Virus record (IMG/VR): IMGVR_UViG_3300025151_000127
Span: 1 to 36,216 of that record
Length of the DNA: 36,216 nt
From: a virus
Strand: one strand, 5' to 3'
Part shown: positions 1 to 36,216 of the stretch, one piece after another
Position numbering within the stretch: position 1 is the stretch's first letter
Layout: the number at the start of each line of letters is the position of its first letter
The notes under the pieces: model-generated
Database searches by the model: none
What the model was told of the DNA's origin: nothing
Seen by the model: the letters and a program-made list of their open reading frames with translations, nothing else
Translations under genes and position numbers: made by a program

Positions 1-1
1 T

Positions 2-145
2 TCATGCGTTCTCCTTTTCGAGCCACCATGTGGCCCATGCTTCGATGTCTGCGTCTCCAAGCTCTGACTCATCAGCCATAGCCTCAAAGACCTGTGCTTG
101 CGTAACCTCTTCAAGGGCATCGCCCATCAGTTCTAAATCTTTCAT
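2..145 (-). CDS. Small acidic hypothetical protein (47 aa), leaderless-type start
   Basis: The product is not recognised. The 47 residues are acidic and helical-looking, with two Trp near the C-terminus (AWATWWLEKENA). An upstream in-frame Met would give 64 residues, but I chose the ATG at 143-145 because a perfect TTGACA-N17-TATAAT promoter ends 6 nt before it, and three neighbouring genes have the same layout and the same first bases, ATGAAAGA. The upstream gene's stop codon lies inside this gene's -35 box. No Shine-Dalgarno is present. Host-takeover function is possible for an early-type small gene but is only inferred from position. Confidence 0.65.
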   Translation of the reverse strand: MKDLELMGDALEEVTQAQVFEAMADESELGDADIEAWATWWLEKENA

Positions 146-151
146 GCGTGT

Positions 152-180
152 ATTATACCAAGTGAGGGGGTGGATGTCAA
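152..180 (-). promoter_or_regulatory. Consensus sigma-70 promoter TTGACA-N17-TATAAT
   Basis: Read on the minus strand, TTGACA (175-180), a 17-nt spacer and TATAAT (152-157) are all exact consensus. The ATG of the 47-aa gene begins 6 nt after the -10 box, where +1 is expected, so the transcript should be leaderless. The stop of the preceding gene (177-179) falls in the -35 element. Confidence 0.85.
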
Positions 181-491
181 GCCTGAACTGGCTCAAAATA
201 GTGGTGAAAAAACTTATGGCAAGCCCAAGGGGTCTCCTTCCACTCTAGCACACTCATGAACTCCTCGACCCTACTCATAGGCTGATAGCCCTGTACTTGA
301 TCGTAGGCTGAGAGGCTGATCAGGTTACCATGCTCGTTCTTGATTGCGATCTCGACAGTGCCTTCGTGGTTAGAGCAGTAGTGGATGCTCTCGTCTGAGC
401 CTATGGAGAGAGTCCAGCCATGGCCTTCGAACTTGTATTGAGTAAGACCCTCACGCGGAGTGGTCATCGTGTATTTGTTCTTTTCTTTCAT
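177..491 (-). CDS. Hypothetical protein (104 aa), leaderless-type start
   Basis: No family is recognised. The protein is soluble-looking, with no signal peptide or membrane segment, and has several aromatic residues near the C-terminus (EWKETPWACHKFFHHYF). The start at 489-491 follows a TATAAT by 6 nt and opens with ATGAAAGA as in its neighbours. It is the second of four leftward small genes, each with its own promoter, so it is probably transcribed independently early after infection; that timing is inferred from promoter type. Confidence 0.7.
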   Translation of the reverse strand: MKEKNKYTMTTPREGLTQYKFEGHGWTLSIGSDESIHYCSNHEGTVEIAIKNEHGNLISLSAYDQVQGYQPMSRVEEFMSVLEWKETPWACHKFFHHYFEPVQA

Positions 492-497
492 GTCCCT

Positions 498-525
498 ATT
501 ATATCACACCTCAAGCTGAATGCAA
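498..525 (-). promoter_or_regulatory. Sigma-70-type promoter TTGCAT-N16-TATAAT
   Basis: On the minus strand, TTGCAT (520-525), a 16-nt spacer and exact TATAAT (498-503). The ATG of the 104-aa gene starts 6 nt downstream of the -10 box, leaving no leader and no ribosome binding site. Confidence 0.75.
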
Positions 526-576
526 GCCCTAAATGAAAAAACTTTCTGCTCTAACCCCTTGTCTTATCACTACTTA

Positions 577-593
577 GGCGGCTCCGCGCCGCC
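577..593. other. GC-rich hairpin GGCGGC-TCCGC-GCCGCC
   Basis: This perfect 6-bp GC stem with a 5-nt loop lies in the 184-bp gap between the stop of the 76-aa gene and the start of the 104-aa gene. On the plus strand it is followed by CCCC and only four T; on the minus strand no U tract follows. It is a weak terminator at best and may be an RNA or protein recognition structure. The rest of 526-675 holds nothing else I can identify. Confidence 0.5.
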
Positions 594-675
594 CCCTTTT
601 GGGATTTCTTACAGGCTACCACGCCCTGGATCGTGTAGGTGGCTCAACATGTGAACCGTGCCTAGGACTAGCTCC

Positions 676-906
676 TCAACAAAGACCAGCCTTGGAGAGG
701 GTCACGGGATCCATGTAGCGCACATGGTTCACGCCATTCATGATGAGGAAGTTCCTCAAGCGAAGACCACCCCAACCGAGGAAGTTGTCCTCTGCAAGGA
801 GCTTATCGGTATCTCCACCGTAGACCTGCACATCAAAGCGAGGCTTAGAGGGAGTGGAAGCAGGGTCTAGTCTGACCTCTGCACGGTTGTTATTTCTATC
901 TTTCAT
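676..906 (-). CDS. Small hypothetical protein (76 aa), leaderless-type start
   Basis: The product is not recognised. The basic N-terminus (MKDRNNNRAEVRLDP) is followed by a mixed segment containing GWGGLRLRNFLIMNG. A longer reading frame of 100 residues exists, but the ATG at 904-906 is chosen because it lies 6 nt after TATAAT and begins ATGAAAGA like the three other genes of this block. The upstream gene's stop codon (927-929) lies between this gene's -10 and -35 boxes, so there is no real intergenic space. Confidence 0.65.
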   Translation of the reverse strand: MKDRNNNRAEVRLDPASTPSKPRFDVQVYGGDTDKLLAEDNFLGWGGLRLRNFLIMNGVNHVRYMDPVTLSKAGLC

Positions 907-912
907 GTATGT

Positions 913-941
913 ATTATACCAAAGGGTTATGAGGATTGCAA
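913..941 (-). promoter_or_regulatory. Sigma-70-type promoter TTGCAA-N17-TATAAT
   Basis: On the minus strand, TTGCAA (936-941), a 17-nt spacer and exact TATAAT (913-918). The ATG of the 76-aa gene begins 6 nt after the -10 box. The promoter is embedded in the 3' end of the lysozyme-like gene. Confidence 0.8.
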
Positions 942-1418
942 GAACTTCTTGCGGAATTTTGTGACATTTTTGATCCAATGCTTATTGAGCCCAGTAGGGT
1001 CATTATCAGCACCAACAGGGCAATAGCGAGCCCCTAGGAATTTGATATACTCACCCTTCCTGCCAGCCTTGACCCATCGGTCATAGTTCTTCTGGACAGT
1101 AGCAGCACACCACCCAGCCTGAGAGCGATAGGTAGGCTTGACCCTAGGGTGCAGTATGCCATACTCACGCCCAGCCCTACCATTCTCTGCGTAGCGTATG
1201 GCTGCTACTATGGGTGCAAGCTCACGCACACACTCGGGGCGTATGTTGACCTTGATGGCATCATCAAACATGGCTGCACACTTGGCACCGTCCTTGTTCT
1301 TGATGGCTTGGGTGGGTGTCTCGGCATATACCGCACCACCTAGGACCAGCATAGCCAAGAGGAGCCAGAGGGCATAGCCCAAGAGAGTAGAGAGGATGAT
1401 CGTTACTGTGTCTTTCAT
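927..1418 (-). CDS. Lysozyme-like protein with signal peptide, probable exported endolysin
   Basis: This 163-residue protein starts with a hydrophobic export signal (about residues 5-32) ending in AVYA before ETPTQ, a plausible signal peptidase I site. The mature part has the layout of small transglycosylase/lysozyme folds: AAIRYAENGRAGREYGI with a likely catalytic Glu78, then YRSQAGWCAATVQ, and near the end FLGARYCPVGADNDP and LNKHWIKNV. I infer that it cleaves peptidoglycan after Sec export, either at lysis or in some other wall role. The uncleaved segment could instead act as a signal anchor (SAR endolysin). An in-frame ATG at 1425-1427 overlaps the -10 box, so the ATG at 1416-1418 is preferred; it again begins ATGAAAGA. 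Family assignment is from pattern only. Confidence 0.65.
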   Translation of the reverse strand: MKDTVTIILSTLLGYALWLLLAMLVLGGAVYAETPTQAIKNKDGAKCAAMFDDAIKVNIRPECVRELAPIVAAIRYAENGRAGREYGILHPRVKPTYRSQAGWCAATVQKNYDRWVKAGRKGEYIKFLGARYCPVGADNDPTGLNKHWIKNVTKFRKKFLQSS

Positions 1419-1425
1419 GTTTTCC

Positions 1426-1454
1426 ATTATACTATATTATCGACCAGATAGCAA
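1426..1454 (-). promoter_or_regulatory. Sigma-70-type promoter TTGCTA-N17-TATAAT
   Basis: On the minus strand, TTGCTA (1449-1454), a 17-nt spacer and exact TATAAT (1426-1431). The chosen ATG of the lysozyme-like gene begins 7 nt after the -10 box, giving a leaderless or nearly leaderless transcript. It is the outermost of the four leftward promoters. Confidence 0.78.
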
Positions 1455-1578
1455 GAACTCTTTATGCCTAATTGGGATAACTTTGGGTGTTCCTATGCGC
1501 GTAAGTGCCTATGGGAGAACGGCTTAGGGGATAGGAATGCCCAATGTTTGGCTAAAAAAATCGCAAAAAGTTGGAGTC

Positions 1579-1606
1579 CCATATATGGCCCCCTACCCAT
1601 ATATGG
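1579..1606. repeat. Two CCATATATGG palindromes, operator-like
   Basis: Perfect 10-bp palindromes CCATATATGG lie at 1579-1588 and 1597-1606, 18 bp apart centre to centre. They sit between the leftward promoter block and the rightward metalloprotease gene. Paired palindromes at nearly two helical turns are typical of a dimer-binding operator; the binding protein is unknown. The adjacent stretch 1455-1578 contains no ORF or other motif I can support. Confidence 0.6.
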
Positions 1607-1619
1607 AACATATTATTAT

Positions 1620-1627
1620 TATAAATA
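1620..1627 (+). promoter_or_regulatory. T4-type late promoter octamer TATAAATA
   Basis: This is an exact match to the T4 late promoter octamer recognised by the gp55 sigma factor, in non-coding DNA about 94 bp upstream of the metalloprotease ATG. The octamer can occur by chance in AT-rich DNA; location in the only sizeable control region makes it plausible. Confidence 0.45.
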
Positions 1628-1711
1628 GGGACTCAAAAAACTTTAAGGGACTCCTAGACTTTTAAAAATTGGGACCCCTATTTTGGGACTCCTAATATGT
1701 TGGGACTCCTA
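1628..1711 (+). repeat. GGGACTCCTA repeat cluster
   Basis: Exact GGGACTCCTA occurs at 1647-1656, 1685-1694 and 1702-1711, with variants GGGACCCCTA at 1671-1680 and GGGACTC at 1628-1634. An inverted GGAGTCCC lies at 1573-1580, touching the first palindrome. The copies are 14-24 bp apart and separated by AT-rich spacers. They run up to the start of the metalloprotease gene and look like binding sites in its control region rather than coding sequence. Confidence 0.7.
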
Positions 1712-1717
1712 TATAAT
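1710..1717 (+). promoter_or_regulatory. TATATAAT box 3 nt before a start codon
   Basis: CTATATAATTATATG precedes the metalloprotease gene here and, base for base over 15 nt, also the first small head-protein gene at 3952. It may be a phage-specific late promoter or an AU-rich initiation region. It lies too close to the ATG for an ordinary leadered transcript. Confidence 0.4.
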
Positions 1718-1720
1718 TAT

Positions 1721-3604
1721 ATGGCATTTGGACAAATAAGACGAGGTAGACACGCAAGGCTGGGAATGTTGCCCTCCAATAAAACTCCTGATTTAGCGGG
1801 AGAAAACTATTGTTTTTTGGGCTCCACTCCTTTAGAAGAGTTGCGAGAAGAGGCTAGATCTTTTTTACAAGACCATCCTGATCTTCTAGAAATATCTCAA
1901 GGTGGAGGAACACAACAGCTTGGAGCAGGTCCATATGTTGCTAAAACTGCTCTTGTAATTTTTCAGGTAGGAGGACCCTGCACTCTTTTACCTAATAGCA
2001 CTAACCCCGCACCTGATCCTTATGGCGGGTATACAACTGGAAACAATTGGGGATATAGAGATTCAAACGGTAATCCTGTTCAATATCCTGCCGAGTTTGC
2101 TGCTAGTAGAGGGGATGCCTATGGTTCATCAATAGTTCATGATCAATCAAAAATGGATCAGTATGCGGCTGATTTTACTAAGTATATCAATAACAGTTTT
2201 TTTGATGGGTACTATATTGAAGGACTAAATGGTGGTAACGCTGATATTTTTCATGGACCACAGTATACTACTCCTGAATCAGGTTTAACTTGTGGAAGTA
2301 CTTTATACCCTAAAACTTGTGGTCACGCTGGTACTGGAGGTTTGATTAAATGGATGCAAGATTTTATTGATGCTGATCCTGTGCTATCTCAATATGATAA
2401 AATATTTACTTGGACTTTAGGGTGTTGGTATAATGGAAATTGTGCTGGTAGTTACTCTGGGGGCGAATCTGGTAACCGTGTTATCTACTTTAATGCAGTT
2501 GATCCCACTTGCGGAAACTACCGAACAGATATTCAAATATACCGAACACAGTATACTGATCCAGATGCTAACAGTTTTAATCCTCAGTCCTGGATTGAAA
2601 TGTATTCTACAACAAATACAGATGAGTTTGTTTCAAATCACACAAATATTGGAACTGCAATTCATGAGAACGCACACCGAGTAAATTCTCCTTTAGGTTA
2701 TAGTTGGGCGCATGATACAAACATAGGCAAACCTTTCTCTACTGAAAATATTATAGCTAATAATATTTGTCCTTGCCAATTTAACGCACCTTGCGGAGCA
2801 GATGAGCAAGGACAGGTTAATAGGTTAGAGGTTGGCACTTTTGGAACTGGTCCCGATACGGACGAATGTTATAAACCAGGAGAGTCGGGGCATACAGGTC
2901 CAAACGGTATAAACCCATATAATATAATGAATTATATGATGAATTATTCAAAAACGAATAGACCATCAAATTGGATTACGGGAAGTGACGGAAAAGTGGT
3001 AAACTGTATAACGGGTCCTGATCCTGGACAAGCAGCGTTTAATGGATTACTAAGTCCTACACACATTCATGAGTTACCCCCTCATGGAAGTAACCCCTGG
3101 GAAGGTTCAGAAGAAGTGTGGATTCTTCCTTATGATTTTAAGCATATTGAGCCTGGGTCAACCTTTAATCAAAACTCAACTGGATTTAATAAGATACTCA
3201 TTAGAACTCCCATGAGTATTGATAGTTTTCCAACTCCTGGCCCAAGACAGTACATGTATCTGTCTTTCTATTCAAGAGGCTTTTGTAGCCCCGAAAGATC
3301 AGTTAGTCAATACCTTCCTCCTGGCGATATAAATGGAACTCTTTTAGTTTCTTGGGGTCCATACAGACCTCATCCAACTCCTGGTTTTATTTGGTACTTT
3401 AATTCTGTACCTTCTTTTATACGACAAAATTTGGCTCCACTTGGGCAACCAGAGAATACTCTTGAGCTTTCTCGTTGGAGGACAGAAAATACTCATGGTG
3501 ATCCTAGTTATTTCCCTGGATGGAATATTGAAGTGATAGATGAGATTAAGGATTCAAGCACTGGTTTACGCCTAGCAATTAAACTAAAAATTACTTCTTC
3601 GTAG
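1721..3604 (+). CDS. HExxH zinc metalloprotease, M6/M11-like secreted or virion protein
   Basis: This 627-residue protein carries HENAH at residues 315-319, the zinc-binding HExxH motif with Glu316 as the probable general base, and a further His at 331 (LGYSWAHD) as a possible third ligand. NIMNYM at 401-406 resembles the Met-turn of metzincins, although the spacing is longer than usual. An early KTALVIFQ strand and the C-terminal MYLSFYSRGF block recall M6/M11 (immune inhibitor/gametolysin-type) proteases. Many Cys pairs suggest an extracellular protein. I chose the ATG at 1721 over the one at 1697 because 1721 shares its 15-nt leader with the gene at 3952. The 3' end overlaps the convergent membrane gene by 14 bp. 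A role in breaching host surface protein or processing virion proteins is inference. Confidence 0.6.
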   Translation: MAFGQIRRGRHARLGMLPSNKTPDLAGENYCFLGSTPLEELREEARSFLQDHPDLLEISQGGGTQQLGAGPYVAKTALVIFQVGGPCTLLPNSTNPAPDPYGGYTTGNNWGYRDSNGNPVQYPAEFAASRGDAYGSSIVHDQSKMDQYAADFTKYINNSFFDGYYIEGLNGGNADIFHGPQYTTPESGLTCGSTLYPKTCGHAGTGGLIKWMQDFIDADPVLSQYDKIFTWTLGCWYNGNCAGSYSGGESGNRVIYFNAVDPTCGNYRTDIQIYRTQYTDPDANSFNPQSWIEMYSTTNTDEFVSNHTNIGTAIHENAHRVNSPLGYSWAHDTNIGKPFSTENIIANNICPCQFNAPCGADEQGQVNRLEVGTFGTGPDTDECYKPGESGHTGPNGINPYNIMNYMMNYSKTNRPSNWITGSDGKVVNCITGPDPGQAAFNGLLSPTHIHELPPHGSNPWEGSEEVWILPYDFKHIEPGSTFNQNSTGFNKILIRTPMSIDSFPTPGPRQYMYLSFYSRGFCSPERSVSQYLPPGDINGTLLVSWGPYRPHPTPGFIWYFNSVPSFIRQNLAPLGQPENTLELSRWRTENTHGDPSYFPGWNIEVIDEIKDSSTGLRLAIKLKITSS

Positions 3605-3896
3605 GTATAGGGGGAAATTGCGGTTGTTCTGAAACTCCAAAGGTTACATAAAACCACATTCCACAACCTAAGCAACCATCAAGAAAGAGATTGCCTGTCA
3701 TTGTTTGAAATAGTAGTGATACTCCCATTGCTGCCCAAAAGCTAAAGCAAAAAGCGCAATTTAAAAAGGTTCTTAAATAATTGTTTATTGCTCCAAGACG
3801 TTGCCGTAAAGGAAATAGGATGCTTGATTGAGTTACAATTACTGTGATCCCTATAACGGTGAGTGCCCATACGATAAAATTTACTAGATGTTCCAT
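3591..3896 (-). CDS. Small multi-spanning membrane protein with Cys-x-x-Cys-type segments
   Basis: The 101-residue protein has an N-terminal hydrophobic segment (about 5-25), a second containing LNCAFCFSFWAAMGVSLLF (about 46-64), and a third around CLGCGMWFYVTFG. The pattern of a C-x-F/W-C pair followed by FW and small residues is seen in short membrane proteins of the DUF1360 type, sometimes found in phages; this assignment is tentative. A holin-like or membrane-modifying role is possible. It is convergent with, and overlaps, the metalloprotease gene. TATAAT on the minus strand lies 5 nt before the ATG, echoing the leaderless layout of genes 1-4. Confidence 0.6.
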   Translation of the reverse strand: MEHLVNFIVWALTVIGITVIVTQSSILFPLRQRLGAINNYLRTFLNCAFCFSFWAAMGVSLLFQTMTGNLFLDGCLGCGMWFYVTFGVSEQPQFPPIPTKK

Positions 3897-3901
3897 ATCT
3901 T

Positions 3902-3907
3902 ATTATA
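3902..3907 (-). promoter_or_regulatory. TATAAT box 5 nt before the membrane-protein start
   Basis: Exact TATAAT on the minus strand, five bases before the ATG at 3894-3896. Unlike the four promoters at 152-1454, there is no recognisable -35 box at the right distance, so it could be a weak or late-type promoter, or chance. Confidence 0.35.
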
Positions 3908-3922
3908 GTAAAAAAATTTCGC

Positions 3923-3935
3923 GGCCCTACGGGCC
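3923..3935. other. GGCCC-TAC-GGGCC hairpin between divergent genes
   Basis: A 5-bp perfect GC stem with a 3-nt loop sits in the 55-bp gap between the leftward membrane gene and the rightward head-protein cluster. It stands out against AT-rich surroundings. No T tract follows, so it is not a standard terminator. Confidence 0.4.
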
Positions 3936-3940
3936 TAAGC

Positions 3941-3948
3941 TATATAAT
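3941..3948 (+). promoter_or_regulatory. TATATAAT box 3 nt before the first head-protein gene
   Basis: The 15-nt string ending in the ATG is identical to the one before the metalloprotease gene. Since the upstream neighbour is divergent, a rightward promoter must lie in 3897-3951; this box, or TATTAT at 3901-3906, is the only candidate seen. Confidence 0.4.
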
Positions 3949-3951
3949 TAT

Positions 3952-4149
3952 ATGAACTCATACGAAAAAATTTATAGTCTGATAACTGAGGAAAAACCAA
4001 AACCTTTGACAACAGCGGAAAAGCATAGCAAGTATAAGAAGTTATTATCCCAAGGAAAGGCTGGTCCCGCAGTAGCAGCAGCATACAAAGCAGGAACTTA
4101 CAACCCAAAAAAAGACTACAGCTCGGAAAATAGGCAGATGATGAAATGA
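3952..4149 (+). CDS. Putative internal head protein 1 (65 aa), capsid-targeting leader
   Basis: The protein opens with MNSYEKIYSLITEE, the first of eight such leaders in this window. In T4, internal proteins carry a short N-terminal helix that directs them into the prohead and is removed by the gp21 protease after Leu/Ile-x-Glu; here the predicted cut is after ITE. The remainder is Lys-rich (KPKPLTTAEKHSKYKKLL) and has no known domain, as expected for a DNA-associated, injected protein. The ATG at 3952 is fixed by family comparison, although the reading frame extends 36 codons further upstream. Its stop overlaps the next ATG (ATGA), so translation is coupled. Confidence 0.7.
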   Translation: MNSYEKIYSLITEEKPKPLTTAEKHSKYKKLLSQGKAGPAVAAAYKAGTYNPKKDYSSENRQMMK

Positions 4150-4415
4150 ACAGCTACGAAAGAATATACAACTTGCTCACTGAAGCAAAAGTTACAATAA
4201 AAAAGAAAGCAAGGTCAACGCGCCAAACTGTTGGTAGATTTAAGTCAGATAGAACAACTGCTATTGAAACAAGTGAGACTGAAGCAATGCAAAGAAGAGG
4301 AAGGCGAGGTATTGTTAGACATGCTAGAGCAACTGTTGGAGATCCTAGAACGGTTTTTAGTAAATCTCAAAGGTCTCAAGATGTGGAAGGAGAATACCGT
4401 AGAGGTGAACGATAA
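4146..4415 (+). CDS. Putative internal head protein 2 (89 aa), strongly basic
   Basis: The leader MNSYERIYNLLTEA matches the family, with a predicted prohead-protease cut after LTE. The mature part is extremely rich in Arg and Lys (IKKKARSTRQTVGRFKSDR, later MQRRGRRGIVRHARA and EYRRGER) and is probably unstructured when free. That fits packaging with DNA in the head. It starts in the ATGA overlap with protein 1 and ends 6 bp before protein 3. No enzymatic domain is visible, and its action in the host is unknown. Confidence 0.7.
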   Translation: MNSYERIYNLLTEAKVTIKKKARSTRQTVGRFKSDRTTAIETSETEAMQRRGRRGIVRHARATVGDPRTVFSKSQRSQDVEGEYRRGER

Positions 4416-4421
4416 GCTTCT

Positions 4422-4892
4422 ATGAACTCTTACGAAAAAATACATGATCTACTGCTAGAAGCTTGTTTTGTTTCTGAGCAAAAGGGTCGAGCACAAGGCA
4501 GAAAAAGACTAGCTGCTACCGCTGCCGTATTGGGAGGTTTAACCGCTGGACTACAAGGAACAGGAAAAGCCTCCATGCCTAATGTACCAAAACCAAGTAT
4601 AAGTGTTGCTAAAAGTTCTGATAAGCCCTCACCTCCCAGCTTACCCGTAACTCCTAGCAGAGAAGTTGCTACTAAGACTTCAGAAAAACCTGCTCCAGAA
4701 AGCGCGGAACAGGAGCAAGCGTTTAATGATGAAGTAAAAAGAATATTAGCAAAAAGAAAATATGATAGGGAGAACCCAGTCGAGACTCCTGCCGAGAGGA
4801 AAGCAAGACATCTAAAACTACAAAGAAGCATAGATCAAGAACAATTAAGAATTGATTTTGATAAAAGACAAGGGAGAAGTCCAAGAAGATGA
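4422..4892 (+). CDS. Putative internal head protein 3 (156 aa)
   Basis: The leader MNSYEKIHDLLLEA gives a predicted cut after LLE. After it come a basic stretch (KGRAQGRKRLAATAAVLGG), a short Gly/Ala-rich hydrophobic patch, a Pro/Ser/Lys-rich linker (about residues 50-95), and a charged helical C-terminus ending GRSPRR. The middle hydrophobic patch is too weak for a confident membrane segment. This is the longest member of the family. Its stop overlaps the start of protein 4 (ATGA), placing proteins 3 and 4 and the following lipoprotein in one coupled transcript. Confidence 0.65.
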   Translation: MNSYEKIHDLLLEACFVSEQKGRAQGRKRLAATAAVLGGLTAGLQGTGKASMPNVPKPSISVAKSSDKPSPPSLPVTPSREVATKTSEKPAPESAEQEQAFNDEVKRILAKRKYDRENPVETPAERKARHLKLQRSIDQEQLRIDFDKRQGRSPRR

Positions 4893-5302
4893 ACTCATAC
4901 GATAAGGTTTTCAGTATACTAACTGAGAATAAAAGAAAAAAGCAAGCAAGAAAAAAAGCTCAGAGGTTTGCTACGGCTCAAGAAACTAAAAGAAGAATGT
5001 CTCTCACACCAAAAATGAGAGAGGTTGAGGATGAACTAAAATCTCAGGGGTATGGACACCTTAAACTTGATGATCCAAAAATAGCTTCTACTGCTAGAGA
5101 TTCTATTAGCCTTCATAGGGGAGAGAATTGTGTTGGAAATACATGTAGAGATATAGTTGCACAACATGCTACTGAGACTGAGAAGGATCTAACTAGAACA
5201 CAAGCTAAAAGACAAGGTTATGCTAGGTATAGAGGATCAGATCCTACCGCAGGAGCTACAAGAGAAAAACTTGCTAGAGAGAGGCCCGATAATCCAAGAT
5301 GA
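4889..5302 (+). CDS. Putative internal head protein 4 (137 aa), basic
   Basis: The leader MNSYDKVFSILTEN gives a predicted cut after LTE. The body starts with a Lys/Arg cluster (KRKKQARKKAQRF) and continues as a long charged helical-looking protein with two Cys close together (GENCVGNTCRD, about residues 76-85) that could form a disulfide or bind metal. It ends RERPDNPR; several members end in Pro-Arg or Arg. It overlaps both neighbours by ATGA. No domain is recognised. Confidence 0.65.
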   Translation: MNSYDKVFSILTENKRKKQARKKAQRFATAQETKRRMSLTPKMREVEDELKSQGYGHLKLDDPKIASTARDSISLHRGENCVGNTCRDIVAQHATETEKDLTRTQAKRQGYARYRGSDPTAGATREKLARERPDNPR

Positions 5303-5784
5303 GAACACTTCTAATAGTATCCATGCTTATTATTCTAAGCAGTTGCAGCACAATCAAACACGCAGTAGGTGGTGCTTTAGGTGGAGGAATAACCGCAGCC
5401 TTTCTTCCTGAGCCAGCAGTAGTTGCAGCAGGAGCCGCAGGGGGTGTAATGCTCACAGAAGTTATTATGCCTTCCGCAAGTCCAGCAGCCATTGTCGGTC
5501 AGGTAGCAGGGGCAGGACCAGTACAAGGAACAACCGCTTCTACGCTGCATGAAACAGGTGGGTTAATTAAGACATTAGGATACTGGTGGTTAATCCTTTT
5601 TGTGTTCCTTCCCTTGTTTAGAAAGAATGGTAGGAATTGGTTTAAGAAGCTTGGAGACATTCACAACACTGTTTCTCAAGCAGACATTGATGCGCGGGAT
5701 GATGAACAGGATGTGATTATGAAGAAAAATGAAAGTAGGATTGCTGCTTTAGAAGAGATGATTCATTATAAGGAGAGTGTGTAA
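5299..5784 (+). CDS. Lipoprotein with glycine-zipper and second membrane segment
   Basis: The 161-residue protein begins MRTLLIVSMLIILSSC, a signal sequence with lipobox LSSC and Cys16 as the expected lipidated residue. A Gly/Ala-rich hydrophobic region follows (GGALGGGITAAF and VVAAGAAGGVML, about 24-55), like glycine-zipper membrane segments. A second hydrophobic segment, WWLILFVFLPLF, lies near residue 95-107, followed by a basic patch and a charged helical tail. It could be an outer-membrane spanin-like or superinfection-exclusion protein, but the second membrane segment is unusual for either. It is coupled to protein 4 through ATGA and overlaps the next start. Confidence 0.6.
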   Translation: MRTLLIVSMLIILSSCSTIKHAVGGALGGGITAAFLPEPAVVAAGAAGGVMLTEVIMPSASPAAIVGQVAGAGPVQGTTASTLHETGGLIKTLGYWWLILFVFLPLFRKNGRNWFKKLGDIHNTVSQADIDARDDEQDVIMKKNESRIAALEEMIHYKESV

Positions 5785-6698
5785 TGGCTTTTGGTACAGT
5801 CACAGGAGGTAGGACAGAAGCAGGTCCACCCCCATCTTCTGAGGATTGCTGCCTTTTAATTAATTCAGTAACTGCTAATTTGAATGTAGAAACATTACAT
5901 GATGTCCCTATACGAACCGCCGAAAGAAAGTATCGAGTTTATGGCACTGTGACTGCAAAAGCGGAAAAGAGATGTATCCCCAAAGTTATTCCTGAGCCTA
6001 ACGAATTTGCAGGGCCTGCTGTTCTTCAAGGACCTCATTGGAGTTGTGGCAATTTCAAAATCCCCCTTACTTGCGCTGGTGGAAGGTGGCCTAAACCAAA
6101 AAGACCTGACCCCTTTAAGCCAGGAGAGGAGAGACCAAAACCTGAGAATGAAGTTGATTTTGGTTTTGAATTTAATTGTAAACCTATTCCTGGACTCCCT
6201 ACTCCCCCTTCACTGAAAATGTGTTCTGTAGAGTGGGAATCCTGCTCTGAGCCCTGCTCAAGCGATCCAGCTAATTGCTATTGCAACGTAGAGCAAACCA
6301 CTTCCGTAGATTTTGAAATTGATTTCTTAAATATCGCTGGGGATCTTGCAGGGATAATTCGAGCAGCAAGGAGCTTAATTCCAGGTATTGGCAGTAGCGA
6401 TGCTGTAAGTGTTGCAGGACTAGTTGATGATCTTGGTGGGTGCGCTGTTAAATTTTTTAAGGAATTAAAAACTAAAATGCCTAAAGGCGTTTGTGGAAAG
6501 AAGGTAAACTGCGAGTGTCAAAAAGAAGGAGAGGATAGATCTTTTGCATTACCAGATAAAAAACCTAAATTTGATCCTCTGTCTTTTGCCCCAAGTTGGT
6601 TAGGTAATCTTGTCGAAGCTGGTGGTACTGGTTCTACAGATGCAGAAACAAACAAGCCTTGTGATTGTGAAACAAACTTTAAGCCTAAAGGATGGTAG
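5784..6698 (+). CDS. Cys-rich structural-type protein (304 aa) next to PAAR tip
   Basis: No family is recognised. I count 17 Cys, many in pairs (EDCC, CYC, NCEC, CDC), with Pro-rich segments (GPPPSSEDCC, PGLPTPPSL). There is no export signal. Such Cys density suggests metal binding or disulfides formed in the mature virion. A good AGGAG lies about 9 nt before the ATG. Its end overlaps the PAAR gene, so it may belong to the tail-tip assembly; that role is inferred from adjacency alone. Confidence 0.6.
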   Translation: MAFGTVTGGRTEAGPPPSSEDCCLLINSVTANLNVETLHDVPIRTAERKYRVYGTVTAKAEKRCIPKVIPEPNEFAGPAVLQGPHWSCGNFKIPLTCAGGRWPKPKRPDPFKPGEERPKPENEVDFGFEFNCKPIPGLPTPPSLKMCSVEWESCSEPCSSDPANCYCNVEQTTSVDFEIDFLNIAGDLAGIIRAARSLIPGIGSSDAVSVAGLVDDLGGCAVKFFKELKTKMPKGVCGKKVNCECQKEGEDRSFALPDKKPKFDPLSFAPSWLGNLVEAGGTGSTDAETNKPCDCETNFKPKGW

Positions 6699-6982
6699 GA
6701 ATAACAACTACAAATACCTTAGCTTCTTGTTTGCATTCTATGACAGGAAGTACTTCAGTTTTTGCTGAGAGTGGTGGAATATCAAAACCATCACTAGATG
6801 GGACTATTGTTGGCGGGAGCATATTAGGCCTAGGCTCATCAACAGTGTTTTGCGAGGGTATGCCTATGGCATTAGCAGGGAGCATAATCGCTCCTCACGG
6901 CGAATGTACCGCAATACCTCCAGTGCTGTCTCATTGCACTGCCATAACCACAGGTACAATAACAGTAGGAGTAGGAATATGA
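6692..6982 (+). CDS. PAAR-type spike tip protein (96 aa)
   Basis: The 96-residue protein shows the PAAR repeat pattern of Gly-rich turns with His and Cys: GSTSVFAESG, VFCEGMPMALAGSIIAPHGEC, LSHCTAITTGTITV. In T4 the equivalent gp5.4 sharpens the end of the gp5 spike and binds a metal ion through His/Cys at the apex. Length matches single-domain PAAR proteins. The start overlaps the preceding gene's last codons (GGATGGTAG), so translation is probably coupled. It lies far from the gp5-type spike at 31196, which is unlike T4. Confidence 0.7.
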   Translation: MVGITTTNTLASCLHSMTGSTSVFAESGGISKPSLDGTIVGGSILGLGSSTVFCEGMPMALAGSIIAPHGECTAIPPVLSHCTAITTGTITVGVGI

Positions 6983-7115
6983 AACGATACATGATCCCAC
7001 GCACAGCACATTGCTGAAAAGGTGCTTAACTCCTTTCGTGAAAGGAAAAAAGATTCCTCTTTATTGTTCTTTTCTCCCTAAATAGAAACGGGGACAGGAA
7101 GAACAGGAAATTACT
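6983..7115. other. 133-bp non-coding gap with small hairpin
   Basis: It contains TCCTTT-CGTG-AAAGGA (6-bp stem, 7031-7046) not followed by a U tract, and the late-type CTAAATA box noted separately. A 12-codon ORF (ATG at 6979) overlaps the PAAR stop but is too short to call. Confidence 0.4.
7078..7085 (+). promoter_or_regulatory. CTAAATAG late-promoter-like box
   Basis: CTAAATA lies about 31 nt upstream of the next ATG. A second CTAAATA has nearly the same distance (35 nt) to the ATG of the gene at 9391. Both genes follow a gap and have good ribosome sites. It resembles the 3' part of the T4 late octamer. Confidence 0.4.
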
Positions 7116-7538
7116 ATGGAAAAACCAATGATGGATAATAAAGGATATATTGATGTTCAGTCTGCTCTCAAATTAAAAGAAGCTGAAGGCAGGGTTGAAA
7201 GAGAAAGAAGAGAGGCCGAGGGTAGGGTAGAGGTTGATAAGCTTAACGCTGAGTCAGATGCAATGTTTCGTGAATTACTTATTCGTGAAAGTGCAAAAGA
7301 AACAGCATCAAAGCACTTAGCTAAGTTTGCTGGGTTTTACCTAACTTTCCTAGTATGCACCTTCATTTTTAGTATACAGTTCGTACCTGAAACTAGTATT
7401 GCTGTTGTTGCAGGTTTGATTACGCTTGTTGTGACAAATCTATCGACTATTCTTAAGGGAATTGTTGAGAATGGTGATGACAAAGATGAGGTTGAGCCTG
7501 GATCAAGACCAAAAACTGTTAAAACCAAGCTTCAATAA
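7116..7538 (+). CDS. Coiled-coil protein with two membrane segments, holin-like
   Basis: This 140-residue protein has an N-terminal charged helix with repeats of EAEGRVERERREAEGRVE (about 23-40), then two hydrophobic segments: FAGFYLTFLVCTFIFSIQF (about 69-87) and SIAVVAGLITLVVTNLSTI (about 93-111), then a charged tail. Two close membrane helices with charged ends are typical of class II holins, but a long N-terminal coiled coil is unusual, so other membrane roles are possible. AGGAAA provides a ribosome site 5 nt before the ATG, and a CTAAATA box lies upstream. Confidence 0.6.
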   Translation: MEKPMMDNKGYIDVQSALKLKEAEGRVERERREAEGRVEVDKLNAESDAMFRELLIRESAKETASKHLAKFAGFYLTFLVCTFIFSIQFVPETSIAVVAGLITLVVTNLSTILKGIVENGDDKDEVEPGSRPKTVKTKLQ

Positions 7539-7553
7539 AAAAGGAATAATAAT

Positions 7554-7787
7554 ATGAATCCACTATGGTCACTGTTTTTCAAAGACAGATTAAGAACACC
7601 CTTCTCGGTGTATAAAATGAGTTTAGCAGAGTTAGTATTTTTGGGAGCCGTTGCCTTTGGGTGTGGTTTTGGGGCAGTGAAAGGCAGTAAGTGGCTTGTA
7701 AATCTTCTTCAGAATAATGCTGCTGAGGCTACTGTAGAAACTCAACCAGTTGTCGAAACTGAATCTGTTGTTGTCGAAGCTCAATAA
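7554..7787 (+). CDS. Small single-span membrane protein (77 aa)
   Basis: The product is unknown. It has a hydrophobic segment LAELVFLGAVAFGCGFGAV (about residues 24-42) and an acidic, Val/Glu-rich C-terminal tail (VETQPVVETESVVVEAQ). A GGAAT site precedes the ATG. It follows the holin-like gene by 15 bp and its stop abuts the TTG of a small basic ORF, so the three probably form one operon. Confidence 0.6.
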   Translation: MNPLWSLFFKDRLRTPFSVYKMSLAELVFLGAVAFGCGFGAVKGSKWLVNLLQNNAAEATVETQPVVETESVVVEAQ

Positions 7788-7919
7788 TTGAACAAAAAGA
7801 ACAAAGGGTACAGAAACAAAGACCCTAGATATAATGAGAAGCTTGCTGTATTTAAACGGCAAGTGAAACGACTGTTTGTTCGAGAGACCAAACGAAAACA
7901 CGGAAAAAAATTAACATGA
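7788..7919 (+). CDS. Small basic protein (43 aa) with TTG start
   Basis: A TTG directly follows the previous stop (TAATTG) and opens 43 sense codons ending in an ATGA overlap with the next head-protein gene. The protein is dominated by Lys, Arg and aromatic residues (KKNKGYRNKDPRYNEKL, later VKRLFVRETKRKHGKKLT). The exact fit between neighbours on both sides, the same ATGA coupling seen throughout the cluster and the biased composition support a real gene. No function is visible. It lacks the MNW/MNS leader. Confidence 0.5.
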   Translation: MNKKNKGYRNKDPRYNEKLAVFKRQVKRLFVRETKRKHGKKLT

Positions 7920-8131
7920 ATTGGAAAGATAAAGTATACAATAGTTTGACAGAAGAACTCACCTCAGATGGGAAAAGGCAATTAGTTGGTACTGTAAGAG
8001 GCCGACAAAAAGGACTGAGACCTCACGGTGGTAGAGGCAGAGTAACAACAACCCATAAAAACGAAAAAGGGCAGACTGTGATTGTTACTAAGATGCCTGA
8101 TGGGACAGAAAAGAGAACAGTATTGAAATGA
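7916..8131 (+). CDS. Putative internal head protein 5 (71 aa)
   Basis: The leader MNWKDKVYNSLTEE matches the family, now with Trp instead of Ser-Tyr at positions 3-4; the predicted cut is after LTE. The mature part is basic and Gly-rich (GRQKGLRPHGGRGRV) followed by a beta-like segment (GQTVIVTKMPDGTEKRTVLK). ATGA overlaps join it to the small ORF before it and to protein 6 after it. No domain is recognised. Confidence 0.65.
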   Translation: MNWKDKVYNSLTEELTSDGKRQLVGTVRGRQKGLRPHGGRGRVTTTHKNEKGQTVIVTKMPDGTEKRTVLK

Positions 8132-8349
8132 ACTGGCAAAATAGAATATACGAAAGCTTAACCGAGGCATCGACTCGATCTAGAAGAAGGACAGGACAAG
8201 CTTCTGTGGATCCTGACATCACAGCAACTGAGAGAAGCAAAATTGATGCAGCTATGTTTGCAAAAATTCATGGTAATAAGCCTGAACAAAATAAGATTAC
8301 GAGAGAGGTTGCAAAAACAATTGCAGTAAGAAGACAAAAACCGCGATGA
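8128..8349 (+). CDS. Putative internal head protein 6 (73 aa)
   Basis: The leader MNWQNRIYESLTEA gives a predicted cut after LTE, followed at once by a basic run (STRSRRRTGQ). The rest is helical and basic and ends AVRRQKPR. The gene overlaps both neighbours by ATGA. The leader is nearly identical in protein to that of the family member at 10480, while the rest differs, which suggests a reusable targeting tag on unrelated cargo. Confidence 0.65.
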   Translation: MNWQNRIYESLTEASTRSRRRTGQASVDPDITATERSKIDAAMFAKIHGNKPEQNKITREVAKTIAVRRQKPR

Positions 8350-8690
8350 ATTGGCAAGAAAGAATCTTAGAACGCACACAAAGCTCATTTAAGTATAAAG
8401 TATGTACGGATTCTATTGCCAAGACCGCAGGAACCCCTAAAAGAAGCACTTGGAGTAAAGGAGCTAAACGCCGATATGATAGGTGTTTAAAGAAGGTTAC
8501 TGAATCTAAAGGAAACCCATATGCAACCCCAGGTATAGAGACAGGGACTGTAACAGTAAGAAGGGAGGATCCTTTTAAGAGGCTACCCCAAAATATTAGA
8601 GTTCAAGTTTTAGCTCGTAAAGCATTACAAACTAAAAGAGCAGCAGAGCTTGCTAGAAATATAGACCAGTCGGGTGGAACCCGAAAATAG
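8346..8690 (+). CDS. Putative internal head protein 7 (114 aa), divergent leader
   Basis: It begins MNWQERILERTQSS. The first six residues match the family, but the LTE cut motif is missing; ILE at 7-9 is the only Leu/Ile-x-Glu present. The body is basic with two Cys (KVCTDSIAKTAG, YDRCLKKVTESKG) and ends with an Arg/Lys-rich helix. It may be cut earlier than its relatives or not at all. It is the last gene of the coupled run and is followed by a strong terminator. Confidence 0.6.
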   Translation: MNWQERILERTQSSFKYKVCTDSIAKTAGTPKRSTWSKGAKRRYDRCLKKVTESKGNPYATPGIETGTVTVRREDPFKRLPQNIRVQVLARKALQTKRAAELARNIDQSGGTRK

Positions 8691-8734
8691 ACCAACTCGA
8701 AGTGTTTACGCTTTTCGTGTTTGGAACTTCGCTT

Positions 8735-8773
8735 AACTTCCCCTAATTCCTGTGTTTTAGGGGAAGTTTTTTT
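8735..8773 (+). terminator. Strong intrinsic terminator after head-protein cluster
   Basis: AACTTCCCCTAA (8735-8746) pairs perfectly with TTAGGGGAAGTT (8757-8768), a 12-bp stem with a 10-nt loop, followed by a T run to 8773. An extra CGAAGT/ACTTCG stem (8698-8703 with 8726-8731) precedes it. It ends the transcript covering 7116-8690. Confidence 0.9.
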
Positions 8774-8789
8774 ATTTAAGTAACCTATC

Positions 8790-8795
8790 TATAAT
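8790..8795 (+). promoter_or_regulatory. TATAAT box before the Hsp20 gene
   Basis: Exact TATAAT in the terminator-to-gene gap, with no -35 match at the usual distance. The gene after it is cut off from upstream transcription by the terminator, so a promoter is required here. The expected leader (about 8802-8854) could fold through AGAGT and ACTCT around GTAAGGG. Confidence 0.5.
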
Positions 8796-8854
8796 AGAAA
8801 GAGAGTTGCCGTAAGGGACTCTTTACCCCCTTGTCGAAAGAAAGGAGAAAAACA

Positions 8855-9280
8855 ATGGGAAACTTCTATTGGACTAATTTTGATTATGTTTGGAATAATC
8901 TCGATCTTGTCCTCCGAGACTGGCACCGAATGGTCGATGTGCCCAAGAAGCAATTAGCTTCACTTCCAAATTACCCCCACTCTGATTGTTGGGTAGATGA
9001 TGATTGTAACAAATTGTGGTTACGGTTTGCACTCGCTGGCTACGCGAAAGAAAATATTAGCGTAAAAGCCAGTAAAAATACTCTTAGAATCACCGCAACA
9101 GGAGAGGCAGAGAATGATGTCAAGTTCGTACATCATGGCATTAGCAAGAAAGATGTGGACTTTTCGTTGAATATTGACGAGGCTTTCGATTTAAAGAAAG
9201 CAAAAACTGATTTTGTAGATGGGCTCTTAACTATCGTTATTCCTAGAGCAAAGGAGGCAGAATTAGTGGATCTGATGTAA
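8855..9280 (+). CDS. Small heat shock protein, Hsp20/alpha-crystallin type
   Basis: The 141-residue protein has the alpha-crystallin core: LWLRFALAGYAKENISVKAS with the A-G-Y-x-K-E-x-I-x-V pattern, then LRITATGE, and the terminal strand DGLLTIVIPRAKE. Such proteins bind unfolding proteins without ATP, and related genes occur in T4-like aquatic phages. AAGGAG lies 7 nt before the ATG at 8855; an upstream in-frame TTG is less likely. Terminators on both sides make it a single-gene transcript, which suggests separate control and probably high expression. Confidence 0.85.
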   Translation: MGNFYWTNFDYVWNNLDLVLRDWHRMVDVPKKQLASLPNYPHSDCWVDDDCNKLWLRFALAGYAKENISVKASKNTLRITATGEAENDVKFVHHGISKKDVDFSLNIDEAFDLKKAKTDFVDGLLTIVIPRAKEAELVDLM

Positions 9281-9297
9281 TTTAATAACTCCTTGGT

Positions 9298-9343
9298 AAA
9301 AAATAAGAATCTTAATATTTTTTTATTAAGATTCTTATTTTTT
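9298..9343. terminator. Perfect 20-bp inverted-repeat terminator
   Basis: Left arm 9298-9317 and right arm 9324-9343 are perfect reverse complements around a T6 loop. The ends are A6 and T6, so it works as a terminator in either direction. It closes the Hsp20 transcript. The stem is unusually long and AT-rich. Confidence 0.88.
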
Positions 9344-9348
9344 AGATA

Positions 9349-9356
9349 CTAAATAC
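9349..9356 (+). promoter_or_regulatory. CTAAATAC late-promoter-like box
   Basis: It lies just after the terminator and 35 nt before the ATG at 9391, matching the box at 7078 in sequence and spacing. A promoter is needed here because a terminator lies on each side of the gene. Confidence 0.5.
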
Positions 9357-9390
9357 TCTTAGATTAAAGTAATACTAGGAGTAATCTATT

Positions 9391-10404
9391 ATGGCACCAG
9401 CAGCACAACCCGTCCCCCAACCACAGCAACCAACACAGACAAGCCTTCCTTTAGGTGTTCATTACGGAGGATCCGCAATTCCCCCCGCATCGGGTGTATC
9501 GGGAACTGGTACTTTTAATGGTCCTTGGATTATTGAACAACAATCATTAAATATTGAGTATGTTCGCGTTCCAATGACACAGCTTACAGGTGGAACTGGG
9601 GCCATAGATGTTACCTTGTCTTCAGCATCAATGACTCATGCAGTGGTAGGGACATCTTTGGCTGTTAGGGCAACGGCTTCGTGGAGTAAAGTGTCTGCTG
9701 TTGCTGCGTATCCGCTCTCTGGAGAGTATACTCAACCGCAAGTATTTGAGTTTTTCCCTGTAAGTTCTGACCCAGGAGGTGTTTCTTATGGTGATTTGAA
9801 TGCTAGTACTTTAGGTCCAATGGGAACCATTGCCACAGTGCTTCCCTACTACCATAGAAGGCCAATGACAAACGTCGAACGTAGTTACTCAGACTCAGAA
9901 TCCCAGTACTACCTGGGTTTAAACTCGTCTTCTTGTCATGGTTATAATTTTGCACTGAATGATCCTTCCGCTCTTAATAACACTATAACAATGGGCAACC
10001 AAAGCTGGTTCTTTAATAATTATGTTCATTGGGCAGGGATGAGAAGATTTAGAGGTGCTTTCTTAGCTGATTATGAGTTTGAGAATGCACTTGAATCTGG
10101 GGTAGAGGGATTCCAAGCTATTTCTACATATATGATTCCTGGAGCATACTCCACAGCTACTGAAAACTTAGGAAGAATTTATGATACGATTGATCAAGTT
10201 GCTGATGCTGTTCATAATTATAAATTAGTCAGAAATGGAAAATTAAGTGCTAATCATGAGATTTTAATGAATCAGTGCTTTGCTGATGGCAATGACACTC
10301 TTCCAGGATTGCATTGTGGTTACCACAACACTTTTTCTTTCAATGGGATTGGACAATACGATAAAAACAGACATGACTACAGTGGTGCTGTTGGAACTCC
10401 ATAA
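9391..10404 (+). CDS. Probable abundant virion protein, unrecognised (337 aa)
   Basis: The family is not recognised. The N-terminus is Ala/Pro/Gln-rich (MAPAAQPVPQPQQPTQTS), the rest is beta-rich and aromatic with WFFNNYVHWAGMRRFRGAFL near the middle. There is no signal peptide. AGGAG lies 9 nt before the ATG. The gene stands alone between two strong terminators with its own promoter-like box, the arrangement expected of a highly expressed structural protein. It does not look like gp23, so a decoration, fibre or tail role is more likely, though unproven. Confidence 0.6.
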   Translation: MAPAAQPVPQPQQPTQTSLPLGVHYGGSAIPPASGVSGTGTFNGPWIIEQQSLNIEYVRVPMTQLTGGTGAIDVTLSSASMTHAVVGTSLAVRATASWSKVSAVAAYPLSGEYTQPQVFEFFPVSSDPGGVSYGDLNASTLGPMGTIATVLPYYHRRPMTNVERSYSDSESQYYLGLNSSSCHGYNFALNDPSALNNTITMGNQSWFFNNYVHWAGMRRFRGAFLADYEFENALESGVEGFQAISTYMIPGAYSTATENLGRIYDTIDQVADAVHNYKLVRNGKLSANHEILMNQCFADGNDTLPGLHCGYHNTFSFNGIGQYDKNRHDYSGAVGTP

Positions 10405-10427
10405 AATAAAATAAAATAAATCACTAA

Positions 10428-10463
10428 AAAAAGCCAACTAAGTTCACTCCTAGTTGGCTTTTT
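10428..10463. terminator. Intrinsic terminator after the 337-aa gene
   Basis: AAAAAGCCAACTA (10428-10440) pairs perfectly with TAGTTGGCTTTTT (10451-10463) across a 10-nt loop: a 13-bp stem with A and T ends, able to act in both directions. It is preceded by four AT-rich units of the form ATAAA (about 10401-10420). Confidence 0.9.
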
Positions 10464-10466
10464 CTC

Positions 10467-10474
10467 TATATAAG
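10467..10474 (+). promoter_or_regulatory. TATATAAG box before head-protein gene 8
   Basis: CTATATAAGG lies 5 nt before the ATG at 10480 and directly after a terminator, so it is the only visible promoter candidate. Its AAGG could also act as the ribosome site, in which case transcription must start further upstream. Confidence 0.4.
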
Positions 10475-10479
10475 GTAGC

Positions 10480-10728
10480 ATGAATTGGCAAAACAAAATA
10501 TACGAAAATCTTGTTGAGACTGAAAACCCTGAAAACCCTGATAGCGATGACAGGCACTCAACAATTAGTGCTTTGGCTAAAGAAATAAAATCTATGAAAC
10601 CAGGAGAAGCGAGATCTGCAAAAATCCTGCAAGTTCAAAAGCTAATCACTGGCGGTAGACAAGCTGGCAGGGGCGCAATTGAAACAGCACCTAGGCGAAG
10701 AAGAAACCTACGAGACACTAGCAGGTAG
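10480..10728 (+). CDS. Putative internal head protein 8 (82 aa), isolated copy
   Basis: The leader MNWQNKIYENLVET gives a predicted cut after LVE. The following ENPENPDSDD stretch is acidic, then the protein becomes basic and ends PRRRRNLRDTSR. It lies apart from the other seven members, just upstream of the terminase region, with its own box and terminator. Its 3' end overlaps the convergent glycosyltransferase gene by 21 bp. Confidence 0.65.
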   Translation: MNWQNKIYENLVETENPENPDSDDRHSTISALAKEIKSMKPGEARSAKILQVQKLITGGRQAGRGAIETAPRRRRNLRDTSR

Positions 10729-11400
10729 ATTCTTTCCAAAAATCTTAAGAAAAGCCTCTCTATTTTTGTGCCAAGAGTCTCTCCCCGCTAATTCGCCTAT
10801 TGATTCGTGACGAATTTGAATTGGTAGCGTATAATTTTTTTTGCCTTTTTGATAGGTTTGGAAAGTGTAGAAGATGTCGTAGAAATCCCATTTTCCTACA
10901 AAAGCTTTGGGTTGTTTAAGCTGTATTGATCTTAGTGTTTTTTTGGTAGCAGCTAGGAACACACCATCCATAACCACAACTTCTCCTAACTGTCCGAAAA
11001 AAGTAGCACTCATAGAATCAAGATCCTCTCCGTGGAAAACGTAACCACTATGAGACCCTGCTTTCCATTGTTCCATATCCCACCAAACTCCCGTTTGGGC
11101 AAATCTTCTTGTTCCTGCAATTCCTACAAAACCCGTATTATCTTTTTTAAGTTTTTGTTTAAGCATGTGGGTAAATACTTCTGGGCGTGTGAGTATCTCA
11201 ATGTCATCATGACACATGATAATAATATCGTCTAGGTTTGCATCCAGGTCATCAAGGCCTTTATCATAAGCTTCAAAAATAGATTTTTCACCATAAAGTA
11301 CTTTTGATTCAATATTGCAGTTTTTAAAGTACTCTAATAGATTGGTGGTAGTTTGTGATAGGTCTTTGTCTCGGGTACATGTTAAGGAGTAAATATTCAT
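10708..11400 (-). CDS. GT2-like glycosyltransferase (230 aa)
   Basis: The N-terminus (MNIYSLTCTRDKDL) and IIIMCHDDIEI (about residues 59-69, with an Asp-Asp metal/nucleotide site) fit a GT-A fold. Later VVVMDGVFLAATK and KWDFYDIFYTFQTYQKGK, then RHESIGE, match small GT2-type transferases with a WDFYD-like acceptor region. It may modify phage DNA, a virion protein or host surface sugars; nothing in the sequence decides which. Its ATG (11398-11400) shares the tetranucleotide CATG with the terminase start on the other strand. No ribosome site is seen upstream, since that region is inside the terminase gene. Confidence 0.7.
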   Translation of the reverse strand: MNIYSLTCTRDKDLSQTTTNLLEYFKNCNIESKVLYGEKSIFEAYDKGLDDLDANLDDIIIMCHDDIEILTRPEVFTHMLKQKLKKDNTGFVGIAGTRRFAQTGVWWDMEQWKAGSHSGYVFHGEDLDSMSATFFGQLGEVVVMDGVFLAATKKTLRSIQLKQPKAFVGKWDFYDIFYTFQTYQKGKKNYTLPIQIRHESIGELAGRDSWHKNREAFLKIFGKNLPASVS

Positions 11401-12940
11401 GGAAAATGATGTCTTAAAGGAGTTTAAACGATGTAAGGAGGATCCTGCATACTTTATGTGTAAGTATGTTAAGGTAACACACCCTGTTCGTGGACTAGTC
11501 CCTTTTAAATTATACCCGTTTCAAGAAAGAATAGTTAAAGAAATAGAGATTAATCGTTTCAATATTCTTAGAAAATTCAGACAGGCTGGATGTACAACCA
11601 TTGCTTCAGCATATGCATTGTGGTTGGCAGTTTTTAAAAGAGATCAAGCTATTATTATCTTATCAAAAGGTGATACCGAAGCCACCGAGGTTCTTGACCG
11701 TATTAAAGTTATGTATGAAGAACTTCCTGGTTTCCTACAGCCAGGGATTACAGAAGACAACAAACATACGCTAAAATTAAAGAATAGATCAGTAATCAAG
11801 TCTAGACCTTCAGGAAAGCAATCAGGTAGATCTCTTGCTGGCTCCTTTTTGATCATTGACGAGGCTGCATTCGTTGAATCAATTGACACGATCTGGGCTG
11901 CTGTTTATCCAATTATCTCGACAGGAGGTAGAGCCTTTATTCTGTCTACTGTGAATGGTCTAGGTAATTGGTTTTACGAAACCTACACAAAAGCTGTTGA
12001 GAAAGCTAATTCATTTAACGCTATTGATATTAGATGGAAAGAACATCCAGAATACTATAGAACACAGGGCTTCGAATATATTTATGAAGAGATGGAAGCT
12101 AGAACTCCTCCTGCTGATATTGATGATTGGGCAAAGATTACCCAATCTAATATGCCTAGAAAACAATGGCTACAGGAATATGAGTGTGAGTTCTTAGGCA
12201 CGGGAGATACTTTTATTGATGGTATAGTCTTAGCAGGATTGATGGAGCAGGTTGATACTGAGTTTTATACAAAATATAATAATAGGATGCGCGTGTGGAA
12301 AGATCCAGAGCCCTTTTACGATTACATCATTGGGGTGGACACCGCGCTTGGGCGAGATCGTGACTACTCTGCGGCACAAATTATTAACATATATAACGGA
12401 GAAGTTGTTGCAGAGTTTTACAGCAACAAAACACCAATAAATGAGTTTGCCTCAATACTAAACACGGAAGGTCTTTACTATAATCTAGCAAATGTTGTTG
12501 TAGAAAGAAATACAGTGGGAAATCATGTGCTTGATTTGCTCTATAATGATTTTGAGTACGAGAATGTTTGGCACGATGATCGAGGCAACCCAGGATTCCA
12601 AGTGACATTAAAGAATAGAGATACTATTTTATCTGAGTTAGAAGAAAGTATTCGAACGAATGTATTAAAAATTAATTCCCAACGAACTTTAAATGAGCTA
12701 AATACTTTTGTAATAACTAACTCGGGTAGGATAAGTGCCGATAAAGGGAAGCATGATGATTTAATTATGAGTTTAACTTTGGCAAATCATGTCCTGAAGT
12801 CGGTTAGAGACAATTCTTTAGTAGAATTTAACCGGGATAGTGCTTTTAATAACGATAAAATGTATCCAAATAAACCGCAAATCCCTTTAATCTCCCATGG
12901 TGGGCAAAAAGTTGAAGATTTAAGATGGCTGATGAAATAG
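11399..12940 (+). CDS. gp17: Terminase large subunit, gp17-like
   Basis: The 513-residue protein is the DNA-packaging motor and headful nuclease. ATPase: RKFRQAGCTT (58-67) in the Walker A position, Walker B with Asp154-Glu155 (FLIIDEAAF), coupling motif ILSTVNG (181-187). Nuclease: GVDTA with Asp314, VVER with Glu369, and KHDDL with Asp453, the expected acidic triad. The Walker A Lys of GKT is Cys here; Lys59 or an Arg may take over, as in other variant phage terminases. AAGGAG lies about 8 nt upstream, inside the divergent glycosyltransferase gene. It is shorter than T4 gp17 (610) and overlaps the portal by 16 bp. Confidence 0.95.
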   Translation: MENDVLKEFKRCKEDPAYFMCKYVKVTHPVRGLVPFKLYPFQERIVKEIEINRFNILRKFRQAGCTTIASAYALWLAVFKRDQAIIILSKGDTEATEVLDRIKVMYEELPGFLQPGITEDNKHTLKLKNRSVIKSRPSGKQSGRSLAGSFLIIDEAAFVESIDTIWAAVYPIISTGGRAFILSTVNGLGNWFYETYTKAVEKANSFNAIDIRWKEHPEYYRTQGFEYIYEEMEARTPPADIDDWAKITQSNMPRKQWLQEYECEFLGTGDTFIDGIVLAGLMEQVDTEFYTKYNNRMRVWKDPEPFYDYIIGVDTALGRDRDYSAAQIINIYNGEVVAEFYSNKTPINEFASILNTEGLYYNLANVVVERNTVGNHVLDLLYNDFEYENVWHDDRGNPGFQVTLKNRDTILSELEESIRTNVLKINSQRTLNELNTFVITNSGRISADKGKHDDLIMSLTLANHVLKSVRDNSLVEFNRDSAFNNDKMYPNKPQIPLISHGGQKVEDLRWLMK

Positions 12941-14688
12941 AAAAAACCTTAGTTGAAGATGGTGGACAGAGCACTTTCGGCGGTATGCCTGGGCGTGGAC
13001 CTTACTTTTACCCAAGAGGGGCCTTAGGTAAGTGGTTTGCTAGGTTTTTTGCAACACCTGCCCAAGATGATTTAATAGCCAGTATTAACGATATTGAGAG
13101 TCCAGGGGTTGTTGGCGATACAAAAGTACAAAATACTGATATTAAAGATAATACAGGATTGGCCTTTACCATAAATCGAGCTACCCCTGTATACACGGAG
13201 ATTGAAAGAAATAGGAAATCTAGGTATAGAGAGTATGAGCAAATGGATGAGTATCCTGAAGTTGGTGCTGCTTTTGATGTTTATGCTGATGATTGTACCC
13301 AAAGAGATACACAGAGGAGGAGATGGTCAGTAAAATCTGATAGCCCTGAAGTGGTTAACGCTGTAGAGGATCTTTTTGAAAATATTCAACTAGACAGAGT
13401 GTATTACGATATTTTTAGAAATACAGTAAAGTTCGGTGATTGTTTTTTAGAGCTTATTGCAGATGTTAATAACTCCTCTGCTGGTATACAAAAGGTTAAG
13501 GTTTTAAATCCTAACTATCTGCTAAGGGTTGAAAATGAGTATGGCTACCTTAAAACCTTTATCCAACAAATTCCTGATAAGTTAACCACAGACACCTCCT
13601 TTGAAGATCAAAGTGAGTACGGGCTAAAAAATTCTAAGTTTGTGGAATTAGATAAAAATCAAATTGTTCATTTTCGTTTATTCACCTCTGATCCTAAGTT
13701 TTATCCTTATGGCAAGTCTGTTGCTGCTTACGGAGTACAAACATTTAGATCTCTTAGGATGATGGAAGATGCTATGCTTATCTACAGGCTGGCTAGAGCC
13801 CCTGAAAGACGCATATTTTACATTGATGTCGGAAATCTTCCCGCTAGTAAAGCCGAACTCTTTATGGAGCGTGTAAAAGAAAAATTTAAAAAAGAGAAAT
13901 ACTATAAAGGGAATGGTGTTAACGCAAGGTATAACCCTCTTGCAGCAGATGAGGATTTCTTTGTACCTATCAAAGGAAACCAAAGCACTAAGATTGAGAC
14001 TTTGCCTGGAGCTACCAATTTAGGCGAGGTTACAGATGTTTCCTACTTTAGGGATAAGCTTCTGGCCGCTTTGAAAGTGCCAAAGGACTTTGTTTCTGTA
14101 GACAAAGACAAATCAGCAGAAAGAAAAGCAAACTTATCAGAGCTTGATGTTAAATTTGCGAGAGCAGTTTCTAGGGTTCAGCATGAGGTAGAGGTAGGGT
14201 TAGAAATGATAGCTAAAAGACATTTAGCTATGAAGAATTTTCCCACTTCATTGATAAATTCTTTAAGAATTCAACTTCCCGATCCTTCTGATAGATTTAC
14301 AAAAAGAAAACTTGAGATTGACCAAGCTAGATTGGCAATTATTCAAACAGTAACACAAACTCAATTATTTCCTAAAGATTATATTTATAAAGAGTACTAT
14401 GAGATGAGTGAAGGGGAGATTCTAGTAGTTAAAGAGAAGCTTAAACAAGAGGCCGAGGAGTCTGCCTACCAACAACAAGAACTCAATCAAATTTCTCCTG
14501 GAGCAGGAGAAAGGCCTCAGGGCAATACCCCAGGTGGGATGGAGTCAGTTCCATCTCAAGAGCAAAGGCCTACAGAAGAATTAACTCACATACAGGAATT
14601 ACCCAAAAAACTACTAAAGGAGAATGGGTATAGGTCTCCTGAACAAAAAGTGTGGGAAAGAATTTTAACAAAAATAAAAAAATCTTAA
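12925..14688 (+). CDS. gp20: Portal protein, gp20-like
   Basis: This 587-residue protein forms the dodecameric vertex through which DNA is packaged and ejected. The order terminase-portal and motifs such as the acidic EYEQMDEYPEVGAAFDVYADDC, the stem region and FVSVDKDKSAERKANLSELD support gp20. It is somewhat longer than T4 gp20 (524). The N-terminus MADEIEKTLVED contains a Leu-x-Glu that could be a prohead-protease site, and the C-terminus is Gln/Pro-rich before a basic end. It overlaps terminase, so the two are co-translated. Confidence 0.93.
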   Translation: MADEIEKTLVEDGGQSTFGGMPGRGPYFYPRGALGKWFARFFATPAQDDLIASINDIESPGVVGDTKVQNTDIKDNTGLAFTINRATPVYTEIERNRKSRYREYEQMDEYPEVGAAFDVYADDCTQRDTQRRRWSVKSDSPEVVNAVEDLFENIQLDRVYYDIFRNTVKFGDCFLELIADVNNSSAGIQKVKVLNPNYLLRVENEYGYLKTFIQQIPDKLTTDTSFEDQSEYGLKNSKFVELDKNQIVHFRLFTSDPKFYPYGKSVAAYGVQTFRSLRMMEDAMLIYRLARAPERRIFYIDVGNLPASKAELFMERVKEKFKKEKYYKGNGVNARYNPLAADEDFFVPIKGNQSTKIETLPGATNLGEVTDVSYFRDKLLAALKVPKDFVSVDKDKSAERKANLSELDVKFARAVSRVQHEVEVGLEMIAKRHLAMKNFPTSLINSLRIQLPDPSDRFTKRKLEIDQARLAIIQTVTQTQLFPKDYIYKEYYEMSEGEILVVKEKLKQEAEESAYQQQELNQISPGAGERPQGNTPGGMESVPSQEQRPTEELTHIQELPKKLLKENGYRSPEQKVWERILTKIKKS

Positions 14689-14709
14689 AAAAAGTCTAAT
14701 TTATTGTAG

Positions 14710-14717
14710 TATATAAA
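14710..14717 (+). promoter_or_regulatory. TATATAAA box before scaffold-like gene
   Basis: It lies in the 55-bp portal-scaffold gap, about 27 nt before the chosen ATG, with AAGGAG between. A separate promoter would allow scaffold to be made in larger amounts than portal. Confidence 0.45.
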
Positions 14718-14743
14718 GTTAGCACCAAGGAGTGTATTTAATA

Positions 14744-16450
14744 ATGTTTGATCATATTTTCGAGAATAGAGATAAAAAAGTAACTAATATAATAAAACTA
14801 TCTGATTATTTGGGTAGATCTTTAAGAGAGAATGTAGAAGTTTTCTCCATTGATGACTCAGAAAAAAAGGTGACCTTCATCACTGAGCAAGGGCAAATAA
14901 TCGCTGGGAATTATGATTTTGATAATTCAGTAAGCCTGACCAATATTCAAGTAGAGAGTGGCGACTTATTTGAAGATAATCAGCAGTTTGATGACTTTGT
15001 AAATTATAAAATTTCTAATTTTATCGAAAACATCTTTGAGGAGGACTTTGTTGAAGCGGATACCAGTTTTAGCAAAGTCCTTCAGCTATGGGAGAGCCGA
15101 GTAAAGTTTACTTCTGTTAAAAAGAAGCTTTACGAGAAGTCTCAAAAATTTAATGGAACCAATAGAATCATTGAATCTGATGAATTTCAACGATTGATTG
15201 AAATTGCTCCTCAATTGGTAACCTTTTTGAAAGAAAATACTAACTTAGTTAACATTCCTGAGATTAGCAATATGATTAAGTTATCTTCTTCAGTGTCAGA
15301 AGCGTTTGATCTTCCTAGATTAAACTATGATGCATTACAAGAGTCCACTTACACAATTCCTGAAGGAGTAAACCATACAATTTATGAGATGATTTGCAAG
15401 CAAGAGCTTGTTAGGAAAGAGTTAGTGGAATCAAAAAATAATTTTGATCTTGTTTGGCTGAACAATCAAAAAATTTCTAATCTAGCATCTTTAGTTTATG
15501 AAAGAGATGAGAGTGTAATCGCTAAAGCACTAGTTGAATCAATTTGTGAAGTTCCTTATCTTGCATTAGCAACTAAAAAACAAATTACAGATACTATCAC
15601 TAATAACTTAGAACTAAACGAATCTATAAAAGTTAATCTTAAAGACATTAAATCATTCAGTAGCCTTCTTTTTGAGTACAAAAAGCCCCTAAAGAGTCTT
15701 TTTATCTCGATGCTCAATGAAAAGTATGGAATTAGTGTTCAAAATCTCAAAGACATTCCCACATTTAAGAGCTTGCTTAACACGCAAGTTCTAATTTTTG
15801 AGGCATTAGCTAAATTAAGCCCCAAAGGATCAGTAGCTAAAGAAATTTTAACAGAAAATAGCCAAATGTTGAAAACAAAAAACGGTGTTGAGTGTATTGA
15901 CGTTAATCACTTCATTGAATTGCTGTTTGAGAGGGCTGGTTACTCCGATATCTTAGATCAAGAAACTCTACTTGATACAATTTCAATCAAAGAAACCTTT
16001 TCAAACATGGATTCAGTAGAAGAGTTGGTTGATATCATCTTGGAAAAAACAAAAAAGAAAAAGAAAGGCTTTCCTGATTTAAATAAAGATGGAAAGGTTA
16101 CAAAAGCCGATGTTCTTGTTGGTCGTGGCGTAATTAAAGCTGAAACTGAAGTTGAGGAAGAAGAGCCTCGCGTTGAAGAGGAAGAAACACCTGAGGTAGA
16201 GGCTCCAGAGCAAGAGAAAGCAGATGAGAGTCCTCCTGATGAAGAAAAAGAGGAAGATTTAGAGGAAAAAACCAAAGAGGTTCCTACTTCCGATGAGATT
16301 ATGTCCTCTTTCAAAAATTTTGAAGACATCTTAAACTCAATAGACTTTGATTCTCTTGAAGGAGATGAAAACGAAGAGGAAGAAGAAGAGAGTGAAGAGG
16401 CATCTGAAGAAGAAGCTGAAGTTGATAAAAAAGAAGAAGGTGAAGAATGA
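14744..16450 (+). CDS. Probable prohead core scaffold protein with acidic tail and EF-hand-like loop
   Basis: The 568-residue protein follows the portal, where T4 has its core genes. Residues up to about 430 are helical and charged. A Lys-rich patch (KKKKKGFPDLNKDGKVTKAD) then carries DLNKDGKVTKAD, a 12-residue Asp/Asn calcium loop as in dockerins and EF-hands. The last ~110 residues are extremely acidic (long Glu runs), as in T4 gp22, whose peptides neutralise charge in the head after cleavage. The ATG at 14744 is chosen over a GTG 12 nt upstream because AAGGAG overlaps that GTG. It is about twice the length of gp22, so extra function is possible. Confidence 0.6.
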   Translation: MFDHIFENRDKKVTNIIKLSDYLGRSLRENVEVFSIDDSEKKVTFITEQGQIIAGNYDFDNSVSLTNIQVESGDLFEDNQQFDDFVNYKISNFIENIFEEDFVEADTSFSKVLQLWESRVKFTSVKKKLYEKSQKFNGTNRIIESDEFQRLIEIAPQLVTFLKENTNLVNIPEISNMIKLSSSVSEAFDLPRLNYDALQESTYTIPEGVNHTIYEMICKQELVRKELVESKNNFDLVWLNNQKISNLASLVYERDESVIAKALVESICEVPYLALATKKQITDTITNNLELNESIKVNLKDIKSFSSLLFEYKKPLKSLFISMLNEKYGISVQNLKDIPTFKSLLNTQVLIFEALAKLSPKGSVAKEILTENSQMLKTKNGVECIDVNHFIELLFERAGYSDILDQETLLDTISIKETFSNMDSVEELVDIILEKTKKKKKGFPDLNKDGKVTKADVLVGRGVIKAETEVEEEEPRVEEEETPEVEAPEQEKADESPPDEEKEEDLEEKTKEVPTSDEIMSSFKNFEDILNSIDFDSLEGDENEEEEEESEEASEEEAEVDKKEEGEE

Positions 16451-17268
16451 GTCAGAGAGATACAATCCTCCCAGTATGTCAAGTAGTTGAAGTTCAAGCT
16501 CCAATTATTGATGCAACAGCAGGTATTCACGGTGTTTCTGGGGTTTGCCAGCAAATAACGCTTAGAAATACAGGTGTAGAGTTAGCGGGTATTTCTTTTG
16601 ATATACCAAACAAAAACAACGGCCTTACTCCTGATTTTACAGGGTGGGCTGATGGAGTTAGCTCTGTGACTATCTCTGCTACAGGTAGAGTTTATGAAGA
16701 TGCTACCGCTGATGTGCATGTTCATACAAATAATGGTGTAGATTCCACTATAGGAAGAGTAGTTGTTACAAATACTGGTCATTATGGTGGAGATGCAGAT
16801 AATTTTGGAATTAAGAACATGTTCACTAAAGGTGGAAATCATGGATCTGATTCAGGTGGTGCTCCTAGTGGAACCGTTGTTATAAGTACAAATAAAGGGA
16901 GTGCTTCAGTGCCTTACGTCTCTGTAACTCCCGTTAGTGGCGCGGGTAATAACGGATTCTTTAGAGTTCTTCCTGGATCAGGTGAGGGCTTGTATATCAA
17001 TGATACTAGTGGATGTACTTCTAGTATCCAGGCATCTGGGTATGGCGCAGTAGAAAACGCTCAAGTTTCTGGATGGCCTGGGGTTGTTGCTCCTCACAAT
17101 GGCACTGCAACATTAACATTACAACCCTCGCAAAAAGTTAGTACGATTATTATTGATAATAAAATTATGGAAAGTGCCGTAGGCGCAAAAACTGTATTTG
17201 CTATAAACTATGGAGTCATAAAACAAGCAAACACACTAAAAGATCAAGAAACTAAAGACGTTAGATGA
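16447..17268 (+). CDS. Beta-rich structural protein (273 aa), unrecognised
   Basis: It is rich in Gly, Ser, Thr and Val, with alternating hydrophobic strands (VSSVTISATGRVYED, ATLTLQPSQKVSTIIID) and few charged helices, typical of decoration, neck or fibre proteins. It overlaps the scaffold stop (ATGA) and its own stop overlaps the following ATGATG. Location in the head-to-fibre run suggests a virion component. No family is assigned. Confidence 0.6.
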   Translation: MSQRDTILPVCQVVEVQAPIIDATAGIHGVSGVCQQITLRNTGVELAGISFDIPNKNNGLTPDFTGWADGVSSVTISATGRVYEDATADVHVHTNNGVDSTIGRVVVTNTGHYGGDADNFGIKNMFTKGGNHGSDSGGAPSGTVVISTNKGSASVPYVSVTPVSGAGNNGFFRVLPGSGEGLYINDTSGCTSSIQASGYGAVENAQVSGWPGVVAPHNGTATLTLQPSQKVSTIIIDNKIMESAVGAKTVFAINYGVIKQANTLKDQETKDVR

Positions 17269-17726
17269 TGCATATTGTTAATAATGCAGTTGTCTCCTCA
17301 GAGATTGGAAGAAGTCTCTTTGGTAACGCTTCTGGCAGGAAAAGTATATTTTCTGGTCCAAAAGATCGCAGCGATAGACTGCGTTCTGCGTCTATTCTTT
17401 TTAGCAGTGAAGGCGTTGGTAGAGTTTTAATTAGAGCGTTGCCTACTGGTCTATATTCAGGATCGAAAGGCAACTCTATCTCTGCGGTAATGTATAGGAT
17501 GTCGGCTAACAGGTTTGCATTTCAGATGTTTACAAGAGACGGATCTCAGATCAACGGTAATGTAGTTGCTACAGGTGGTATGGCAGCAGCGGTTACAAAG
17601 TTCAATGATGATGCAGATTTAAATTCTGATTTTGAGGCAATCGCTTTAACTGCTGATGTGGATCATGTCTTTTCTACAGGGACAGGATATGCTGGTTCAA
17701 CATTGTTAACTGGTGGAGATGATTAA
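17265..17726 (+). CDS. Structural-type protein (153 aa), unrecognised
   Basis: The N-terminal part is basic and Ser-rich (GRSLFGNASGRKSIFSG, DRSDRLRSASILF), and the C-terminal half is beta-like with Gly/Ala-rich segments (VVATGGMAAAVTKF). There is no membrane segment. It sits two bases before the next gene and overlaps the previous one, so it is in the same structural operon. Function is unknown. Confidence 0.55.
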   Translation: MMHIVNNAVVSSEIGRSLFGNASGRKSIFSGPKDRSDRLRSASILFSSEGVGRVLIRALPTGLYSGSKGNSISAVMYRMSANRFAFQMFTRDGSQINGNVVATGGMAAAVTKFNDDADLNSDFEAIALTADVDHVFSTGTGYAGSTLLTGGDD

Positions 17727-17728
17727 AA

Positions 17729-18409
17729 ATGGCCGATGCGATTCCGCTTAAGTTTGATTTTGATGGAGTAACCCCCTCATCTCTTTCTGAGTTCACATCT
17801 TCTGATACAGTATCGGTTTCTAACGGTGGTACTGGCGTTACCACTCTTTCTGATTTTGGGTGGTCTTTATCATCTACTAATGTTTCTGCTGCGTCTGTAT
17901 CAGCAACAGCAGTAAATGCTATTAGTTTATCGGCTACAGAAATTTCTGGACTTACTGTTTCTTGTATTTCACTTACAGCTAGTACCTGTCCAGTACCCGC
18001 TCCTTTCGGATATATTCAACTAACTTCCGATGATGCTGCTTCTTCAGATGAAAAACATGTGGGGTATTCTAACACACCAACCAGTATTCTTTCAAATAAT
18101 GATCACATTTCCTGGGATGATTCAGCTAAAAACTTTGTAATAAAAGCCGCAGGTATTTATGAGTGTGTTGGTAGACTTTTCTTTGAGGGTGGGTCTACAT
18201 TAGTTGAATTACATATAAATAAAGAGGGGTCTCCAGTTAATACTGCAAATCCTAGGGCTCACACTACTGTTGACCCTGTTGAAAGAACCATATCTGCTAT
18301 ATTTCCTTGCGCTGTCGATGATGTAGTAGATATTACATATGAGGCTACATCAGCGCAAACAACCGCAGCCCAAATAGGTACAACTGTAACTATAAAAAGA
18401 TTAATATAA
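17729..18409 (+). CDS. Fibre-like protein with C1q/TNF-type C-terminal domain
   Basis: The N-terminal half has the VSNGGTG repeat-type motif of tail fibres and Ala/Ser/Val-rich triad-like stretches. From about residue 95, YIQLTSDDAASSDE, ISWDDSAKNFVIKAAGIYECVGRLFF and a final TTVTIKRLI strand resemble C1q/TNF-like trimeric jellyroll heads, common at the tips of phage fibres. I infer a small trimeric receptor-binding or head-decorating fibre. Its stop overlaps the following ATG. Confidence 0.6.
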   Translation: MADAIPLKFDFDGVTPSSLSEFTSSDTVSVSNGGTGVTTLSDFGWSLSSTNVSAASVSATAVNAISLSATEISGLTVSCISLTASTCPVPAPFGYIQLTSDDAASSDEKHVGYSNTPTSILSNNDHISWDDSAKNFVIKAAGIYECVGRLFFEGGSTLVELHINKEGSPVNTANPRAHTTVDPVERTISAIFPCAVDDVVDITYEATSAQTTAAQIGTTVTIKRLI

Positions 18410-18648
18410 TGACTACACAAGATAAAAGAATGACAATTTCAAAAGAAACTCTAATGCCTTTAGGCATGGTAATCCTACTTTGCGGTGGTGTAGTTTGGAT
18501 TAGCAGTCAGCTAAGTCTTATTCACAATAAGCTTGAATTGCTTGAATCCAGTTTAGAAGAACAGTGGACTAAAAGAGATATGGAGAACTGGGGCCTAAAG
18601 TTAAAGCTAGAAAACCCTGAGATTACAATCCCAACTCTTAAGAATTAG
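18409..18648 (+). CDS. Small type II membrane protein (79 aa)
   Basis: A basic N-terminus (TTQDKRMTISKE) is followed by one membrane helix (PLGMVILLCGGVVWISSQL, about 17-35), a short coiled coil (HNKLELLESSLEEQW) and a C-terminal region with KRDMENWGLKLKLENPEI. The topology is that of inner-membrane spanin-like or tail-associated membrane proteins, but no partner gene is next to it. It is convergent with the leftward 75-aa gene and overlaps it by 4 bp. Confidence 0.6.
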   Translation: MTTQDKRMTISKETLMPLGMVILLCGGVVWISSQLSLIHNKLELLESSLEEQWTKRDMENWGLKLKLENPEITIPTLKN

Positions 18649-18872
18649 TCCAGCATATGGTTTTGCATCAGAAGATGCAATAGCCTATCCGTATACTGCC
18701 CAATAAACATGTGTAGTTCTGTTTGTAGGTTATACAAGTTTTTTAGGCCTTCTCTTGATACGGGTGATTTTTCCTTGTATGTGCTTAGTCTAGTTGCTAT
18801 TTGTTTAATTTTTTGCTCATCTAGTTCATTTAAAACTAGCATTCTTTTCTTTATTTCATCTGAACTTTTCAT
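18645..18872 (-). CDS. Small helical protein downstream of uvsW, UvsW.1-like by position
   Basis: The 75-residue, entirely helical-looking protein (MKSSDEIKKRMLVLNELDEQ, then TRLSTYKEKS) follows uvsW with an ATGA overlap. T4 has a 76-residue UvsW.1 in exactly this place, so equivalence is plausible from size, fold type and position; I cannot confirm sequence similarity. It probably works with UvsW in recombination or replication. Confidence 0.5.
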   Translation of the reverse strand: MKSSDEIKKRMLVLNELDEQKIKQIATRLSTYKEKSPVSREGLKNLYNLQTELHMFIGQYTDRLLHLLMQNHMLD

Positions 18873-20230
18873 ATAGTCTTTACCTCATGTCCTTCTGCTT
18901 TATAGTGTTTTTTTCTTTCTTTAGAATGTTTTAGAAGATACTTTTCTTGATCATAGAAATCATAAACATAAACTTTGTCTTTAGTTTTGTGCTTTCTTAA
19001 TGCTCTACCGAGAGCTTGAAGCGTAGCTATTTCTGATTTCATTCCTCTGGCATTTATGAAGTGGGTGATTTCTTCAATGTTAACCCCTGTTTGCAGGATT
19101 TTAGTACCAATGAGGATGCTAGGTCCTCGATGTCCTCTGAATCGAGATATAGCTTCATACCTTTCTCCGATTGTATCGCACCCTTGCAGGAATTCACAAT
19201 TGCCTCCAAGTAAGTCTTCCAAGGCTCTTCCGTGATCAAGTGACTTGGTAAGTATAAGTATACGGGCTTTTTTGTTTTTATTTTTGATGTCATTTACTAT
19301 GTCCTTAATTATATTATTTCTAGAGTCATTTTTTACAATGTACTCTTCGTAAATATCTAAGTAACTCATTGCTTCATCCTGATTATTAGCAAGATACGGT
19401 CTTTCTATTATCTGGATAATTGGTTTTGTTAGTTTGCCTTTTTTAACTAATTCTTCGGTGCTTGCAACAGAGTATATAGACCCTAAACCCCCTAGTAGAT
19501 TATACTTAGGTATATCTTGGCTTGGGGGAGTCGCTGTAAATCCGTATCTATAGTTGGCTTGCGGGAAAGATTGTAAAGCCGCTACTGTTGTTTTTCCGTT
19601 AGAAAATTCATGACACTCATCTACCATCATGACCTCTGAATCTAGGTGGGTATCTAATACTTTTTCAATACTTTGAACTGTACAGAGCATGATCTCTCCC
19701 TCAATAAATCCTTCACTGAAGCACATCCCTAGGTTTTCAATGCCAATATCCTTTAAGAAGTCGTAGGTCTGTGTCAAAAGTTGCTTCGCATTAAATAGTA
19801 AAATCATCTTCCTTCCAGCGAGGGCTTTTACGAGACCTGCCATGATAATTGTTTTTCCTGATGCGGTAGGAGATTTAATAACCATTCTCTTTTTGTCTAA
19901 GCCTTCTTTGATTGTTTTTTCTTGATAGTCATAGTAGTTGATATTATCAAAATAGAAGTTATTATGGTCTGAGTTGATTTTTCTCTCATCTGTTATCGTA
20001 AAAGTCGCGTCTACCTTTTTTAAATCTTTTATTATCTGATCCAACAGGCCTGTTTTGAATGAGCCTTGTCTAGTAAAAAATCGTTTTTTTCCGTCCCAAT
20101 GCCTGCTTTTGTATTGAGGTGAGTACTCTGCTCCAGGGATCTTAAAGGCATACAAATTGTATAAAGCTTTAAGTAGCTTATCGTTATCTGTTACCAGTTG
20201 TGAATTAATCGTATTTATTCGTATCTCCAT
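18869..20230 (-). CDS. uvsW: UvsW-like RNA/DNA helicase
   Basis: This 453-residue SF2 helicase unwinds R-loops and branched DNA and shifts T4-like phages from origin- to recombination-driven replication. The N-terminal region (about 1-95, with the basic KSRHWDGKKRFFTR) matches the UvsW DNA-binding domain. Motif I PTASGKT is at about 121-127, then VDECHEF (DEAH-box variant), GFTATPP, and motif VI with QALGRALRKHK. Length is close to T4 UvsW (503). TATAAT on the minus strand lies 7 nt before the ATG. It is divergent from the gp26-like gene with only 29 bp between them. Confidence 0.93.
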   Translation of the reverse strand: MEIRINTINSQLVTDNDKLLKALYNLYAFKIPGAEYSPQYKSRHWDGKKRFFTRQGSFKTGLLDQIIKDLKKVDATFTITDERKINSDHNNFYFDNINYYDYQEKTIKEGLDKKRMVIKSPTASGKTIIMAGLVKALAGRKMILLFNAKQLLTQTYDFLKDIGIENLGMCFSEGFIEGEIMLCTVQSIEKVLDTHLDSEVMMVDECHEFSNGKTTVAALQSFPQANYRYGFTATPPSQDIPKYNLLGGLGSIYSVASTEELVKKGKLTKPIIQIIERPYLANNQDEAMSYLDIYEEYIVKNDSRNNIIKDIVNDIKNKNKKARILILTKSLDHGRALEDLLGGNCEFLQGCDTIGERYEAISRFRGHRGPSILIGTKILQTGVNIEEITHFINARGMKSEIATLQALGRALRKHKTKDKVYVYDFYDQEKYLLKHSKERKKHYKAEGHEVKTI

Positions 20231-20237
20231 ACATACT

Positions 20238-20243
20238 ATTATA
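20238..20243 (-). promoter_or_regulatory. TATAAT box 7 nt before uvsW start
   Basis: Exact TATAAT on the minus strand at the distance seen in the leaderless block at 1-1454. No good -35 is present; the -35 position falls in the divergent gene's first codons. Confidence 0.4.
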
Positions 20244-20259
20244 GATTAGAGGTAATTAT

Positions 20260-21012
20260 ATGAATGATCAAATTCCACAACCTGAGGTGCTATCAGAAGA
20301 GGAACAACTAGCACAACTATTAGAGCATCTCCCCGCTGAGTCAGATGTTTTTGTACAAGTCCCTTCCAAGGGGCTACCTTACTTTAACAAAATCTCACCT
20401 GTCCAAATTAGACCATTAACTTTTGCTGATGAGAAGGCTCTTAGCACAGGAACAAGAGCGCCTAAGTTTAACGCTGCTAATTATTTATTAGATAAGTGCG
20501 TTTTGAATGTTAAGATTGATCATCTCCTTATGATGGATAAGCTATTTCTTTTGCTTAAACTAAGGGAAATCTCTTACGGTAATGATTATAACATCAAAGT
20601 ATCCTGCAAGCATTGTAATTACGAAAACCAGTTAACTTTGGAGTTAAATAAGCTTTTGTGTAATTATGTTCCTGATGACATGGATTTTAAGAATAGAACG
20701 GTATATTTAGATAAAATCAAAAAAGATGCAACCATCTCTCTTCTTACTGTTTCAGATGAACTGTATTTAGATAAAGCAGATATCTATAGTAATCTATGGA
20801 GATTTGTTCATAAATTAGGAGACATTGATAATCAGGCTATTATTCAAAAAGCTATCAGTAAACTTCCTATCTCTGATGTGCATCAGTTAGTTAACGGTCT
20901 CACGTTATCTAATTACGGTATTCAGCCACAAATTAGATTTAACTGTGATTCTTGCACACAATCAAACCTCATCAATCTACCAATAGACGAAAATTTTTTC
21001 TCGGTGAACTAA
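20260..21012 (+). CDS. gp26: gp26-like baseplate hub assembly protein
   Basis: The 250-residue protein fits the T4 gp26-type hub family. Its N-terminal VFVQVPSKGLPYFNKISPVQIRPLTFADEKAL is the usual opening (positions 31-62), and SYGNDYNIKVSCKHCNYENQ has a CxxC pair that with a second pair (FNCDSCTQ) near the end forms a likely four-Cys zinc site. It is needed to build the central hub rather than being a main structural part. GAGG precedes the ATG. Near its 3' end AAATTTT (20991-20997) is in phase for -1 slippage into the next ORF; unshifted ribosomes end at 21012. Confidence 0.8.
   Translation: MNDQIPQPEVLSEEEQLAQLLEHLPAESDVFVQVPSKGLPYFNKISPVQIRPLTFADEKALSTGTRAPKFNAANYLLDKCVLNVKIDHLLMMDKLFLLLKLREISYGNDYNIKVSCKHCNYENQLTLELNKLLCNYVPDDMDFKNRTVYLDKIKKDATISLLTVSDELYLDKADIYSNLWRFVHKLGDIDNQAIIQKAISKLPISDVHQLVNGLTLSNYGIQPQIRFNCDSCTQSNLINLPIDENFFSVN
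20991..20997 (+). promoter_or_regulatory. Candidate -1 ribosomal frameshift site A_AAT_TTT
   Basis: The heptamer fits X_XXY_YYZ in the gp26 reading frame (GAA AAT TTT). Slippage by -1 opens the frame to 21194, adding 65 residues and giving a product of about 311. The continuing ORF has no ATG or good ribosome site. A small CTAAA/TTTAG stem lies about 11 nt downstream as a possible stimulator. Confidence 0.65.
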
Positions 21013-21194
21013 ATGGTGGTTTAGAATTAAAAAATTTGCTGCATGAAGCCTATATACTGGTGAAACATGTAGGTTTGTCCTACGGTGACGTTAAATCGCT
21101 ATCTAGGACAGAAAGATCTACATTTATACAACTTCTAAGCGAAGAAAACCAGAGAGAGCAAGATGCCATTAATAAACACAACCGAAGTAATTGA
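20997..21194 (+). CDS. Frameshift extension of gp26-like protein, tail-chaperone-like
   Basis: This segment is in the -1 frame relative to gp26 and is reached by slippage at AAATTTT. It encodes about 65 residues, including NLLHEAYILVKHVGLSYGDV, SLSRTERSTFIQLL and a charged helical end. Helical segments with S-Y-x-D-V and a following E-R-x-x-F recall the short downstream domains of frameshifted tail chaperones such as lambda GT and P2 E+E'. Independent start codons in this frame are only TTG, without ribosome sites. The end overlaps the next gene's start by 32 bp. If not a fusion, it could be a separate gp51-like protein. Confidence 0.6.
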   Translation, partial: FLGELNGGLELKNLLHEAYILVKHVGLSYGDVKSLSRTERSTFIQLLSEENQREQDAINKHNRSN

Positions 21195-22149
21195 TCGTAA
21201 CAGCAGACCGCAGGTTCAATCTAGGGTCATGCTTAGATCTTTTTTCTTAAATGATGGGCAGTACCAAGATCCTTATGCTATTAGTTCTGTCCATGTATTT
21301 AAGAGAAATGAAAATTTATCCCCCTCTACCGTATTAGACACATCTACGGAACTAGTGGCTTCTGGGTCAACCTCGGCAGCGGCAATGGTCTTTGGTCCAA
21401 GTGCAAACGGTGTCATAGGTGAGGATACCTCCTTCAATGAGAGTAATTACAAAGGGAATGTTTTTGCTTCGCCTCCATCTCTTGCGCCTTGCTCTGGAGC
21501 TAGTGGGATTTACAAGCTTGGGACAGGGGAGTTTGCAGTCGTACTGAATGGAATTTCAGGCTCCTCTTTGTCAGGTATTGATCAAAACGGAAATCCCATA
21601 AACAATACAGCATCACAAGCTACCAGGTACATTGATGTTTGGACAGTTAAGTTGACCGAAGGGAGCGATTGGAAGACTTATATTAATGAAGTAGAGTTAT
21701 TTGATAATACCTTCATGAGTATTACTGAGCCTCTCTTGCTTAGGGCTAAAAATACATTAGCTAATAGACAAGTTATAAATGGATCAAAAGTAGATCTAAA
21801 GATTGGAACAGAGATTACTGTTGAAAATAGAAACATAGACTCATCAGTAAAAAATATATTTAAGTCTGCATTAATTACTGACGCAAGTATTCAGGTCCAA
21901 AAGGTAAACGATGACCCAAATCTCCCAGGAAGATATGATGTTGTAGATACCACTGTTGATTATGTCACCTCTGACAACACTTTGATATACTCCTTTGATA
22001 CATCAAGTACATTACAGAGCGGAGACGGTCTTCCTACTTTCGAGTTTGATAAGCTTGGAGGAAAAAGAGGTACTTATGCGGTTAGGGTTTATTATACTAT
22101 GGTTTCTGAAAAAATAGTAAGTCCTTGGATGTATTTTATTGTTAAATAA
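21163..22149 (+). CDS. Tail-region structural protein (328 aa), unrecognised
   Basis: The protein starts MPLINTTEVIDRNSRPQVQS and has a polar, beta-rich composition with SVHVFKRNENLSPSTVLD and a C-terminal FEFDKLGGKRGTYAVRVYY strand pair. No signal or membrane segment is present. It follows the hub-assembly gene and precedes the 182-aa protein, and its style fits a tail or baseplate component. No known family was recognised. Confidence 0.6.
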   Translation: MPLINTTEVIDRNSRPQVQSRVMLRSFFLNDGQYQDPYAISSVHVFKRNENLSPSTVLDTSTELVASGSTSAAAMVFGPSANGVIGEDTSFNESNYKGNVFASPPSLAPCSGASGIYKLGTGEFAVVLNGISGSSLSGIDQNGNPINNTASQATRYIDVWTVKLTEGSDWKTYINEVELFDNTFMSITEPLLLRAKNTLANRQVINGSKVDLKIGTEITVENRNIDSSVKNIFKSALITDASIQVQKVNDDPNLPGRYDVVDTTVDYVTSDNTLIYSFDTSSTLQSGDGLPTFEFDKLGGKRGTYAVRVYYTMVSEKIVSPWMYFIVK

Positions 22150-22162
22150 GTTCTTAGTAGCC

Positions 22163-22170
22163 TATATAAT
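22163..22170 (+). promoter_or_regulatory. TATATAAT box upstream of 182-aa tail gene
   Basis: It lies in the 40-bp gap before 22190. If transcription starts about 7 nt beyond it, the mRNA would begin at or just before AGGA, putting the ribosome site at the extreme 5' end. Confidence 0.45.
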
Positions 22171-22189
22171 TTAAAGAGGACTTTAAATT
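22168..22189 (+). promoter_or_regulatory. Hairpin with AGGA loop abutting a start codon
   Basis: AATTTAAAG (22168-22176) and CTTTAAATT (22181-22189) form a perfect 9-bp stem with the tetraloop AGGA, the only ribosome-site candidate, and the ATG follows at once at 22190. It may be a translational operator, or simply overlap with the promoter box. Confidence 0.5.
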
Positions 22190-22738
22190 ATGACAATCCA
22201 ACGATACCCCCTAAATGCTACAACTAAATCCATTTACGGGACTGGTTCTACCGAATTTGCGACATCGGGATCCACTGATGCTAACACCACTGCTGAGTGG
22301 AGAGTTCATATACAAAATATTGAGGTTATGTACAAGCGTGTTACGCAGTACAAGACTTTGGATGGAACAGCAGATTTTAATTATCTTGATTGTAACTACA
22401 CTATTGACGCTTCAAGAGAGCACATTTTCTTGAACGCCTCCTCGGGTGACATGACTCAACTTCAAGTACTCGATTTACTTAGTGATTCCCATGTAGGGTC
22501 TTTAGGAAACAGTGGAATTATTAGGACAGCATTAGCTGGAGTTACTAGAAGAGAAGTGAGAATAGGTGACGAAGAGAGCAGGACTAGACAATCTGGAAAC
22601 TTGGTGGTTGGTAAGCAGCCAGGATTATATGTTTCGTCTTTAGACGTTTCTGCTAATACAAACTCTACTATCCTGGATATTCTAATTGGTGCAAAGGCTG
22701 GCTGTCCAGAGTTTGAAATAAATCTAGTAGACCTATAA
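22190..22738 (+). CDS. Tail structural protein (182 aa), possibly tube-like
   Basis: The 182-residue beta-rich protein includes AEWRVHIQNIEVMYKRVTQY and REVRIGDEESRTRQSG. Size (T4 tube gp19 is 163) and position in the tail cluster make a tube or completion protein possible, but I see no decisive motif. It has its own promoter-like box and an AGGA-loop hairpin at the start, which suggests individual control. It is convergent with the primase gene with 2 bp between stops. Confidence 0.55.
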   Translation: MTIQRYPLNATTKSIYGTGSTEFATSGSTDANTTAEWRVHIQNIEVMYKRVTQYKTLDGTADFNYLDCNYTIDASREHIFLNASSGDMTQLQVLDLLSDSHVGSLGNSGIIRTALAGVTRREVRIGDEESRTRQSGNLVVGKQPGLYVSSLDVSANTNSTILDILIGAKAGCPEFEINLVDL

Positions 22739-22740
22739 TC

Positions 22741-23742
22741 TCATAGGTTTCGTAAAGACTTATTATCAAAATTATACTCGTAGGTTTTTTCCATAAACCA
22801 TTCATATAAGTCTTCGTCGGCAATGTGAGCTTCATTCCAATCTTTATACCTGGAGGGAGGAGTACAGATTGAGAAAGTAGGCATCATGTATTGTTTTCTA
22901 AGACGCTCAAATTTCTCTACACCTTTTGTTCCTGCCTCATCATTATCGTAAGCCAGGATTACTCTTCCCTCAAACTCCCGTAGTGTTTGCATTTGAATTT
23001 CGGAGATTGTGCTACCCATTGTGCATGTGGCATTTAAGCCGTTTAAATTCAATGAGATCGCATCTGCGGGGCCTTCGCAAATACATAGGTGATCCTGCTC
23101 AAAGTCGAAGGGGTATAAAATATTGCTGGATTTTACGCCATTTTCTGAGTTAGGATTTAGGTACTTGGGTGTTAGGTCATGCATCAGGCTTCTAGCTTGA
23201 AAAAAGAAGATCTCACCCTCGTAATCTTTGAATGGGATGATTAGTCTCCCCCTGTATTTTCCAGAAGGGGCAACATAGTAAGGGGATTCAACAAACTCCT
23301 TACTGTTGAACATTTTTCTATCCATCAAAAACTTCCAAGCTCTTAAGACTAAGTGGTTTTCTGAATCATAGCTGTTAATGTTTACAGGTATAAATCCACT
23401 AGTGTCTAGTTTTTGATGTGTAATGTCCTGAGGGATAGCAGTAATTTTTTTATCTTCCCAAAGGTCCCACATCCCTGATTCGGCAGCCTGGAATAGCAGC
23501 TTAGACTCGGCTGATTTATACGATACCTCCTCTAGAATCGAATAAAGTTTTATGAAATTACCTCTCTGGTCAGTCTTAAAGCACTGCCAAAGACCTGACT
23601 CTAGATTAATGCTCATGTGCCTTTTGTAGTCATGCTCTATAAATAAAGAGGGGATCATAAGCTCCCGATTATTTGAAGATATACGGTAATCGCATTGCAA
23701 CTTCTCTAGAAGGTAGTCTTTAATATACTGAGGATTGAACAT
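22741..23742 (-). CDS. DnaG-type DNA primase with TOPRIM domain
   Basis: The 333-residue protein has TOPRIM motifs: CICEGPADAIS with Glu223, NATCTMGSTIS, and ILAYDNDEAG with Asp266 and Asp268, the metal-binding residues that synthesise RNA primers at the fork. GLWQCFKTDQRGNFIKLYSI (50-69) is the remnant of the zinc-ribbon region, apparently with too few Cys for a full zinc site. Length agrees with T4 gp61 (342). Its ATG directly abuts the ATG of the divergent Cas4-like gene (CATATG), so its promoter must lie inside that gene. Confidence 0.9.
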   Translation of the reverse strand: MFNPQYIKDYLLEKLQCDYRISSNNRELMIPSLFIEHDYKRHMSINLESGLWQCFKTDQRGNFIKLYSILEEVSYKSAESKLLFQAAESGMWDLWEDKKITAIPQDITHQKLDTSGFIPVNINSYDSENHLVLRAWKFLMDRKMFNSKEFVESPYYVAPSGKYRGRLIIPFKDYEGEIFFFQARSLMHDLTPKYLNPNSENGVKSSNILYPFDFEQDHLCICEGPADAISLNLNGLNATCTMGSTISEIQMQTLREFEGRVILAYDNDEAGTKGVEKFERLRKQYMMPTFSICTPPSRYKDWNEAHIADEDLYEWFMEKTYEYNFDNKSLRNL

Positions 23743-24513
23743 ATGTTTATAAATACAATTAGTAATTCGAAACGTGACACTTTTAAGCAGTGTAAACTTA
23801 AGTACCGCTACAGGTATGTAGATCGACTTGATGAGTACGACATATCAAACACCGATGCCCTGCATTTTGGTTCATATATTCACCAAATATTTGAGGACGG
23901 TGTTTCGGCTACCGACATAACGGAGCTAAACCAACTAGCTGAAACGCATAAGGACAGTTATAAGTTTGCAGAGGCATACAATAAAAAGATAGAGCCCTGC
24001 CTGAAGAACTTTTTACGTCTGAACGCCACCCTGCCAGAGGTTGGGATCGCAGAACTTCACTTTGATCTAGAAATATCTGAAGGGATAACTCTTAATGGGT
24101 TTATTGACCGAATAATCAAAGGAAAGGATGGGGGGTTCCTTGTTATCGACTACAAGACAGGAAAAAGAGAGAAGAATAAGGTTGAACTGTATCAAGACCC
24201 ACAACTTAAAGGATATGTGTACGCTGTCCATAAGCTGTACGACATACCTTTAAATAAGATTACTGCTGCTCATTACTACCCCATTAGCGATAATTTGGTT
24301 ACCGTGCAGTACACATCAAATCAAATCTATGCCCATATTAGATCAGTGGTTGATGATGTTTGGAAGATTAGAAAGTCTAAGAAAGACGATCTTGTTCCAA
24401 TGAGAAATCAGTATTGTAACTGGTGCTCATATAAATCACTGTGCCCTGAATTTACTGAGTCATGCCTCGTTAATCAACGACTAGACGAACTAAAGAAAGC
24501 TAAAGAGAATTAA
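23743..24513 (+). CDS. Cas4/RecB-like PD-(D/E)XK nuclease with Fe-S cluster
   Basis: This 256-residue protein carries Glu104, Asp122 (GFIDRI) and Asp136-Tyr-Lys138 (VIDYKTG), the nuclease core, and four Cys at 17, 225, 228 and 234, the arrangement of the 4Fe-4S staple in Cas4/AddB nucleases. It is probably a DNA exonuclease in phage replication or recombination; no CRISPR genes are present, so no adaptation role is implied. Similar stand-alone genes occur in T4-like aquatic phages. A TATAAATA octamer lies just inside its 5' end, probably by chance. Confidence 0.85.
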   Translation: MFINTISNSKRDTFKQCKLKYRYRYVDRLDEYDISNTDALHFGSYIHQIFEDGVSATDITELNQLAETHKDSYKFAEAYNKKIEPCLKNFLRLNATLPEVGIAELHFDLEISEGITLNGFIDRIIKGKDGGFLVIDYKTGKREKNKVELYQDPQLKGYVYAVHKLYDIPLNKITAAHYYPISDNLVTVQYTSNQIYAHIRSVVDDVWKIRKSKKDDLVPMRNQYCNWCSYKSLCPEFTESCLVNQRLDELKKAKEN

Positions 24514-24809
24514 CTCTTCTTTTTTAGTGTCCCTTGAATCAGCGGGAAGTAAATATCTATGTCTATAGCATTAAAAAAGTTATCGACTTGTTCTGTCGAG
24601 TATTTACACTTTTTAGTTAGATAATTATATAAAGTTTCTTTTTTAAGAACTTTTCTCTTTATTAATGAATTAAGTACTTTTAACTGAAAGTGCTTAATAA
24701 ATTTTGTACTAAACCTAAATCTCCATTTTTCAACAAATTCATTGCTTAAGGTAGTATTGATTAAATCAATAAAGTCTATGAATTCAATATCTGTATTACT
24801 ATCAATCAT
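24510..24809 (-). CDS. Small helical hypothetical protein (99 aa)
   Basis: The protein is acidic at its N-terminus (MIDSNTDIEFIDFIDLINTT) and then strongly basic and aromatic (EKWRFRFSTKFIKHFQLKV, RKVLKKETLYNYLTKKCKYS). It is all-helical in appearance and has no membrane segment. It overlaps the end of the Cas4-like gene by 4 bp and is divergent from the next gene with 27 bp between starts. A DNA- or polymerase-binding accessory role is possible from composition and neighbours, but unproven. Confidence 0.55.
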   Translation of the reverse strand: MIDSNTDIEFIDFIDLINTTLSNEFVEKWRFRFSTKFIKHFQLKVLNSLIKRKVLKKETLYNYLTKKCKYSTEQVDNFFNAIDIDIYFPLIQGTLKKKS

Positions 24810-24822
24810 TATTAATATTTAT

Positions 24823-24830
24823 TATATAAT
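24823..24830 (+). promoter_or_regulatory. TATATAAT box 6 nt before the 199-aa tail gene
   Basis: The 27-bp gap between divergent genes holds this box. Its 6-nt distance to the ATG matches the leaderless layout at 152-1454, though without a -35 match. No ribosome site is visible before the ATG. Confidence 0.5.
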
Positions 24831-24836
24831 ACTCCC

Positions 24837-25436
24837 ATGACTGGATTTCTACAACAAAAAAGTGAAGAAAATTTTAATATCGAATCTGCCGTAGCAGGGT
24901 TGATACGTTCTTACTATGGACAACGACAAGATAGGGGAGAAATTGACGATGATTGGTTGGAAATTAGCGAACAAGATGATGATACGGACTCTACTGACGA
25001 AATAGTGCAGAAATTCACCCAGACTGTAAGTAAAAGCCCTACTAACATTACCGCAGGATCAGTTCTAGCATTTGATTATATCTCCTTGAAGGGAGTAAGA
25101 AAGTCTTATTTTGTGGTTGTAGTGGCAACAAAAAAAGGTAATGGAATGTATTCTAACATGAATACACGCAGAACTCTTATGACCAGTTTTTTAATTGATT
25201 CTGGGACAAACCTAGATACATTAGCAATAGTTATGGATGTTATCAACTCTGAAAAAATTAAAAACACTAGGAAAAGCTACAAAGGCTTAGTTAATCCATA
25301 TACAAATAGAGCATTAAGGCGAAAAACAGGGATATCTCAAGAAGGCATGGCAGCATTATTTTCAACAACGCAATTTAGGACATTTGCAGTAGATGTTGGA
25401 TTAACGTCCGTTTACAGGATTAACTTAGATGGCTGA
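24837..25436 (+). CDS. Tail protein upstream of tape measure (199 aa)
   Basis: The family is not recognised. The N-terminal third is acidic (EIDDDWLEISEQDDDTDSTDE), the middle is a beta-like segment (SYFVVVVATKKGNGMYSN), and the C-terminal part is basic (NRALRRKTGISQEG). The gene overlaps the tape-measure start by 8 bp. Position suggests a tail-completion or tube-associated protein. Confidence 0.6.
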   Translation: MTGFLQQKSEENFNIESAVAGLIRSYYGQRQDRGEIDDDWLEISEQDDDTDSTDEIVQKFTQTVSKSPTNITAGSVLAFDYISLKGVRKSYFVVVVATKKGNGMYSNMNTRRTLMTSFLIDSGTNLDTLAIVMDVINSEKIKNTRKSYKGLVNPYTNRALRRKTGISQEGMAALFSTTQFRTFAVDVGLTSVYRINLDG

Positions 25437-26985
25437 TCCAGATTACGGTTCTCGTCGAAGAGGCGACAGGCTTCAAACTCTAGAGGAGCAGTACAACCTC
25501 CAGTTATCAATTACTTCTAAGCTTGAACGATCTTTAGGTCCCTTAAAAGATCTTCCTTTTGCTGTAGTTGGATTAAACAAAGTTTCGCAGGCTATCGTAC
25601 AGGCCATGGGCGAAATAATCAAGTTCAACAGGGAAGGTTTAAAATTTAATAGGACTTTCAACGAAGCATTATCCTTTGCGGGGGATAGAATCGAAGGTCT
25701 CCCTGGTGGCCTTTTTACTTCCATGCGGAGTTTGTTCGCCTTCCAGTCTGCTGGTTTGATGGATAGTAGTCGCTCTGCGCTTAATCTAGCCAATAAAATG
25801 GATATCACGGGCCAGAATACGGCTGGGTTAATAAAACTAAACCAAAAATTGATCACTCAAGGCCTTCTTTCAAGTCGGCAGAGAGCAACATTTAATGAAT
25901 CCCTAGATAACCTTAGTATGAGGTTTAATGTATCCACAGAACTACTGATAGGTTCTCTGGATAATTTAGGAAAATCGCTGCCTCTCCTAGGTTTAACTGG
26001 GAGTATGCAGACCACACAAGCCATAAAAGAGTTAACGGCTCAGTTCCCTGCTTTGGGTGATAACATTTCAACCTTTGTTGATATGTTGCTAAAGTCTAAC
26101 ATTGGAGATTTAGCCCGTCTTGGTATTGATGATGATGTAGCTAAGTTATTTACTGGGGCAGGTGCAACACCTTCTGATATCCTTTCGATAATACAGCAAA
26201 CTCAAAGAGGAGCCGCTCAGTTTGGGGACTTTAAAGATCTTGGTAGTATTGTTGAATTACAACAATTGCAAAACTTGGCGGGACCAGCAGGTATGCTAGG
26301 GACACAGTTGCAAGCCGCATTAGAGAATGCTAAACCTAGCCCTGCACAAGAATCACTTTCAAAGATTTTTACTGATGTAGCAACATCTCTAAAGACTACT
26401 TTTGAGCCTTTTGTTAGAACTATAGGGGATTTTCTATTACCTTTAGTTTCTGGTTTTGGCTCAATAGTTGCTGCGCTTGATTCCTTTGGAGCATTAACAA
26501 CAGTGCTAAAGGTTACCATGGTAACTCTTGTAGGAAAAATGGCAATTCAGACAACGGCTACTCTTCTAAACACTGCTGCACTTATAAAAAGTTCGATTGC
26601 TGACAGTCTCAAGTTCGCGGGGATATTTGGCATGGGCGGGTTATTTTTAAGTATTCTCCCAGCGATTGCTCCACTTTTATTGGGATTGGGCATCGTAGCA
26701 CTATTAACTAAATTAGGTGATTCCACAGAAAAACTTGCAACAGCAGAAGAATTAAGAGCCAAAGCTGACCTTAGAGGAATTGACGATAATGAAAAAGCAC
26801 TATCCAGATTTGAAGCTGTTACAGCAGCTTTGATTGGTGATTTTATTCAGAGCCAGAGCATGGCTGATTCCATTGCAGTGGCATCCACAGATGCTCAAAT
26901 TGAAAGACTTGATACTTTAGCCGCTGTATTTGATTCAAAAATAGATGAGCTAATAGGGACTGAGGGAGGCGTAACATTCGCATAA
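25429..26985 (+). CDS. Tape measure protein, gp29-like
   Basis: The 518-residue protein begins with a charged coiled-coil region (RRGDRLQTLEEQYNLQLS) and has a long helical body, then a hydrophobic segment with predicted membrane helices (about 350-435, including LPAIAPLLLGLGIVALLTKL). Such proteins set tail length and help DNA cross the cell envelope. Length is close to T4 gp29 (590), so the tail is probably of similar or slightly shorter length. It is followed by the tube-cap and baseplate genes, in the order expected of the family. Confidence 0.75.
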   Translation: MADPDYGSRRRGDRLQTLEEQYNLQLSITSKLERSLGPLKDLPFAVVGLNKVSQAIVQAMGEIIKFNREGLKFNRTFNEALSFAGDRIEGLPGGLFTSMRSLFAFQSAGLMDSSRSALNLANKMDITGQNTAGLIKLNQKLITQGLLSSRQRATFNESLDNLSMRFNVSTELLIGSLDNLGKSLPLLGLTGSMQTTQAIKELTAQFPALGDNISTFVDMLLKSNIGDLARLGIDDDVAKLFTGAGATPSDILSIIQQTQRGAAQFGDFKDLGSIVELQQLQNLAGPAGMLGTQLQAALENAKPSPAQESLSKIFTDVATSLKTTFEPFVRTIGDFLLPLVSGFGSIVAALDSFGALTTVLKVTMVTLVGKMAIQTTATLLNTAALIKSSIADSLKFAGIFGMGGLFLSILPAIAPLLLGLGIVALLTKLGDSTEKLATAEELRAKADLRGIDDNEKALSRFEAVTAALIGDFIQSQSMADSIAVASTDAQIERLDTLAAVFDSKIDELIGTEGGVTFA

Positions 26986-26989
26986 TATT

Positions 26990-27919
26990 ATGGCAGGACT
27001 ACCAACACACGTTAATCAAAAATTAGAAGATAGATCAAGACTATTGTTCGTTTTTCCTCAAGCAGCAGGAAAAGACCCTATAATACGAATTTGCCCTTTC
27101 TTTGAAAACCCAACCATTACTGAAAGAAGAAATTCAAACCTTGTAAAATACGATGTTTTGGGAAGATCAGGTAATGTTTTTGGATACACTGGATCTAAGT
27201 CTCGAAAACTAGACGTTGAGTTTAACATTACTCTTCCACAAGTTTTGCATTTTGCGTCCCAAAACTTCTCAACTGAGAAAATTACACAAGAAACCGATGA
27301 TTCAAAACGAGATCAGTTTTTTGAAGATTTAGACACTCAAACTGATGCGGCGATCATAGCGACCAAATGGCAAAAAAAGAGACAGGAATTTTTAAAAGTG
27401 TTAAACAATGGCGTTGATCCTTTTATTCCTGGAGACCCTGATCCAGAGCCTCTTCCTGATGATACCTCTGATCTTCAGTTTGCTGCTCAAATGAATAACG
27501 GCTACGCAGCATCTCATCTCTACGCACAGGCTGTAGAGATTATTATGTTTTGGATTGGTTTGATCAGGTCTTCTACTATGAATAATTCTCAGAACCCCAC
27601 TCTAGGCCCTCCAATAATAAAATTAAGACACGGGTTGTTGTTTGATCGCATTTCAACTATTGCGGATAATTATTCAATAGATATCGTAGAGGCAGCAGGG
27701 TACGACAATGCCTCCTTATTACCTAGAAGAATAAAAGTTAAGTTAAGTCTTTTCGAAATACAAAAGAACCCTAATAATGTTCCTGGGGATCCAGAGGAGA
27801 CCATTTACGGATGGGAGCGCAATGTTGATAATAAGTACCTTAAGAGATTAACACAAGGGGACGGAGCAGACCTTGATTTCGCTGGTGGTGGAGTTTGGAG
27901 TAACAGTTATGGCAAATAA
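26990..27919 (+). CDS. Tail tube/baseplate junction protein, gp48/gp54-like
   Basis: This 309-residue protein has RICPFFENPTITERRNSNLV and a following YDVLGRSGNVFGYTGSKSRK block, the opening of proteins that start tail tube polymerisation on the baseplate. It lies between the tape measure and gp53, as expected. The second half includes ATKWQKKRQEFLKVLNNG and a final beta region. The choice between gp48 and gp54 cannot be made here. Its stop lies in the overlap with gp53. Confidence 0.65.
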   Translation: MAGLPTHVNQKLEDRSRLLFVFPQAAGKDPIIRICPFFENPTITERRNSNLVKYDVLGRSGNVFGYTGSKSRKLDVEFNITLPQVLHFASQNFSTEKITQETDDSKRDQFFEDLDTQTDAAIIATKWQKKRQEFLKVLNNGVDPFIPGDPDPEPLPDDTSDLQFAAQMNNGYAASHLYAQAVEIIMFWIGLIRSSTMNNSQNPTLGPPIIKLRHGLLFDRISTIADNYSIDIVEAAGYDNASLLPRRIKVKLSLFEIQKNPNNVPGDPEETIYGWERNVDNKYLKRLTQGDGADLDFAGGGVWSNSYGK

Positions 27920-28214
27920 AACAAATGCAAGTTATACACGATACTCTTATGGAGTAAACTATTTAAATCATAAGGGCACAATTACCACAACGTCTGTAGG
28001 ATCAGAGTACGATAACTTTTTAGTATCTTTAAACGGATTAGAATCAAGACAAGGCAGAGTTCCTAAATTTGCCGCTTATCGTCCAGACAACATAGCAAAC
28101 CTTTTTTACGGAAGTCCAGGTTATTGGTGGTATGCCTTACAATATAATTCTTATTTTGATCCTTTTGAAGCTTTAAAACCAGGGGATTATATTAAAATTC
28201 CAGAGATGTCATGA
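27909..28214 (+). CDS. gp53: Baseplate wedge protein gp53-like
   Basis: The 101-residue protein is smaller than T4 gp53 (196) but has its C-terminal core: YRPDNIANLFYGSPGYWWYA, then NSYFDPFEALKPGDYIKIPE. These match the compact gp53 modules with LysM-like fold that tie wedges to the hub. The ATG at 27909 is chosen over a start 36 nt upstream, which would lie within the preceding gene. It overlaps both neighbours slightly. Confidence 0.8.
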   Translation: MANKTNASYTRYSYGVNYLNHKGTITTTSVGSEYDNFLVSLNGLESRQGRVPKFAAYRPDNIANLFYGSPGYWWYALQYNSYFDPFEALKPGDYIKIPEMS

Positions 28215-31009
28215 GAAATATAGCAAACAGTGTTGGGACATACAACATTGTAATCACCTCCAATAAACAAACCGCTTTAAATTTAACCAAATACAAGAGT
28301 TATAAGCGTTTTACAGATAAGCACGGATCTGATGAGGATTCTGTTTTTATGTCAACAGGCAGAGAAAAGCTTCAGGAGTCTATGCAAACTCCAATGTCTG
28401 AAGGCGTTAATATTTTAGAGTTTACTCATATTTTTAATTATGCGGGTGGTGGTAAAAGTGCCTCTAAAGACTCAGGCTTTAAAATAAAAACTCATGAAGC
28501 AGGGTTGGGCTTTCTGAAGAAGCTATTCTTCATGTCAACAGGCGAGTCGATGAGTTTTTTGAAAGAGAAAAAAGCTTATATTGATAGCTTAAATAAAAAG
28601 ATTGATGATTACGGCATTAAAGCTACGGAATATGACAGACGAGAGGGTCAGGGTGCGTGGGTAGACGATAATCCAATCGACGCTTCAAGACTTAACACAG
28701 CCGAAGCTCAATTAAAAGACATCATAGCCAGGAACGCTCACGGACAGAAAGTTTATATTGCTTATGGAATAGGCGATGATATGAAATACTGGGCTGGCCC
28801 CTTTCAAACTCTTTTAGGTGAGACTCAGTACTCCAATGATGGAGCCAAAGAAACCATAACCTATTTCTTTGCTTCAGATCAAGTTAAGCATCTCTATGAA
28901 GGGAAGACTGTCCTTGATTTCTCTACGCCAGTGTCAAAAGAACTAGGTAATAGATTTAAAATACCTGTGCAAGCATATGATGTTTTGCCACAAGAGGAAG
29001 AGTTAGGTATCAGGAGACGAGAAGGCGAAGATCGCTTTGCTGAAGTAATAGATTGGGCTGGGTATACCCCCTCGATTCATGACTGTGTTGTAAAGTTAAT
29101 CTCTTATTATTTGTATAGTATAGGAGTAAAAAATCACATCATTGTACTACCCAACTTAGATAAGATTCTTTCTCCGTTTATTGAGTCTGTAATGAAGCAA
29201 GAAATCTTTGATTACGATCCAGGAGAAGATCCTATTGTTGCCAATGCTTTATTTGCTGGCGCTGACATTGACAACTTACCTGTAGATCCTAGAAGCTCCC
29301 CTTTAAAAAGAATAAGACAAAACAAACACTTTGTTAAGGCGCTCGTTAAAGTTTTTGCAAACATGGGATTTAGTGCCGATATTAATAGTGTCCCTAACAC
29401 TAACGATATAGACCCTAGATTTGTCACCTTTACAAAAGATGCTTTATCACTTCAAGCCCCAGGCTCTCCTCCCCCAACAACATCTTTCTACACAGGTGAT
29501 ACAGGTACAGGAATTTTTGATTATTCACTGGGTGTTAAAATTGAAGACCCATTTAGTGATCCTGCAACAACTCCAAACGCTGATTCTGTTCTTCATTTAG
29601 GTTTAGATTTAACTCAATGGGAAGGCAAGGCCACATACAAGGACACTGATGGGAATGAAAAAACAGTAGGTGATGGGATCTTTACCATTGATGCTGGTAG
29701 TTATGCAGAACCTATCAAACGCTTTATAAATTCCATACTTAGTACTCAATCTGGCGAGCTTTTTGACATAGATTACTTTTTTGAGAGTAATCTAAAAGTA
29801 TGCGAAAAGTTTAAAGAGAAATTTGGTTCTGGAACATTTGCTGGATATAAACATGCCAAGGGAACTAGACAGAACTATCAAACTCCAACACCTATCGTTA
29901 GCGATGATGCTTACTTTATCTTTGGAGATCGTTCTTTAATAGATCAGTACCTATATGGACACATCCATCAGGTGGTCGATTTCAATAAGAAGTTTAGATC
30001 TGTAGAATATTTACAGGAGAAACAACTTATTGGCACAATTGATGATTCCATAGGAGATAGGTATTTTTTAGATCCCTTTTGGAATAAAATTAGTGAGGAC
30101 GTAACCCAACTTGAGCCCTGGGCTTCCTTTTCAACACCTGATTACTTAGCAACAATTGAGGATACATATTTTGCACAGATACAGCAGCTTATTTACAAAG
30201 GAGATTACACTCCTCTTGGTTTTTTCAATGACTATGCCAAGAAAAAAGGAGACTTTAGAAAAAACCTGCCTGATGAGTTTGGTTTTTTAACTGCAAAACC
30301 TGACGATGCTCCAACTACCATACTAGATCAAGTCGCTTCCCTACAAATTCCATTTTTTATAGCAAATGAAAAAAACTCAAATGTTATTTCTTTTAATATT
30401 GATGCTGATAATTTTATTTTGCAAGAGTTTATGGGCAGCATTGGCGAAATTTACCATGAAGTTGCTTTACGGTATACAAAACTATCTCAAACGGTCGCTG
30501 GAATACCTGACTCTGATGCTATTGACGCTAAATTGTATGAACTTATAGATAATTGGAGAGAGAGGGGTTTCTACGGCAAAGGTTTTCATAGTTTTTTTCC
30601 TTCAAACTCACAAATGTCGTTAACTCAGCTATCCACAGACCTAAAAGACATAATGCTATTAGAAACAGAAGGCAGAGCAAAAAACTTAAGAGCAAACTAC
30701 TCTTCTCCGTATGTTGCGATGCTGGCATTGTTTTCTGGTTTGTATAAAAAAAGATATAAAGGCGTGATAAAGACACTGCCAATGTTTAATTTATCAAACC
30801 TCTCCTATATTCAAAAACCTGCCATTGCATTATTAAAAAGCACTCCGCGTTTAAAGACCTCTTCGGAACTAAACAGGTCAACCGCTGATTTTTTTAGCGG
30901 ACTATATACGATACTGGGCTGGAAACACACAATCACTAAATCTAAAGCTGAGTCAGAGTTTGTAGTGGTAAAAGATGTTCGTGCGGAGATTAATGATGCA
31001 GAAGATTAA
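28211..31009 (+). CDS. Large baseplate hub protein (932 aa)
   Basis: The N-terminal part (ILEFTHIFNYAGGGKSASKD, YIAYGIGDDMKYWAGPFQ, ETITYFFASDQ) resembles hub proteins of the gp27 type that surround the spike. At 932 residues it is over twice T4 gp27 (391), so it may combine hub with further baseplate domains. The central acidic region (FDYDPGEDPIV) and C-terminal half are unrecognised. It starts in an ATGA overlap with gp53 and lies two genes before the gp5-type spike. Confidence 0.65.
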   Translation: MRNIANSVGTYNIVITSNKQTALNLTKYKSYKRFTDKHGSDEDSVFMSTGREKLQESMQTPMSEGVNILEFTHIFNYAGGGKSASKDSGFKIKTHEAGLGFLKKLFFMSTGESMSFLKEKKAYIDSLNKKIDDYGIKATEYDRREGQGAWVDDNPIDASRLNTAEAQLKDIIARNAHGQKVYIAYGIGDDMKYWAGPFQTLLGETQYSNDGAKETITYFFASDQVKHLYEGKTVLDFSTPVSKELGNRFKIPVQAYDVLPQEEELGIRRREGEDRFAEVIDWAGYTPSIHDCVVKLISYYLYSIGVKNHIIVLPNLDKILSPFIESVMKQEIFDYDPGEDPIVANALFAGADIDNLPVDPRSSPLKRIRQNKHFVKALVKVFANMGFSADINSVPNTNDIDPRFVTFTKDALSLQAPGSPPPTTSFYTGDTGTGIFDYSLGVKIEDPFSDPATTPNADSVLHLGLDLTQWEGKATYKDTDGNEKTVGDGIFTIDAGSYAEPIKRFINSILSTQSGELFDIDYFFESNLKVCEKFKEKFGSGTFAGYKHAKGTRQNYQTPTPIVSDDAYFIFGDRSLIDQYLYGHIHQVVDFNKKFRSVEYLQEKQLIGTIDDSIGDRYFLDPFWNKISEDVTQLEPWASFSTPDYLATIEDTYFAQIQQLIYKGDYTPLGFFNDYAKKKGDFRKNLPDEFGFLTAKPDDAPTTILDQVASLQIPFFIANEKNSNVISFNIDADNFILQEFMGSIGEIYHEVALRYTKLSQTVAGIPDSDAIDAKLYELIDNWRERGFYGKGFHSFFPSNSQMSLTQLSTDLKDIMLLETEGRAKNLRANYSSPYVAMLALFSGLYKKRYKGVIKTLPMFNLSNLSYIQKPAIALLKSTPRLKTSSELNRSTADFFSGLYTILGWKHTITKSKAESEFVVVKDVRAEINDAED

Positions 31010-31196
31010 TTTAGATAATAATAGTAATGAGTTTTTACTAAATCAAGAACGAAAACAGCGTCTTGTTTTTCCCTATAATAATGTAGTGAAGCATGAAGAG
31101 TCTGGAGAGTTAAATGCGTTTCAGAAAGAAACTATTTCTGAGGCTCAAAAGACTAGACGAAATGCGGCAAAGAGGAAGTTGGGAGATGATATTTAA
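30993..31196 (+). CDS. Small charged protein (67 aa) between hub and spike
   Basis: The ATGATG at 30993-30998 lies in the end of the hub gene, and the frame ends in a TAATG overlap with the spike. The protein is charged and probably helical (LNQERKQRLVFPYNN, KTRRNAAKRKLGDDI). There is no membrane segment. It could be an assembly factor or a small baseplate part; nothing more can be said. Confidence 0.6.
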   Translation: MMQKINLDNNSNEFLLNQERKQRLVFPYNNVVKHEESGELNAFQKETISEAQKTRRNAAKRKLGDDI

Positions 31197-32359
31197 TGGC
31201 GGTATATAAAGGATGCATAATTTCAAAAAGAGATTTAAATGGTAAAGGTCTATTAACTGTATGCCCTACAGGCTCAAATGCAGATGACCCCAACAATTGG
31301 ATTTCAGTTAAGTATGTAAGCTTTTATGGAGGGGGTTCATACACGGGAGCAGGATTTGTCCCAGAGGTAAACCAAGAAATACTTTATGATTTTGCGGAAA
31401 ATGACACTACCAACACTTATTATTATTTGGGGTCGGTAATAGATCAACAATATGATGCAGCGCAGAGAGATGCCGCATACCCACAAGGAAAAGATCCCTC
31501 TTTAGGTAGAGAGCAAACAATGCCTCATGATTCTGAAGATTCAAAAGAGGCCTCTCAAAGCATGTCTTATGGGGTTACCACTCCTACAGGGCATCATTTA
31601 TTGATGCGAGAGAATAGAGATACACAGCAAACCCGAGCAGGGGTAAGTTTAAAAAGCTCGCAAGGTCATGGCCTTTTACTGAATGATGTCCCTCATCACT
31701 CTGGGCCTTACCTGTATAGCTCTGGAGAAAAAGCAACGATTCGCCTCTCTGATTCTGATGATGACAGCAGTGATTTAGGCCCTGAAGGTATAGGAATAAA
31801 GGCAGGAGGTAATCTAAATATGCATAGCGCAGAAGGGAATGTCTCTTTGACCGTTCAAGATGGTGGTAATATGGAGATTAAAAATCATTCTACTACATCA
31901 AAAGGGACTCCACTGACAAGAAAAAGCCAGACAGGTAATATAATTATACAGAGTGATCGTGGAGATATAAGCCTTATCAGCACTGGGAACGGTATTTTCA
32001 TTGATTGCATAGGAACGGACAAGGAAGATGGGACAACGGCAGCGTCATTTCAGGTTAGAAGCCAAAACAAAATTCACCTATATGCAGAAAAAGGAATTGA
32101 CATGAAATCCTTGGGAGATATAAATATAAAGGGGCGTAATGTAAATATAGAATCTGATGTCGCACAAGGAGGTACGATTCAACTCAATCCCTTGCCTCCC
32201 AACTCAATAGATATACAAATGGCTATTCGAAAAACTAATTTTGAGATTGACGCAGAAAAGCTATTCGGCTGGTGGCCTTTCTTTATGAATCCTCTTTGGT
32301 CAACTAACTATAGTTATTTTAATAATGTTAACACATCAACACCCCTTAAGCAATTATAA
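31196..32359 (+). CDS. gp5: gp5/VgrG-like baseplate spike without lysozyme domain
   Basis: The N-terminal OB-fold region (CIISKRDLNGKGLLTVCPTG, YGGGSYTGAGFVPEVNQEIL) is followed by a linker and a beta-helix of repeated short strands (GNLNMHSAEGNVSLTVQDGG, GNIIIQSDRGDISLISTGNG, DMKSLGDINIKGRNVNIESD), as in the needle of T4 gp5. The lysozyme domain that T4 gp5 carries between these parts is absent. The protein is therefore shorter (387 versus 575). The PAAR protein at 6692 probably caps it. Confidence 0.85.
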   Translation: MAVYKGCIISKRDLNGKGLLTVCPTGSNADDPNNWISVKYVSFYGGGSYTGAGFVPEVNQEILYDFAENDTTNTYYYLGSVIDQQYDAAQRDAAYPQGKDPSLGREQTMPHDSEDSKEASQSMSYGVTTPTGHHLLMRENRDTQQTRAGVSLKSSQGHGLLLNDVPHHSGPYLYSSGEKATIRLSDSDDDSSDLGPEGIGIKAGGNLNMHSAEGNVSLTVQDGGNMEIKNHSTTSKGTPLTRKSQTGNIIIQSDRGDISLISTGNGIFIDCIGTDKEDGTTAASFQVRSQNKIHLYAEKGIDMKSLGDINIKGRNVNIESDVAQGGTIQLNPLPPNSIDIQMAIRKTNFEIDAEKLFGWWPFFMNPLWSTNYSYFNNVNTSTPLKQL

Positions 32360-32368
32360 GAAACTAAT

Positions 32369-35050
32369 ATGGCACTAATTAATCCTCAAATGTTTACGAA
32401 CCCTGCTTTGTTTTTGACAACTCAGTACGGCATTCCAAAATGTGCAACCAATTTCGGTGTTGATGTTTTGCAGTTTATGGGTGGTGGATCACTAAATGCT
32501 TTGACCCGAGCTTTACAGCAAGGTAGAAATACGGCAAGGCAGACTGTAGCAGATTTCGTTAATAAAGTTTTTAACGACACAGGAATTATCTCGTTCAATG
32601 TGGGTACTGGTAAGTTTGAATTATTTTCTCAATCTTCGACAAATGGTTTTGATATAGATTGGCTAGAGACAGCCGCTAACTGGACAGGTCAGATAAACGC
32701 TTTTTTTGAGGCTGGAGAAGCCTTAGTAGAGGGCTTTGAAGAGGTCCAGGATTGTTTAGCTCAATTCGGAGCTTGGCTGGATAGCGGAGGGCCTCTTGAT
32801 GGGGCTGGTTTTGGTGGGATTAATTCTACTTATGGAGGAAATCAGTACACAGAAAACTCAAAACAAGCAGCTTTTGCTTTAGCGCAATCACAAATACAAG
32901 ATGCCTTAGACTTTGCAGGTAAATGCTCTGACCAGTTAGAGATCATTGGTCAGATTTTATATCAACGACAACTAGAAGCGGCTGCTGCCGCTGAAGATGA
33001 AGGGCCTATCTTTAGATTAACCTTCGGTCCCCCAGTATCTAAGCAGGGATTATTTATTTTATCTGAAGACGGTCTTTACTTCGATTCACAAGAGAGACTT
33101 TACAATGGAAAAGAGATTCCCTCTGCTTCTGATATTGGGTTTGTTGTTGACAGCGAAAAATGGAATTTAAATTATCCTCCTAGCCTTGGAGGAAAAGGAA
33201 CCATTATCACTGTCGATCAATTAAATGATTATGTAAATACTATTTTTGATTTATCTTACATTGATAACTCTACAGAGCTACAAACTTTCTACGCTAAAGA
33301 TTATTTCTTAGCTGTGCTACAAGAACAAAAAGATAAACTTGTATCTGATTCTGAATCACAAGTCACCGAGCTACTAAGCGATGGGTATACTGAGGACTCT
33401 GCTTTGGTAGTAAATACAAAGCAAAGCCTCTTTTCTGTTATCTCCTCTTATGCAGAAAAGGAAGATAAGAGGAAAAAACAAATTGAGATCGCTGTAAAAT
33501 CTGCTGATCTATTAGGATCTAGTGAAGTATTCGAGCCAGGACAAATCCCCGTAAATGATTTCTCCTTCTTGAGCAGTGTGGCTGTAAATATTCCGATAGA
33601 TAAACAGAAACAGTTATCTTTCGATTCGGGTGAGGTGTCTGGTGTGGTTCTCCCTATTAAGCCTAAATTTGTTAGAAACTACGGGACTAACTCAAACGCG
33701 CTTCTTTCCCCAGTAGTAGTTCCCCCCGTAGGCTTAGGCTCGATTATATTTAATCCCTCGATAAATGCACAATCAGCCCCTGCTGTATCGCTTACTGATT
33801 CTATTTCAACAAGTGGATTGTTTGCAGTATATAACTTTTTAAAAGGCAACACCCTAGACCCCTCATCAACACAGTATAATGTAGTTAACCCTGCAAACCC
33901 TGGGGCAGACTTAGATGGTCAGTTGGTTGGTGTCGCTCAAAATGTTTTCAAGGCAGGATTAGGCGTTCCTTTCTTAGGTGGGATTACCAAGATAGATACC
34001 ACAACTGCTAATATTACAAAATCAGCAGGTTACTTTAGATTACCATCCAGCAAAGAATTTCAAAATTTAATGTATAACCCAGATGGATGCAGTATTGATT
34101 GTTGGTTACACATTCCTTATTTTGCGTATAATCAAACTAGACAAGAGGAGGATCCAACTGCACCCGCAAGATTAAAAAACACAAATACTGGTGCGTGGAC
34201 TGATTATAATTATTATAGAATTTTGTTAGGCAATGAGAATACTGGAGGGTTACCTCAAGCAAGTAATGTTAGCTCTCTAACAACTTCTAATCAAAAGGAG
34301 ACCACAAAGGGTGTTCTTATTGGATTCACGCGAGACCCTGTTATTTTCTCTGATCAAGCCATAATCCCAGGACCTAATACTAATCCTGGACAAAACGCTA
34401 ACTTAGCGTCTTCTGCAACCGTTTCATCCTCTTGCTTCTTTATTGCTCCTACACAATCATTTGGAACTTCCGCAGTCGAGTTTGTTCCTAAGGTGAGCGA
34501 TTGCAGCTTTACTGGATTCCATAAAATGAAGGTTGATGTTTCTTCTACCTTATCAAATGGAAAGTCGTTGTCTGATGTATCTTCAACATATATTCATCTG
34601 CACATAGCATTAAATGTTCCTAAAGATGAATGTAATATTTATTTAGATGGAAGTCTACTTTCCACTTCTGCTATCTCCGATGTATTTGGAGTTCAATCAT
34701 TTACATCCCCTAAAGTGCCTACCTTTATTGTTCCTAAAGATAAGCCTAATAGTAGCTTTTATTACAGTTCTGCTACGGTAAATCAAGCGCCTGGAGTTAC
34801 CTCTTTTGATAGCGGTCCACAAAATGATACCTATTTTACTCCTTGGATAGTGGGTGGTGGGTGGACTGAAGGATCACCTATTGATTTCTCCACCAGTTCA
34901 GGCGGGTTTATGGGTAACAGGCATGGATACACGGGTAGTTTACATGGGCATGTTGGAAGTTTAAAGTTTTATTCTCGACCCCTAACTACTAAGGAAGTGC
35001 TCCAAAATTATGAAGCTCAGAGCGGCTTCTTTAAAAATATAGAGATATGA
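32369..35050 (+). CDS. Large tail/baseplate protein with LamG-like C-terminal domain
   Basis: The 893-residue protein has an N-terminal region with helical Ala/Gln/Asn-rich segments and a C-terminal half with a concanavalin/LamG jellyroll: GYFRLPSSKEFQNLMYNPDG, SIDCWLHIPY, YIHLHIALNVPKDECNIYLDG, and finally GHVGSLKFYSRPLTTKEVLQ. Such domains bind sugars or pack as surface plates. Position between spike and gp25 suggests a peripheral baseplate or fibre-network role. It overlaps gp25 by ATGA. Confidence 0.7.
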   Translation: MALINPQMFTNPALFLTTQYGIPKCATNFGVDVLQFMGGGSLNALTRALQQGRNTARQTVADFVNKVFNDTGIISFNVGTGKFELFSQSSTNGFDIDWLETAANWTGQINAFFEAGEALVEGFEEVQDCLAQFGAWLDSGGPLDGAGFGGINSTYGGNQYTENSKQAAFALAQSQIQDALDFAGKCSDQLEIIGQILYQRQLEAAAAAEDEGPIFRLTFGPPVSKQGLFILSEDGLYFDSQERLYNGKEIPSASDIGFVVDSEKWNLNYPPSLGGKGTIITVDQLNDYVNTIFDLSYIDNSTELQTFYAKDYFLAVLQEQKDKLVSDSESQVTELLSDGYTEDSALVVNTKQSLFSVISSYAEKEDKRKKQIEIAVKSADLLGSSEVFEPGQIPVNDFSFLSSVAVNIPIDKQKQLSFDSGEVSGVVLPIKPKFVRNYGTNSNALLSPVVVPPVGLGSIIFNPSINAQSAPAVSLTDSISTSGLFAVYNFLKGNTLDPSSTQYNVVNPANPGADLDGQLVGVAQNVFKAGLGVPFLGGITKIDTTTANITKSAGYFRLPSSKEFQNLMYNPDGCSIDCWLHIPYFAYNQTRQEEDPTAPARLKNTNTGAWTDYNYYRILLGNENTGGLPQASNVSSLTTSNQKETTKGVLIGFTRDPVIFSDQAIIPGPNTNPGQNANLASSATVSSSCFFIAPTQSFGTSAVEFVPKVSDCSFTGFHKMKVDVSSTLSNGKSLSDVSSTYIHLHIALNVPKDECNIYLDGSLLSTSAISDVFGVQSFTSPKVPTFIVPKDKPNSSFYYSSATVNQAPGVTSFDSGPQNDTYFTPWIVGGGWTEGSPIDFSTSSGGFMGNRHGYTGSLHGHVGSLKFYSRPLTTKEVLQNYEAQSGFFKNIEI

Positions 35051-35517
35051 CGAACACCACCACCACCTACGGGGTCTTGCCCTCACAGAGAATAAAAGAC
35101 CAAATAAACAACGCCAATCCTTCTGAGGAAGTAAAGGGTGTAAGGTTCCCTTTATTTGATAAAGACAACGCTGCGAAAGGTATTTTTAGCCAAACCGCAG
35201 GAATTGAGATGCTTAGAGGGCAGGTGATCCAACTGCTACAAACTGGCGGCGACGAAAGACTAATGCTGCCTAACTTTGGAGTGAACCTAGAAGAGTTTTT
35301 GTTTGAGCCTCTCACCGAAGAAGTTGTTTTAAATATAAAAACGAGAGTGGCTACAGCGATATACGACTACATTCCTGATGCTCAGATAAAAGATATGCAA
35401 GTTAAATTAATTGATGAAGGCTCGGCGTTTGGGTTGCCAGGTATTAGAATCAGTTTGTCCATTTTTTCTTTAGAATTCCAAACAGATACAGAGGTAACTG
35501 TTTACCATAGACCATAA
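35047..35517 (+). CDS. gp25: Baseplate wedge gp25-like
   Basis: This 156-residue protein shows the gp25 core: EMLRGQVIQLLQTGGDERLM, LPNFGVNLEEFLFEPLTEEV and ATAIYDYIPDAQIKDMQVKL. These lie at the sheath-baseplate contact and anchor the first sheath ring. Length is close to T4 gp25 (132). It overlaps the preceding stop by ATGA and is followed 12 bp later by gp6. Confidence 0.9.
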   Translation: MTNTTTTYGVLPSQRIKDQINNANPSEEVKGVRFPLFDKDNAAKGIFSQTAGIEMLRGQVIQLLQTGGDERLMLPNFGVNLEEFLFEPLTEEVVLNIKTRVATAIYDYIPDAQIKDMQVKLIDEGSAFGLPGIRISLSIFSLEFQTDTEVTVYHRP

Positions 35518-35529
35518 AAGCTTAATCCT

Positions 35530-36216
35530 ATGACTTCAAATTACAATACGACCAATCCTGTACCTTTCACAACCGCTGAGTCGGATTATCAAAAACTTAT
35601 CCAAAGCGGAAAAGAATATATAAACAAAGAAAGCTTAATTGATTATGCAGCTACAGACTTTGCCACCCTAAGAGATTCTTTAATTTCTTATATGAAAGCA
35701 GCATACTCAAAAGATTATCAAAATTTTACTGAGTCTGATTATGGGATGATGTTCACTGAGTTGGTTGCGTATATGGGGTCAGTAATGTCATTTAAAGCTG
35801 ACGCATTAGCAAACGAATCATACTTACCAACTGCAAGAACAAGAAGGAATGTTTCAAAACTATTAAGTTTAATTGGTGTTAGACTAAAAGGGCCTACTTC
35901 CGCTGGTGGAAGCGCACAGTTAGTGCTAGATAATGCAGCCACTGCCAATCCTACGATTACAGCACAGAATAGAGTTGTTACAATATCTTCTCCTTTAGAT
36001 GGAGGTCAGGTAACCTATACATTGTATCCCGTATCTAATGGAAAGATACAATCTCTAGCCTCAAATAGCACAGATATAGAACTATCTATGGCCGATACCT
36101 ATGATCCAAGTACCACTTGGACTAATCTCGCTCTCTTGGAAGGTGCCTTGGCGCAAGAAACAGGCACTTTTGATACCACAGATGCCTTTAAATCTATTAA
36201 TTTAAATCAAGGGCCA
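35530..36216 (+). CDS. gp6: Baseplate wedge gp6-like, 5' part only
   Basis: The frame is open from ATG 35530 to the window end (229 codons, no stop), so it is truncated by the window. The start has DFATLRDSLISYMKAAYSKD, FTESDYGMMFTELVAYMGSV and RTRRNVSKLLSLIGVRLKGP, typical of gp6/baseplate-J proteins that dimerise to form the iris ring of the baseplate. The order gp25-gp6 is as in T4-like phages. Confidence 0.9.
   Translation, partial: MTSNYNTTNPVPFTTAESDYQKLIQSGKEYINKESLIDYAATDFATLRDSLISYMKAAYSKDYQNFTESDYGMMFTELVAYMGSVMSFKADALANESYLPTARTRRNVSKLLSLIGVRLKGPTSAGGSAQLVLDNAATANPTITAQNRVVTISSPLDGGQVTYTLYPVSNGKIQSLASNSTDIELSMADTYDPSTTWTNLALLEGALAQETGTFDTTDAFKSINLNQGP

Follow-up and report, generated by a model that had tools for sequence, protein, structure and literature searches.

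What function could be held in common by eight small phage proteins that agree over their first 13 residues and differ in their bodies? The question is raised by a stretch of 36,216 nucleotides (hereafter the window), a 36-kb fragment of the genome of an uncultured marine T4 relative. An earlier note, made from the letters alone, had listed eight ORFs with a common leader, and all eight are present on the + strand, with ATG codons at 3952, 4146, 4422, 4889, 7916, 8128, 8346 and 10480. Protein 1 (65 aa, 3952–4149; leader of 13 codons, 3952–3990) starts with MNSYEKIYSLITE/E, where the slash marks the predicted cut site; a mechanical ORF caller would place the start of this ORF farther upstream, at 3844 (GTG); the Met of the leader lies at 3952. 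The ATG of protein 2 (89 aa, 4146–4415; leader 4146–4184; MNSYERIYNLLTE/A) overlaps the stop codon of protein 1. The body of protein 3 (156 aa, 4422–4892; leader 4422–4460; MNSYEKIHDLLLE/A) contains one hydrophobic segment and is charged after that, and its stop codon overlaps the start of protein 4 (137 aa, 4889–5302; leader 4889–4927; MNSYDKVFSILTE/N). Further along lie protein 5 (71 aa, 7916–8131; leader 7916–7954; MNWKDKVYNSLTE/E), protein 6 (73 aa, 8128–8349; leader 8128–8166; MNWQNRIYESLTE/A), protein 7 (114 aa, 8346–8690; leader 8346–8384) and protein 8 (82 aa, 10480–10728; leader 10480–10518; MNWQNKIYENLVE/T). As had been claimed, seven of the eight leaders end in L-x-E or I-x-E at residues 11–13. 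The exception is the degenerate leader of protein 7, which reads MNWQERILERTQSS and lacks the L-x-E cut form. The gene for TerL (gp17-like, PF03237; 11399–12940, +), followed by that for the portal (gp20-like, phrog_213; 12925–14688, +), puts the array beside head genes, and syntenic homologues of protein 8 in relatives are located directly upstream of TerL.

The window and the leader array have no nucleotide match in cultured phages, and the domains DWIQGA and CTDSIAKT, searched for in cultured phages, gave no match either. Sister phages were sought using the window's portal as the query, and 574 relatives were gathered. The host marker psbA was absent from seven of the seven long relatives, including a contig from a Prochlorococcus single-cell genome.

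The sharing of the leader was evaluated by a de novo (blind) scan for N-termini common to ORFs whose bodies are unrelated. In the window, the scan returned 15 pairs, compared with 0 after shuffling, and it grouped exactly the eight ORFs; in T4, which served as a control, ipI, ipII and ipIII were recovered. In the sister records, too, the leader is common to far more proteins than chance would allow. The same scan detected no leader arrays in the cultured marine T4-likes S-PM2, P-TIM40 and HTVC008M or in Caulobacter phage Cr30. It did pair two T4 ORFs, 37885–38679 and 3654–3800, of the kind whose similar N-termini (MNYLNIYNLLIEKG) could mark the leaders as what is left of HNH homing endonucleases. 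We regard that origin as barely credible: 0 of 91 members match any Pfam HNH model, and it would leave both the L-x-E end and the basic cargo unexplained.

The search of related phages that the earlier note had proposed found 79 strong leader proteins in sister contigs. Residue 11 is Leu or Ile in 75 of these and residue 13 is Glu in 67, while L/I-x-E occurs within residues 9–18 in 71 of the 79 and is missing from the other 8. The conservation ends directly after Glu13, the information per residue falling from 3.35 bits at residue 13 to 0.89 at residue 14. Within the leader, synonymous codon identity was close to chance (24/44 and 9/19 observed, where 18.3 and 8.6 would be expected). Since there is no clear excess of synonymous sharing, selection acts mainly on the peptide. 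The same counts bear on whether the common start is a relic of a recent tandem duplication or of recombination at short DNA homology, an origin to which the tandem arrangement and the overlapping stop and start codons would lend themselves. However, the leader DNA is not near-identical, its synonymous differences being nearly as large as codon usage predicts; the bodies show no common ancestry; and a tag without Met persists inside a polyprotein. We consider such a relic highly improbable.

The peptide itself has the properties of an amphipathic helix. Its hydrophobic moment is 0.49, compared with 0.28 for shuffled sequences, and the AF2 model of protein 8 places a leader helix at residues 3–13, a break in confidence at 14–16 and two helices thereafter. 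The T4 capsid-targeting sequence (CTS) is 10–19 residues long, residues 4 and 7 acting in targeting and residues 8 and 10 in processing, and T4 gp21 cleaves after L/I-x-E (PMC9026906). The window leader is like the T4 CTS in its aromatic residue at position 4 and its L/I-x-E end, and, as in T4 IPI, IPII and IPIII, a short N-terminal leader is common to otherwise unrelated small basic proteins. The T4 cut sites we take to be FLTE/A (gp23), STITE/A (ipI) and EFIAE/A (ipII, ipIII). Unlike the T4 CTS, the window leader is one helical turn longer, with a spacing of 9 between Tyr4 and Glu13 versus 6 between Tyr4 and Glu10 in T4. Searches of Pfam and PHROG showed no homology of the leader or the bodies to T4 CTS or IP sequences; given this result and the difference in spacing, we describe the leader as CTS-like and not as part of a T4 IP homologue.

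The protease that such a tag would need is present in the clade, as in the T4 IP system, and so is diversity between relatives. A prohead protease of the S77 (gp21) type and gp23 were found in five out of five relatives of at least 63 kb, and a 110-kb relative likewise has the protease. The matches to peptidase S77 are over the cut-off (PF03420, 1.7e-27 to 4.2e-24), and His85 and Ser140 of T4 gp21 are conserved in relatives G001–G004. According to the earlier note, absence of a prohead protease from the complete genome would refute its reading; no such absence was observed in these relatives, while the window itself lacks the gene because the IMG/VR record is a fragment. We conclude that the 13-residue leader is quite probably a T4-CTS-like tag, a gp21 substrate by which exchangeable basic cargo is brought into the prohead. 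According to this model, the leader would form an amphipathic helix (aromatic at position 3 or 4, Ile7, Tyr8 and Leu11) that docks the precursors onto the scaffold core of the prohead. The L/I-x-E site at its end would then be cut by the phage's gp21-type protease during head maturation, and the small, very basic bodies thereby freed would remain with the DNA and be ejected into the host upon infection.

In the window the tag heads an array of rapidly replaced cargo genes adjoining TerL and portal; unlike T4, with its two separate IP loci, this clade has about 8–13 leader starts per contig adjoining these genes. A further departure from the T4 IPs is that in sister contigs cargos are fused in frame, with internal tags between the cargos of one polyprotein; in the L133 polyprotein one internal tag has lost its Met. 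The tag also occurs on the protease, with putative cargo behind it. In this clade gp21 reaches 547 aa and has a tagged, variable, basic tail, whereas its open frame in the cultured T4-like genomes checked is 202–233 aa. The tag core was found in the C-terminal tail of 12 out of 16 tail-bearing gp21 homologues, compared with 0.2 expected from shuffles, by a spacing pattern that was picked after the tails had been inspected; since the tails are mutually homologous, these are not 12 independent events. The pattern is missing from the other 4 of 16. A scan of the tails with the leader profile was mostly negative, because Tyr8 is Lys or Arg there. Identity among the tails is 0.45 in the tag and 0.08 directly past its Glu.

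The tails also help to decide whether the leader could be a conserved helix through which these proteins assemble with another partner, such as a host protein or a component of the tail, and would then serve neither head targeting nor cleavage. Cleavage of the leader is a prediction, and genes of the 8346 type retain the helix without the Glu, as such a role would allow. However, conservation stops exactly at a gp21-type site, and the Glu-ended core recurs on the prohead protease with identity collapsing just past the Glu, which makes this role unlikely. In T4, both ends of Alt are cut and gp21 is thought to be C-terminally cut (PMC9026906, PMC5694885); the tagged tail of the clade's gp21 recalls this terminal processing, and it bears on the question of gp21 self-processing. 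The head-loading tag is the reading we retain. That the tag occurs both on the capsid protease and between cargos joined in frame suggests a modular head-loading system, and, judged by these copies, the tag would be position-independent. Chances are about even, in our view, that it is a mobile capsid-loading tag active at any position (N-termini, between polyprotein cargos, on the prohead protease), such that one maturation event would free many swappable effectors, for anti-defence or host takeover, inside the head of uncultured marine phages.

The bodies had been said to diverge completely after the leader and to be mostly rich in Arg and Lys, and in the window they do both, with a pI of 9.9–11.6 and a K+R content of 20–28%. 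Body pI exceeds 9 in 79 of the 79 strong members, compared with 28% of 185 control ORFs; the computed pI of the mature T4 IPs is 9.0–9.7. The bodies of the 79 fall into 51 unrelated clusters. Orthologous bodies with a leader in the same place were found in relatives for the proteins at 7916, 10480 and 8346 (the last with its degenerate leader). The body of protein 6 has a homologue (58%) behind an S/T-type leader in a protein of a relative, and that of protein 3 is weakly similar to L133_1641. The bodies at 3952–5302, including that of protein 1, have no homologue in relatives (tblastn, E 1e-4), unlike the interleaved ORF 7116, which is 77–88% identical in relatives. A search for relatives of the Cys-rich neighbour ORF at 5784–6698 gave none.

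These properties invite a structural alternative, in which the tagged prohead proteins are protamine-like, filling the core and neutralising packaged DNA under little selection beyond charge. All bodies are strongly basic (25% K+R), many look low-complexity, their AF2 models are of moderate-to-low confidence, and fast divergence would also be expected under relaxed selection. The T4 IPs are themselves basic, number about 360 copies each and are believed to interact with the DNA, and head assembly is influenced by IPIII. However, some bodies are well conserved with defined residues (84–86% for protein 5 in sister contigs, 83–92% between relatives for the domain of protein 7), and T4 Ip1, Ip2 and Ip3 are basic too, yet are specific GmrSD inhibitors (PMC12373910). 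The structural role remains a serious contender, at somewhat short of even chances. Under the alternative we put forward, anti-defence, the fast-changing bodies may be proteins like T4 Ip1–3, for all of which injection and the inhibition of distinct restriction enzymes were established only recently (PMC12373910); at least 10 Ips have been reported from T-even phages. The 91 members gave no credible domain and no known family in Pfam and PHROG, so injection and anti-defence are proposed here by analogy, the latter more tentatively.

Overall, the earlier interpretation is supported in part: a reusable capsid-targeting-like tag has strong support from the S77 protease and gp23 of the relatives, the internal and protease-borne tags and the basic bodies, while virion presence, cleavage, injection and anti-defence activity are predictions. 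The leader has no demonstrable homology to the T4 CTS. With the tag as a marker, such cargo can be sought in uncultured phages of the ocean even where the bodies lack homologues, and the 79 strong candidates are nearly all without known relatives. Partial parallels exist elsewhere. Ejection proteins of SPN3US, a phiKZ-like giant phage, are cut by S80 proteases, many of its head proteins lose propeptides after Glu and its protease is self-processed, but several propeptides exceed 100 residues and no short tag is reused over an array. The cultured Flavobacterium phage immuto, whose portal is 30% identical, has its own sets of proteins with common short N-termini (MKKSQLRQIIKE, MENFDLKKFLVEN), some adjoining TerL, portal and gp21; they differ in having other leader sequences and mostly acidic or neutral bodies. 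All of these immuto proteins are annotated as hypothetical or under unrelated names.

The eight open reading frames (ORFs) with ATGs at 3952, 4146, 4422, 4889, 7916, 8128, 8346 and 10480, and the shared leaders claimed for them in the earlier note, were all found in the window as described. A blind scan for ORFs with their first 13 residues, and not their bodies, in common grouped exactly these eight (15 pairs vs. 0 after shuffling). Applied to T4, the same scan recovered ipI, ipII and ipIII together with gp61.1. The latter (NC_000866, 18966-19130; annotated hypothetical) starts with MKTFKEFIKED, like the internal protein leader, and is possibly a further capsid-targeting sequence (CTS) protein of T4. 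Related phages, where the earlier note suggested seeking the motif, also contain such groups: L004 (8+2), G015 (7+3), G001 (5+2) and G002 (4). No groups were detected by the scan in S-PM2, P-TIM40, HTVC008M or Cr30. On one contig, G015 carries a second leader family (MSNFKKLLKVIEE) of very basic small proteins (3661-3930, 5052-5267 and 104635-104955).

Using a profile over residues 1-13, we collected 79 strong members from sister contigs; conservation within the leader is therefore partly by construction, while the drop behind it and the charge of the bodies are not. Two leader types were distinguished, MN-S/T-Y-[ED]-[KR]-IY and MN-W-[QK]-[DN]-[KR]-IY, which occupy separate clusters in the window and L004. 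Residue 11 was Leu or Ile in 75/79 members and residue 13 was Glu in 67/79; the information per residue then fell from 3.35 bits at position 13 to 0.89 and 0.54 bits at the next two positions. The T4 sequences at the corresponding sites are FLTE/A in gp23, STITE/A in ipI and EFIAE/A in ipII and ipIII, the slash marking the cut position. The T4 prohead protease gp21 cleaves after L/I-x-E, and the T4 CTS is 10-19 residues long, with targeting depending mainly on residues 4 and 7 and processing on 8 and 10 (PMC9026906). With a median pI of 4.9, the leader is acidic; it is also amphipathic, its hydrophobic moment being 0.49 vs. 0.28 shuffled. AlphaFold2 predicted for the 10480 product a helix at residues 3-13, low confidence at 14-16 and then two helices, with a modest overall confidence of 64. 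We read the leader as a CTS-like tag. The portal C-terminus (14600-14688, EQKVWERILTKI) resembles the W-type leader core; the two perhaps present a shared docking surface, or the likeness may be due to chance.

Under the tag reading, the leader helix would dock precursor proteins onto the prohead core, gp21 would cleave behind L/I-x-E, and the freed basic bodies would remain with the DNA and then be ejected. The body pI exceeded 9 in 79/79 members (median 10.8, K+R 25%), compared with 28% of 185 other small ORFs in the same genomes. The main rival explanation is that the bodies are structural and neutralize DNA, which is compatible with ejection and an anti-defence role. The latter two are suggested by analogy with T4, whose Ip1-3 have only the leader in common and each inhibit a distinct GmrSD enzyme (PMC12373910). 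In some of the leader proteins, a single hydrophobic segment (LAATAAVLGGLTAGLQG-like) follows shortly behind the leader (window 4422-4892, L133 598-1641, L004 2584-2877 and L138 11357-11881); these proteins are perhaps membrane-active cargo.

Synonymous codons among the window leaders agreed in 24/44 cases (18.3 expected from codon usage) and in 9/19 (8.6 expected). Since this is barely above expectation, selection acts on the peptide, and recent DNA copying alone does not explain the shared leader. The bodies of 91 members fell into 51 similarity clusters, with 34 singletons. Those of 3952, 4146, 4422 and 4889 had no homologue in any relative (tblastn, E 1e-4); in pairwise comparison, the 4422 body weakly matched L133_1641, an ORF of the sister record L133. 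Gene 7116, interleaved with the array, showed 77-88% identity in the best records, and TerL approximately 83%. One body can stand behind different leader types: L136_1242, which has the leader MNTYDRIYTLITEA, is in part 58% identical to the 8128 body.

The gp21 homologue that the earlier note proposed to locate was present in relatives: among the relatives in the first set, 5/5 of those at least 63 kb long encoded an S77 protease and gp23, and the T4 catalytic His85 and Ser140 were kept in 4/4 aligned proteases. The window, the full IMG/VR record of 36,216 bases, is classed as a virus record and possibly a fragment, which would explain why it ends short of both genes. The gp21 open frame measures 202-233 aa in cultured T4-likes; in the window's clade it often runs to 276-547 aa and includes a basic C-terminal tail. 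The pattern [YF]xx[LIVF]xxx[LIVM]xE, which has the spacing of leader residues 4-13, occurred in 12/16 tails vs. 0.2 expected from shuffles, the pattern having been chosen after viewing the tails and the 16 being homologous to one another. When tails were aligned on the tag, mean pairwise identity was 0.36 over the preceding 25 residues, 0.45 in the tag and 0.08 over the following ten residues, and the cargo behind the tag ranged from 5 to 257 aa. As judged from these alignments, the gp21 tail is the leader-gene anatomy repeated in another setting. In G003 and G004, relatives without leader arrays, gp21 has 201 aa and the tail is absent.

Tags also occur inside fused proteins, with two or three tagged cargos in one frame in L004_2874, L004_2020, L013_4003, L126_6210, L138_11348 and L144_3237. 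In L133_1641, ESNSYDRIFEDLISE stands between a body related to window 4422 and a second body, which G002 encodes as a gene of its own starting with MNSYERIFEAFISE. The internal tag has lost its start codon and was nevertheless kept; thus, the tag is more than a translation start. A 252-aa ORF in L229 (2986-3744) begins with the 8346 domain (CTDSIAKTAGT..RYDRC), with no leader ahead of it and a different leader-like segment, MNKLLERIKKLVEAK, behind it.

One conserved leader on diverse internal proteins is a known principle in T-even phages (PMC3012670). The window's clade differs from these in its longer leader, in the size and position of its arrays, which adjoin TerL and portal, and in its tagged polyproteins and tagged protease tail; we found no description of these in the open-access papers searched. 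Flavobacterium phage immuto (MW353176, 102250-125424) has several shared-leader families (MKKSQLRQIIKE, MENFDLKKFLVEN), some adjoining TerL, portal and gp21, but their proteins are mostly acidic or neutral.

Sequence comparison places the window phage within the T4 superfamily. It encodes TerL (11399-12940, PF03237), portal gp20 (12925-14688, phrog_213, E 1.7e-77), a UvsW-like helicase, a primase, an exonuclease, a baseplate hub and a gp25-like wedge subunit. Portal identity was 36% or less among the cultured phages listed, which are thus distant; a relative is encoded in 574 IMG/VR stretches. One of the relatives, G001 (130 kb), is a contig from the single-cell genome of a Prochlorococcus; it lacks psbA, so Prochlorococcus may or may not be the host. 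Directly upstream of the array, a 635-aa ORF (1697-3604, +) has an HExxH motif (TAIHENAHRV) and no match in Pfam or PHROG; it is possibly a zinc metallopeptidase. Between two leader clusters lies an Hsp20 chaperone gene (8831-9280, +), 79-92% identical in relatives. Between the array and TerL, on the opposite strand, lies a Glyco_tranf_2_5 glycosyltransferase gene (10708-11400, -; PF13712), present in 79 records with 72-77% identity in the best relatives.

Follow-up and report, generated by a model that had tools for sequence, protein, structure and literature searches.

Tail assembly chaperone genes that use a −1 slip are known in many tailed phages and are in print for relatives of T4, and the locus described here adds a distant new branch. 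Frameshifting of the G-T kind has been described as widely conserved "except T4" (Atkins et al. 2016), and a 2010 review lists gp26 and gp51 of T4 alike as hub assembly chaperones. A 2022 paper had already identified the tail assembly chaperones of T4-like phages (Vladimirov, Gautam and Davidson, as cited in PMC10885494 and PMC12846349), and according to the authors of PRFect, who draw on it, some T4-like phages carry a short gene together with a long, fused one, with no frameshift. A tail-chaperone role in T4-like phages, put forward as new in the first-pass annotation of the DNA analysed here, had therefore already been published, although the locus itself is a new and divergent member of the group.

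The DNA in question is a viral stretch of 36,216 nucleotides (IMG/VR record IMGVR_UViG_3300025151_000127), hereafter the window. We consider it highly probable that one of its plus-strand loci encodes the tail assembly chaperone of a distant T4-like contractile-tailed phage, made in a short and a long form by −1 frameshifting. Judged from sequence comparison, this frameshift is very probably conserved and programmed.

The gp26-like gene and its 3' end

The proposed short form is the product of a zero-frame ORF of 250 amino acids (20260-21012, plus strand), which matches the Pfam family T4_baseplate (PF12322; E 3.4e-13, 50.2 bits against a cut-off of 24.5) and phrog_150 (E 9e-16). In a viral structure library, its AlphaFold model (mean pLDDT 82.5) matched the gp26-like protein of SP-15 and many T4-like hub proteins, with a best E of 3.9e-16. 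A Foldseek search of the PDB with the model gave nothing at E <= 0.001, and the gp26 profile matched nothing among PDB sequences. When the model was realigned to 489 PDB chains, only two exceeded Z 4, both of them weak matches: 3klu, or YqbN (Z 5.2, rmsd 3.0, 80 residues aligned, Foldseek E 2.8), over model residues 26-108, and 2ob9, the HK97 tail assembly chaperone (Z 4.4, rmsd 4.0, 88 residues aligned, Foldseek E 3.4), over residues 9-110. YqbN is itself called a chaperone in PMC9603447, and the predicted structure is suggestive of a tail-chaperone fold. As for gene order, the tape measure gene follows the gp26-like gene directly, or after one or two small genes, in the annotated phages LIS04, immuto and Cr30, and in LIS04 and immuto, as annotated, the gp26-like gene lies between the tail tube and tape measure genes. 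Pfam and PHROG matches identified neither of these two genes in the window.

The gene that comes next in the window (21163-22149, plus strand, 328 amino acids) overlaps the end of the extension described below, and a similar ORF follows in the relatives L001, L105 and L109. It had no match in Pfam and one weak match in PHROG (E 0.017). The neighbours on the minus strand are a UvsW-like helicase and a DnaG-type primase (18869-20230 and 22741-23742), around which the order of ORFs is the same in L001 and L109. Farther away, the window encodes an Hsp20 small heat shock protein (8831-9280; phrog_432, E 9.3e-16) and a baseplate wedge subunit (35047-35517; phrog_261, E 4.3e-11).

The 3' end of the gp26-like ORF reads GAC GAA AAT TTT TTC TCG GTG AAC TAA, so that two overlapping X XXY YYZ heptamers lie in frame before the stop: A AAT TTT (20991-20997, plus strand) and T TTT TTC (20994-21000, plus strand). 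The first-pass annotation had proposed the former (GAA AAT TTT) as the slippery site; it is indeed in the zero frame, 12 nt before the TAA at 21010-21012, and the second heptamer, 9 nt before the stop, had been missed. On its own, AAATTTT is nothing special, since the window holds 23 copies of it against 27.3 expected. Past the slip, the −1 frame forms the extension (21000-21194, plus strand), proposed to be the gp51-like C-terminal domain of the long form. That frame is free of stops over 20949-21194, which gives 64 codons past the slip, followed by a stop, and 60 past the gp26 stop. The extension contains no ATG, but TTG 21036, GTG 21060 and TTG 21075 are present. Among the 36 plus-strand ORFs taken as genes, three have an X XXY YYZ heptamer within their last 12 codon positions, and the gp26-like ORF is the only one of the three whose −1 frame runs for at least 50 codons beyond the stop. 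The portal gene (12925-14688) has an in-frame AAAAAAA near its stop, where the −1 frame closes after 3 codons and no long product results.

Conservation of the slip site and of the extension

A single-protein search of the IMG/VR viral contigs with the window's gp26-like protein found no relative. L001 was found by searching with the extension, and a two-sequence extension profile (A4) led to 12 IMG/VR loci, the L001 contig included; together with the window, these make up the window-type set of 13 loci, in which L109/L110, L111/L112 and L114/L115 are near-duplicates. As the loci were found by extension patterns, one of them FFLGELNG, the extension and partly the junction Phe-Phe were selected for; codon register and gp26 frame were free of selection by these patterns. 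The heptamer T TTT TT[C/T] is in register in 13 of 13 loci, the stop starting 10 nt past its last base, and in each of the 12 contigs beyond the window the zero-frame ORF ends in ...FFSV[SN] and the −1 extension continues for 58-62 codons. AAATTTT, on the other hand, occurs in only two of the 13 (the window and L001, hence one of 12 when the window is set aside), and was dropped as the working heptamer. The conserved heptamer is TTTTTTC.

The gp26 proteins of the window and L001 are 54% identical. Across gp26 and the extension, the longest run of identical DNA between the two is 26 nt (20983-21008) and spans the slip site; amino acids shared by the two are encoded by the same codon in 8 of 9 cases at the gene end, versus 58 of 123 elsewhere (binomial tail ~0.013). 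For the extension, pN/pS between the window and L001 is 0.31 overall and 0.49 over the first 20 codons, the differences number 18, 5 and 19 by codon position, and the other two frames contain 5-6 stops, a pattern which indicates that the extension evolves as a protein in the −1 frame.

Moreover, a profile of 10 extensions, the window's included (A10), was aligned by hhalign to the cyanophage gp51 set (A5) with an E of 6.5e-7 (prob 92). Five of these 10 members, but not the copy from the window, matched phrog_634 (best E 0.0015, with hits counted up to E 1). By the homology of the profiles, the extension is the domain annotated separately as "gp51" in cyanophages. A helical domain had been anticipated for it, and three helices are indeed predicted, in a model of low confidence (mean pLDDT 66.3). 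A match to DUF6760 (PF20546), which would have pointed to extracellular injection systems, was weighed and dropped, its scores of 15.5 and 16.2 bits falling below the Pfam cut-off of 27.

A much larger group was reached with the gp26 profile (A3), which matched at least 598 loci in IMG/VR. In all of the best 80 of these at least 598, referred to as cyanophage-type, T TTT TT[C/T/A] (55 C, 24 T, 1 A) lies at most 10 nt before the stop, at a distance, by the script's count, of 1 in 15 loci, 4 in 64 and 10 in one, and a −1 extension of 55-66 codons is present. Together, these 80 loci and the 12 window-type contigs support the proposed −1 frameshift between the gp26-like gene and the start-less ORF downstream, and with it the tail-chaperone reading.

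We also compared 20 loci, comprising the window, L001 and 18 phage records picked to sample broadly three sets of matches (6, 657 and 15 records). The −1 pattern with the T heptamer was observed in 13 of the 20 (window, L001, C48C1, S-SM2, P-HM2, Melnitz, phiN3, Cr30, YB07, XacN1, CZ01, S-SSM4 and ACG-2014d), and an extension in the +1 frame in five (LIS04, LR756508, GXN1, SP-15 and immuto). Slickus01 (L006), with a +1 frame running 44 codons beyond the stop, and LR756511 (L016), with an ATG at the stop, belong clearly to neither group and were left out of both counts; T4 and Erwinia phage Cronus, which have separate genes, stand outside the 20-locus comparison. Locus L117 shows neither pattern and has an ATG at +26 in its −1 frame ORF. 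Among the phages examined, no annotated record has a joined gene at this place, and the genes annotated "gp51" or "baseplate hub assembly" in L007, L008, L009, L010 and L011 are the −1 extension with downstream starts given by the annotators.

In the +1 group, SP-15, GXN1, immuto and LR756508 have TTT C at the Phe codons, which would permit a +1 shift on TTT, and LIS04 has TTT A. The same arrangement, with T-runs of 7-8, was found in three loci from prokaryote bins (L118, L119 and L120). The frame alone leaves +1 and −2 indistinguishable. In L003, L004, L005, L015, L017, L118, L119 and L120 the +1 (or −2) extension sets in at this Phe-Phe pair too, and no start codon is near the junction. On balance, we lean towards a shift site that has stayed at the Phe-Phe pair but is used in different directions by different clades, −1 in the window type and the cyanophages and +1 (or −2) in LIS04, SP-15, GXN1, immuto, LR756508 and L118-L120, with T4 having dispensed with the shift through a fused second gene. 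Conservation of the site under an apparently changing direction thereby becomes testable by reporter.

The proposed frameshifting and the alternatives to it

Candidate stimulatory elements flank the slip site. GGAG or GAGG is found at most 22 nt upstream of it in 47 of the 80 cyanophage-type loci, its end almost always 10-11 nt away from the heptamer, and where a Glu precedes a Gly just upstream of the slip it is encoded by GAG in 45 of the 62 cyanophage-type loci with that pair, whereas in the rest of the genes GAG makes up 424 of 1590 Glu codons. In dnaX-type stimulators, GGAG or GAGG stands at a similar upstream spacing. No SD-like element was seen upstream of the slip in the window. Downstream folding, assessed in every second cyanophage-type locus (40 of 80), was on average stronger than that of synonymous recodings (mean z −1.73, with values between −5.1 and +1.2), and was not significant by this comparison in the window (z −0.17) or L001 (z +1.13). 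Window-type loci have, in addition, a candidate stimulatory stem of 7 bp that begins 7 nt past the heptamer (plus strand; 5' arm 21008-21014, A7 columns 15-21; 3' arm 21034-21040, A7 columns 41-47). In 10 sequences, 92.9% of its cells are paired, versus 16-34% for slid versions, and 8 cells are changed on both sides versus 2.7 in shuffles, none of 500 reaching 8, the sequences being related to one another. Three pairs have double changes, which is within the ordinary range of the shuffles (99 of 500), and the stem is weak in the window and L001.

Following the cyanophage annotation, the extension could instead be a separate small gene (gp51) that is translated by reinitiation past the gp26 stop, from an internal or non-ATG start. 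Starts suited to this do occur: in 34 of the 80 cyanophage-type loci the −1 frame has an ATG no more than 5 codons after the slip, and separate translation is therefore possible in these; Cr30, CZ01, YB07 and phiN3 have an ATG at the gp26 stop or within 10 nt of it, which could be a coupled start; and the window's GTG at 21060 corresponds in position to an ATG in L001. Relatives with an ATG or without the slippery site had been named beforehand as evidence that would tell against frameshifting, and on this the outcome is mixed, as the former exist among the cyanophage type while the slippery site is kept in 80 of 80. In 29 of the 80, moreover, the first ATG comes at codon 15 or later or is absent, and in eight there is no ATG, GTG or TTG for 15 codons. 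We nevertheless judge reinitiation unlikely. In each of the 11 window-type loci other than the window and L001 (L105-L115, with the three near-duplicate pairs), the first ATG, GTG or TTG of the extension is at codon index 28-40, which leaves at least the first 28 codons with none, whereas purifying selection acts on the first 30 codons (pN/pS 0.26-0.45 in each of the 5 pairs computed). Reinitiation would leave this selected stretch untranslated. Conservation also starts at the slip itself, and the register of the heptamer does not vary among the 80 cyanophage-type loci or the 13 of the window type.

This invariance bears as well on transcriptional, as opposed to ribosomal, slippage on the T-run. 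The run is 6, 7 or 8 T long, and its first base is the first base of the heptamer in all 80 cyanophage-type loci; lengths of 7-8, found in 24 of the 80, would suit slippage during transcription, but the run has only 6 T in 56 of the 80 and in the window. Furthermore, all 93 loci (80 cyanophage-type and 13 window-type) share one register, which fits ribosomal tandem slippage because that process needs a register and transcriptional slippage does not, and we hold the latter to be very unlikely. Finally, a base lost from the homopolymer might have split one long gene, in a pseudogene or through an assembly error, as the window is a metagenome contig with a homopolymer at the junction. We give this hardly any credence, as the same junction recurs in 12 other window-type contigs, in 80 more IMG/VR contigs and in the isolates S-SM2, P-HM2 and Cr30.

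Ribosomal −1 frameshifting therefore remains our preferred reading. The site, its conservation, the selection acting on the −1 frame from the slip onward and the homology of the domain are seen in the sequences, and from them we infer that ribosomes shift, how often they do so, and how the products may act. Most ribosomes would terminate at the TAA of the gp26-like frame, yielding the short form. The rest, a minority, would undergo tandem −1 slippage on T TTT TTC, the two tRNAs re-pairing from TTT TTC to TTT TTT, pass the stop and add a putative helical domain of ~64 residues, whose homologues are cyanophage gp51 and the C-terminus of T4 gp51. If the two forms act as G and GT do in lambda, the tape measure protein would be coated by the short form, and tail tube subunits would be recruited by the added domain.

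Comparison with known chaperone systems

In phage records, the extension domain is either missing or entered on its own as a "baseplate hub assembly catalyst". Reading it as the long form of the chaperone would correct the annotation in many T4-like phages, and would give a simple account of why T4 seemed an exception to the tail-chaperone frameshift. T4 gp51 (249 amino acids) matches PF12322 over residues 1-201 (E 3.9e-52) and phrog_634 over residues 147-246 (E 1.2e-23), and its residues 199-245 align by hhalign to the cyanophage extensions (E 5e-7). On these alignments, T4 gp51 is a gp26-like protein with the extension domain fused to it, and T4 thus has a short gene and, separately, a long, fused one. 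The PF12322 gp26-like domain is found in both T4 gp26, the short form, and gp51, the long one, whose C-terminus is homologous to the cyanophage −1 extension; however, T4 has two genes on opposite strands, the long one being a plain fusion, whereas the window has one gene with a proposed frameshift.

The cyanophages (Kyanoviridae) share with the window T TTT TT[C/T/A] at the end of gp26 and the −1 extension, but their gp26 and gp51 are annotated as two genes, or the second is omitted, and the gp26 of the window is only distantly similar to theirs. For lambda G/GT and P2 E/E', no sequence similarity to the window is claimed, and their slippery sequences differ from the window's. Phage Adele belongs to another phage family (Vandenendeviridae) and is likened to the window by its described features, not by sequence; in its chaperone locus, the short gene has been described as having a poly-T −1 signal near its stop, and the extension had earlier been annotated as a separate hypothetical gene (PMC12846349).
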